Source: Olsenella sp. An290
GTDB lineage: Bacteria > Actinomycetota > Coriobacteriia > Coriobacteriales > Atopobiaceae
Assembly (NCBI RefSeq): GCF_002159535.1
Contig: NZ_NFIU01000018.1
Coordinates: 1-37,772 of the forward strand
Direction of reading: 5' to 3'
Length of the DNA stretch: 37,772 nt
This document shows positions 1-37,772 of the stretch, one piece after another. The notes beneath the pieces were generated by a model that did no database searches, was not told where the DNA came from, and saw only the letters and a list, made by a program, of their open reading frames with translations. The position numbers and the translations under genes are program-made. Position 1 is the first letter of the stretch; every line of letters begins with the position of its first letter.

Positions 1-115
1 CCCTCCTCCCAAAAACCGAAGGGGGCTCCGCACGCCCTCCGCCCCTCCCCTCAACTCCCTATAAGCAACGATACAATTAATTTATTGCTGTAACTGCTAA
101 ACGGTCTTCATTATT

Positions 116-160
116 CCGTTAACGGTCAAGCCTTGTGAGCGGGTCATTCTCCACTATCAT
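116..160 (+). promoter_or_regulatory. Putative promoter and operator of the radical SAM block
   Basis: The stretch from 60 to 200 is clearly more AT-rich than the rest of the window. A -35-like TTGTGA (133-138) and a -10-like TATCAT (155-160) are 16 bases apart, giving a leader of about 35 bases before the ATG at 200. Just upstream lies the perfect palindrome CCGTTAACGG (116-125), with a related AAACGGTC at 99-106, placed where an activator or repressor could bind. The role is inferred from position and base match only. Confidence 0.4.
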
Positions 161-199
161 TTAAGGCAACGTTAAGGTTAAAAACGGAAAGGGGGACCG

Positions 200-1465
200 A
201 TGAGGCTCGCGCCGCATGCCGAGGCATTTTGCCTCGGGTCCGTGCCCATGGTGGGGAACCGTGTCACGGGAGGGCTCATTGGCCTCACGCCCGAGGGGCG
301 TGCCCTCTGCGACGAGCTCTCCACGCGCGACGTTGCCCCGAGCGAAGTTCCCGAGTCCTGCCGAGAGCTCGCCGAGCACCTGGCGCGTGGCGGCTATCTC
401 GAGGACGGCGAGAAGGACCTCGACGGAAGCGTGCCGCAGGTCATGTCGGCCTACCTCCACGTCACCCAGCGCTGCAACCTCAGCTGCCGCTTCTGCTACT
501 CCGAGGACGCGGGCAGAAACGCCCTTCCCGACCCCAGCCTCCCGGAGCTGGCGCGTGCCCTCGACCTGCTGGGAGGGCTCGGTGCGCAGCGCATCGTCAT
601 CTCCGGCGGCGAGCCGTTCCTGCGCGACGACCTTGCGCGCCTCGCCGAGCGGGCATGCGAGGCAGGAATCGGCGAGGTCATCGTCCTCACCAACGGGCTG
701 CTCGTCACGGACGAGGCAGTGGCGGCACTTGCAGGGCTCGTGAGCTGCATCGCCGTTGCCTTTGACGGCCCAGACGAGCGCTCGGTCCCCCACCTGCGCG
801 GAGAGCGGCGCGCAGCACGGCTCGTCGAGGCCGTCCGCGCCGTTCGCGACGCCGGGATAGAGGCTCGCGTCCTGCCCACCCTTCACGGCAGAAACCTCGA
901 GGACCAGGACGCCTACCGCGAGCTCGCGCGCGAGCTCGGGGCATCGCTCGGGTTCAGCCTGCTCACCGCGCCCATCGCGGAGCTCGGCGACTACGCGATC
1001 GGGGAGGACGACCTCGCAGAGCTCGGGCGCTCGGTCGCCGACGGAAAGGGCGGGTGCGGGGACGACCTGCTCGGGCCGGGCGTCGCGCTCGCCGCGCGGG
1101 CTACGTGCGGTGCGGGCGTCAGGACCCTCAGCGTGGCCGCAGACGGGACCGTCTACCCTTGTCACATGCTCCACGACCCCGCGCTCACCCTCGGCAACGC
1201 CTTCACGGACCCTGCCGAGAAGATCATGGGCGGGGCAGTGGCACGGCGCTTCCGGTCCCTTGACGCGCGGATGTTCGATGGGTGCGGCTCGTGCGACAAG
1301 CGCGTCCTCTGCGGCGGCGGGTGTCGCGCGCGGGCGTACCTGAGCGGCCTCGGACTCGAGGGCCGCGACCCCTACTGCGAGCTCTCGCGCTCTTACTATG
1401 CGCGGCTCGGCGACCTACTGGAACAGCGGTTCATGCCGAAGGGAGGTGGACAAGATGCTGTTTGA
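200..1465 (+). CDS. Radical SAM/SPASM peptide maturase with RRE-like N-terminus
   Basis: This 421-residue protein has the radical SAM cluster motif CX3CX2C at Cys92, Cys96 and Cys99, followed by GGEP at 136-139 for SAM binding. The C-terminal third has a full SPASM cysteine set (Cys303, 321, 362, 365, 371, 375, 393) that would hold auxiliary Fe-S clusters. Family knowledge: SPASM enzymes commonly install thioether or carbon-carbon crosslinks in ribosomal peptides, or mature enzymes. Residues about 18-70 (from VGNRVTGGLIGLTPEG to ELAEHLARGGYLE) resemble the PqqD/RRE fold that grips leader peptides; this assignment is by eye. The start has a purine-rich ribosome site (AAAGGGGG). The 3' end overlaps a 22-codon ORF with its own strong ribosome site, which makes a RiPP-type function likely. 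Substrate and product are unknown. Confidence 0.85.
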   Translation: MRLAPHAEAFCLGSVPMVGNRVTGGLIGLTPEGRALCDELSTRDVAPSEVPESCRELAEHLARGGYLEDGEKDLDGSVPQVMSAYLHVTQRCNLSCRFCYSEDAGRNALPDPSLPELARALDLLGGLGAQRIVISGGEPFLRDDLARLAERACEAGIGEVIVLTNGLLVTDEAVAALAGLVSCIAVAFDGPDERSVPHLRGERRAARLVEAVRAVRDAGIEARVLPTLHGRNLEDQDAYRELARELGASLGFSLLTAPIAELGDYAIGEDDLAELGRSVADGKGGCGDDLLGPGVALAARATCGAGVRTLSVAADGTVYPCHMLHDPALTLGNAFTDPAEKIMGGAVARRFRSLDARMFDGCGSCDKRVLCGGGCRARAYLSGLGLEGRDPYCELSRSYYARLGDLLEQRFMPKGGGQDAV

Positions 1466-1523
1466 GATCGAGGGCAGAGGCCTGATCTGCATCGTTATTG
1501 GCGATTTCTACATTGGAGTCTAG
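1455..1523 (+). CDS. Candidate 22-residue RiPP precursor
   Basis: A short ORF starts with ATG at 1455, inside the last codons of the maturase gene and in another frame. It is preceded by GGGAGGTGG (1441-1449), one of the best Shine-Dalgarno matches in the window, 8 bases from the ATG. The peptide begins MLFEIEGRGLIC and ends GDFYIGV. It has an acidic/charged first half and a hydrophobic second half with one Cys (residue 12) and aromatic residues F18 and Y19. It ends at 1523, overlapping the GGAG site of the next gene. Known rSAM precursors such as PqqA are about this short. The position directly after a SPASM enzyme and the dedicated ribosome site are what is seen; that the peptide is the enzyme's substrate is inference. 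Alternatively it is only a translational coupler for the next gene. Confidence 0.55.
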   Translation: MLFEIEGRGLICIVIGDFYIGV

Positions 1524-1533
1524 GAGCAGTGCT

Positions 1534-2019
1534 ATGCCTGAGGAACTTAAGAACGAGTACCGTCACGCCAAGACCGCCTCACTCGTTGGGTCAATCTGCA
1601 TGTACTTGATGGCGCTCTTCTGCCTTGCGATACTTGCCATATTCTGCATAATGGGACCCTCCGAACCAATCGGGACCTTCTTGTCGGAAGCGGCCTCATT
1701 AGTCACCATCTTGGTATCGGTGGTTTATCTTGCCCAGTTCCTGCGCCACTTTGCCGCAGGCTCAACCCCGTTCGGCAGAGCCCAGTCGAGAAGGCTCATC
1801 GTTGCCTCCGTCTTTCTCGCACTACGTGCTGCGATGGATTCGCATCTCCCCGTTTTCAGCTATATCAATCAGCCCTCTCACCAGAACGTCCTTCAAGGGG
1901 CTGGAGGGCTTCAGGGGATCGACCTCAAGGTCGTCGTGATGGTCGTGTTTCTCGCATGCCTCGCCATGGTGGTGCGCTACGGCAACGTGCTCAAGGAGGA
2001 CTCGGACTCGTTCCTCTAG
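1534..2019 (+). CDS. DUF2975 family four-helix membrane protein
   Basis: This 161-residue protein has four likely membrane helices (about 15-40, 51-70, 87-101 and 131-149). The segment AAGSTPFGRAQSRRL and the ending GNVLKEDSDSFL match the usual DUF2975 pattern. The ATG at 1534 is preferred over an upstream TTG because GGAG lies 8 bases before it. DUF2975 proteins are typically encoded next to a small YozG-like HTH regulator, as here (2165), and their biochemical role is unknown. Base composition is lower in GC than the pilus genes, which hints at separate ancestry. It follows the 22-codon ORF by 10 bases, so it is probably cotranscribed with the maturase; a role in immunity or export for a modified peptide is speculative. 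Confidence 0.8.
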   Translation: MPEELKNEYRHAKTASLVGSICMYLMALFCLAILAIFCIMGPSEPIGTFLSEAASLVTILVSVVYLAQFLRHFAAGSTPFGRAQSRRLIVASVFLALRAAMDSHLPVFSYINQPSHQNVLQGAGGLQGIDLKVVVMVVFLACLAMVVRYGNVLKEDSDSFL

Positions 2020-2036
2020 GCTCTTCGGGCACCTCC

Positions 2037-2071
2037 GGGGCGAGGGGGCCGCAGTGAGGCCCCCTCGCCCC
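2037..2071 (+). terminator. Strong 14-bp hairpin after DUF2975 gene
   Basis: Perfect arms GGGGCGAGGGGGCC (2037-2050) and GGCCCCCTCGCCCC (2058-2071) enclose a 7-base loop, 17 bases after the DUF2975 stop codon. There is no T-tract, so it could act as a weak terminator or as a 3'-end stabiliser separating the maturase unit from the HTH gene. Confidence 0.6.
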
Positions 2072-2164
2072 ACGTCGACGCATCCCCATGCTGTCCGAAT
2101 GATATAGACTGAACTGTACGTTTAATATCGTGAGATAACTGTTCGGCTCATCAGGAGGTCACCG

Positions 2165-2434
2165 GTGCCCATCATCATGCGGCTCGACCGCGTCATGGCA
2201 GAGAGAAAGATTACGTCGACGGAGCTCGCAAAGCGCGTCGGAACCTCGACGGTCAACCTCTCAAACATCAAGAACGGCCACATCCGCGGCATGCGCTTCT
2301 CCACGCTCGAGGCGCTCTGCCAGGTTCTCAACTGCAAGCCCGGGGACCTCATCGACTACATGACCCCAGAGGAAGAGGCCGCTGAGCGCACGCTCGGCGA
2401 GATTCGCGAGCGCAACTACGAGAAGCGGGACTAG
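2165..2434 (+). CDS. YozG-like helix-turn-helix regulator
   Basis: This 89-residue protein consists mostly of one Cro/C1-type HTH domain (residues about 6-68). The pattern RLDRVMAERKITSTELAKRV, then SNIKNG and LCQVLNCKPGDLIDY, is characteristic of the YozG/HTH_26 group. The GTG at 2165 is used as start because AGGAGG (2153-2158) lies 6 bases upstream; an ATG at 2177 is possible. The C-terminus is a short charged tail. Such regulators are typically paired with DUF2975 genes and probably control that operon. The AT-rich 93 bases upstream contain a repeated AACTGT, at 2112 and again around 2137, that could be an operator. Its target is inferred only from adjacency. Confidence 0.85.
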   Translation: MPIIMRLDRVMAERKITSTELAKRVGTSTVNLSNIKNGHIRGMRFSTLEALCQVLNCKPGDLIDYMTPEEEAAERTLGEIRERNYEKRD

Positions 2435-2466
2435 CGGGGCCGGCTCGGCGCCCGGTGCCGGAACGG

Positions 2467-3360
2467 TTACTCCCAGGCCCTGCGCCCCATAAGGCGAAAG
2501 CGCTCGATCATCTCGCCCGTCAGGCTCGCGCGGTCCCCCACCCGCTCGAGCGGAATCTCGTCGCGGCGGAACCAGCGCGCCTCCTTGAGCTCCGAGCGGT
2601 CCACGCTCAGCTCGTCGTCCCCGTCGACCTCGCACCAGAACCCCGCCATGAGGGTATCCGTGAAGCTCCACGGCTGGCTCTTGTAGAAGCGCAGGTTCTT
2701 GACGGAGAGACCGACCTCCTCCGCCACCTCACGGCGGACCGTGTCCTCAAGCGGCTCGCCGATTTCGGTGAAGCCGGCCACAAGGGCCCAGAGCGCCGTG
2801 GTGCGCCCGGCGTAGCGCGTGAGGACGATTCGCTCCTCCCCGCCCTCGCAGCTGGTCACGGCACAGATGACGCCAGGGCAGATCTTGGGGTAGACGATTC
2901 TGGCACACTCCGGGCACACGATCTCGCGGCTCGTGGGGGCGAGCTCGGTGGGCGCGCCGCAGCGCCCGCAGAAACGGTTGTCCCGATACCATCGGTCGAG
3001 CTGCGAGGCCGTCGCCGCGGCAAAGAGCAGGTGCTGTGGCTCGGCCCGGCGCAGCCAGCTCACGGACTCATAGGAAAACCCCGACGGCACCGGCACGCGG
3101 TCGTCAAGTGCCAGGAAGAAGCGCTCGGGGCCCAGGGAGAAGAGGTAGGTCACCTGCCGAGGCCGACGCCCGAGCTCCTCCACGCGCGGAAGCTCGATGA
3201 CCTCGCCAGAGTCGCCCGCGTCGGCATCCGCACCGCCCACGTGCGTGACCCTCGTGAGACACGCCCCCTCGCGAAAGTGGAGCAGGTAGTCGCCGGGCCG
3301 CGCCTCGTGCGGCGCAAAGGCGTTGTCAAAGGCGTGCTCGCGCTCGAACTCCTGAATCAT
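2467..3360 (-). CDS. nudC: NAD(+)/NADH diphosphatase (NudC type)
   Basis: This 297-residue Nudix hydrolase would cleave NAD(H) to NMN(H) and AMP, and NudC enzymes also remove NAD caps from RNA. Visible features in order: an N-terminal NUDIX-like domain, a four-cysteine zinc ribbon (Cys131, Cys134, Cys149, Cys152), the Nudix box from Gly196 (GFTEIGEPLEDTVRREVAEE) and SQPW at 228-231, the NADH-pyrophosphatase signature. The signature reads SQPWSFTDTLM rather than the common SQPWPFPxS. The open frame extends further upstream, but the ATG at 3360, with GGGGGAGAG just before it, begins the conserved protein. The gene stands alone, 175 bases downstream of the end of the pilus operon and facing the HTH gene tail to tail. 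Confidence 0.93.
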   Translation of the reverse strand: MIQEFEREHAFDNAFAPHEARPGDYLLHFREGACLTRVTHVGGADADAGDSGEVIELPRVEELGRRPRQVTYLFSLGPERFFLALDDRVPVPSGFSYESVSWLRRAEPQHLLFAAATASQLDRWYRDNRFCGRCGAPTELAPTSREIVCPECARIVYPKICPGVICAVTSCEGGEERIVLTRYAGRTTALWALVAGFTEIGEPLEDTVRREVAEEVGLSVKNLRFYKSQPWSFTDTLMAGFWCEVDGDDELSVDRSELKEARWFRRDEIPLERVGDRASLTGEMIERFRLMGRRAWE

Positions 3361-3535
3361 GCTCTCTCCCCCATCGGCCTGACCGCGCCCGACCCCCAGG
3401 CACCCTGACCACATGCAGGCGCGCGAGAAGGACAGGGCGAGGTACCCCAGGAAGAGCCGGCAGCGGCGCACGGCGCGGGCGGCCTTCCGGACGCCCGGAG
3501 GTGCGCTGCGCGCCCTTCCCGGGAACGCAGTGCCA

Positions 3536-4096
3536 TTATAGGGCGGCGGGCTCCTCCACACACCCCCTCCCCGCGACGGGCCCCGTCATGACGAGAAGGC
3601 ATCCGCAAACCCCGACCGCATCACCGTAGGGAACCACCACGCGGTCGACCTCACGCCCTCGGTAGGTGGCCGGATTCGTGGAGCCGAGGTCGGCGACCTC
3701 CATGCCCTCCGGAACGGGCGTCAGCCTGAGGTGACGCCTCGACACCGCAGGCGAGTGCAGCACCACGTCGTTCGCGGGGTCTCTTCCCAGGGTCGCACCC
3801 TCCTCCCCCACGGGAACCCAGACGTCGACGGACGCCGTCCGCACGAACACGCCCGTCCTCTCGGGCGGGGCCGGCACGGGAGCTGCGGAACGGGAGAGGT
3901 CGACAGTGTCCCCCTGTCCCCCGCCCGAGAGGCCCGCGGGCGCTCCTGGCACCAGCTCCCCCGCGCCGTGCGACGGGTCCCGGGAGAAGTCGTAGAGGCA
4001 GCCGTAGCAGACCGCCATGTCATCGTAGAGCTCCGACCCGCACCGCGGGCAGAGCTTCGTCGCGTATCCCCTGTGCACGCCCGACACCTGTCTCAT
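3536..4096 (-). CDS. Zinc ribbon plus FHA domain protein, last gene of Tad operon
   Basis: The product (186 residues from the ATG at 4096) starts with a zinc ribbon, CPRCG then CYGC about 15 residues later. A Pro/Gly-rich linker follows, then an FHA domain. The domain shows ATLGRDPANDVVL, SPAVSRRHLRL and DLGSTNPATYRG, the usual phosphothreonine-binding pattern (GR, SRxH, GSxN-like). FHA domains recognise phosphothreonine peptides, so this protein may link the pilus to a Ser/Thr kinase; no kinase is encoded nearby. The ATG at 4096 has GGGAG 5 bases upstream; an ATG at 4108 is a credible alternative. It lies 16 bases downstream of the DUF192 gene. There is no membrane segment, so it is probably cytosolic. 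Confidence 0.8.
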   Translation of the reverse strand: MRQVSGVHRGYATKLCPRCGSELYDDMAVCYGCLYDFSRDPSHGAGELVPGAPAGLSGGGQGDTVDLSRSAAPVPAPPERTGVFVRTASVDVWVPVGEEGATLGRDPANDVVLHSPAVSRRHLRLTPVPEGMEVADLGSTNPATYRGREVDRVVVPYGDAVGVCGCLLVMTGPVAGRGCVEEPAAL

Positions 4097-4112
4097 GGAA
4101 GCTCCCATCTCC

Positions 4113-4469
4113 CTACCCCGCCATGCCAACGCTGACGGAGACGACCCACAGCTGCTCGCCCTCCTCGAGCCACGCCCCCTTGCGGGCGGGACGCTCGATC
4201 GTGCACCACGCCTCGGGGTGCGAGCGAAACTCCCCGGGCGACACGCCCCGAAACACCGCGAGCACCACCCCGACCTCGCTCAAAAACGCCACGTCGAGGG
4301 GGTAGCGCATCCCAAAGGTGTGGATGGAGCCACACCGCGTGATGAGCACCGCACGAGCATCCTCCCCCGAGCCGAGAAGCCCCCGAAGGCGCTCCCGCCA
4401 AGAGGAGAGCACCCGGACCTCGATGGGGTCTCGGGACCAGGCGTCCGACGCGAGCCTCGCAAGGTTCAC
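4113..4469 (-). CDS. DUF192 family protein in Tad operon
   Basis: A 118-residue protein whose central part matches DUF192: RCGSIHTFGMRYPLDVAFL, then FRGVSPGEF and a late ACHxxEL-like hydrophobic patch around AWLEEGEQLWV. DUF192 proteins are small beta-barrel-like domains of unknown function, often secreted; this one has no visible signal peptide. The GTG at 4469 directly abuts the TGA of the preceding TadE-like gene (4470-4472), so the gene is embedded in the pilus operon and translationally coupled. The role is unknown; the location suggests a pilus-associated or processing function. Confidence 0.8.
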   Translation of the reverse strand: MNLARLASDAWSRDPIEVRVLSSWRERLRGLLGSGEDARAVLITRCGSIHTFGMRYPLDVAFLSEVGVVLAVFRGVSPGEFRSHPEAWCTIERPARKGAWLEEGEQLWVVSVSVGMAG

Positions 4470-4952
4470 TCAGACCACCACCCCGGGCCTGAACCGATCG
4501 ACCACGAGCTCCCGCTCGTGCCGAAGCACAAGGGGCGCGGCAAGGGTGATTCCCGGCATGCGCAGAAGTCGGGGCCATGGATGGTAGGTGAGCGTGCAGA
4601 CGTAGCGGGTGAGCAGCGGGGATATTGCCATGATCGACCCCTGCTCGCCCGAGGACGCCCGCTCGGCGCGCACCTCCACCTCGCACGACCCCTCGCGCCC
4701 GAGCGCGCCCGCGAGCGCCGAGCGGACCTCCTCGACGGCCGCCACCTCGGTCTGCTCCCCCGCGGGCGAGACGCCGTGGGCGATGACGGCGTCAAGGGAC
4801 GCCTGGTCAAACGCCGCGCACGCCTCGGCGAACATCATGAGGTTGACGAGCACGAGCGCCACGACGATGACCACGGGCGCCACGATCGCAAGCTCCACGG
4901 CCATCTGCCCCTCCCGCGCGCCCCGAGAGACAGCTCCGCACGGCGCCCTCAC
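4470..4952 (-). CDS. tadE: TadE-like minor pseudopilin (second copy)
   Basis: This 160-residue protein carries a class III prepilin-like motif near the N-terminus, G followed by QMAVELAIVAP, so processing after Gly would leave Glu at +5. A long hydrophobic helix follows (VVIVVALVLVNLMMF), then a soluble domain with a Cys pair (SCEVEV and YVCTLTY). The GTG start at 4952 overlaps the TGA of the TadG-like gene (GTGA). TadE-like proteins are minor pilins that help assemble Flp pili. It is one of four or five prepilin-like proteins in this operon. Confidence 0.8.
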   Translation of the reverse strand: MRAPCGAVSRGAREGQMAVELAIVAPVVIVVALVLVNLMMFAEACAAFDQASLDAVIAHGVSPAGEQTEVAAVEEVRSALAGALGREGSCEVEVRAERASSGEQGSIMAISPLLTRYVCTLTYHPWPRLLRMPGITLAAPLVLRHERELVVDRFRPGVVV

Positions 4953-7000
4953 GCCGCCCCCGCAAGGGCGGAGAGGTCTATGGTGAGCGGGATGGAGAGC
5001 CCCGTCCCGGGGACGGGTACCTCGGCCACGGTGAGCGAGCCCGACCCCACCTCGTCGACGACCCAGACCCCCATGGCCCTGGCGAACTCCTCGGGCGACC
5101 CATGCGCGGGAAGCGCGTCGACGAGGGAGCGGACCGTCGAGAGCTGCTCGAGGCCGCTCTGGTCGAGCACGTCGCGCGTGTTCACGAGCACGGGCTTTCT
5201 GAGGCGCAGGTCGACCGGCTCGAAGCCCGTGGCCTCCATAACCTGCGTGAGCCGCGCCCTGAGCCAGGAGCCGACCGTCCCGCCAAGAACGCCGTCAAGG
5301 CCGTCGAGGAACTCCCCGCCCGCCCTGGCCACGTCGCCATAGGCCGAGCCATACCCGACGAGCAGGCTCCCCCAGAGCTCCATGACGCCATCGAGGGCGC
5401 CCCCGAGCGCAGAGTCCCCCGCCCCCAGCGCATCGAGGAACCGAGAGAGCACGCTGTTTCGCGCCGTCGAGTCGTCAGGCGCCAGGGCGGCCGCCGAGAC
5501 GGCCGCGCCCGCGGGCAGTTCGGCCGAGGACAGAAAGGCGCTCGTGAGGCCCGCGGGAACGTCCCGGGCGTCTCGCGTGACGACGGAGACGCATCCCCAG
5601 GCGCCCGGTGGGCAGAGCCTCGGCCGCGCGACGGAGAGCTGCTCGAGGGCCCACGCGAAGACGCCCTCCGCCTCCTCGGCGAGCTCCCTCGCGCGGCCCT
5701 CGGCGGCAACCTCCTCGTTTCTCGCCCGCTCGTACTCCTCGGAGGCCTCCACGATGAGGCGCCAGTGGTGCTCGAAGCCGTTCTCGATCGCCGTCGAGGC
5801 CGTGGCCACCCTCCCAAGGTCGACCACGTCCATCTTGCACGTCGCGCAGGGGCGGACCGAGCCCGCGTCGAGCGCCGAGAGGGACGCCGTGCCAGAGGGG
5901 GCTCCCGTCGCGCCGGGGCAGAGCGGCGACGAGTGAAGGGTCCGCCCGGCCGCCTCCTCGGTACAGGGCCAGGTCGCGTCGGTGTAGAGCTCGGTCTCCC
6001 TCGTCTGGTCGGTGTTGCTCGGCAGCGACGGGAGCTCGATGCTCACGGACCCGTCGGGGGCCTCGGCGTACGACCCCCGGCTGACCTCCTGGAGCGCGTA
6101 GGCGTAGTAGGCCCTCCGGCAGGCCGAGTCGGTCAGCTCCTCGGGATCGTCCCCGGCCACGACCTCGGCCTCGAGGCGCGCGGCGTAGTAGGCGCGGGCG
6201 CGCAGGAGGGGAGCCCCGAACGACCATGATGACGCGTCGGGATAGTCGGGGTTGAGCGCCCCGGCAAGGCCGGCAAGCGAGCCCGCGCGCTCCCGAAGGC
6301 AGTACGGCACGCTCCCGCAGTCGGCCAGCCACCCCCGCTCGAGCGCGGCGCGGGCGGCGTCGTGGGCCTCCTCGGCCTCGTCGGAGGCCTCCCCCATCTG
6401 ATCGGAGAGCTCCTCGAGACGACGGTCGTCAACGTCTGACCGAAGCGCCGAGAAGTCCGAGCGAGACTCCGTGGGAAACGGCAGGGCACACCCCGCGTAC
6501 GAGAGGCCATCCCCCGAGTTGGCGGCGACGCACGAGGCCGAGTTCGCCACGACGAGCAGGGGAAGCGTCGCCTCAAGGCGCTCGATCCCCTCGGCCGCTG
6601 ACCGCGCGAAGCCGCGTCGCGCGTCAAGGATGCCCCTCCCGGCCTCCGTCACCCCCGCCCCGGCCGCGGAGAGCCCCGGGACGCAGGAAACCACGAGCCC
6701 CGCCCCGAGCACGACGACGCCGGCAAGGCCCATGCTCAGGACGCACGCATCGACGACCTGCGCGATCGTGGAGAAGGCCGCCACCGCGTTCTGGCCCGCC
6801 ATCGCCCCTGCGTCAGCCACGCGCTGAACCTCGGACGAGCGGCCCGCGACCCACGTGGCGGTGGCCACGGAGAACGTGAGCGCAAGGCTCAGCACCAGGG
6901 CAACCGCCACGGCGACCGTGGTGAAGCCGTCCCTCGCGTCGCGGAACAGCGAGAGCACGGGCGCCCCGCGCTCAACCCCAGACCCCGATCCACTCCTCAT
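4949..7000 (-). CDS. TadG-like pilus assembly protein
   Basis: A large protein of about 683 residues. The N-terminus (DGFTTVAVAVALVLSLALTF, then RVADAGAMAGQNAVAAF) matches the TadE/G-like domain, with a helix followed by the ADAAALAG-like stretch. Unlike its neighbours it lacks Glu at +5 after the Gly, so it may not be cleaved by the prepilin peptidase. A second hydrophobic segment follows at about 90-110. The rest is an extracytoplasmic region with several Cys pairs, including CATCK, and helical Glu/Ala-rich stretches. Start choice is uncertain: the ATG at 7000 has GGGGGAG only a few bases upstream, and a TTG at 7012 is in frame. It overlaps the end of tadE by 29 bases. TadG proteins are thought to anchor or scaffold pilus assembly in the membrane. 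Confidence 0.75.
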   Translation of the reverse strand: MRSGSGSGVERGAPVLSLFRDARDGFTTVAVAVALVLSLALTFSVATATWVAGRSSEVQRVADAGAMAGQNAVAAFSTIAQVVDACVLSMGLAGVVVLGAGLVVSCVPGLSAAGAGVTEAGRGILDARRGFARSAAEGIERLEATLPLLVVANSASCVAANSGDGLSYAGCALPFPTESRSDFSALRSDVDDRRLEELSDQMGEASDEAEEAHDAARAALERGWLADCGSVPYCLRERAGSLAGLAGALNPDYPDASSWSFGAPLLRARAYYAARLEAEVVAGDDPEELTDSACRRAYYAYALQEVSRGSYAEAPDGSVSIELPSLPSNTDQTRETELYTDATWPCTEEAAGRTLHSSPLCPGATGAPSGTASLSALDAGSVRPCATCKMDVVDLGRVATASTAIENGFEHHWRLIVEASEEYERARNEEVAAEGRARELAEEAEGVFAWALEQLSVARPRLCPPGAWGCVSVVTRDARDVPAGLTSAFLSSAELPAGAAVSAAALAPDDSTARNSVLSRFLDALGAGDSALGGALDGVMELWGSLLVGYGSAYGDVARAGGEFLDGLDGVLGGTVGSWLRARLTQVMEATGFEPVDLRLRKPVLVNTRDVLDQSGLEQLSTVRSLVDALPAHGSPEEFARAMGVWVVDEVGSGSLTVAEVPVPGTGLSIPLTIDLSALAGAA

Positions 7001-7460
7001 AGCTCCCCCCAATCCAACGGGCGCGCGCGTCCTGCGCGGCCTCGACCCTCACGACCACCGCCCCATCCTCCTGCGGCCCCAGAGCGGAGACGATGGCCCC
7101 CAGGAGGGGAAGCGGGCGGACCCTCCCCTCGATCTCCACCGTCACCCGGCCGCCCTCGTCGGGCGCCCCCGCCCGGACCTCCCAGCCCTCCGGGCCGCCC
7201 TCGTGAAAGGCCGCCACGTCAGGCACGGCCGCGAGACGGCGTAGCGCAAAGGCGCGGGCCGCGCGCTCGGGATCGCGAGACGTGGCCACGAGCCGCGCGG
7301 CCTCGTGCGCAGCCGACGCCATGACCGCCCGCGTGTAGAGCAGGCAGGCGGGCTGCACGAGAAGCGCAACGAGCGCCAGCGCCGTCGGGACGAGCAGGGC
7401 CGCCTCCACCGTGGACTGCCCGAGCCGCCGCCCGACCGCCCCCGCAGCACGCCCACCCAT
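6972..7460 (-). CDS. tadE: TadE-like minor pseudopilin
   Basis: This 162-residue protein has the motif LG followed by QSTVEAALLVPTALALVAL: a class III prepilin cleavage site with Glu at +5 and a hydrophobic helix. A soluble domain follows, with the conserved TadE-like run AAHEAARLVATS. The ATG at 7460 is used because it begins 1 base after the preceding stop (7462-7464) and gives a normal short basic leader; the frame is open further upstream in Arg-rich, overlapping sequence that is not credible as protein. It is part of the pilus operon and translationally coupled. Confidence 0.85.
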   Translation of the reverse strand: MGGRAAGAVGRRLGQSTVEAALLVPTALALVALLVQPACLLYTRAVMASAAHEAARLVATSRDPERAARAFALRRLAAVPDVAAFHEGGPEGWEVRAGAPDEGGRVTVEIEGRVRPLPLLGAIVSALGPQEDGAVVVRVEAAQDARARWIGGSYEEWIGVWG

Positions 7461-7461
7461 C

Positions 7462-7776
7462 TCAGAATCCCGAGACGTCCTGGAGGAAGGCCACGACGCC
7501 CGCCCCCGTCCCGTGGGAGGCCGCGCCCGTCGCGAGCGCGACGATCCCGCCCCCTCGCGCGGCGTCCCAGATGAGCGCGAGCGCAAGGACCATCGCGACG
7601 AAGGCCGAGAGCACCATCAGGTACTCGACGGTGGACTGTCCCCCTGCGCCGAGGGCCCGAGCGCGCGAGCGACGTCGCCGGCGTCCATGCGCCAGACGCC
7701 GACCACGCTTCCCGAGCCGTCTGCCCGCTCGCTGACCACGCAGATCTCCACCCAACCGCTTCCCTGCAGCACGCAT
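7462..7776 (-). CDS. Second Flp-like prepilin, start uncertain
   Basis: The C-terminal 60 residues read as a clear prepilin: Gly, then QSTVEYLMVLSAFVAMVL, matching the Flp motif G/QxxxEY, and a short tail ending LQDVSGF. The problem is the start. No ATG, GTG or TTG lies near the processing site. The first start with a ribosome site (GGAAGGA) is the ATG at 7776, which gives a 45-residue, strongly Arg-rich leader overlapping the preceding gene out of frame by 160 bases. A CTG at 7695 is another possibility, as is translation by frameshift from the upstream gene. The prepilin part is secure; the true N-terminus is not. Confidence 0.65.
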   Translation of the reverse strand: MRAAGKRLGGDLRGQRAGRRLGKRGRRLAHGRRRRRSRARALGAGGQSTVEYLMVLSAFVAMVLALALIWDAARGGGIVALATGAASHGTGAGVVAFLQDVSGF

Positions 7777-8105
7777 CCCCACGTCCTTCCCGAAAGGTCG
7801 AGATACCCCGCCTGGGCGACGACGCAGTCCCCTGCCGACTCGTAGCCCTCGAGCACCCGGGCAGCCTCCCCGACGACCCCCAGCTCGCTCTCGTAGGAGA
7901 ACGCCTCGGCCGCGCCGACGAGCTCGCCAAGACGGCCTCCCCCGATCGCACCGTCCCCCTCCTGCCCCGCAGGCGGCTCCTCGTCCGGACCGCCCCCGTC
8001 AGGCTCCGGGCCCCAGGGACCCGCCGCCAGGGCGAGCAGGACGGCGACGGCAAGACCCGCGACGAGCCTCAGAGCGAGTTGATGCCGCTTGCTATCGCGT
8101 CCCAC
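7617..8105 (-). CDS. Small secreted or membrane-anchored protein of Tad operon
   Basis: A 162-residue protein of unrecognised family. It has a basic start, one hydrophobic segment (LALRLVAGLAVAVLLALAAG, about residues 9-28), a Pro/Gly/Glu-rich linker, and a domain that looks globular with three Cys (in DCVVAQ, WGCVLQ and EICVV) and alternating beta-like segments. The only plausible start is the GTG at 8105, inside the flp gene (37-base overlap), with AAGGTGG upstream. Its 3' third overlaps the prepilin frame 7462-7776 in another frame. Position suggests a pilus-specific extracytoplasmic factor; no function can be named. Confidence 0.65.
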   Translation of the reverse strand: MGRDSKRHQLALRLVAGLAVAVLLALAAGPWGPEPDGGGPDEEPPAGQEGDGAIGGGRLGELVGAAEAFSYESELGVVGEAARVLEGYESAGDCVVAQAGYLDLSGRTWGCVLQGSGWVEICVVSERADGSGSVVGVWRMDAGDVARALGPSAQGDSPPSST

Positions 8106-8266
8106 AGCTCCGCCACCTTGTCCCTGAACGCCAGGATCGCAACGATCGCGATCACCACGAGGACCCCCACGAGGATCGCGTACTCCGTCGTGCCCTGCCC
8201 CGAACGGTCGCGCGCCACGCGCGCGACGCCCGTCAGGGCCCTTCTCGCCAGGCTTTCCTCTGTCAT
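8069..8266 (-). CDS. flp: Flp pilin (major pilus subunit)
   Basis: This 65-residue prepilin has a basic leader of about 23 residues ending in Gly, then QGTTEYAILVGVLVVIAIVA, which fits the Flp motif G/XXXXEY exactly (Glu +5, Tyr +6). A short tail ending AIASGINSL follows. After cleavage by a TadV-type peptidase (not encoded in this window) it would polymerise into the pilus fibre. The ATG at 8266 has GGAG about 7 bases upstream. The gene follows tadC by 28 bases. Confidence 0.92.
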   Translation of the reverse strand: MTEESLARRALTGVARVARDRSGQGTTEYAILVGVLVVIAIVAILAFRDKVAELWDAIASGINSL

Positions 8267-8294
8267 CGAACTCTCCTCTCTCGTTGGGCCGGCC

Positions 8295-8930
8295 CTAGCC
8301 GGCCACCAGCACGGACCCCAGGAGCGGGCCCAGGATCGCCAGGAACATGGCGGGGACGATGAGGGTCCCCAGCGGCACGAGCATCTTCACGGGCACGCGC
8401 TCGATCTCCTCCTCCACCTGGGCGCGCTGCTCCTCCCGAATGGCATGCGCCTGGCGCTCGAGCGCCTCGGCAAGCGGCGTCCCAAACGCGAGCGACTCGG
8501 CCACGACCGAGGCAAACCGCCGTATCGCTGCGACGTCGAGCTCGTCGGCAAGCCGGGCGAGCGCCTCCTCACGGCATGCCGTCCCGATGCGCCAGCTGAG
8601 CATCGCCCTCGAGAACGCCCTCGCAAGCTCGCCCTCGGAGCGCTCGCAGTAGAGCTCGAGGGCGGAGTCAAAGGAGAGCCCCGCCGAAAGGCCAAGCGTG
8701 ACCACGTCGAGAAGAACGGGCAGCTCGGCAAGGCAGTCCCTCCGCGCGCCCGCCCGCGACTCGGCCGCTCGGAGCGACGCGACCGGGGGGAGGGCGCAGA
8801 CGGCGCCCCAAAGGCGCGCGGGCGCGCGGGCCCCGCCCGCGCGAGGGAGCGGAGCGCCGAGCGCGAGGAGGGACGACATCCCCGCAAGAGCCCCTGCGAG
8901 GAGGGCGATCGCAGCCGACCCGGCGCCCAT
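8295..8930 (-). CDS. tadC: TadC inner-membrane platform protein
   Basis: A 211-residue protein of the type II secretion F (GspF) domain family. The signature LPVLLDVVTLGLSAGLSFDSAL and the C-terminal helices around VKMLVPLGTLIVPAMFLAILG are typical of TadC. The ATG at 8930 overlaps the tadB TGA (ATGA), which fixes the start, although the open frame runs much further upstream. At 211 residues it has a short N-terminal part compared with many TadC proteins. With TadB it would form the membrane platform driven by the TadA ATPase. Confidence 0.9.
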   Translation of the reverse strand: MGAGSAAIALLAGALAGMSSLLALGAPLPRAGGARAPARLWGAVCALPPVASLRAAESRAGARRDCLAELPVLLDVVTLGLSAGLSFDSALELYCERSEGELARAFSRAMLSWRIGTACREEALARLADELDVAAIRRFASVVAESLAFGTPLAEALERQAHAIREEQRAQVEEEIERVPVKMLVPLGTLIVPAMFLAILGPLLGSVLVAG

Positions 8931-9865
8931 CACGCCACCCCGCCCATGAGGCGCCGGATGAGCGCGAGGGCCAGCCCGTCGAGCAGGGCGGCCACGAGGA
9001 CGCATCCCGCGCCGGAAACCGTGGCGAGCCCCCTCTGGAAGTCGGGGGAGATGAGCGCGAGCACTCCGACCATGATGGCCGGGAGCAGGCACACGATCCG
9101 CACCGAGAGCCTCACCTGTGCGGTCTTGACGCTCAGCATGCGCTCGAACTCCCCCTGGCGCTCGGCCAGGCGCGCCGAGCGTGTGAGCAGGTCGCGAAGC
9201 GGGCTTCCCGTGCGGTGCGCGATGACGAGCGCCGTGGCAAGAAGCGCGGCGCCGGGCACGTCGAGCTCGCGGGAAAGGAGCCCGACCGCCTCCTCGGTGG
9301 GAATGCCACACCTCAGCCGCAGCGACATCCGCGCAAAGACCGCGCCGGCAGGACCGCGCTCGTGCGCGCCCACGTACTCGACGGACTGCGCGAGCGTCTG
9401 CCCTGACCCCATGGCCACCGAGAGCGTGCGGAAGATGCCCGGCATCTCGGCAAGAACCTCCCTGCGCTCGCGACGCCGGCGCGCGGCCTCCCGGGCAGGG
9501 CAGGCCCCGGCCAGCGCGAGCGCCCAGACAACGCCTGCGCCGGGCGACCGCATGAGCGCCGCGACCGCGACCGACGACAGCGCAAGCGCCCAGAGAAGGA
9601 GGACGACGCATGTGCCGGCGTCAAGACCGAGCGCACGGGCGGCTGGGGCCACGGAGAGCCCCTCGGCCAGACGCCTTAGGGAGGTGTGGCCGAGAAGGCG
9701 CCCCACGGTGGGGGTCCTCGAGAGACGTACGGCCAGGCGGAGCGCACGGCGCACGGAGCACCCGAGGAGGCGGGCGGGAGGCGCGACCGGAACCCTCGCG
9801 CCCGAGAGCGCCAGGGCGGCGACGCCCGCGGCGAGGGCGACGCCTATGACGAGCAGGACCTCCAT
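8930..9865 (-). CDS. tadB: TadB inner-membrane platform protein
   Basis: A 311-residue GspF-domain protein. It has an N-terminal membrane helix (VLLVIGVALAAGVAALALSG), central helices around CVVLLLWALALSSVAV, the cytoplasmic domain with EMPGIFRTLSVAMGSGQTLAQ, and two C-terminal helices. The pattern GSGQTLAQSVEYVG is the usual T2SF turn. The ATG at 9865 overlaps the 3' end of tadA by 22 bases, and the stop overlaps the start of tadC. Confidence 0.9.
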   Translation of the reverse strand: MEVLLVIGVALAAGVAALALSGARVPVAPPARLLGCSVRRALRLAVRLSRTPTVGRLLGHTSLRRLAEGLSVAPAARALGLDAGTCVVLLLWALALSSVAVAALMRSPGAGVVWALALAGACPAREAARRRRERREVLAEMPGIFRTLSVAMGSGQTLAQSVEYVGAHERGPAGAVFARMSLRLRCGIPTEEAVGLLSRELDVPGAALLATALVIAHRTGSPLRDLLTRSARLAERQGEFERMLSVKTAQVRLSVRIVCLLPAIMVGVLALISPDFQRGLATVSGAGCVLVAALLDGLALALIRRLMGGVA

Positions 9866-11166
9866 CGCTCCACCTCCCCTCCGTCCAGCACGCCGTCCAT
9901 GACCGCCCTCGCGACAAAGGCCGGCTCGTGCACGAGGACCCAGGAGCGGCGCCCCTGGTCAAACGAGACGCACTCGTCCAGGACCACCTCGCCCGAGGCC
10001 CCGCGCGAGACCTCCGTGAGCGAGGTCACCACACGCAACCCGTCAGAAAGCCGTCTCATCACCACGATGAGGTCTATGGCCGTGGCGACCTGCTCCTCGA
10101 TCAGCGTGGTCGGGAGGTCCATCCCAAAGCGCGCCATGAGCACGAGCCGCATCACGGCCTCCTCGGAACTTCCGGCGTGCAGGGTCGTGAGCGAGCCGTC
10201 GTGGCCGGTGCTGAGCGCGTTGAGCATGTCGACGCACTCGCCGCCCCGCACCTCGCCCACCACGATGCGGTCAGGCCTCATGCGCAGGGCGTTCTTGACG
10301 AGGTCCCTGATGGTCACCTCGCCCGACCCCTCGATAGAGGCCGAGCGGGCCTCGAGCCTCACCACGTTTGGGTGGGCGTCAAAGCGCAGCTCGGCGGCGT
10401 CCTCGATGGTCACGATTCGCTCCCTCACGGGAATCTCGCAGGAGAGGGCGTTGAGGAGCGTGGTCTTGCCCGACCCCGTACCGCCCGCCACGGCAAGCGA
10501 CCTTCTTGCCCGCACGGCCCAGGACAGAAGCCGTGCGTACCAGCCCGGAAGGGACCCGAGCTCCTCGAGCGTCCGCAGCGTGCGGATGCGGTCGGAAAAC
10601 TTCCTGATGGTGATTGCCGGCCCGTCGATGGCGATGGGGGCCGCCACCGCGTTCACGCGGTCGCCGTTGGGCAGGCGCGCGCTCACGAGGGGGCTCGCGC
10701 GGTCAAGACGGCGCCCAAGGGGCGCGAGGATGCGGTCCATCACGATCATGATCTGCTCGGGAGAGTCAAAGACGGTGTCGGCGGGGTGGAGCTCGCCGGC
10801 GCGCTCGTAGAAGAGCGCGGAGCACCCGTTGATCATCACCTCGGTGATCTCGTCGTCCTCGAGCAGCGGCTGAATGGGACCGAGGCCGCAGACCTCGTCG
10901 AGGACCTGTCGCACGAGCAGGGAGCGCTCGTCGGGAAAGAGCCCCTCGAAGCCCTGCGTGTTGAGAATGGACTCGAGCGAGACGCCGAGCTCGGAGCGTG
11001 CCCGCTCCGCCGTCTCGGCGGAGAGCATCTCCGCAATGACCGAGAGCCCAAGGCGCTCGACGAGCGCCGCCTTGAGGCGCTCCCGGGCCTCCCTGAGACG
11101 AGCCCCGCCCTCGGGCGGACGGGAGGCGTCGGACCGAGCCTCGCGGACGAGCTCGAGCACGGACAT
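9844..11166 (-). CDS. tadA: TadA/CpaF secretion ATPase
   Basis: This 440-residue hexameric ATPase powers Flp pilus assembly. It contains an N-terminal domain with GLGPIQPLLEDDEITEVMIN, the Walker A motif GGTGSGKTT (228-236), the Asp box around IEDAAEL, the Walker B region RPDRIVVGEVRG and the His box TGHDGSLTTLHA. All catalytic motifs look intact. It begins with ATG at 11166, 2 bases after the cpaE stop. Confidence 0.95.
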   Translation of the reverse strand: MSVLELVREARSDASRPPEGGARLREARERLKAALVERLGLSVIAEMLSAETAERARSELGVSLESILNTQGFEGLFPDERSLLVRQVLDEVCGLGPIQPLLEDDEITEVMINGCSALFYERAGELHPADTVFDSPEQIMIVMDRILAPLGRRLDRASPLVSARLPNGDRVNAVAAPIAIDGPAITIRKFSDRIRTLRTLEELGSLPGWYARLLSWAVRARRSLAVAGGTGSGKTTLLNALSCEIPVRERIVTIEDAAELRFDAHPNVVRLEARSASIEGSGEVTIRDLVKNALRMRPDRIVVGEVRGGECVDMLNALSTGHDGSLTTLHAGSSEEAVMRLVLMARFGMDLPTTLIEEQVATAIDLIVVMRRLSDGLRVVTSLTEVSRGASGEVVLDECVSFDQGRRSWVLVHEPAFVARAVMDGVLDGGEVERWRSCSS

Positions 11167-11168
11167 GG

Positions 11169-12449
11169 CTACCTCGCCTCCCTCAGCAGTCCGAGAAGGC
11201 CCGTCCCGCGACGGCGCGCAGGGCCCTCCGCGGCCCGACGGGCCTCCTCGCAGTCCGGCAGGGAGCCGAGCTCGGCGAGCACCTGCGCAATCATGGTCGC
11301 CACGGAATCCGAGAGCGCCGAGGGCTCCTCGGCAAGCTCGACGGCCCTGCCCGCCCCGAGCAGCTCCTCCGCCTCCGCCCCTCCCTCGAAGATCCGGAAG
11401 ACCCGCGCCGCCTCAAGGCCCACCTCGGCCCTGCCGAGGGAGAGGTCGGCACGCTCGCGCGGGTTCGCCCGGTTCTCGACCCGGGCGATGCGGGTCCGAG
11501 CGACCCCAAGCCGCACGGCAAGCCCGCTCGTCCGGGCAAGGGAGGCGAGAGAGCCGGGACGACCGTCCGAGACGATGACGAGCCGGTCGGAGGCCTGGGC
11601 GGCCTGCGCGACGGCATCGGTGAAGGTCGGGGACGTGTCCACGATGACGAGGTCCGCCCCATGCGCGAGCTCGGAGATGACCCTCCCCGCGAGCGGAGCC
11701 ACGAGCTCGGCCTCCTCGGGCCGCTCGCAGGGCCCGAAAACGCTGAGCCCCGGGGCGGCGTCGGCCCCGATGCGGGCAAGCGCGCCGGCAACCTCCCCCT
11801 CGTCCGCCAGACGGGCGAGGTCGGAGCCCCCGGGAAGGGCAAAGCAGCTGTAGAGGTTGCCGCACGAGAGGTCAAGGTCGAGCGCGCGGACCCGCATGCC
11901 CCAGCGCGCGGCGTGCGCCGCCGCGAGCGCGGCGATGAGGGTCTTGCCCACCCCTCCCCTTCCCGAGCAAAGGGTCACCACCGCGCCCCGGCCGTCCGGG
12001 TCGGGAGCGCCGCCGGCAAGCGCGAGGGGCGCGGGCAAGGGGGCCTGCGGACCTGCGGGGGCAAGGCGCCCCTGGGCGGCAGGCCCCGCACCCGACGGTT
12101 CCGCCCCGCGCTCCGGAGCCCCCTCGTGCTCGGAGAGCTCGATCACGTAGTCGATCCCGGCCCGCGCGGCGCGAGACCGGAGCGAACCCGTGACGTCCCT
12201 CCTCACCAGCGCGACGGAGCGCGCGTTGCCGTCCTGCGCTATGGCGGCCGCGAGGTTCACGTCGGAGACCCCGCTTGCAAGGGGCCCCACCGCAGCCGCC
12301 ATGCCATTGGGGACCGCCTCGAGAAGGGCGCGGCGCAACGCGTCCGCGGTCCCGACAAACTCCACGCTGGCGGCCGGGTCGCACGACCTCAGCGCCCGGG
12401 CCAGGGCGACACGGTCCTTCTCGCCACAGAGGGCCATCCACTCGCTCAC
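11169..12449 (-). CDS. cpaE: CpaE/TadZ-type ParA-like ATPase
   Basis: A 426-residue protein with an atypical receiver-like N-terminus (about 1-105, ending YVIELSEH), a Pro/Ala-rich linker, and a MinD/ParA ATPase domain. The deviant Walker A is CSGRGGVGKT (161-170), the switch I-like Asp is in LDLDLSCGN, and Walker B is DLVIVDTSP. TadZ proteins place the pilus machinery at a cell pole or focus. Its ATG overlaps the end of the cpaB gene by 4 bases. The C-terminus is extended and basic (PARRRGTGLLGLLREAR). Confidence 0.88.
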   Translation of the reverse strand: MSEWMALCGEKDRVALARALRSCDPAASVEFVGTADALRRALLEAVPNGMAAAVGPLASGVSDVNLAAAIAQDGNARSVALVRRDVTGSLRSRAARAGIDYVIELSEHEGAPERGAEPSGAGPAAQGRLAPAGPQAPLPAPLALAGGAPDPDGRGAVVTLCSGRGGVGKTLIAALAAAHAARWGMRVRALDLDLSCGNLYSCFALPGGSDLARLADEGEVAGALARIGADAAPGLSVFGPCERPEEAELVAPLAGRVISELAHGADLVIVDTSPTFTDAVAQAAQASDRLVIVSDGRPGSLASLARTSGLAVRLGVARTRIARVENRANPRERADLSLGRAEVGLEAARVFRIFEGGAEAEELLGAGRAVELAEEPSALSDSVATMIAQVLAELGSLPDCEEARRAAEGPARRRGTGLLGLLREAR

Positions 12450-13153
12450 TGCCCCACCTCCCCCGCCTCGTCCGCGGGCACCTCGGAGGGGGCCTCCGGA
12501 TCGCTGGCGCCAAGGTCGGGGGCGTCGTCCGCGGGCAGCGCCAGGCGCAGGCTCCCCTCGGAGGACGCGGCGAGCACGCCGGCCACGCTCTCCGGGAGCG
12601 CGGCCAGAGAGACGCTCCCCCGACCTCCGAGCGCACGGCCGTCCGACGACGGCGCGCGCAGCACCACGAGCCCCGGCGCCAGGAGCGAGACGCCGTCATC
12701 CCCCACCTCGTAGGCCGCAAGCGTCATCCCCGGCGTAACCGACTCGGGAAGCCCCAGGTCGTCCGTCACGGGAAGTGAGAGGGCGACATGCCCGTCCGGA
12801 ACCTCGAGGGCATCGGAGCTGTCGCGGAAGTTGAGGGCCGTGAGCGGGGCTCCCGGGGCGGCCGGAACCGTCACCTCGGTCCCCATGACCTCGTCAAGCG
12901 ACGTCACCGCACCCTCGGGAGCAAGGTCGGAGAGCCAGTCGCGCTCGGTCGCGTTCCTCCCGCTCACCACCTCGCCCGCCTCGATGCCCTCGGGCGCCAC
13001 GACGAGGCTCACCACCTCGCCGCCATAGCGCTCGAGCGCCTCGGTCCTCACCCGGTCCGCCTCCTCGCGGACCTGACGTCCGTACAGCAGGCAGAGCGCC
13101 GCGGCGAGCAGCGCGCACGAGCCTGAGATGACGAACCTGAGGCGACGGGTCAT
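12446..13153 (-). CDS. cpaB: CpaB/RcpC-like SAF domain pilus protein
   Basis: This 235-residue protein has a single N-terminal membrane helix (about 6-24) and a SAF domain (about 49-112), including VAPEGIEAGEVVSG and the later GAPLTALNF. The C-terminal domain has LPVTDD and GMTLAAYEV, as in RcpC/CpaB. In didermal bacteria CpaB works with the secretin; here no secretin gene is present, as expected for a single-membrane cell. The ATG at 13153 has AAAGGGG upstream. It is the first gene of the pilus operon, after a 283-base gap. Confidence 0.8.
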   Translation of the reverse strand: MTRRLRFVISGSCALLAAALCLLYGRQVREEADRVRTEALERYGGEVVSLVVAPEGIEAGEVVSGRNATERDWLSDLAPEGAVTSLDEVMGTEVTVPAAPGAPLTALNFRDSSDALEVPDGHVALSLPVTDDLGLPESVTPGMTLAAYEVGDDGVSLLAPGLVVLRAPSSDGRALGGRGSVSLAALPESVAGVLAASSEGSLRLALPADDAPDLGASDPEAPSEVPADEAGEVGQ

Positions 13154-13386
13154 GGGCGGGCCCCTTTCTCCCGGGCGGGACGGTGGTTGGACGTGTAGGC
13201 GATTGTCCGACCGCCGGGCTCAGGGCCCGCGCTCAATCGAGGAAACCCCGACACGGGCCTTCCCGGGGGCTGCCCCGCCGCTTCCCGCCCGAGGCCCCCG
13301 CCCAGATGGACTCACTTGACATAAGTTTTTTGACCCGCCCAACGCGCGTGAGACCCTGGGCGCGCGAGGGCGCCCGTCACAGAGAC
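13154..13386 (-). other. Upstream region of the Tad operon
   Basis: No gene is seen. The stretch is GC-rich and can fold into several hairpins. It contains one AT-rich patch (13316-13334) with two TTGAC words 14 bases apart. No convincing -35/-10 pair could be placed on the minus strand, and no known riboswitch core was recognised; a c-di-GMP riboswitch was looked for. The pilus promoter presumably lies here. Confidence 0.4.
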
Positions 13387-13417
13387 GGGCCCGCCTCCCT
13401 GCCTGGGAAGCGGGCCC
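13387..13417 (-). terminator. Hairpin terminator after rsgA
   Basis: Arms GGGCCCGCCTCCC (13387-13399) and GGGAAGCGGGCCC (13405-13417) surround a 5-base loop, with one G-T wobble, 20 bases after the rsgA stop. There is no T-tract, so termination may be partial. Confidence 0.6.
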
Positions 13418-13436
13418 GCCGGGAATCTCCGGATGG

Positions 13437-14624
13437 CTAGATGACCACGTCAGGGTCGAGGGAGGCCGCGCTCGCGCGCATCTCGGCCGCAAGCGCAAGG
13501 TAGCAGGAAAGGCGCACCTGCCCAAAGGCCCCGGCCTCGTACGCGGCGCGGACCCCGCAGCCGGGCTCGTGCGTGTGCGTGCAGTCGCGGAAGCGACACG
13601 TCCCGGCTGCCTCCGCTATGTCGGGAAACGCCTGCGCCAGGCCGCGCTCGTGGCCCACGATGGGAAGGCTTCGCAGGCCCGGCTCGTCCACGATGACGCC
13701 CGCGCCCGGGAGCGACACCATCCGCCGCGCGACGGTGGTGTGACGACCCATGTCGTCCGTCTCGCGCACCGCGCCCGTCTCGAGCACCTCGCGCCCGAGC
13801 AGAGCGTTGAGCAGGGTGGACTTCCCCGCGCCGGACTCACCGAGCACGATGGCGACAACGCCCTCCGGCACGAGGGCGCGCACCGCCCCCACGCCCCAGG
13901 GGACCCCGAGCTCTCCCGCACGCGCCGTCACGCGCGCGACCTCTGCCCTATCGGTCGCCGAGGTGGTAAGGGCGAGCGGGCACCCCGCGCCCAGGACCTC
14001 GCGCACGGCCGCGACGTCGCGGCCCAGGACCTCGTCGGAGGCGCGGTCGGCCTTGGTGAGCACCACGGCCACCTCGGCCCCGCAGTCGCGGGCAATGACC
14101 GCCGAGCGCGCCACGCGGTCGAGCGATACGGGCCGCTCGCCGAGCTGCTGCACCACGAGCACCACGTCGACGTTGGCGGCAAGCGTCTGCCGCTCGCCGC
14201 GCGCCCTGCCCCGCCAGCGGGCGATGTCGCTCTCGCGCGGCAAGATCTCCTCGATGAGGCCCATGTCGTGGCCGTGAGGTCGCCGGGCGCACACCCAGTC
14301 GCCCACCGCCACGCGCGCGTCGGCGCGGCCGGCGAGCCCGCCTTTGGTGAGGCGCGCGGAGAACTCGGCGCGGAAGAGGGCGTCGGCGGAGAGCACCGCC
14401 GGGAACCCGCGGTCCAGACGGACGACGCAGCCCATGACGAGCTCGGCGCGGGAGGCCCCCGCCTCGACGGCGCGCTCGCAGGCGGACCCGAAGGCGCTGC
14501 GCTGACGCTCGCTCGAGGAGAGCTCGTCAAAGCGCGGGAGCTCGGTGAGCTGGGAGAGCGCCGGCAGCGCGGGCGCGCTGCCCGGGCACCCGACACGCCG
14601 TCTCCTGGGGGAACGCTTCGCCAC
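13437..14624 (-). CDS. rsgA: Ribosome small-subunit-dependent GTPase RsgA
   Basis: This 395-residue circularly permuted GTPase acts in late maturation of the 30S ribosomal subunit. Features in order: an OB-fold (GDWVCARR region), G4-like LTKADRAS, G1 GESGAGKSTLLN, G3-like DEPGL, and a C-terminal zinc-binding part with CRFRDCTHTHEPGCGV. The N-terminal extension of about 60 residues is basic and longer than in E. coli RsgA. The GTG start at 14624 has GAGGAG about 5 bases upstream. It stands alone between two terminator-like hairpins. Confidence 0.92.
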   Translation of the reverse strand: MAKRSPRRRRVGCPGSAPALPALSQLTELPRFDELSSSERQRSAFGSACERAVEAGASRAELVMGCVVRLDRGFPAVLSADALFRAEFSARLTKGGLAGRADARVAVGDWVCARRPHGHDMGLIEEILPRESDIARWRGRARGERQTLAANVDVVLVVQQLGERPVSLDRVARSAVIARDCGAEVAVVLTKADRASDEVLGRDVAAVREVLGAGCPLALTTSATDRAEVARVTARAGELGVPWGVGAVRALVPEGVVAIVLGESGAGKSTLLNALLGREVLETGAVRETDDMGRHTTVARRMVSLPGAGVIVDEPGLRSLPIVGHERGLAQAFPDIAEAAGTCRFRDCTHTHEPGCGVRAAYEAGAFGQVRLSCYLALAAEMRASAASLDPDVVI

Positions 14625-14708
14625 GCGGCTCCTCTCTCGTCTCCTGCACAGCCAGTATAGCGCTGCGTCGCGCGGGGGCCTGGCGGGCCGTCCCGCCGCC
14701 CTTGTCAG

Positions 14709-14739
14709 AAAAAAGGCCCCGACGGGACGCCGGGGCCTT
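14709..14739 (-). terminator. Rho-independent terminator of the calcium ATPase gene
   Basis: Read on the minus strand, AAGGCCCCGGCG, a short loop, and the complementary CGTCGGGGCCTT are followed at once by a run of T. It lies 24 bases past the ATPase stop. This is one of the clearest intrinsic terminators in the window. Confidence 0.9.
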
Positions 14740-14762
14740 GAGGGTCGCTGGGAGCGACGCGG

Positions 14763-17438
<2,676 letters not shown>

Positions 17439-17774
17439 CGTTTTTCTCCTCCTGGGTTGGGACGTTGTGCCCGACAGGTTGACGCCCGATCATAATTCCC
17501 CAGGAGGGGCAAGGGCTCGTCAAGGCTGCCATGCCGGGCAGCTGACAGAACGTCCTTATGATACCCGAAACCGCCCTTCCGTTCACGTACGTCACCGCGG
17601 CGAGGCCGCCGGGACCCCGCCACTTGCCGCCGGCCGGCCCTGCCCATATCTCATACCCGTGATTATGCAAGCCTTTTTCGGTGAACGTACTCCTTACACT
17701 CCTCTTGCGCGCGCTAAACTAGAGAGCCGGACAATGTCAACGTGCGCGCGAGCGCATTTCAGAAAGGAACCCGG
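17439..17774. promoter_or_regulatory. Divergent promoter region, calcium ATPase and lactate dehydrogenase
   Basis: A 336-base gene-free stretch between two divergent genes. On the plus strand CTTACA (17693-17698) and TAAACT (17715-17720), 16 bases apart, form a plausible promoter for the dehydrogenase. On the minus strand TATGAT (17489-17494) is a possible -10 for the ATPase, but no good -35 was found. No gene or RNA is recognised here. Confidence 0.4.
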
Positions 17775-18776
17775 ATGAACATCCTCTTCTACGGGACCGC
17801 CAGCTACGACAAGGCGTCATTCCAGAAGGAGCTCGTCGACTACCCCAACATCAAGATCGACTTCACCGAGTCGAACCTCACCCCCATGACGGCGGCCCTC
17901 GCCCGCGGCTATGACGCCGTCTGCGCCTTCGTCAATGCCGACTGCGGCGCCATGACGCTCGAGATCCTCGCCGGCTTTGGCGTGAAGCTCGTCCTCATGC
18001 GCTGCGCCGGCTTCGACGCCGTGAACGTGGCCGTGGCCAAGGACCTCGGCCTGCGCGTCACCCGCGTCCCCGCCTACTCCCCCGAGGCCATCGCCGAGCA
18101 CGCCATGGGCCTTGCCCTCGCCGCCAACCGCCGCATCTGCAAGGGCTACATCCGCGTGCGCGAGAACGACTTCTCGCTCGACGGCCTCGTGGGCGAGACG
18201 CTCCACGGCAAGACGGCCGGCATCATCGGCACCGGCCGCATCGGCGCGGCGCTCTGCCGCATCTGCAAGGGCTTCGGCATGAAGGTGCTCGGCTCCGACC
18301 TCTACCCCAACCAGGGGCTCGTGGACGAGGGCATCGTGGACGAGTACGTTGACTACGACGAGCTCTACCGCCGAAGCGACCTCATCTCGCTCCACGCGTT
18401 CCTCAACGACGAGAGCCGCCACATGATCAACGACGAGTCCATCGAGAAGATGAAGGACGGCGTGATCTTCGTGAACACCGGGCGCGGCGGCCTCGTTGAC
18501 ACCCAGGCCCTCATCCGCGGCATCCTGTCCGGCAAGATCGGCGCCGCGGGCCTTGACGTCTACGACGAGGAGGGCCCCAACGTCTATCAGAACCACGCCG
18601 GCCAGGTGATAGATTCTGTAACCGCCCGTCTCTGCTCGTTCCCCAACGTCGTCATGACGAGCCACCAGGCGTTTTTCACGCACGAGGCGCTCGGGGAGAT
18701 TGCGCGTGTCACCCTTGACAACGCTCAGGCGTTCGCTGACGGAACCGACTTCATTGACCGGAGCGTGGTCTGCTAG
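17775..18776 (+). CDS. ldhA: D-lactate dehydrogenase / D-2-hydroxyacid dehydrogenase
   Basis: This 333-residue NAD-dependent enzyme would reduce pyruvate to D-lactate. The Rossmann motif is GIIGTGRIG (about 151-159); the catalytic Arg sits in NTGRGGLVD, the Glu in DVYDEE and the His in SHQAFFT. The N- and C-terminal parts form the substrate domain. The motif set (DEEGPNVYQNHAG, HQAFFTHEAL) matches the fermentative LdhA branch rather than phosphoglycerate dehydrogenase. The ATG at 17775 has AAAGGA upstream; an in-frame GTG further upstream has no ribosome site. It is followed after 48 bases by pyruvate kinase, so production of pyruvate and its reduction are encoded together. Confidence 0.9.
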   Translation: MNILFYGTASYDKASFQKELVDYPNIKIDFTESNLTPMTAALARGYDAVCAFVNADCGAMTLEILAGFGVKLVLMRCAGFDAVNVAVAKDLGLRVTRVPAYSPEAIAEHAMGLALAANRRICKGYIRVRENDFSLDGLVGETLHGKTAGIIGTGRIGAALCRICKGFGMKVLGSDLYPNQGLVDEGIVDEYVDYDELYRRSDLISLHAFLNDESRHMINDESIEKMKDGVIFVNTGRGGLVDTQALIRGILSGKIGAAGLDVYDEEGPNVYQNHAGQVIDSVTARLCSFPNVVMTSHQAFFTHEALGEIARVTLDNAQAFADGTDFIDRSVVC

Positions 18777-18824
18777 CATTCGGGGTATCATCGTCGGGGT
18801 ACTATCGACAAAAGAGAGGTTTCG

Positions 18825-20273
18825 ATGCTGTTCAACAAGAAGAAGACCAAGATCGTCTGCACCATGGGTCCCGCCACCGAGGATGAGGAGGTGCTGCGCC
18901 AGCTCATCCTTCACGGCATGAACGTCGCGCGCTTCAACTTCTCCCACGGCAGCCACGAGTACCACCGCACCATGATCGAGAAGGTGCGCCGCCTCTCTCG
19001 CGAGCTCTCCATCCCCGTTGCCATCCTGCTCGACACCAAGGGCCCCGAGGTCCGCACCGGCCTGCTCAAGGACGGCAAGAAGGTCATGCTCGAGACCGGC
19101 AAGACCTGCATCGTGACCACCGACGACGACGTCGTGGGCACCGCCGAGCGCTTCTCGCTCGACTACAAGAACCTCCCCAACGAGGTGGAGAAGGGCTCCG
19201 TCATCCTGATCGACGACGGTCTCATCGGCCTTGAGGTCGACCACGTCGAGGGCAACGACATGCACTGCACCATCACCAACGGCGGCGAGCTCGGCGAGCA
19301 CAAGGGCGTGAACGTCCCCAACGTCAACATCGGCCTGCCCTCCGTCACCGCCCAGGACCGCGCCGACATCATGTTTGGCTGCGAGCTCGGCATCGACGCC
19401 ATCGCCGCCTCCTTCATCCGCGACGGCAAGGCCGTCCAGGAGATCCGCAAGATCTGCGTTGAGATGGGCGCGCCCAACGTCCAGATCTTCCCCAAGATCG
19501 AGAGCGTCCTGGGCGTGAAGAACTTCGACGAGATCCTCCACGAGGCCGACGGCTGCATGGTCGCCCGTGGCGACCTTGGCGTCGAGGTCCCGGCCGCCGA
19601 GGTCCCGCACATCCAGAAGACCATCATCAAGAAGTGCAACGCGCACTACAAGCCGGTCATCACCGCCACCCAGATGCTCGACTCCATGCAGCGCAACCCG
19701 CGCCCGACGCGCGCCGAGGTCACCGACGTCGCCAACGCCATCTATGACGGCACCGACTGCGTCATGCTCTCCGGCGAGACCGCGGCCGGCAAGTATCCCA
19801 TCGACGCCGTCCGCACGATGTCCGAGATCTGCAAGGAGACCGAGAAGTACCTGCCCGAGCGCAAGGAGTACCACGACCGCGGCGGCGTCCGCAACGTCAA
19901 CGGCGCCACCGGCTTTGCCGCGCTCGAGATGGCCGACCGCGTGAACGCCAAGTGCATCCTCGCCCCCACGCACTCCGGCCGCTCCGCCCGCCTCATCGCG
20001 ACCTTCCGCCCGAAGATGCCGCTCTTCGCGATGTCCCCGAGCGAGGAGACCATCCGTCGCACCTGCTTCTACTGGGGCGTCTACGCCTACCGCACCACCG
20101 AGCAGGGCTCGCTCTCCAGCACGCTCTACAACGCGCTGACCGTCGCGCGCCAGAACGACCTCGTCGAGTCCGGCGACATCGTCGTCATCACCGCTGGCGA
20201 CCCGCAGACCTCCCCGCGCCTGGGCGACTACACCACCTCCACCAACATGGCCATGGTGGCTCAGGTCCAGTAA
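18825..20273 (+). CDS. pyk: Pyruvate kinase
   Basis: This 482-residue enzyme transfers phosphate from phosphoenolpyruvate to ADP, the last ATP-yielding step of glycolysis. Visible signatures are KIVCTMGPAT at the N-terminus, NFSHG, the DTKGPEVRTG loop, the active-site signature IFPKIESVLGVKNFDEI, and TATQMLDSM. The C-terminal allosteric domain starts near GATGFAALEM and includes APTHSGRSARLIA. The length is normal. GAGAGG precedes the ATG. An intrinsic terminator follows. The gene is probably cotranscribed with the upstream lactate dehydrogenase, possibly also from its own promoter in the 48-base gap. Confidence 0.96.
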   Translation: MLFNKKKTKIVCTMGPATEDEEVLRQLILHGMNVARFNFSHGSHEYHRTMIEKVRRLSRELSIPVAILLDTKGPEVRTGLLKDGKKVMLETGKTCIVTTDDDVVGTAERFSLDYKNLPNEVEKGSVILIDDGLIGLEVDHVEGNDMHCTITNGGELGEHKGVNVPNVNIGLPSVTAQDRADIMFGCELGIDAIAASFIRDGKAVQEIRKICVEMGAPNVQIFPKIESVLGVKNFDEILHEADGCMVARGDLGVEVPAAEVPHIQKTIIKKCNAHYKPVITATQMLDSMQRNPRPTRAEVTDVANAIYDGTDCVMLSGETAAGKYPIDAVRTMSEICKETEKYLPERKEYHDRGGVRNVNGATGFAALEMADRVNAKCILAPTHSGRSARLIATFRPKMPLFAMSPSEETIRRTCFYWGVYAYRTTEQGSLSSTLYNALTVARQNDLVESGDIVVITAGDPQTSPRLGDYTTSTNMAMVAQVQ

Positions 20274-20293
20274 GCGTCTCCCCTTCGGACCCC

Positions 20294-20327
20294 AAGGCCC
20301 CGGACGTGCGTCCGGGGCCTTTTTTTT
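20294..20327 (+). terminator. Rho-independent terminator of pyk
   Basis: AAGGCCCCGGAC, loop GTGC, GTCCGGGGCCTT, then a run of T, located 20 bases after the pyruvate kinase stop. Confidence 0.92.
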
Positions 20328-20366
20328 GGCAAACGTGACAGGGTAGGTTGTCGCGGTTCTCACGGG

Positions 20367-20435
20367 GCCGCGAGCCGAGGTTCTTCTCGCCCGGCGCCGC
20401 GGGCCGGGGTCCTTCTCGCCCAGGGCCGCAGGCCG
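20367..20435 (+). repeat. 29-bp tandem repeat, about 2.4 copies
   Basis: Units at 20367-20395 and 20396-20424 share GCCGCGRGCCGRGG then TYCTTCTCGCCC, followed by a partial third unit. Each full unit contains the word GGTYCTTCTCGCC, which recurs in other intergenic gaps of the window. Confidence 0.6.
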
Positions 20436-20468
20436 CCCTCACCCACGCGCCGGGAAAGCCGCTTCGGA

Positions 20469-20522
20469 ATTGGGTGGCATGTTTGATATGAACGCGCCCA
20501 AATATCAAACATGCCACCCAAT
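20469..20522. repeat. Perfect 21-bp inverted repeat
   Basis: The left arm begins ATTGGGTGGCATGTTTGAT (20469-20489) and the right arm is its exact reverse complement (20502-20522), separated by 12 bases. It is not followed by a T-tract and is 140 bases past the pyk terminator, so a simple terminator role is unlikely. It could be a mobile palindromic element or a protein-binding site. Confidence 0.8.
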
Positions 20523-20923
20523 CCCGCATCGAAAACGGCAGGACCAGGGCTTTGGGACGATAAAAACGCCGTCACAGGCCGCGCAGCGGGTTCCCCACAT
20601 CAATCATGTGACCCAATACCGACCGGAATCCGGCAAAATCGGCTCTCCCGGCGAACGACAGGAGCCCAACCACACAAAACCGTTCTGGCAGCACGCCCCG
20701 CAACGCCCCTGGAATGCCTTTCGGGCCGCCGCTCATCCCCGACCAGATCCGCACCTCACTCGCGGACGGCGCGGCCGAGCAGCCCGATCCCAAAACCCCA
20801 AGTGCACCGTCGACGCCATCGCGCCCGCTGTGCTGCCCGAGGCCTCCTCGATTGCCCAGCAGCCGCTAGCGGCGGCCAGCAGCCGCACAGGGGGACGCGG
20901 TGGCAAGGGGCCGCCCTTAGCCC

Positions 20924-22273
20924 CTACCCCTCGCAGCGCCAGTAGGCGACCGAGAAGGGCCCGAGCTCGGAGCCGCCGCCAAAGTCATGGGGCTCCTCGG
21001 TGATGAGGTCCACGGCGCGCCCGCAGCCCGCGTCAAAGTGCAGCACGGTCGCCTCGGCGGAGGCGTTGACCGCCACGATCACGCGCTCGTAGGTCCCGTG
21101 CTCGCCCCCGGCGTAGGTGCGCTGGAACACGAGCTGCTGCGGCTGGCACTGGAGCTGCGTGTAGTCTCCCCAGACCAGGGCCATCGAGTCCTCGCGCGCC
21201 CGGGCGAGGTCCGCGATCCAGTCCGTGAGCTCGTTCCACTCCGGGGCCTCGAGCGCCGGGCGCAGCTCGTGGTCGCCGGGGAGCTGCTCGCCCTCGATTC
21301 CCCACTCGCTGCCGTAGTAGACCGCCGGCACGCCGCACATGCCAAAGAGCAGGCCGTAGAGCGGGCGCAGCTGACGCTTGTCATCCAGCTTGGTCGCAAT
21401 TCTCGGCACGTCGTGGTTGTCCACAAAGTCGAGCAGGTGGCGCCCCGTGTAGAGGTCCCACGGGTGGCTTCCGCTCTGGCGCTCCAGCGCGTAGGCGATC
21501 TCATGCATGTTGGCGGAGTTCATGGAGGACCACAGGCCCTTGTAGGCCTCGTAGTTGGTCACGGAGTCGCAGAGGTCGTCGCCCATCCACTGGTTGTAGT
21601 CGCCGAACATGGTCTCGCCCACGAGCACGAACTTCTCGCCCCGCTCTTGGCCGATCTGGTTGGCAAGGGTGCGCAGAGAGCGCAGGTAGCCCTGGTCGAG
21701 GCAGTACGCCACGTCCAGGCGAAGGCCGTCGATGTCAAAGTCGCGCACCCAGCCGCGAATGACGTCGGCCAGGTAGTCGTTCAGGCCCTCGTTCCAGTGG
21801 TTGAGCTTCACGAGGGAGGCCGCGCCCTCCCAGCAGCTGTAGGAGAGGCCGTCGTTGAAGCAGTTGTTGCCGTTGAAGTCGATCTCGAACCAGCCGGCGT
21901 ACGGGCTCTCGCCGCGCCGCTCGAGCACGTCCTGGAACGCCCAGAAGCCGCGCCCCACATGGTTGAGCACCCCGTCAAGAAGGACCTTGATACCGGCCTC
22001 GTGACAGTCGTCCACCAGGGCGCGCAGGTCCTCGTTCGTGCCGAGACGGCAGTCGACCTTGGTGTAGTCGCGCGTGTCGTAGCCGTGGGAGTCGGACTCG
22101 AAGACGGGGTTCAGGAGCAGGCACGTGACACCGAGCCGCTCCATGTGCTCGACCCAGCCGCCGTCCGTGAGCCGGCGGAGCCGGTGCTCGAGCACGCCGT
22201 CGTTCTCGTACGGCGCGCCGGTAAGGCCCAGCGGATACACCTGATAGACGAAGGACGGCTCGTACCAGCTCAT
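20924..22273 (-). CDS. GH13 alpha-amylase family glycosidase
   Basis: A 449-residue cytosolic glycosidase with an intact GH13 core. Region I is DGVLNHVG (about 100-107), the nucleophile Asp187 is in GLRLDVAY, the acid/base Glu220 in LVGETMFGD, and Asp288 in FVDNHD. The insertion between regions I and II is short, and the C-terminal beta domain is about 90 residues. There is no signal peptide. It probably acts on maltodextrins or glycogen-derived oligosaccharides (cyclomaltodextrinase/neopullulanase-like), but exact specificity cannot be read from the sequence. The ATG at 22273 has GAGAGGAG 5 bases upstream; the frame continues upstream without a supported start. It lies 155 bases downstream of rlmKL on the same strand. 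Confidence 0.88.
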   Translation of the reverse strand: MSWYEPSFVYQVYPLGLTGAPYENDGVLEHRLRRLTDGGWVEHMERLGVTCLLLNPVFESDSHGYDTRDYTKVDCRLGTNEDLRALVDDCHEAGIKVLLDGVLNHVGRGFWAFQDVLERRGESPYAGWFEIDFNGNNCFNDGLSYSCWEGAASLVKLNHWNEGLNDYLADVIRGWVRDFDIDGLRLDVAYCLDQGYLRSLRTLANQIGQERGEKFVLVGETMFGDYNQWMGDDLCDSVTNYEAYKGLWSSMNSANMHEIAYALERQSGSHPWDLYTGRHLLDFVDNHDVPRIATKLDDKRQLRPLYGLLFGMCGVPAVYYGSEWGIEGEQLPGDHELRPALEAPEWNELTDWIADLARAREDSMALVWGDYTQLQCQPQQLVFQRTYAGGEHGTYERVIVAVNASAEATVLHFDAGCGRAVDLITEEPHDFGGGSELGPFSVAYWRCEG

Positions 22274-22428
22274 GGGAACTCCTCTCGGACGCTTTGACCC
22301 CATCATTCTAGCCACGCGCCGTTCGCCTATTTTTCCCGCCCGCGAGCGGGCCGGCGGCGCAGGCGGGACCGGAGCCTCCCGCCCGATCGGGCCCCACCTG
22401 AGGCCCCCATTCGGCCGCGTCGGCAACC

Positions 22429-24663
22429 CTACCCGCGCGTCACCACGTAGGCATGGTGGATCTTCCGGTTGCGCGCGAAGTCCTCCGGGATGGTCTCGTC
22501 CGTGATGTCCACGAGCCGCACGCCGGCACGCACGAGCTTCTCCACGTCCGGCTTGAAGCCGCGCAGGTTGCAGGAGAAGATGGCCCTTCCCTCCCTCGTG
22601 AGCAGGCGCGAGACGCCGATGATGAGCTCGGCGTGGTCGCGCTGCACGTCGAAGGAGGCCCTGCGCATCCGCGCGGAGTTGGAGAACGTGGGCACGTCGC
22701 AGAAGATGAGGTCCCAGCGATTGCGCGTGTGACGCTGCTCCGTCACCCATGAGAGCACGTCGGCCGGCACGAACTCGTGCTGCGGCCCCACAAAGCCGTT
22801 GCGCGCCATGTTGCGCCGGGCCCAGTCCAGGGAGGGGCGCGAGAGGTCCACGGTCGTCGTGTGCTTGGCGCCGCCGTCCGCCGCGTAGACCGTCGCCGTC
22901 CCCGTGTAGGCAAAGAGGTTGAGGAACCTCTTGGAGCCCTTGGTCTGCTTCATCATCTCGCGGATGCGCGCGCGGGTGTCCCGGTGGTCGAGGAAGATGC
23001 CGCAGTCGTGGCGAGCGTCAAAGTTGACCTCAAAGGTGAGGCCGCCCTCGTCCACCAGGTGCGAGCCCGCCGGAAGCTCCACGCGACCCTCTCGGCGAGA
23101 AGAACGCCCGGGCCGCGGGCGCTCCGGGGCGCGTGCCTCGTCGGCGTACTGCGACCCGCCGCGCGAGCGGGTCCTCACGCGCACGCTCACGTCGGCGGGC
23201 GCCACGCCGAGCACGCGCGGGGCGATTGCCAGCACGTCGAGCAGGCGGCGCCGCGCAAGGTCGGCGTCGACCCCGCGCGGAGCGGCGTACTCGGAGACCG
23301 TGAGCCAGCGGCCCGGGGTCTCCGAGCCCTCGTAGAGCTCGATCGCGACGGCGTAGTCGGGCAGGTCGGCGTCATAGACGCGGTAGCAGGAGACATCCTC
23401 GCGGCGAGCCCACTTGGCGCGGAGACGGACGACCTTGGAGAGCCGGGCCGCAAACTGGTCGGAGGCGGACACGAGCACCGGCACGCGCACGCCCCCGGGA
23501 AGCGTCACCGTCGGGGCGGGCGGCGCGGCCGGGGCGGATTCGAAGCGACAGAGGCGCGCGGGGTCACGGCCCACGATGACGTCAACGCAGGAGGCGGGCT
23601 CGGAGCGCAGGGCGGCGTCGAGGGCGGAGCCGCGGCAGAGCGCCGCGACCCGCAGGCCCGAGGCCTCCGCGACGGCCGAGAGCGCGGCGGCCTCGGTGGC
23701 GGGGGCGTCCTCGCCAACCCAGGAGAGGTCGCAGGTCACGAGCGCGCTCGGCGCCGCGGCGGCGCGCTCGAGCGCGCCGGTGGCAGCAAGGCACTCGGGC
23801 ACGCACGGCAGGCCGGCCGCGCGCAGGGCCTGGCGACACGCGGCCTCGGCCCCGCGCCTATCGTCCGCGACCACAAGGTGGCAGGTACGGCCGGAAGCGG
23901 CCTCGGCACGAGCGTCGGCCTCGTCAAGGAGCTCGTCCCAGGCCCCGGCGTCATGCCCCGCCCAGCCGGCGAAGCCCCAGCGGGAGCGCAGGAGGCCGGG
24001 CGCACGGTCAAGGGCCATGCCCGCCGCCTCGGCAAGCACGCTGCCCTGCCCTGCCCAGAGCGCGACGAGCAGGGGGCCGTCGCCATCCACGGCACGCTGC
24101 CAGCCTCCCAGCATGAGGAGCGCGGCCGCGTAGTCGGGACGCAGCGGCGGGATGTGCGCGGACGTGCGCGAGTCGTAGCCGCGCTGGAAGAGCGGCCCGC
24201 CCGAGAGGTCAAGCGAGACCGTCGCGCGCCGCCCGGAGAGACGCACGCCCACGGTCACGTCCGGCCACGCCGCGTTGACCATCGGCCGCGACCCGCGCTC
24301 GCGCAGGAGCCGGTCGACGATCGCGTCCTTGGTCCGCAAGGCCACGAACTGCGTGTTTCTGAGCTGGTCGTTCGTACCGTGGGCGTCCACCGCAAAGCTG
24401 GCGCCGGGCGCAAGGTGGTCTCCCCAGGCAATGGCAGAGACGCCCTCGTAGAGCGCATCGGAGTCGTGCGCGTCGATGCGGGAGAGGACGAGAAGAACGC
24501 GCGAGGCGAGGCGCGACCACAGGCACGCGCGGTACGCGTCCCGCAGCTCCCCGCCAAACGAGACCTGGCCCGAGAGGGGTCGCACCTGCGGCTCCCCGAG
24601 CGCGATCAGCTCATCGGCCAGCAGCCGCTCGAACCCCTTGGGACACGTTGCAACAAACTCCAT
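22429..24663 (-). CDS. rlmL: Fused 23S rRNA guanine methyltransferase RlmKL
   Basis: A 744-residue protein that combines two SAM-dependent methyltransferases, RlmL (m2G2445) and RlmK (m7G2069) in E. coli numbering. It has an N-terminal THUMP domain (from EFVATCPKGFERLLADEL), a first methyltransferase region around SGGPLFQRGYDSRTSAHIPP, and a second (RlmI/K-like) with DHRDTRARI, LNLFAYTGTATVYAADGG and CDVPTFSNSARM. In the first half the catalytic NPPY-like motif is not evident (CDLSWVGED is seen), so the RlmL activity may be altered. The ATG at 24663 has AAGGGTGA upstream. It is divergent from the AbiEi-like gene. Confidence 0.85.
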   Translation of the reverse strand: MEFVATCPKGFERLLADELIALGEPQVRPLSGQVSFGGELRDAYRACLWSRLASRVLLVLSRIDAHDSDALYEGVSAIAWGDHLAPGASFAVDAHGTNDQLRNTQFVALRTKDAIVDRLLRERGSRPMVNAAWPDVTVGVRLSGRRATVSLDLSGGPLFQRGYDSRTSAHIPPLRPDYAAALLMLGGWQRAVDGDGPLLVALWAGQGSVLAEAAGMALDRAPGLLRSRWGFAGWAGHDAGAWDELLDEADARAEAASGRTCHLVVADDRRGAEAACRQALRAAGLPCVPECLAATGALERAAAAPSALVTCDLSWVGEDAPATEAAALSAVAEASGLRVAALCRGSALDAALRSEPASCVDVIVGRDPARLCRFESAPAAPPAPTVTLPGGVRVPVLVSASDQFAARLSKVVRLRAKWARREDVSCYRVYDADLPDYAVAIELYEGSETPGRWLTVSEYAAPRGVDADLARRRLLDVLAIAPRVLGVAPADVSVRVRTRSRGGSQYADEARAPERPRPGRSSRREGRVELPAGSHLVDEGGLTFEVNFDARHDCGIFLDHRDTRARIREMMKQTKGSKRFLNLFAYTGTATVYAADGGAKHTTTVDLSRPSLDWARRNMARNGFVGPQHEFVPADVLSWVTEQRHTRNRWDLIFCDVPTFSNSARMRRASFDVQRDHAELIIGVSRLLTREGRAIFSCNLRGFKPDVEKLVRAGVRLVDITDETIPEDFARNRKIHHAYVVTRG

Positions 24664-24747
24664 CGGGTCACCCTTCGCCCGTTGCCAGCATTCCTGCCCA
24701 TTCTCCCATGAACTCGCCCCTCCCGCTGCGGCGGCGCGGACCACATC

Positions 24748-24823
24748 AAATCTGGCTGCGGGTTTTTGGCACTTTTCCGCCCCTTTTCGGACCGAAAAGT
24801 GCCAAAAACCCGCAGCCAGATTT
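24748..24823. repeat. Perfect 30-bp inverted repeat upstream of AbiEi-like gene
   Basis: The left arm (24748-24777) starts AAATCTGGCTGCGGG and ends GGCACTTTTC; the right arm (24794-24823) is its exact reverse complement, with a 16-base spacer. It lies between the divergent rlmL and AbiEi-like genes and ends a few bases before the likely -35 of the latter. A closely related but imperfect copy lies on the other side of the AbiEi-like gene (25943-26024). AbiEi antitoxins are known to bind inverted repeats at their own promoter, so an operator role is one possibility. Confidence 0.85.
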
Positions 24824-24825
24824 TA

Positions 24826-24854
24826 TACACAGGACGTCGTCAGTAATATATAAG
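24826..24854 (+). promoter_or_regulatory. Likely promoter of AbiEi-like gene
   Basis: TACACA (24826-24831) and TATAAG (24849-24854), 17 bases apart, lie in a short AT-rich stretch just after the inverted repeat and 27 bases before the ATG. Confidence 0.4.
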
Positions 24855-24881
24855 ATTACGTAACTATACTTAGGAGGTAAT

Positions 24882-25913
24882 ATGAGCAAAATGGGAGACC
24901 GAGAGGTCGACATCTTCCTCCGGGAGGCGGAGCGTCGCTGGGCGTGCCTCGAGTCGCATCCCGGGCACCTGCACAGGCTGCTTGAGCGGCGCGTGCAGAA
25001 CGGGGAGCTCGTCTCTCCCCTCCCACGCCTCTACGCCCGCGCCGACCTGTGGCACAGCCTCAACCCCACGATGCGAACCATCTTCATCGCGCACGGCCTC
25101 CAGAAGCTGCACCCCGACTGGGTGTTCTGCGGGACAACGGCCGCCGTCATGCACGGCCTCTCAGTCTCATGGGGAGCTCAGGGGAAGATCGAGGTCGTTG
25201 GCACCTCGGAAGGGAGAAGGGTGCGGGCGAGCGGCATAGTGCGACGCTACGTGCGCGGGGAGACCCCCGTCACCTCGTTCGAGGTACAGGTCACGCCGCT
25301 TCTGAGGACCGTGTTCGACTGCATGCGCCACCTGGGGTTTCGCGAGGGCCTAGCAGTCGCCGACTCGGCACTGCACCTCGGACTAACCACAGGCGATGCC
25401 CTCTGCACCTACGTGCGAGACATGCGCGGGGGCTACCTTGGCATCGAGCAAGCGCTCCGGACGGCACAATTCGCCGACCCGCGGCCCGAGAACGGGATGG
25501 AGTCCATCGCGCGGGCGACCATGTTCGAGCTTGGGTTCGCAAGGCCCAGCCTGCAGGTTCCCTTTGCCGACCCCATGAGTCCAGGCAGGACGTACTACGT
25601 CGACTACTGCTGGACCCTTCCGGACGGGACGATCATCATCGGCGAGCTCGACGGCGGGGAGAAGTACGTAAACCCGCTCATGAGCGGCGGCTCCCCCGCC
25701 ACCGCAATGCGTCGGGAGCGGCGCCGGGAGTCGCGCATCACCATCGACCGCCCACGCATCGTGCGGTTCTCGCCCGAGGAGGCGGCCGACATCGCCTACC
25801 TCGACCGGCTCTTGGAGACCTTCGGCGTGCCCCGCGACCACAAGCCGCTCATCGCCATTCCCGCGGGGCCGCAGAGCGAGCTCGTGCCGGTTGAGGCGTA
25901 TGGGCTGAAGTGA
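24882..25913 (+). CDS. AbiEi-like / DUF559 (Vsr-type nuclease fold) protein
   Basis: A 343-residue protein with two visible parts. The N-terminus (about 25-95) looks like the winged-helix region of AbiEi-type antitoxins (RRVQNGELVSPLPRLYARAD, then VFCGTTAAVMHGL). The C-terminus (about 204-265) matches the DUF559/Vsr endonuclease-like fold: Glu207 in ENGMES, Asp241 in YYVDYCW, Glu255 and Asp257 in GELDG, and Lys261. All candidate metal ligands are present, so nuclease activity is plausible. Such proteins are common in actinobacteria and of unknown function. No AbiEii toxin gene is adjacent. AGGAGGT precedes the ATG by 4-5 bases. The gene is bracketed by two related inverted repeats (24748-24823, 25943-26024), which suggests a mobile or self-regulated unit. 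Confidence 0.7.
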   Translation: MSKMGDREVDIFLREAERRWACLESHPGHLHRLLERRVQNGELVSPLPRLYARADLWHSLNPTMRTIFIAHGLQKLHPDWVFCGTTAAVMHGLSVSWGAQGKIEVVGTSEGRRVRASGIVRRYVRGETPVTSFEVQVTPLLRTVFDCMRHLGFREGLAVADSALHLGLTTGDALCTYVRDMRGGYLGIEQALRTAQFADPRPENGMESIARATMFELGFARPSLQVPFADPMSPGRTYYVDYCWTLPDGTIIIGELDGGEKYVNPLMSGGSPATAMRRERRRESRITIDRPRIVRFSPEEAADIAYLDRLLETFGVPRDHKPLIAIPAGPQSELVPVEAYGLK

Positions 25914-25942
25914 CGTCCTTCTCGCCCCGCGCTTCTCGCCAT

Positions 25943-26024
25943 ATCAAATCTGGCCGCGGAGTTTTGGCACTTTTCGGTCCGAAAATGGGCTTGAAAGTGC
26001 CAGAAATCCGCAGCCAGATTTGAT
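25943..26024. repeat. Imperfect inverted repeat downstream of AbiEi-like gene
   Basis: Arms ATCAAATCTGGCCGCGG onward (from 25943) and the matching ...CAGCCAGATTTGAT (to 26024) pair with about three mismatches over 30 bases. The core (CAAATCTGGC, GGCACTTTTC) is shared with the upstream repeat 24748-24823. Outside the arms, CTTCTCGCC (25932-25940) and GGCGAGAAG (26031-26039) extend the symmetry after short unpaired gaps. It lies between the convergent AbiEi-like and S10 peptidase genes and could also serve as a bidirectional terminator. Confidence 0.8.
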
Positions 26025-26105
26025 GCGCCGGGCGAGAAGAACCTCGAGCGGCATCGTCGCGACCCATGCCGGAAGCCGCCGGACGGGCGCGGCAGACCTT
26101 ACGGC

Positions 26106-27626
26106 CTAGCGCTTCTCGTAGAACGCGTGGAGGTCGCGGCCCATCGCCTCGAGCGTGGGCTCGTCCACGTAGGACATGTGACCGCAGCCGTAGAGGTGCC
26201 AGCTCACGCGGCTCTTGAGCGCCGGCGAGAGGAACTGGCAGCTCATGTCATGCACGACGTTCCACCACGTGGTGGCAGCGTCGTAGCGGCCGCCGAGGAT
26301 GGCGAGCTTGAGCGTGGGGTTGCGCCTGAGCGCCACGGCCACGTCCAGAGAGACGTTGGGCGTGGCCACCCGGCCGAGCCCCGGCTCCTCGTGGCTCCAG
26401 TCCCACCCCGCGTTGACCTTCTCGTAGTTGTTGGAGAGATAGCGCGCCGGGCCATGGAAGCCCAGCTCGTCGGCGCAGAAGCGCCGGAAGGCGCGCACCC
26501 ACGGCCCCTCGACGGCGTCGTCGGCCGCGTCCTCGCCCGCGATCCAGGTGTCATAGCCCTGCATGGGCGAGGGGGCGTCGGACGAGAAGCGCGTGTCAAG
26601 GCGCCCGCACACGCGCCCCTCCGCCGCGAGCAGGTGCGTGCGGAAGTCAAGCAGGTCGACCCGCAGGTGGCGCGCCAGGATGTGCTCGGCCGGAAGACCG
26701 ACGAAGGTGGCCATCCGCTCGGCCACGGCGCGCTCGCGCGCCTCGTCGAGCCGGTCGCCGCGCAGGAGCGCCGGCGCCAGCTCGTCCTCCGCGAAGGCGA
26801 GCGCGCGCTCGAACCACTCGTCCTCGCCCACGCCGGCGCCCGCCTTGCCGAAGAACTGCGCCGTGGCGGCAAAGGTGGGCATCATGCCCAGGTAGTAGAG
26901 GTCGTCGCCCGGATTGAGGAGCCCGGCGATGTTGAAGACCGCCGAGAGCATGACCACGCCCGTCAGCTGGACGCCGCGCTCTGCGAGCAGGCGCATGAGG
27001 ACGGCGTTGCGCACGGTGCCGTAGGACTCGCCGAAGAGGTAGAGCGGGCTCGACCAGCGGCCGTTCTCCGTGAGCCACGCGCAGATGGCCCTCGCGAAGG
27101 CGTCGGCGTCGCCGTCGGTGCAGAAGATCTTCTTGGGGTCGGCGTCCTCGGCAAGGACCGACCAGCCGGTGCCGAGCGCGTCCAGGAACACCACGTCGGA
27201 CTCGACGAGCAGCGTGTGGGGGTTGTCCTCGACGGGCGCGTCGGCGCGCACGTGGGAGACGCCGTCGGTGGCCACGCGCCTGGGGCCGATGCCGCCAAAG
27301 TTGACGGGCACCGAGCACGACCCCGGTCCGCCGTTGTAGGCAAAGGTCACGGGCCGGGACGCGTCCGCACGGCCCTCCCCGTCAACCGCCACGTAGGAGA
27401 GCGAGAACATCCTTCCCAGAAGGACCCCCGCGTCGTCGCGCACCTCAAGATGGGCGGCCGTCGCCTCGTAGTCGATCGTGCGCTCCCCGTCCGTCCACGC
27501 AAGGCGCGCCGACGCCGGCGCGGGGACGTCCGTCGCCCGGTCCGCCGGCACGCTCGCATAGGTGCCCCTGACCGCGCCCTGGGTCGCGGGGGCCGTGACC
27601 GCGCCCTCGTTCTTCTCGTCCGCCAT
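26106..27626 (-). CDS. S10 family serine carboxypeptidase-like protein
   Basis: A 506-residue alpha/beta hydrolase of peptidase family S10. The oxyanion motif is NGGPG (98-102), the nucleophile Ser201 is in GESYG, the Asp in GGRYDAAT and the His in GCGHMSYVD; the triad looks complete. Eukaryotic members are vacuolar or secreted; this one has no signal peptide and begins with a charged MADEKNEG, so it is probably cytosolic. Length is normal for bacterial members. AAGGAGAGG precedes the ATG at 27626. It is divergent from kup. The substrate is unknown but C-terminal peptide trimming is likely. Confidence 0.88.
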   Translation of the reverse strand: MADEKNEGAVTAPATQGAVRGTYASVPADRATDVPAPASARLAWTDGERTIDYEATAAHLEVRDDAGVLLGRMFSLSYVAVDGEGRADASRPVTFAYNGGPGSCSVPVNFGGIGPRRVATDGVSHVRADAPVEDNPHTLLVESDVVFLDALGTGWSVLAEDADPKKIFCTDGDADAFARAICAWLTENGRWSSPLYLFGESYGTVRNAVLMRLLAERGVQLTGVVMLSAVFNIAGLLNPGDDLYYLGMMPTFAATAQFFGKAGAGVGEDEWFERALAFAEDELAPALLRGDRLDEARERAVAERMATFVGLPAEHILARHLRVDLLDFRTHLLAAEGRVCGRLDTRFSSDAPSPMQGYDTWIAGEDAADDAVEGPWVRAFRRFCADELGFHGPARYLSNNYEKVNAGWDWSHEEPGLGRVATPNVSLDVAVALRRNPTLKLAILGGRYDAATTWWNVVHDMSCQFLSPALKSRVSWHLYGCGHMSYVDEPTLEAMGRDLHAFYEKR

Positions 27627-27696
27627 AAGCCTCTCCTTCCTCGTAAGCGCTCCGTCAGGGCCATTCTAGCCCCGCTTCGGTCGGCCCTGCGCCCGA

Positions 27697-27734
27697 CACA
27701 AGCGTTACACTTGTGCGACACGGTCTCGCCGTGT
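27697..27734 (+). promoter_or_regulatory. Two tandem short inverted repeats upstream of kup
   Basis: CACAAG/CTTGTG (27697-27702, 27710-27715; 7-base spacer) is followed at once by ACACGG/CCGTGT (27718-27723, 27729-27734; 5-base loop). A weak -10-like TACACT lies in the first. They could be an operator and a leader hairpin. The 141-base upstream region does not resemble a c-di-AMP (ydaO) riboswitch. Confidence 0.4.
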
Positions 27735-27767
27735 GGTCCGAACGCAAACATTGTCCCAGGAGCCTCC

Positions 27768-30029
27768 ATGAACGAACGCAGCCACCCCGCCGCCCCGGCA
27801 GTCGCCCACCAACGGGCAAAGAGCGCCGGAATCCCCCTTTCCGCCGCCATGCTCTTGGTCACGCTGGGCGTGGTCTACGGCGACATCGGAACGAGCCCGA
27901 TGTACACCCTGAAGGCGATCATCGCCGGCAACGGCGGGCTTGCCACCATGTCCGAGGACGTCGTCCTGGGCGCGCTCTCCCTCATCATCTGGACGCTCAC
28001 GCTCATCACCACGGTCAAGTACGTGCTCGTGGCCATGAAGGCGGACAACCACAACGAGGGTGGCATCTTTGCGCTCTACAGCCTCGTCAAGCGCTGCGGC
28101 CGCTGGCTCATCATCCCGGCCATGATCGGCGGCGCGGCGCTTCTGGCCGACGGCATCCTCACCCCGGCCGTGACCGTCACCACCGCCATCGAGGGCCTCC
28201 GAACGGTCGACTTCTTCTATCAGATCATCGGTGACAACCAGAAGATCGTCGTCGCCGTGGTCATCTGCATCCTCTGCGTCCTCTTCTTCCTGCAGAAGGT
28301 GGGAACCTCCAAGATCGGCAAGGCCTTCGGCCCCATCATGACGCTGTGGTTCCTCTTTCTCGCCGTGGCGGGCCTTCCGCACATCTTCGAGAACTTCGGC
28401 GTGCTGCGCGCCCTCAACCCCGTCCGCGGCATCACCTTCCTCTTTGACGGCAACCTCAACGCGGCCGGCGTCATGGTGCTCGGCAACGTCTTCCTCTGCA
28501 CCACGGGCGCCGAGGCCCTCTACTCGGACATGGGCCACGTGGGCAAGTCGAACATCTACGTGAGCTGGCCCTTCGTAAAGGTCTGCCTCATCCTCAACTA
28601 CCTGGGCCAGGGCGCGTGGATCCTCGCGAGCAACGGGTCGGCCGACCTCATGGCCATCCCTGACCTCAACCCGTTCTTCCAGATGCTGCCCGAGGCCTTC
28701 CGCGTCTTTGCCATCGTGCTCTCCACCTTTGCGGCCATCATCGCCTCCCAGGCGCTCATCACGGGGTCCTTCTCGATCGTCTCCGAGGCCGTGCGCCTTG
28801 ACCTCATGCCGCACATGAAGATCAACTACCCCTCCGAGACCAAGGGGCAGATCTACATCCCCATGGTCAACAACGTCATGTGGGTCGCCTGCTGCTGCGT
28901 GGTGCTGTTCTTCCAGACCTCGGCGCACATGGAGGCGGCCTACGGCTTGGCCATCACGGTGACCATGCTCATGACCACGGTGCTGCTGTTCACCTATCTG
29001 TCCCGCGTCCGCAGGCGCCTGCCGCTCGCCATCCCGTTTGCGGTCTTCTTTGGCGCCATCGAGCTCATGTTCTTCTTCTCGAGCCTCACGAAGTTCTTCC
29101 ACGGCGGCTACGTGACCGTGATCATTGCGGCGGCCATCTTCCTCGTCATGTATGTCTGGCGCCGCGGCACGGCCATCGAGCGCACGCAGACCATGTTCCT
29201 GCCCGTGAGCAAGTACCTCGACCAGATCTTCGACCTCAGCCACGACGAGTCCTACCCGCTGCTTGCCGACAACCTGGTCTTCCTCACCAACGACTCGTCC
29301 TTCGACAAGCTCGACCGTGACATCCTCTACTCGATCCTCGACAAGCAGCCCAAGCGCGCCAAGGCCTACTACTTCCTCAACGTCCAGGTCACCGACGAGC
29401 CCTTCACGCACGAGTACCTCGTCGACGACTTTGGCACGGACTTCCTCTTCAAGATCCAGCTGCGCCTGGGCTTCAAGGTCAACCAGCGCGTGAACACCTA
29501 CCTCTACCAGATCGTCGCCAACCTGGTGGAGTGCGGGCAGATCGCGCCGCAGAACCACAAGTACTCGATCTACCGCGAGCCGAGCGTGGTCGGCGACTTC
29601 CGCTTCTGCCTCATCCGCAAGACCCTCTCCCCCGAGACCGAGATCTCCGGCCTCAACCGCCGGTGCATGGAGCTCAAGTACTTCATCCGCAGCCTCTGCG
29701 GCTCGCCCGCGCGCTGGTACGGCCTCGAGAACTCGAGCCTGCTCTTCGAGTACGTGCCCCTGTTCTCCAAGACCAAGCGCCAGCACAAGCTCACCCGCAT
29801 CTCGCTCGACGCCGAGCGCCGCGCCGTCGCGAGCGGCGAGACCGCGACGGAGGGGTCGCCGGACTCGGAGGACGAGGAGGACATCTTCTCCGTGCGCATG
29901 CGCGAGGACCGCGAGCGCTCCGTCCAAGAGGCCAACCAGAGCGTCGTGGGCGGCGACACCGCGAGCTTCAAGCCGCTCCTCGTGGACGACGAGGAGGAAG
30001 AGCCCGAGGAGGAGGGAACGGACCGCTAG
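27768..30029 (+). CDS. kup: Kup family potassium uptake transporter
   Basis: A 753-residue K+/H+ symporter. The N-terminus has the hallmark GVVYGDIGTSPMYTLKA, followed by about twelve membrane helices (to about residue 460) including GGIFALYSLVKR and ALYSDMGHVGK. A large cytosolic C-terminal domain ends in an acidic Glu/Asp-rich tail (DDEEEEPEEEG). The ATG at 27768 has AGGAG 6 bases upstream; the frame is open much further upstream but that part is antisense to the peptidase gene. A strong terminator follows. Family members take up potassium at low external K+ or low pH. Confidence 0.95.
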   Translation: MNERSHPAAPAVAHQRAKSAGIPLSAAMLLVTLGVVYGDIGTSPMYTLKAIIAGNGGLATMSEDVVLGALSLIIWTLTLITTVKYVLVAMKADNHNEGGIFALYSLVKRCGRWLIIPAMIGGAALLADGILTPAVTVTTAIEGLRTVDFFYQIIGDNQKIVVAVVICILCVLFFLQKVGTSKIGKAFGPIMTLWFLFLAVAGLPHIFENFGVLRALNPVRGITFLFDGNLNAAGVMVLGNVFLCTTGAEALYSDMGHVGKSNIYVSWPFVKVCLILNYLGQGAWILASNGSADLMAIPDLNPFFQMLPEAFRVFAIVLSTFAAIIASQALITGSFSIVSEAVRLDLMPHMKINYPSETKGQIYIPMVNNVMWVACCCVVLFFQTSAHMEAAYGLAITVTMLMTTVLLFTYLSRVRRRLPLAIPFAVFFGAIELMFFFSSLTKFFHGGYVTVIIAAAIFLVMYVWRRGTAIERTQTMFLPVSKYLDQIFDLSHDESYPLLADNLVFLTNDSSFDKLDRDILYSILDKQPKRAKAYYFLNVQVTDEPFTHEYLVDDFGTDFLFKIQLRLGFKVNQRVNTYLYQIVANLVECGQIAPQNHKYSIYREPSVVGDFRFCLIRKTLSPETEISGLNRRCMELKYFIRSLCGSPARWYGLENSSLLFEYVPLFSKTKRQHKLTRISLDAERRAVASGETATEGSPDSEDEEDIFSVRMREDRERSVQEANQSVVGGDTASFKPLLVDDEEEEPEEEGTDR

Positions 30030-30047
30030 CACCCCCTCCGTACCGAC

Positions 30048-30089
30048 AAGGGCGCCGTGGCAGACCGAGCTGCCACGGCGCCCTTTTTT
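30048..30089 (+). terminator. Rho-independent terminator of kup
   Basis: AAGGGCGCCGTGGCA (30048-30062), an 8-base loop, TGCCACGGCGCCCTT (30071-30085), then T residues. It starts 18 bases after the kup stop. Confidence 0.92.
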
Positions 30090-30099
30090 CTGGCACGCT

Positions 30100-30136
30100 G
30101 CCCCGTCACCCCTGTCTCTGACAGAGGCGACGGGGC
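30100..30136 (-). terminator. Hairpin after citrate synthase gene
   Basis: GCCCCGTC (30100-30107) pairs with GACGGGGC (30129-30136), and inside it CTGTC pairs with GACAG. It lies just downstream of the citrate synthase stop on the minus strand. There is no T-tract on that strand, so it is a probable but non-canonical terminator. Confidence 0.55.
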
Positions 30137-30142
30137 CATCTG

Positions 30143-31600
30143 TCACGAGACGCGCTCGGCGATGGGAATATAGGCGTCGGGGTTGGGCATGACGGAGTTG
30201 TAGGCCGGACGGATGATGCGCCCGGCTCCGTAGAGCTCCTCCATGCGGTGGGCCGCCCAGCCGGCAAGGCGCGCCATGGCAAAGATCGGCGTGAAGAGGT
30301 CCTGCGGGATGCCGAGCATCGAGTACACGAAGCCCGTGTACATGTCGATGTTGGTGGAGATGGGCTTGGTGATGCCGCGGACGTCGCGCATGACCTGGGG
30401 CCCCAGCCGCTCGATGCTCGCAATGAGGTCGAGCTTCTCCACCTGGCCCTTCTGCTCGGCGAGCCTTCGGGCGTACTCGCGGATGATCTCTGCGCGCGGG
30501 TCGGTCTTGGTGTAGACGGCATGACCCAGGCCGTAGAGGAGGCCCGCGCGGTCAAAGGCCTCCTTGCGCAAGATCTTGCCGAGGTAGTCCGCCACCTCGT
30601 CGTCGTTGTCCCAGTTGCGCACGTGCGCGGCGACGTCCTCGATCATGTCGCCGGCCTTGAAGTTGGCGCCGCCGTGCTTGGGGCCCTTGAGGGAGCCGAT
30701 GGCCGCGGCGTAGGCGGAGTAGGCGTCGGTCCCGGAGGACGAGAGCACGCGCGTGGTGAACGTGGAGTTGTTGCCGCCGCCGTGCTCGGCGTGCAGGATG
30801 AGCATGACGTCGAGCAGCATGGCCTCCTCGTGCGTGAAGCCCTCCTCGCTGCGCAGGACGTCGAGCACGGTCTCCGCCATGGAGTAGCCCTCGCGCATGG
30901 GCGGCACGAGCAGGCGCTCGTCGTTCTGCTCGGCCACGTGCGCGGCGTGCGCCACGGCGGCCGTCCGCGGCCAGCGGCCGAGGAGCGACAGCGCGACGTC
31001 GACCTCGTGGGTGGGCGAGGTGTCGTCCGGCGTGGGGTCGAAGGCGTAGAGCAGAAGCGTCGCGCGCTGGAGCACGTTCATGATGCTGTGGCTGTAGGTG
31101 GCGCGCGGGAACAGCCCCAGGTAGCCCTCGGGCAGCTGCTTGCGCGCGTCGACGCGGGCGCGGAAGTCATCGAGCTCCTCGAGGGTGGGGAGGCGCCCGG
31201 AGATGAGCAGGTAGGCGACCTCCTCGTAGCCAAAGCGATCCTCGGCCTGCGCGGCGCTGATGAGCTCGTCGACGCCGTAGCCGCGGTAGATGAGGCGCCC
31301 GTCGTCGGGCTCGATGCCGTGGTCGGTCTTGTTGTAGCCGTGGACGTTGGAGATCGTGGTGAGGCCCACGAGCACGCCCGAGCCGTCGGCGTTTCTCAGG
31401 CCGCGCTTGACGTCGTACTTCTGGTAGAGCTCCGGGTCGACGGCGTCGACGTTCTCGAAGCCGTGGTAGAGCCCGTCGGAGACGGGTGGCGTCCCCAGCC
31501 CCACGGAGGGCATGGGATAGGCGTCCGAGACATGCTCGAAGGCGGGCGTCTCACGGGGGGTGAGAATGGCCTTGCCGACCCCCTTGGGAATCCTAATCAT
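30143..31600 (-). CDS. gltA: Citrate synthase
   Basis: A 485-residue type II citrate synthase that condenses acetyl-CoA and oxaloacetate. Conserved blocks include LIYRGYGVDELI, the catalytic His region LILHAEHGGGNNSTFTTR, GPKHGGAN, and YGLGHAVYTKTDPRAE. The N-terminal extension (about 90 residues before GYNKTDHG) is longer than in the shortest bacterial enzymes. The ATG at 31600 has GAGAGGACC upstream. It follows the ACT-domain gene by 66 bases, so the two are likely cotranscribed. In an anaerobic fermenter it probably feeds 2-oxoglutarate and glutamate synthesis rather than a full TCA cycle. Confidence 0.93.
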   Translation of the reverse strand: MIRIPKGVGKAILTPRETPAFEHVSDAYPMPSVGLGTPPVSDGLYHGFENVDAVDPELYQKYDVKRGLRNADGSGVLVGLTTISNVHGYNKTDHGIEPDDGRLIYRGYGVDELISAAQAEDRFGYEEVAYLLISGRLPTLEELDDFRARVDARKQLPEGYLGLFPRATYSHSIMNVLQRATLLLYAFDPTPDDTSPTHEVDVALSLLGRWPRTAAVAHAAHVAEQNDERLLVPPMREGYSMAETVLDVLRSEEGFTHEEAMLLDVMLILHAEHGGGNNSTFTTRVLSSSGTDAYSAYAAAIGSLKGPKHGGANFKAGDMIEDVAAHVRNWDNDDEVADYLGKILRKEAFDRAGLLYGLGHAVYTKTDPRAEIIREYARRLAEQKGQVEKLDLIASIERLGPQVMRDVRGITKPISTNIDMYTGFVYSMLGIPQDLFTPIFAMARLAGWAAHRMEELYGAGRIIRPAYNSVMPNPDAYIPIAERVS

Positions 31601-31666
31601 GGGCAGGTCCTCTCTCTTCTCGTGAGCCAGGCCTGCCCAGAGGGCCTGCCCCTGGCTCGTCTTCCG

Positions 31667-31969
31667 CTAGAGGCGGTACATGAACCTGAAGACCTCCTCG
31701 CGCTGGAGGTTGATCTGGACGCCGAGGCTCTCGGCGAGGGCGTCAAGGGCGCCCCTCAGCTCGGAGAACTCGGCCCCGCCCAGGTCCACGAGCATCGTCA
31801 TGGTGAAGGTGCCCTGCAGGATGGTCTGGGAGATGTCCAGGATGTTGGCCGCACGCTCGGAGAGCGCACCTGCGACGGCGGCGACGATGCCAGGTCGGTC
31901 GCTGCCCAGGACAGTGATGATGGCGCGGCTCTCGGCGGCCTCGGTCGTCTCCTGCACGTCTGCTGCCAT
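31667..31969 (-). CDS. ACT domain protein (UPF0237 family)
   Basis: A 100-residue protein made almost entirely of one ACT domain: AIITVLGSDRPGIVAAVAGALSE, then ANILDISQTILQGTFTMTMLVD. This is the UPF0237 pattern, a small regulatory fold that may bind an amino acid. GAGGAGG precedes the ATG at 31969. It is the first gene of a likely two-gene unit with citrate synthase, which suggests a link to amino-acid or 2-oxoacid status. The ligand is unknown. Confidence 0.88.
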   Translation of the reverse strand: MAADVQETTEAAESRAIITVLGSDRPGIVAAVAGALSERAANILDISQTILQGTFTMTMLVDLGGAEFSELRGALDALAESLGVQINLQREEVFRFMYRL

Positions 31970-32084
31970 GTGCGCTTCCTCCTCGTGGATGCGGGTGTAA
32001 GGGGTATCCCATTTTACGGGCCGCCGCACGAGCTACACAGCACCCACATGCATTCGCGTCAAAGTCGTAACGCTTCCGCCAACG

Positions 32085-32144
32085 GGAAAGCTCGCTCAAA
32101 GTCACGTTTTATGGCGCAAAACCGTGACTAGAAGCGAGCTTTCC
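32085..32144. repeat. Symmetrical long hairpin between CarD-like and ACT genes
   Basis: GGAAAGCTCGCT (32085-32096) and AGCGAGCTTTCC (32133-32144) pair perfectly, then a 4-by-4 internal loop (CAAA/TAGA), then GTCACG (32101-32106) with CGTGAC (32123-32128), and TTTT with AAAA inside. It lies between two minus-strand genes, 50 bases past the CarD-like stop. It may be a terminator, but its arms are far longer than needed and no T-tract follows. Confidence 0.75.
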
Positions 32145-32194
32145 GCGCAATCTGGCGAGAAGGGCCCCGGTCCAGAGGGCAACCGGGAACAGGG

Positions 32195-32695
32195 CTAGTT
32201 CTCCGAGGGATCCTCCCCCATGCGCTGCTGGAAGAGCACCGCCACGTCCTCCGGCGTGACGCCCAGCGCCACGGAGAGCTCCAGGCAGGAGCGCTCACGG
32301 GCCTGCTTGAGGATGCGCTCGTAGGCGACGGGCGGCTTCTTGTTGCGCTCCGAGAGCCCGGCGATGCGGGCGCGGAAGGTCTTCACGATCCTTACCGAGT
32401 CGCGGCACGAGCCCGTGCGGATCTCCTGCCTGAAGTGCTCCTCCTCAAGGGAGACGTTGCGCGCCTGGTACGGGTCGACGTCCATGGCCGGGTAGTCGTC
32501 GATGATCTTCTCGGCCTCGTCGCGCGAGAGCACGGGGCGCAGGCGATCCTCGCTGGCAACGGGAAAGCTGATGTGGACGGGATGGCGCTGGCCCACCGGA
32601 AGCAGCTGGTAGAGGGCCTCGGGACTGTCCGTCACATCCTTCACCTGGCAAACGCCCTGACCCGGGTGGACGATGTAGTCACCAATGGCATACAT
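32195..32695 (-). CDS. CarD family transcription regulator
   Basis: A 166-residue protein. The N-terminal part (MYAIGDYIVHPGQGVCQVKDV) is the RNA-polymerase-interacting CarD/TRCF Tudor-like domain, and the C-terminal helical part is rich in Arg and Glu. CarD proteins stabilise open promoter complexes, notably at rRNA promoters. The start at 32695 is chosen because GGAG lies 7 bases upstream; the ATG at 32701 is too close to it. The promoter carries a palindrome over its -10 (32713-32733). Confidence 0.88.
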   Translation of the reverse strand: MYAIGDYIVHPGQGVCQVKDVTDSPEALYQLLPVGQRHPVHISFPVASEDRLRPVLSRDEAEKIIDDYPAMDVDPYQARNVSLEEEHFRQEIRTGSCRDSVRIVKTFRARIAGLSERNKKPPVAYERILKQARERSCLELSVALGVTPEDVAVLFQQRMGEDPSEN

Positions 32696-32712
32696 GTGCA
32701 TGCTCCTTTCAC

Positions 32713-32733
32713 TTCGTGCCAGTATAGCACGAA
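32713..32733 (-). promoter_or_regulatory. Palindrome over the -10 of the CarD-like gene
   Basis: TTCGTGC (32713-32719) and GCACGAA (32727-32733) are exact reverse complements; the 7-base centre contains the minus-strand -10 TATACT (32721-32726). A protein binding here would block transcription, so it is a candidate operator. Upstream there is also GGCAT-AAA-ATGCC (32740-32752). No good -35 is seen. Confidence 0.55.
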
Positions 32734-32783
32734 AAAGGGGCATTTTATGCCGTTTGCGGATAGAGACTTGCGCACAGCCCCTA

Positions 32784-32823
32784 TTCTCGGTATTTTTTTG
32801 CGTTTTCCTTACAAAACCGAGAA
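32784..32823. repeat. AT-rich inverted repeat upstream of CarD-like promoter
   Basis: TTCTCGGT (32784-32791) pairs with ACCGAGAA (32816-32823), with T-rich and A-rich inner flanks. It lies between the cyclophilin stop and the CarD-like promoter. The right arm leads into GAGAAGGACC, a variant of the recurrent GGTYCTTCTCGCC word, and then the small hairpin GGACCTGAACGGTCC. Confidence 0.55.
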
Positions 32824-32870
32824 GGACCTGAACGGTCCGAGGCCCAGGAGCGCGCGGGCGCCGGCCGACG

Positions 32871-33566
32871 CTAGTCGACGATGGTGACCTTGGTGATCTT
32901 GGGCTGGTTCTCGGGGGCGACGGTCCCGTTGGAGTCCTCGACCGGCGTGTTCTCGCAGATGGCGTCCACGACCTCCATGCCCGAGGTCACGTTTCCGAAG
33001 GCGGCGTACTGCCCGTCGAGCGAGGAGGTGGTCTCCTGCATGATGAAGAACTGGGAGCTCGCGGAGTCGGGGTCGCTCGAGCGGGCCATGGAGATGGTGC
33101 CGCGCACGTGGGGGATGTTGTTCTCGACGCCGTTGTCGGAGAACTCGCCCAGGATGTTCCTCTCGGCCCCGCCCGTGCCGTCGCCGTTGGGGTCGCCGCC
33201 CTGGATCATGAAGCCCTCGATGATGCGGTGGAACGTGAGGCCGTCGTAGAAGCCGTCCTCGGCGAGGTGGCAGAAGTTGGACACCGTGATGGGCGCCACG
33301 TTGGCGTTAAGGGCAACCTCGATGGTGCCGTAGCCCTCGACCTCTATCGTGGCGTGGTGGACGCCCGTGGCGTAGGGGTCGTCCGCGTCGACGGAGCTCA
33401 CGACGTCCTCGCTGGCGGCAGGGGCGTCCTTTTGCCCCTCCTCCCCCGACGTCTTGCCCGGGCCCGCCTGCGAGCAGCCCGTCCCAAAGACGAGGACGCA
33501 CGCCACGAGGGCGACGGAGAGGATGCCGAGAAGGGCGGTGAGCCCGGGCCTGACGGAGCGCTTCAT
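32871..33566 (-). CDS. Cyclophilin-type peptidyl-prolyl isomerase lipoprotein
   Basis: This 231-residue protein has a lipoprotein signal peptide (hydrophobic 10-28, lipobox FGTGC) and an acidic linker. It then has a cyclophilin domain with FHRIIEGFMIQGGDP, GTISMARSSDPDSASSQFFI and FGNVTSGMEVVD. It would catalyse proline cis-trans isomerisation of exported proteins at the outer face of the membrane. It lies 33 bases downstream of brnQ on the same strand and may be cotranscribed with it. Confidence 0.92.
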   Translation of the reverse strand: MKRSVRPGLTALLGILSVALVACVLVFGTGCSQAGPGKTSGEEGQKDAPAASEDVVSSVDADDPYATGVHHATIEVEGYGTIEVALNANVAPITVSNFCHLAEDGFYDGLTFHRIIEGFMIQGGDPNGDGTGGAERNILGEFSDNGVENNIPHVRGTISMARSSDPDSASSQFFIMQETTSSLDGQYAAFGNVTSGMEVVDAICENTPVEDSNGTVAPENQPKITKVTIVD

Positions 33567-33599
33567 GGGAGTCCTTTCTTTCCGGTTTCCTTGGGGAGC

Positions 33600-34955
33600 T
33601 TATCGCGCGGCGGCAGACGGGCGCAAGGCCCGCGACGCCGCGGCCGAGACGAGCGCGGTCACCACCGCCGGCACGACCCAGCCCAGCCCCACGTCGGAGA
33701 GGGGCAGGAGGTCGAGGGGCGTCCACGCGTGCGGCGCCACGGCCGAGACGAGCGCCTCGAGCGTGCCGATCGTGCCGGTCACGCCGACGGTCCAGGGCCA
33801 GACGGCGGGCACGGCGTCGCAGGCGCGCCGGAGCATCCCCATGGCCACGAGCACGATGGCAACGGGGTACATGGCGCCGAGAAGCGCCGCGGAGAAGGCG
33901 ATGATGGCGTCGAGCCCCAGGTTGGAGACCACGCACGAGAAGAGCGCGAAGGCGAGGGCGCAGCCCCGGTAGCTCACGCGGGGAAGCTCCTCGGCGAAGT
34001 AGCTCCCGCAGCAGCTGATGAGGCCGATGCAGACGTTGAGACAGGCGAGGAGGAAGATCGCGGCCACCACCACGGTGCCCGCGACCCCAAAGTGGGCCGT
34101 CGCGGAGGCGGTGATGACGACGGCGCCGTTGGTGGCGTCCGCAAGCTCGCCCGAGAGCTCCACGCCGACGGCGCAGAGCCCGCCGTAGACCGCCATCATG
34201 AGAGCGCCCGCGACCACCCCGGCGCGACAGACCTCGCGCATGACGCCGGACGGCTCGCTCACGCCAAGCGCCCGGACGTTGGTGGCGATCACGAGGCCGA
34301 AGGTAAGCGAGGCGAGCAGGTCCATGGTCTGGTAGCCCGTGAGGAACCCCTGGACGGCGGCGTTGCCGTCATACGGGGCCACGGGTGCCGGGAGGGCCCC
34401 CGCCGCGCCGCCGGCAAGCGACGCCACCGCGGCCGACACCACGGCCACGATGAGGAGGATGAGCGCGGGCCCGGTCACGCGGCCGAGCAGGCGCGTGAGC
34501 CTGCCCGGGTGGAGGGCCAGGGCAAACGCCAGGGCGAAGAAGGCCACGGAGAACGCGAGGCGCGCCGTGGCGAGGGGGAGCTCGGCGGGAAGCAGCGGCG
34601 CCAGCATCTCAAAGGCCGTGGACGCCGTGCGCGGGATGGCCAGACACGGGCCGATGGCCAGGTAGACCAGGGCAACGAAGGCGCGGGCAAACGTCGGGTG
34701 CACGCGCGCGGCGAGCTCGCGCAGGGTCCCCGAGAGCGCCACGGCCACGATTCCCAGGACGGGCAGGCCCACGCCGGTGACGAAGAAGCCCAGGACCGCC
34801 GGCACGCTCGCCGCGCCCGCGCGCACGCCCAGAAGCGGCGGGAGGATGAGGTTTCCCGCCCCGAAGAACATCGAGAAGAGCGTCACGCCGACGGAGATCG
34901 ACTGCCGGGGCGCAAGCGACGCGGAGCCGGCCCCGGCCCCCGAGGCCGCCGTCAC
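33600..34955 (-). CDS. brnQ: BrnQ branched-chain amino acid transporter
   Basis: A 451-residue transporter with about twelve membrane helices. The N-terminal signature VGVTLFSMFFGAGNLILPP is typical of LIVCS/BrnQ cation symporters that import Leu, Ile and Val. The later blocks FLTGYQTMDLLASLTFG and SCCGSYFAEELP also fit. The GTG start at 34955 overlaps the TGA of the upstream tannase-like gene (GTGA), giving tight coupling. The open frame extends far upstream, antisense-free but in the wrong frame of the neighbour. Confidence 0.92.
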   Translation of the reverse strand: MTAASGAGAGSASLAPRQSISVGVTLFSMFFGAGNLILPPLLGVRAGAASVPAVLGFFVTGVGLPVLGIVAVALSGTLRELAARVHPTFARAFVALVYLAIGPCLAIPRTASTAFEMLAPLLPAELPLATARLAFSVAFFALAFALALHPGRLTRLLGRVTGPALILLIVAVVSAAVASLAGGAAGALPAPVAPYDGNAAVQGFLTGYQTMDLLASLTFGLVIATNVRALGVSEPSGVMREVCRAGVVAGALMMAVYGGLCAVGVELSGELADATNGAVVITASATAHFGVAGTVVVAAIFLLACLNVCIGLISCCGSYFAEELPRVSYRGCALAFALFSCVVSNLGLDAIIAFSAALLGAMYPVAIVLVAMGMLRRACDAVPAVWPWTVGVTGTIGTLEALVSAVAPHAWTPLDLLPLSDVGLGWVVPAVVTALVSAAASRALRPSAAAR

Positions 34956-36943
34956 TGCACCGTCGCGCAGCAGGAGGTCACCCAGCCGAGCAGGTTGGCG
35001 GTGGCCGTGCCGGAGCGCTCGGCGAGAACGTGGCCCTGGCCCCAGACGGGCGTGTAGGCGACGTCTGCGACCCCATCGTACTTGCGCAGGGCCAGCGTGA
35101 GGTTGAGGGCGCCGCAGGGGGCCGTGTCGGTGTCGAAGAGGCCCTCGTTGATGCGCCAGTGAGGGGCGACCGTGGCCTGCCCGTACCCCTCGTAGTGGCC
35201 GCTCAGCCAGAAGAGGGGGTTCATCAGCGCGACGCGCGTGACCATGTCCGTCTCGAGCGCGTCGACCTTCTCGAGGTCGTCGACCCAGGACGTCTCGAAG
35301 GAGGGGTCCCATCCCTCGAGGGCGGCGTAGGCGTCCACGTTCTGCTCGACGAGGTCGCGGACCATCGCGTCGAAGTGCAGCGTGGACTCCTCGCCGATGC
35401 CAAAGAGCTGGTTGGTCCGAGAGCTGCGGTCCGGGAGGTCGAAGGGGGACGCCGCGAGCTCGGCGGGGCGCAGGTTGAGCGCAAAGTCGCGCAGGCTCGA
35501 GACGGAGACGCTCTGGGAGCGGAGGTTGTAGTTGATCCACCAGGAGGAGGACTGGCTGTTGAGCGCGGCAAAGTAGTTCTGCGCGGAGTCGTAGATGGTC
35601 GACTGCACCTGGGCCACGCCGGCAAGCGCCGAGGCCGCCTCGGCGGCCGGCGCGTCAGCGGCCGCGCCGCCCTCGGCCTGGTCGCCCGCGGGCGCGCCCG
35701 AGCCGTCGTCGGCCGTACCCGAACCGTCGTCGGCCTGGCTGCCGACGCCCGTGGCCGGGGCGAGGCCCTGCGTGGCGGCCTCGGATGCGCGGGTGGCGGC
35801 GAGGTTGGGGTCGCCGGGGAAGGAGGGCTCGTCGAGCCGCTGGGGCGTGTAGGTGTAGGGGAAGCTCGTGTTCTGGACGAAGTTCGTGGCGGCCTCGTCG
35901 ATGGTGCTCAGGAGCTCGCGGGCGTAGGAGCCCATCGTAAAGGCGCCGGCCTCCGTCTCGTCGAGCGTGAGCTGGGTGTCGTCGGCGTCGCGCAGGTCCA
36001 TCTGGTTGACCCAGGCGCCGAAGGAGGCGGCGAGCCCCTGGGAGAGCGCCCGCGTCCAGGTGCCCTCGGCGCGCGTGGCGTCGGACGCGTACTGGCCCAT
36101 CGCCCACTCGTATGCCGCGTCGGCGGTGTCGAAGGAGGTCACCGGACACCACGACGCGCTGCCCGCGACGTCGTCGGAGATGGCGTTGCCCTCGGCATCG
36201 TGCGTGACGGCGCCGATGGAGGCGAGGTAGGGGTCAAAGGCCGCCGCGCCACCCGAGGAGCCGAGCACGGCGCTCACGCCGCCGCCCGCACCAAAGCCAA
36301 AGACGAAGACGCGCTCGGTGTCACACGGCAGCACGGCCGCGTTGTAGCGCAGGTAGCGGATGGCGGCCTTGAGGTCCACGACCGGCCACGGGGAGCCGCC
36401 CGGGAAGAGCTCGTCGGAGCCCGAGGCGGTGTCGTAGCCCGCCGAGCGCCCGCGGAAGCCCGCGTACACGTAGACGCAGCCGGCCTCGAGGTAGGGCGCG
36501 AGGCCCGTGTAGCCGTAGGCCGTCGGGCTCATCTGGGCGGAGAGCGTGCCCGTGTTGATGGGCATGAGGACGGGGGCGGTGGAGGGGGTGAAGCTGCCCA
36601 CCACGGCCTTCTCGTTCACGGTGCAGGTGTAGGTGTCGCCGTTCTTCTCGCCCGTGAGGTAGGCGCCGGGCACAAAGACCGCGAGGGACTCGTAGGTCGT
36701 GGTCGCGGGCTTGGTGCAGTAGGTGAGCCCGAGCTGGTAGTAGACGTCGTTGTCCTCGTCGTAGCGCCACTTGGAGGCGTCGAGGGCCAGGCCCTTGAAC
36801 TCCTCGAGGTCGACGGAGGGGTCCTGCTCGCCCGGGGTCTCCGGCGCGGGCTCGGGGGCCCGCTCGGCAGGCGTGCACGCGCTCAGCCCCACGGCCGTCC
36901 CCACGGAGGCCAGTGCGAGAAACTCTCTTCGTGTGCAGCCCAT
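34952..36943 (-). CDS. Tannase-like Tat lipoprotein with substituted nucleophile
   Basis: A 663-residue alpha/beta hydrolase of the subtype B tannase type. The signal is a Tat lipoprotein one: TRREFLALAS, then lipobox LSAC (Cys23). Matches to tannases run from AGFRGRSAGYD through PVVDLKAAIRYLRYNAA to the late HWRINEGLFDTDTA, which holds the expected catalytic His. The nucleophile elbow, usually GxSxG, is GFGAG here (216-220); position 218 is Gly, codon GGT, one base from Ser AGT. A Gly/Asp-rich linker interrupts the protein near 398-445. Either it is a binding protein or another residue serves. AAGGAGG precedes the ATG. It is coupled to brnQ. Confidence 0.78.
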   Translation of the reverse strand: MGCTRREFLALASVGTAVGLSACTPAERAPEPAPETPGEQDPSVDLEEFKGLALDASKWRYDEDNDVYYQLGLTYCTKPATTTYESLAVFVPGAYLTGEKNGDTYTCTVNEKAVVGSFTPSTAPVLMPINTGTLSAQMSPTAYGYTGLAPYLEAGCVYVYAGFRGRSAGYDTASGSDELFPGGSPWPVVDLKAAIRYLRYNAAVLPCDTERVFVFGFGAGGGVSAVLGSSGGAAAFDPYLASIGAVTHDAEGNAISDDVAGSASWCPVTSFDTADAAYEWAMGQYASDATRAEGTWTRALSQGLAASFGAWVNQMDLRDADDTQLTLDETEAGAFTMGSYARELLSTIDEAATNFVQNTSFPYTYTPQRLDEPSFPGDPNLAATRASEAATQGLAPATGVGSQADDGSGTADDGSGAPAGDQAEGGAAADAPAAEAASALAGVAQVQSTIYDSAQNYFAALNSQSSSWWINYNLRSQSVSVSSLRDFALNLRPAELAASPFDLPDRSSRTNQLFGIGEESTLHFDAMVRDLVEQNVDAYAALEGWDPSFETSWVDDLEKVDALETDMVTRVALMNPLFWLSGHYEGYGQATVAPHWRINEGLFDTDTAPCGALNLTLALRKYDGVADVAYTPVWGQGHVLAERSGTATANLLGWVTSCCATVQ

Positions 36944-37096
36944 CGTTCCTCCTTGCGTGCGCTCGCGGTTTCGCGGGTACTATTGTACCAACGGGCCCCG
37001 ACGCGCCGCGCGAACGCACGCGGACCACACACGCGGCGCGGACCGCCTCGGCCCGCGACACTGACGCCCACCGCCCACCTACCCCCGGGAGGTCCC

Positions 37097-37420
37097 ATGT
37101 TCGGCAGAAAAGACACCACCGGCCACCAGGCGCCCGAGGGCGCCGTCCGCCTGGCGCTGCGCTTTGTGGGGCAGGTCCAGGGGGTGGGCTTTCGCTGGAC
37201 GAGCGCGCTCGTGGCCAAGCGGCTCGAGCTCACGGGCTGGGTGCGAAACGAGCTCGACGGCTCCGTGACGGCAGAGATCCAGGGCACGCCCGAGCACGTG
37301 GGCGCATTCTTCTCGCAGATGCTCGAGGAGTACCGCCACCGCCCGATCAGCTACGTCATCTCCGACCGCGAGGACATCCCGGTTGTCCCCGACGAGCGTC
37401 GCTTCCAGGTGCGCTACTAG
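37097..37420 (+). CDS. acyP: Acylphosphatase
   Basis: A 107-residue enzyme that hydrolyses acyl phosphates. The signature GQVQGVGFRW supplies the phosphate-binding loop and catalytic Arg, and GWVRNELDGSV the catalytic Asn. The N-terminus has a short hydrophilic extension before the fold. GGGAGG lies just before the ATG at 37097. A small hairpin (CCTCGC/GCGAGG, 37450-37468) follows the gene. Confidence 0.93.
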   Translation: MFGRKDTTGHQAPEGAVRLALRFVGQVQGVGFRWTSALVAKRLELTGWVRNELDGSVTAEIQGTPEHVGAFFSQMLEEYRHRPISYVISDREDIPVVPDERRFQVRY

Positions 37421-37497
37421 CGGGGCGCGCTGACGGCACGCCCTAAAACCCTCGCATGCCGGGCGAGGCCTTGTCGGCCGTTGTCGGTTGCTAACAT

Positions 37498-37540
37498 AAA
37501 AAAGAAGCAGGCCAAGAAGCTAAGCTGCTTCCTGACCTGC
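37498..37540 (-). terminator. Terminator of tRNA-Phe
   Basis: On the minus strand GCAGG, then GAAGC with loop AGCTTA and GCTTC, then CCTGC form a two-part stem followed by TTCTTTTTT. It lies just downstream of the tRNA CCA end. Confidence 0.85.
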
Positions 37541-37548
37541 GAAAGTTC

Positions 37549-37624
37549 TGGTGGCGGGGAAGGGAGTCGAACCCCTGACACGGGGATTTTCAGTCCCCTG
37601 CTCTACCAACTGAGCTACCCAGCC
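37549..37624 (-). tRNA. tRNA-Phe (anticodon GAA)
   Basis: A 76-base cloverleaf on the minus strand, with CCA encoded. The D-arm is TAGCTCAGTTGGTAGAGC, the anticodon stem GGGGA/TCCCC with loop CTGAAAA (GAA at 34-36), and the T-loop TTCGACT. The acceptor pairs GGCTGGG with CCCCGCC, leaving a T4-C69 mismatch, and the T-stem has one G-T pair. Confidence 0.95.
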
Positions 37625-37640
37625 ATTTGGTGCGCGGACT

Positions 37641-37668
37641 ACTATACCAAACTCTCCGCTCGTGTCAA
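37641..37668 (-). promoter_or_regulatory. Promoter of tRNA-Phe
   Basis: On the minus strand a perfect TTGACA (37663-37668) and TATAGT (37641-37646) are 16 bases apart, with the tRNA starting 16 bases further on. This is the best sigma-70-type promoter in the window. Confidence 0.85.
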
Positions 37669-37732
37669 AGAACTTTTTTCGTCAGCCGGGGCGGGCGGGC
37701 CTCCCGTCGAGAAGGGCACCGATCACGCGCCG

Positions 37733-37772
37733 CTAGAACGCGCCCCCGCCGCCTCCGCCGCCGAAGCCGCCC
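37733..37772 (-). CDS. C-terminal end of a glycine-rich protein, partial
   Basis: Only the last 12 codons are in the window, reading GGFGGGGGGGAF then stop. Such tails are typical of TPM-domain or DUF2207 membrane proteins, but the family cannot be decided from this fragment. The 5' part lies beyond the window end. Confidence 0.55.
   Translation of the reverse strand, partial: GGFGGGGGGGAF

Follow-up and report, generated by a model that had tools for sequence, protein, structure and literature searches.

A conserved 22-codon gene beside a radical SAM/SPASM maturase as a probable peptide precursor gene in a small gene cassette of Coriobacteriia

Near the 5′ end of the window, by which we mean the whole 37,772-base stretch of DNA that was analysed, lies a gene for a radical SAM/SPASM peptide maturase of 421 residues (200–1465, + strand), with only 199 nt before it; the first base of the window is also that of its contig. 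The protein matches the Pfam models Radical_SAM (84.7 bits, cut-off 29.5, residues 88–240) and SPASM (37.1 bits, cut-off 21.5, residues 303–366), which at E ≤ 1 were found in 27 and 26 of 27 aligned maturases, respectively. Radical SAM/SPASM enzymes are recognized by a CxxxCxxC radical SAM motif and a set of seven SPASM cysteines, and the maturase possesses both, with C92, C96 and C99 as well as C303, C321, C362, C365, C371, C375 and C393 invariant in the alignment. The AF2 model (pLDDT 90.2) has its best PDB match in CteB (5wgg/5why, Foldseek E 2.5e-17), with which it aligns from model residue 6 at Z 27.3 (rmsd 7.0, 370 aligned residues) and Z 27.0 (rmsd 6.7, 379 aligned residues); ChlB, anSME, SkfB, SuiB and PqqE follow, and TigE, which we take to be a cyclopropyl synthase, ranks lower (Z 21.6, rmsd 4.6, 369 aligned residues over model residues 1–421), as does the epimerase EpeE (Z 17.5, rmsd 4.0, 250 aligned residues). 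The best NCBIfam match is the StsB family (NF045574) with 105.4 bits at a cut-off of 625, and the PqqE and mycofactocin maturase models score 84.4 and 83.1 bits at equivalog cut-offs of 381.35 and 265; among the matches listed, which are the best 25 of 82 families, no equivalog cut-off was reached. Residues 1–65 (200–394) tentatively look like an RRE, since the model places strands at 7–12, 15–20 and 26–28 ahead of helices at 31–42 and 52–63, and the CteB and TigE alignments begin at model residues 6 and 1, although these are range ends only, few structural matches cover the N-terminal part, and Pfam PqqD had no match in any of the 27 maturases.

The last codons of the maturase gene contain a Shine-Dalgarno sequence, GGGAGGTGG (1441–1449, + strand), and 5 nt (acaag) separate it from the ATG of a 22-codon ORF (1455–1523, + strand) that encodes the peptide MLFEIEGRGLICIVIGDFYIGV. 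The first 11 nt of this ORF are shared with the maturase gene, the codon of its only Cys lies at 1488–1490, the last sense codon is GTC (1518–1520), and the final base of the stop codon TAG (1521–1523) is also the first base of a GGAG (1523–1526) that is followed after 7 nt by the ATG of the next gene at 1534. Direct reading thus confirms the initial annotation in its description of the ORF, the spacing, the single Cys and the stop codon that merges into GGAG. When the window was searched on both strands for M-[LIVM]-F, then C-x2-hydrophobic, then G, within 15–70 residues, the only match was the one at 1455; in 82 non-redundant loci, it additionally yielded six matches away from the peptide sites that look like chance (L004, L006, L012, L076, L084, L109). 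The peptide matched 0 families in NCBIfam and 0 in Pfam, and NCBIfam gave no match for the seven that were scanned of the 82 other peptides. In two genomes of the same genus, the peptide and its ribosome-binding site are identical to those of the Olsenella sp. SW781 and Thermophilibacter provencensis loci, which suggests that the window stems from a member of this group within the Atopobiaceae.

The gene that starts at 1534 (1534–2019, + strand; a longer TTG frame from 1498 in the ORF list is not its start) encodes a membrane protein of 161 residues with four long helices (3–40, 46–75, 82–104 and 131–160 in an AF2 model of pLDDT 85.1). Its match to DUF2975 (PF11188) has 20.2 bits and remains below the gathering score of 27, and we therefore call the protein DUF2975-like only; of 18 homologues, 10 reach E ≤ 0.1 with this model, the best 1.2e-8. 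The fold has no PDB match at E ≤ 0.001, so that no function was inferred from it. Downstream, a G+C hairpin with two 17-nt arms of 94% complementarity (2037–2071, + strand) and no T run 3′ of it may separate the transcript of the fourth gene from the operon. This gene (2165–2434, + strand) encodes an HTH_26 Cro/C1-type regulator of 89 residues (PF13443, 76.7 bits, cut-off 22). Neither the membrane protein nor the regulator had been named as a part of the system in the initial annotation. A scan for promoters and terminators returned consensus matches only. Further 3′ are NUDIX and FHA genes on the opposite strand, the NUDIX assignment being taken from the homologue at L006:6261–7160, and no exporter or protease gene was seen downstream in the window. 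The FHA-domain protein (3536–4129, − strand), which adjoins the NudC-like NUDIX gene, has two Cys-x2-Cys pairs near its N-terminus. Also near the cassette, at 7617–13153 (− strand), is a Tad/Flp-type pilus cluster with a T2SSE ATPase (9844–11166), T2SSF (8930–9865), a ParA/CpaE-like protein (11169–12449), a SAF/CpaB-like protein just under the cut-off (12446–13153) and a 65-residue Flp-pilin-like ORF without Pfam match (8069–8266).

Relatives of the maturase were collected from named genomes (25 loci), from the family (22 of 140 genomes at E ≤ 1e-60) and from a sample of the class at E ≤ 1e-70, in which 67 of 396 Coriobacteriia genomes carry it, or 59 of 314 when only genomes with at least 90% completeness and at most 5% contamination are counted; Olsenella, Thermophilibacter, Collinsella and Adlercreutzia are among the named carriers. 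The 116 collected loci include repeats, and after removal of 34 that were identical over maturase residues 51–250, 82 non-redundant loci remained, with L003/L014, L015/L045 and L078/L080 as near-copies still among them. Family names of some genomes (f1 Atopobiaceae, f2 Eggerthellaceae, f3 Coriobacteriaceae) were inferred from named neighbours in the tree, and L018 is counted within the Coriobacteriia by its tree placement. A peptide counterpart was found at 77 of the 82 loci, in Coriobacteriia and Bacillota, starting with MLF at 76 of them and with MQF, from a GTG codon, at one (L106). As to the five misses, the contig of L010 ends 83 nt past the maturase, that of L098 starts inside the expected upstream region, L046 has a copy with a one-base frameshift, and at L018 and L082 neither a peptide nor a membrane protein was found, with the maturase and the HTH gene kept. 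The joint absence in these last two loci would fit a toxin–immunity or ligand–receptor pair, or one deletion.

Some loci have two to four tandem peptide copies (L017, L022, L024, L104), and 83 peptides were scored in total, the third copy in L022 not being one of them; extra MVF, MFF or MLF frames in L015, L045, L065, L072, L079 and L085 were dropped by pattern or by eye. The four tandem MLF peptides of L017, a Lachnospiraceae locus, differ in sequence and extend up to 520 nt past the maturase, and ABC transporter genes follow them. Diversity in the peptide frame amounts to pS/pN values of 0.633/0.363 in 16 Atopobiaceae 22-mers, window included, and of 0.720/0.319 and 0.728/0.279 in 10 and 8 Eggerthellaceae-type peptides, giving pN/pS ratios of 0.57, 0.44 and 0.38 that are rough because pS is near saturation. 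Stops interrupt frame +2 in 14 of 16, 10 of 10 and 8 of 8 sequences of these sets, and frame +1 in only 7 of 16, 5 of 10 and 4 of 8, so that the latter is open in about half of the sequences. Disruption or missing conservation of the frame in homologues had been named beforehand as the observation that would speak against a precursor gene, and what we found was a frame kept at nearly all loci with a substitution pattern that indicates purifying selection. At the level of sequence comparison, this establishes the ORF as a conserved protein-coding gene that is tied to this maturase family.

The peptides are mostly 21–29 and at most 38 residues long, with 21 as the minimum and three longer exceptions (L114, L115, L116). 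These are variants of 51–64 residues, whose long C-terminal extensions past both C-x3-G motifs are possibly follower peptides or fused frames. The MLF start is present in 82 of the 83 peptides, and two types can be distinguished. In the double-motif type (55 peptides), C-x3-G occurs twice without exception, and the second Gly may be preceded by I, V, Y, P, L, F, W, A, Q, T or H, with Cys and Gly constant. The 28 peptides of the other type all conform to C-x2-[IVF]-x5-G-x-end, with Ile, Val or Phe at C+3 (Ile or Val in 27), Ile or Val at C+8, Gly at C+9 and the chain end at C+10; we call them single-motif, meaning one C-x-x-Phi motif, as three of them (L005, L015, L045) carry further Cys upstream. 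The window peptide is of this type, and its Gly21, nine residues past Cys12, is encoded at 1515–1517. In the 16 Atopobiaceae 22-mers M1, L2, F3, C12 and G21 are fixed, I15 is found in 15 and I20 in 14, and the sequence between the fixed positions is variable. The proposal that an F–Y pair and an Asp serve as crosslink sites is not borne out by this alignment, in which D17, F18 and Y19 each occur once, window included, and of the predicted conservation of a GDFYIGV-like C-terminus only [IV]-G-x holds true, the rest not being kept. In a maturase tree of 80 rows, built without L116 and without L025, whose maturase frame is broken near ambiguous bases, all 28 single-motif rows fall into one supported clade of 30 (99/99), the other two members being L010 and L046, which have no scored peptide. 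Enzyme and substrate type therefore change together.

Neighbour clustering and iterated profiles identified a four-gene cassette of SPASM maturase, peptide, DUF2975-like membrane protein and HTH_26 regulator that is present in several families of Coriobacteriia. In the 77 Coriobacteriia loci, the peptide was found at 72, the membrane protein and the HTH gene at 71 each, and all three partners at 67. The ten incomplete loci are L007, where no HTH gene was found, L018, L046, L082, L098 and L104, as well as L010, L084, L096 and L116, where little sequence is left on the contig or stretch. In the main scan, the peptide gene directly follows the maturase at 62 loci, with ATG positions that range from −30 to +139 nt relative to the maturase stop (median +4), and by a loose pattern an SD-like motif precedes all 62 of these Coriobacteriia peptides. 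Seven loci (L086, L091, L094, L095, L101, L109, L110) have the order peptide, membrane protein, regulator, maturase, and an overlap with the maturase 3′ end is therefore not required.

Transport genes, which were looked for in part of the loci, are not universally absent. In Olsenella profusa (L015), where the membrane protein and HTH genes are also present, an ABC ATPase gene ends 47 nt 5′ of the maturase. Together with an ORF of 669 residues that no Pfam model matches above cut-off, it lies directly upstream of the maturase (L015:1290–3953), and this pair is a possible lineage-specific exporter of the product. The ABC gene of L016 is FtsE/FtsX-like, and the neighbour in L013 is an acetyltransferase. 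The Eggerthellaceae-like L104 has neighbours of the ABC type only: two peptides are followed by an ABC ATPase gene, assigned by Pfam, and by two further frames without Pfam match, of which by eye one resembles the membrane part of an ABC transporter and the other a CAAX-type protease. At four Bacilli loci, one to three peptides of the MLFATxK/MLFSTRK type come after the maturase, and behind them lie genes for an ABC ATPase, an ABC2-type membrane protein (in three of four by clustering), an Rce1-like protease (four of four by Pfam), an unassigned membrane protein and an ABC exporter; Lysinibacillus (L023) additionally has the membrane protein–HTH pair just upstream of the maturase and thus carries both gene sets.

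Two other genomic contexts were considered and rejected. PADLOC reported viperin-type radical SAM matches that lie in the core (best 66.4 bits, residues 85–196) and weak HTH matches, but a maturase with SPASM domain and peptide is unlike viperin, and assignment to a defence system was dropped. A mobile element was likewise rejected, with the maturases of the window (E ≤ 1e-30) and of L024 (E ≤ 1e-40) unmatched in 72,556 plasmid records. Viral contigs contained three distant maturase matches (22–28% identity, E 3e-15 to 9e-10).

Among the three protein partners, the membrane protein is the most divergent: the mean identities of membrane protein, maturase and HTH domain are 0.38, 0.59 and 0.93 in 17 Atopobiaceae loci, and 0.42, 0.67 and 0.76 in 18 Eggerthellaceae-type loci. 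With the maturase distance removed in partial Mantel tests, three subgroups show a correlation between peptide and membrane protein distances, with r of 0.31 (p 0.0011), 0.67 (p 0.0001) and 0.36 (p 0.022), as does a set of 64 loci (r 0.37, p 0.0001), and no correlation was seen between peptide and HTH distances (p 0.13, 0.89, 0.78, 0.49). The near-copy L014 was left out of these sets, the Atopobiaceae set lacks L007 (no HTH) and L045, the Eggerthellaceae set lacks L091 and L095, and the 64 loci are also without Bacillota, L104 and the long variants L114–L116. When 25 single-motif loci were pooled, the correlation of peptide and membrane protein was gone (r 0.04, p 0.24). The covariation is suggestive of a direct recognition between the two sequences, and it may be that two fast-evolving genes that both track time would give the same correlation.

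RiPPs are recognized by a genetically encoded precursor beside its modifying enzyme, conserved across genomes, and by an enzymatically modified product; the first of these, the gene arrangement, is found at the 77 peptide-bearing loci. We consider it probable that a radical-SAM-modified RiPP has its precursor gene in the 22-codon ORF and that the encoded peptide is the substrate of the SPASM maturase encoded 5′ of it; chemistry and activity are inferred. The initial annotation had proposed such a candidate precursor, and the conservation and the selection on the frame support the proposal. The RRE-like N-terminal domain of the maturase would bind the MLF-containing N-terminus of the peptide, and the enzyme, using SAM and auxiliary FeS clusters, would abstract a hydrogen atom in the C-x-x-Phi-G region. 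The Cys sulfur could then be linked to a nearby carbon in a thioether-type crosslink, with one ring expected in single-motif and two in double-motif peptides. A Cys-dependent link is favoured since the Cys and Gly are constant and the residue before the second Gly is variable, and a sactipeptide-type bond of the Cys sulfur to an alpha-carbon is a candidate that the conserved Cys would fit. The small hydrophobic product may partition to the membrane and meet its specific partner there, for which we propose the fast-evolving DUF2975-like protein in the role of receptor or immunity protein; expression would be controlled by the HTH protein. The peptide is perhaps a signal or a weapon.

The main rival to a thioether accepts the peptide as the substrate and assumes cyclopropane formation or a C–C linkage at the Ile/Val–Gly pairs, as in TvgB, or an epimerization. 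The nearly uniform Ile/Val at C+3 and C+8 and the alignment of TigE over the full length of the model agree with this, and, according to PMC9062424, TvgB makes cyclopropylglycine in TVGG repeats. However, in the double-motif peptides it is the residue before the second Gly that changes and not the Cys or the Gly, and the top structural match, CteB, is an enzyme that forms thioethers, with EpeE ranking lower, even though chemistry cannot be read from similarity of fold. We regard this rival as unlikely. The poly-cyclopropylglycine system TvgA/TvgB resembles ours in that a maturase of the SPASM class modifies a peptide in which Val-Gly motifs recur (PMC9062424), yet the fixed Cys found here contrasts with the TVGG repeats there.

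PqqA is a very short precursor, and PqqA/PqqE and MftA/MftC share with the present system a SPASM maturase and a very short substrate. On these grounds, and from the fixed C-terminal geometry, the lack of an exporter seen in the window and the detectable relationship to the PqqE and mycofactocin maturases, the product could be imagined to serve inside the cell as a cofactor or redox carrier and to be neither signal nor antimicrobial. However, those scores are far under the equivalog cut-offs, the sequence between the fixed peptide positions is variable, and no dehydrogenase, quinoprotein or other cofactor enzyme was seen among the annotated neighbours, which are a part of all neighbours, and a cofactor is very improbable. 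The PqqA and MftA motifs differ from the motif found here. Even less credible is an unmodified, translated leader whose sole role would be to link translation of the maturase and membrane protein genes, as might be concluded from an ORF that starts inside the one gene and ends on the Shine-Dalgarno sequence of the other (14 of the 62 peptides right after a maturase start before its stop), because coupling needs no fixed MLF, Cys and Gly, and neither the location of the peptide at the 5′ end of the cassette in seven loci, away from the maturase 3′ end, nor tandem copies and purifying selection agree with it.

Returning to the proposed modified peptide, several known systems can be compared. SCIFF peptides have six cysteines in forty-five residues, and their ranthipeptide maturases, represented by CteB, are the closest solved structures by sequence and fold; the peptides described here differ in having one or two motif Cys in chains of 21–38 residues, apart from the three longer exceptions. 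Via its best NCBIfam match, the maturase also resembles StsB–GggB, which belongs to the GGG subfamily of streptococcal RaS-RiPPs. Streptosactin, its product, has 14 residues and two sactionine rings that are small and unnested (PMC8172795, PMC13361665). In these rings, Cys is linked to position i+3 with Ser/Gly acceptors, in contrast to the peptides here, where the constant Gly stands at i+4 from Cys in the double-motif and at i+9 in the single-motif type; regulation of streptosactin by SHP/Rgg contrasts with HTH_26 and a membrane protein here. The four Bacilli loci are reminiscent of the SKF cluster (skfABCEFGH), as their maturase, peptides, ABC_tran and ABC2-type membrane proteins, Rce1/CAAX protease and ABC exporter parallel skfB, skfA, skfE/F and skfC (PMC8172795). 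The SKF-type neighbours, an ABC transporter and a CAAX protease, are present in these four loci and were not seen on the 3′ side of the window, the 5′ side being cut after the 199 nt mentioned above. By analogy, they suggest an antimicrobial or self-inhibitory product in that branch; unlike SKF, 67 of 77 Coriobacteriia loci have the DUF2975-like and HTH_26 genes beside maturase and peptide.

In the open-licence PMC literature, we found no description of this peptide family, and an earlier listing is possible in subscription surveys of radical-SAM RiPPs, which are outside this scope; searched in the open-licence literature, the Bacilli peptide strings had an unrelated plant paper as the sole match, and DUF2975 is mentioned once each in two papers. 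The cassette can be regarded as a minimal radical-SAM RiPP system, in which the precursor family, the gene arrangement and the membrane partner appear new. As the peptides that were tried match no NCBIfam or Pfam model, pipelines resting on those models would miss them. Coriobacteriia are common in the gut, and to our knowledge few of their peptide products have been described. It is possible, and we propose it tentatively, that the cassette represents a new RiPP class, a system of peptide–membrane signalling or self-inhibition of gut Coriobacteriia with an almost leaderless precursor, a single SPASM maturase, a DUF2975-like receptor or immunity partner and HTH_26, and usually with no exporter or protease seen. 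With four genes, it is small enough for testing the enzyme chemistry, the membrane partner and the regulation, and, if true, this reading would provide the first functional context for the DUF2975/HTH_26 gene pair.
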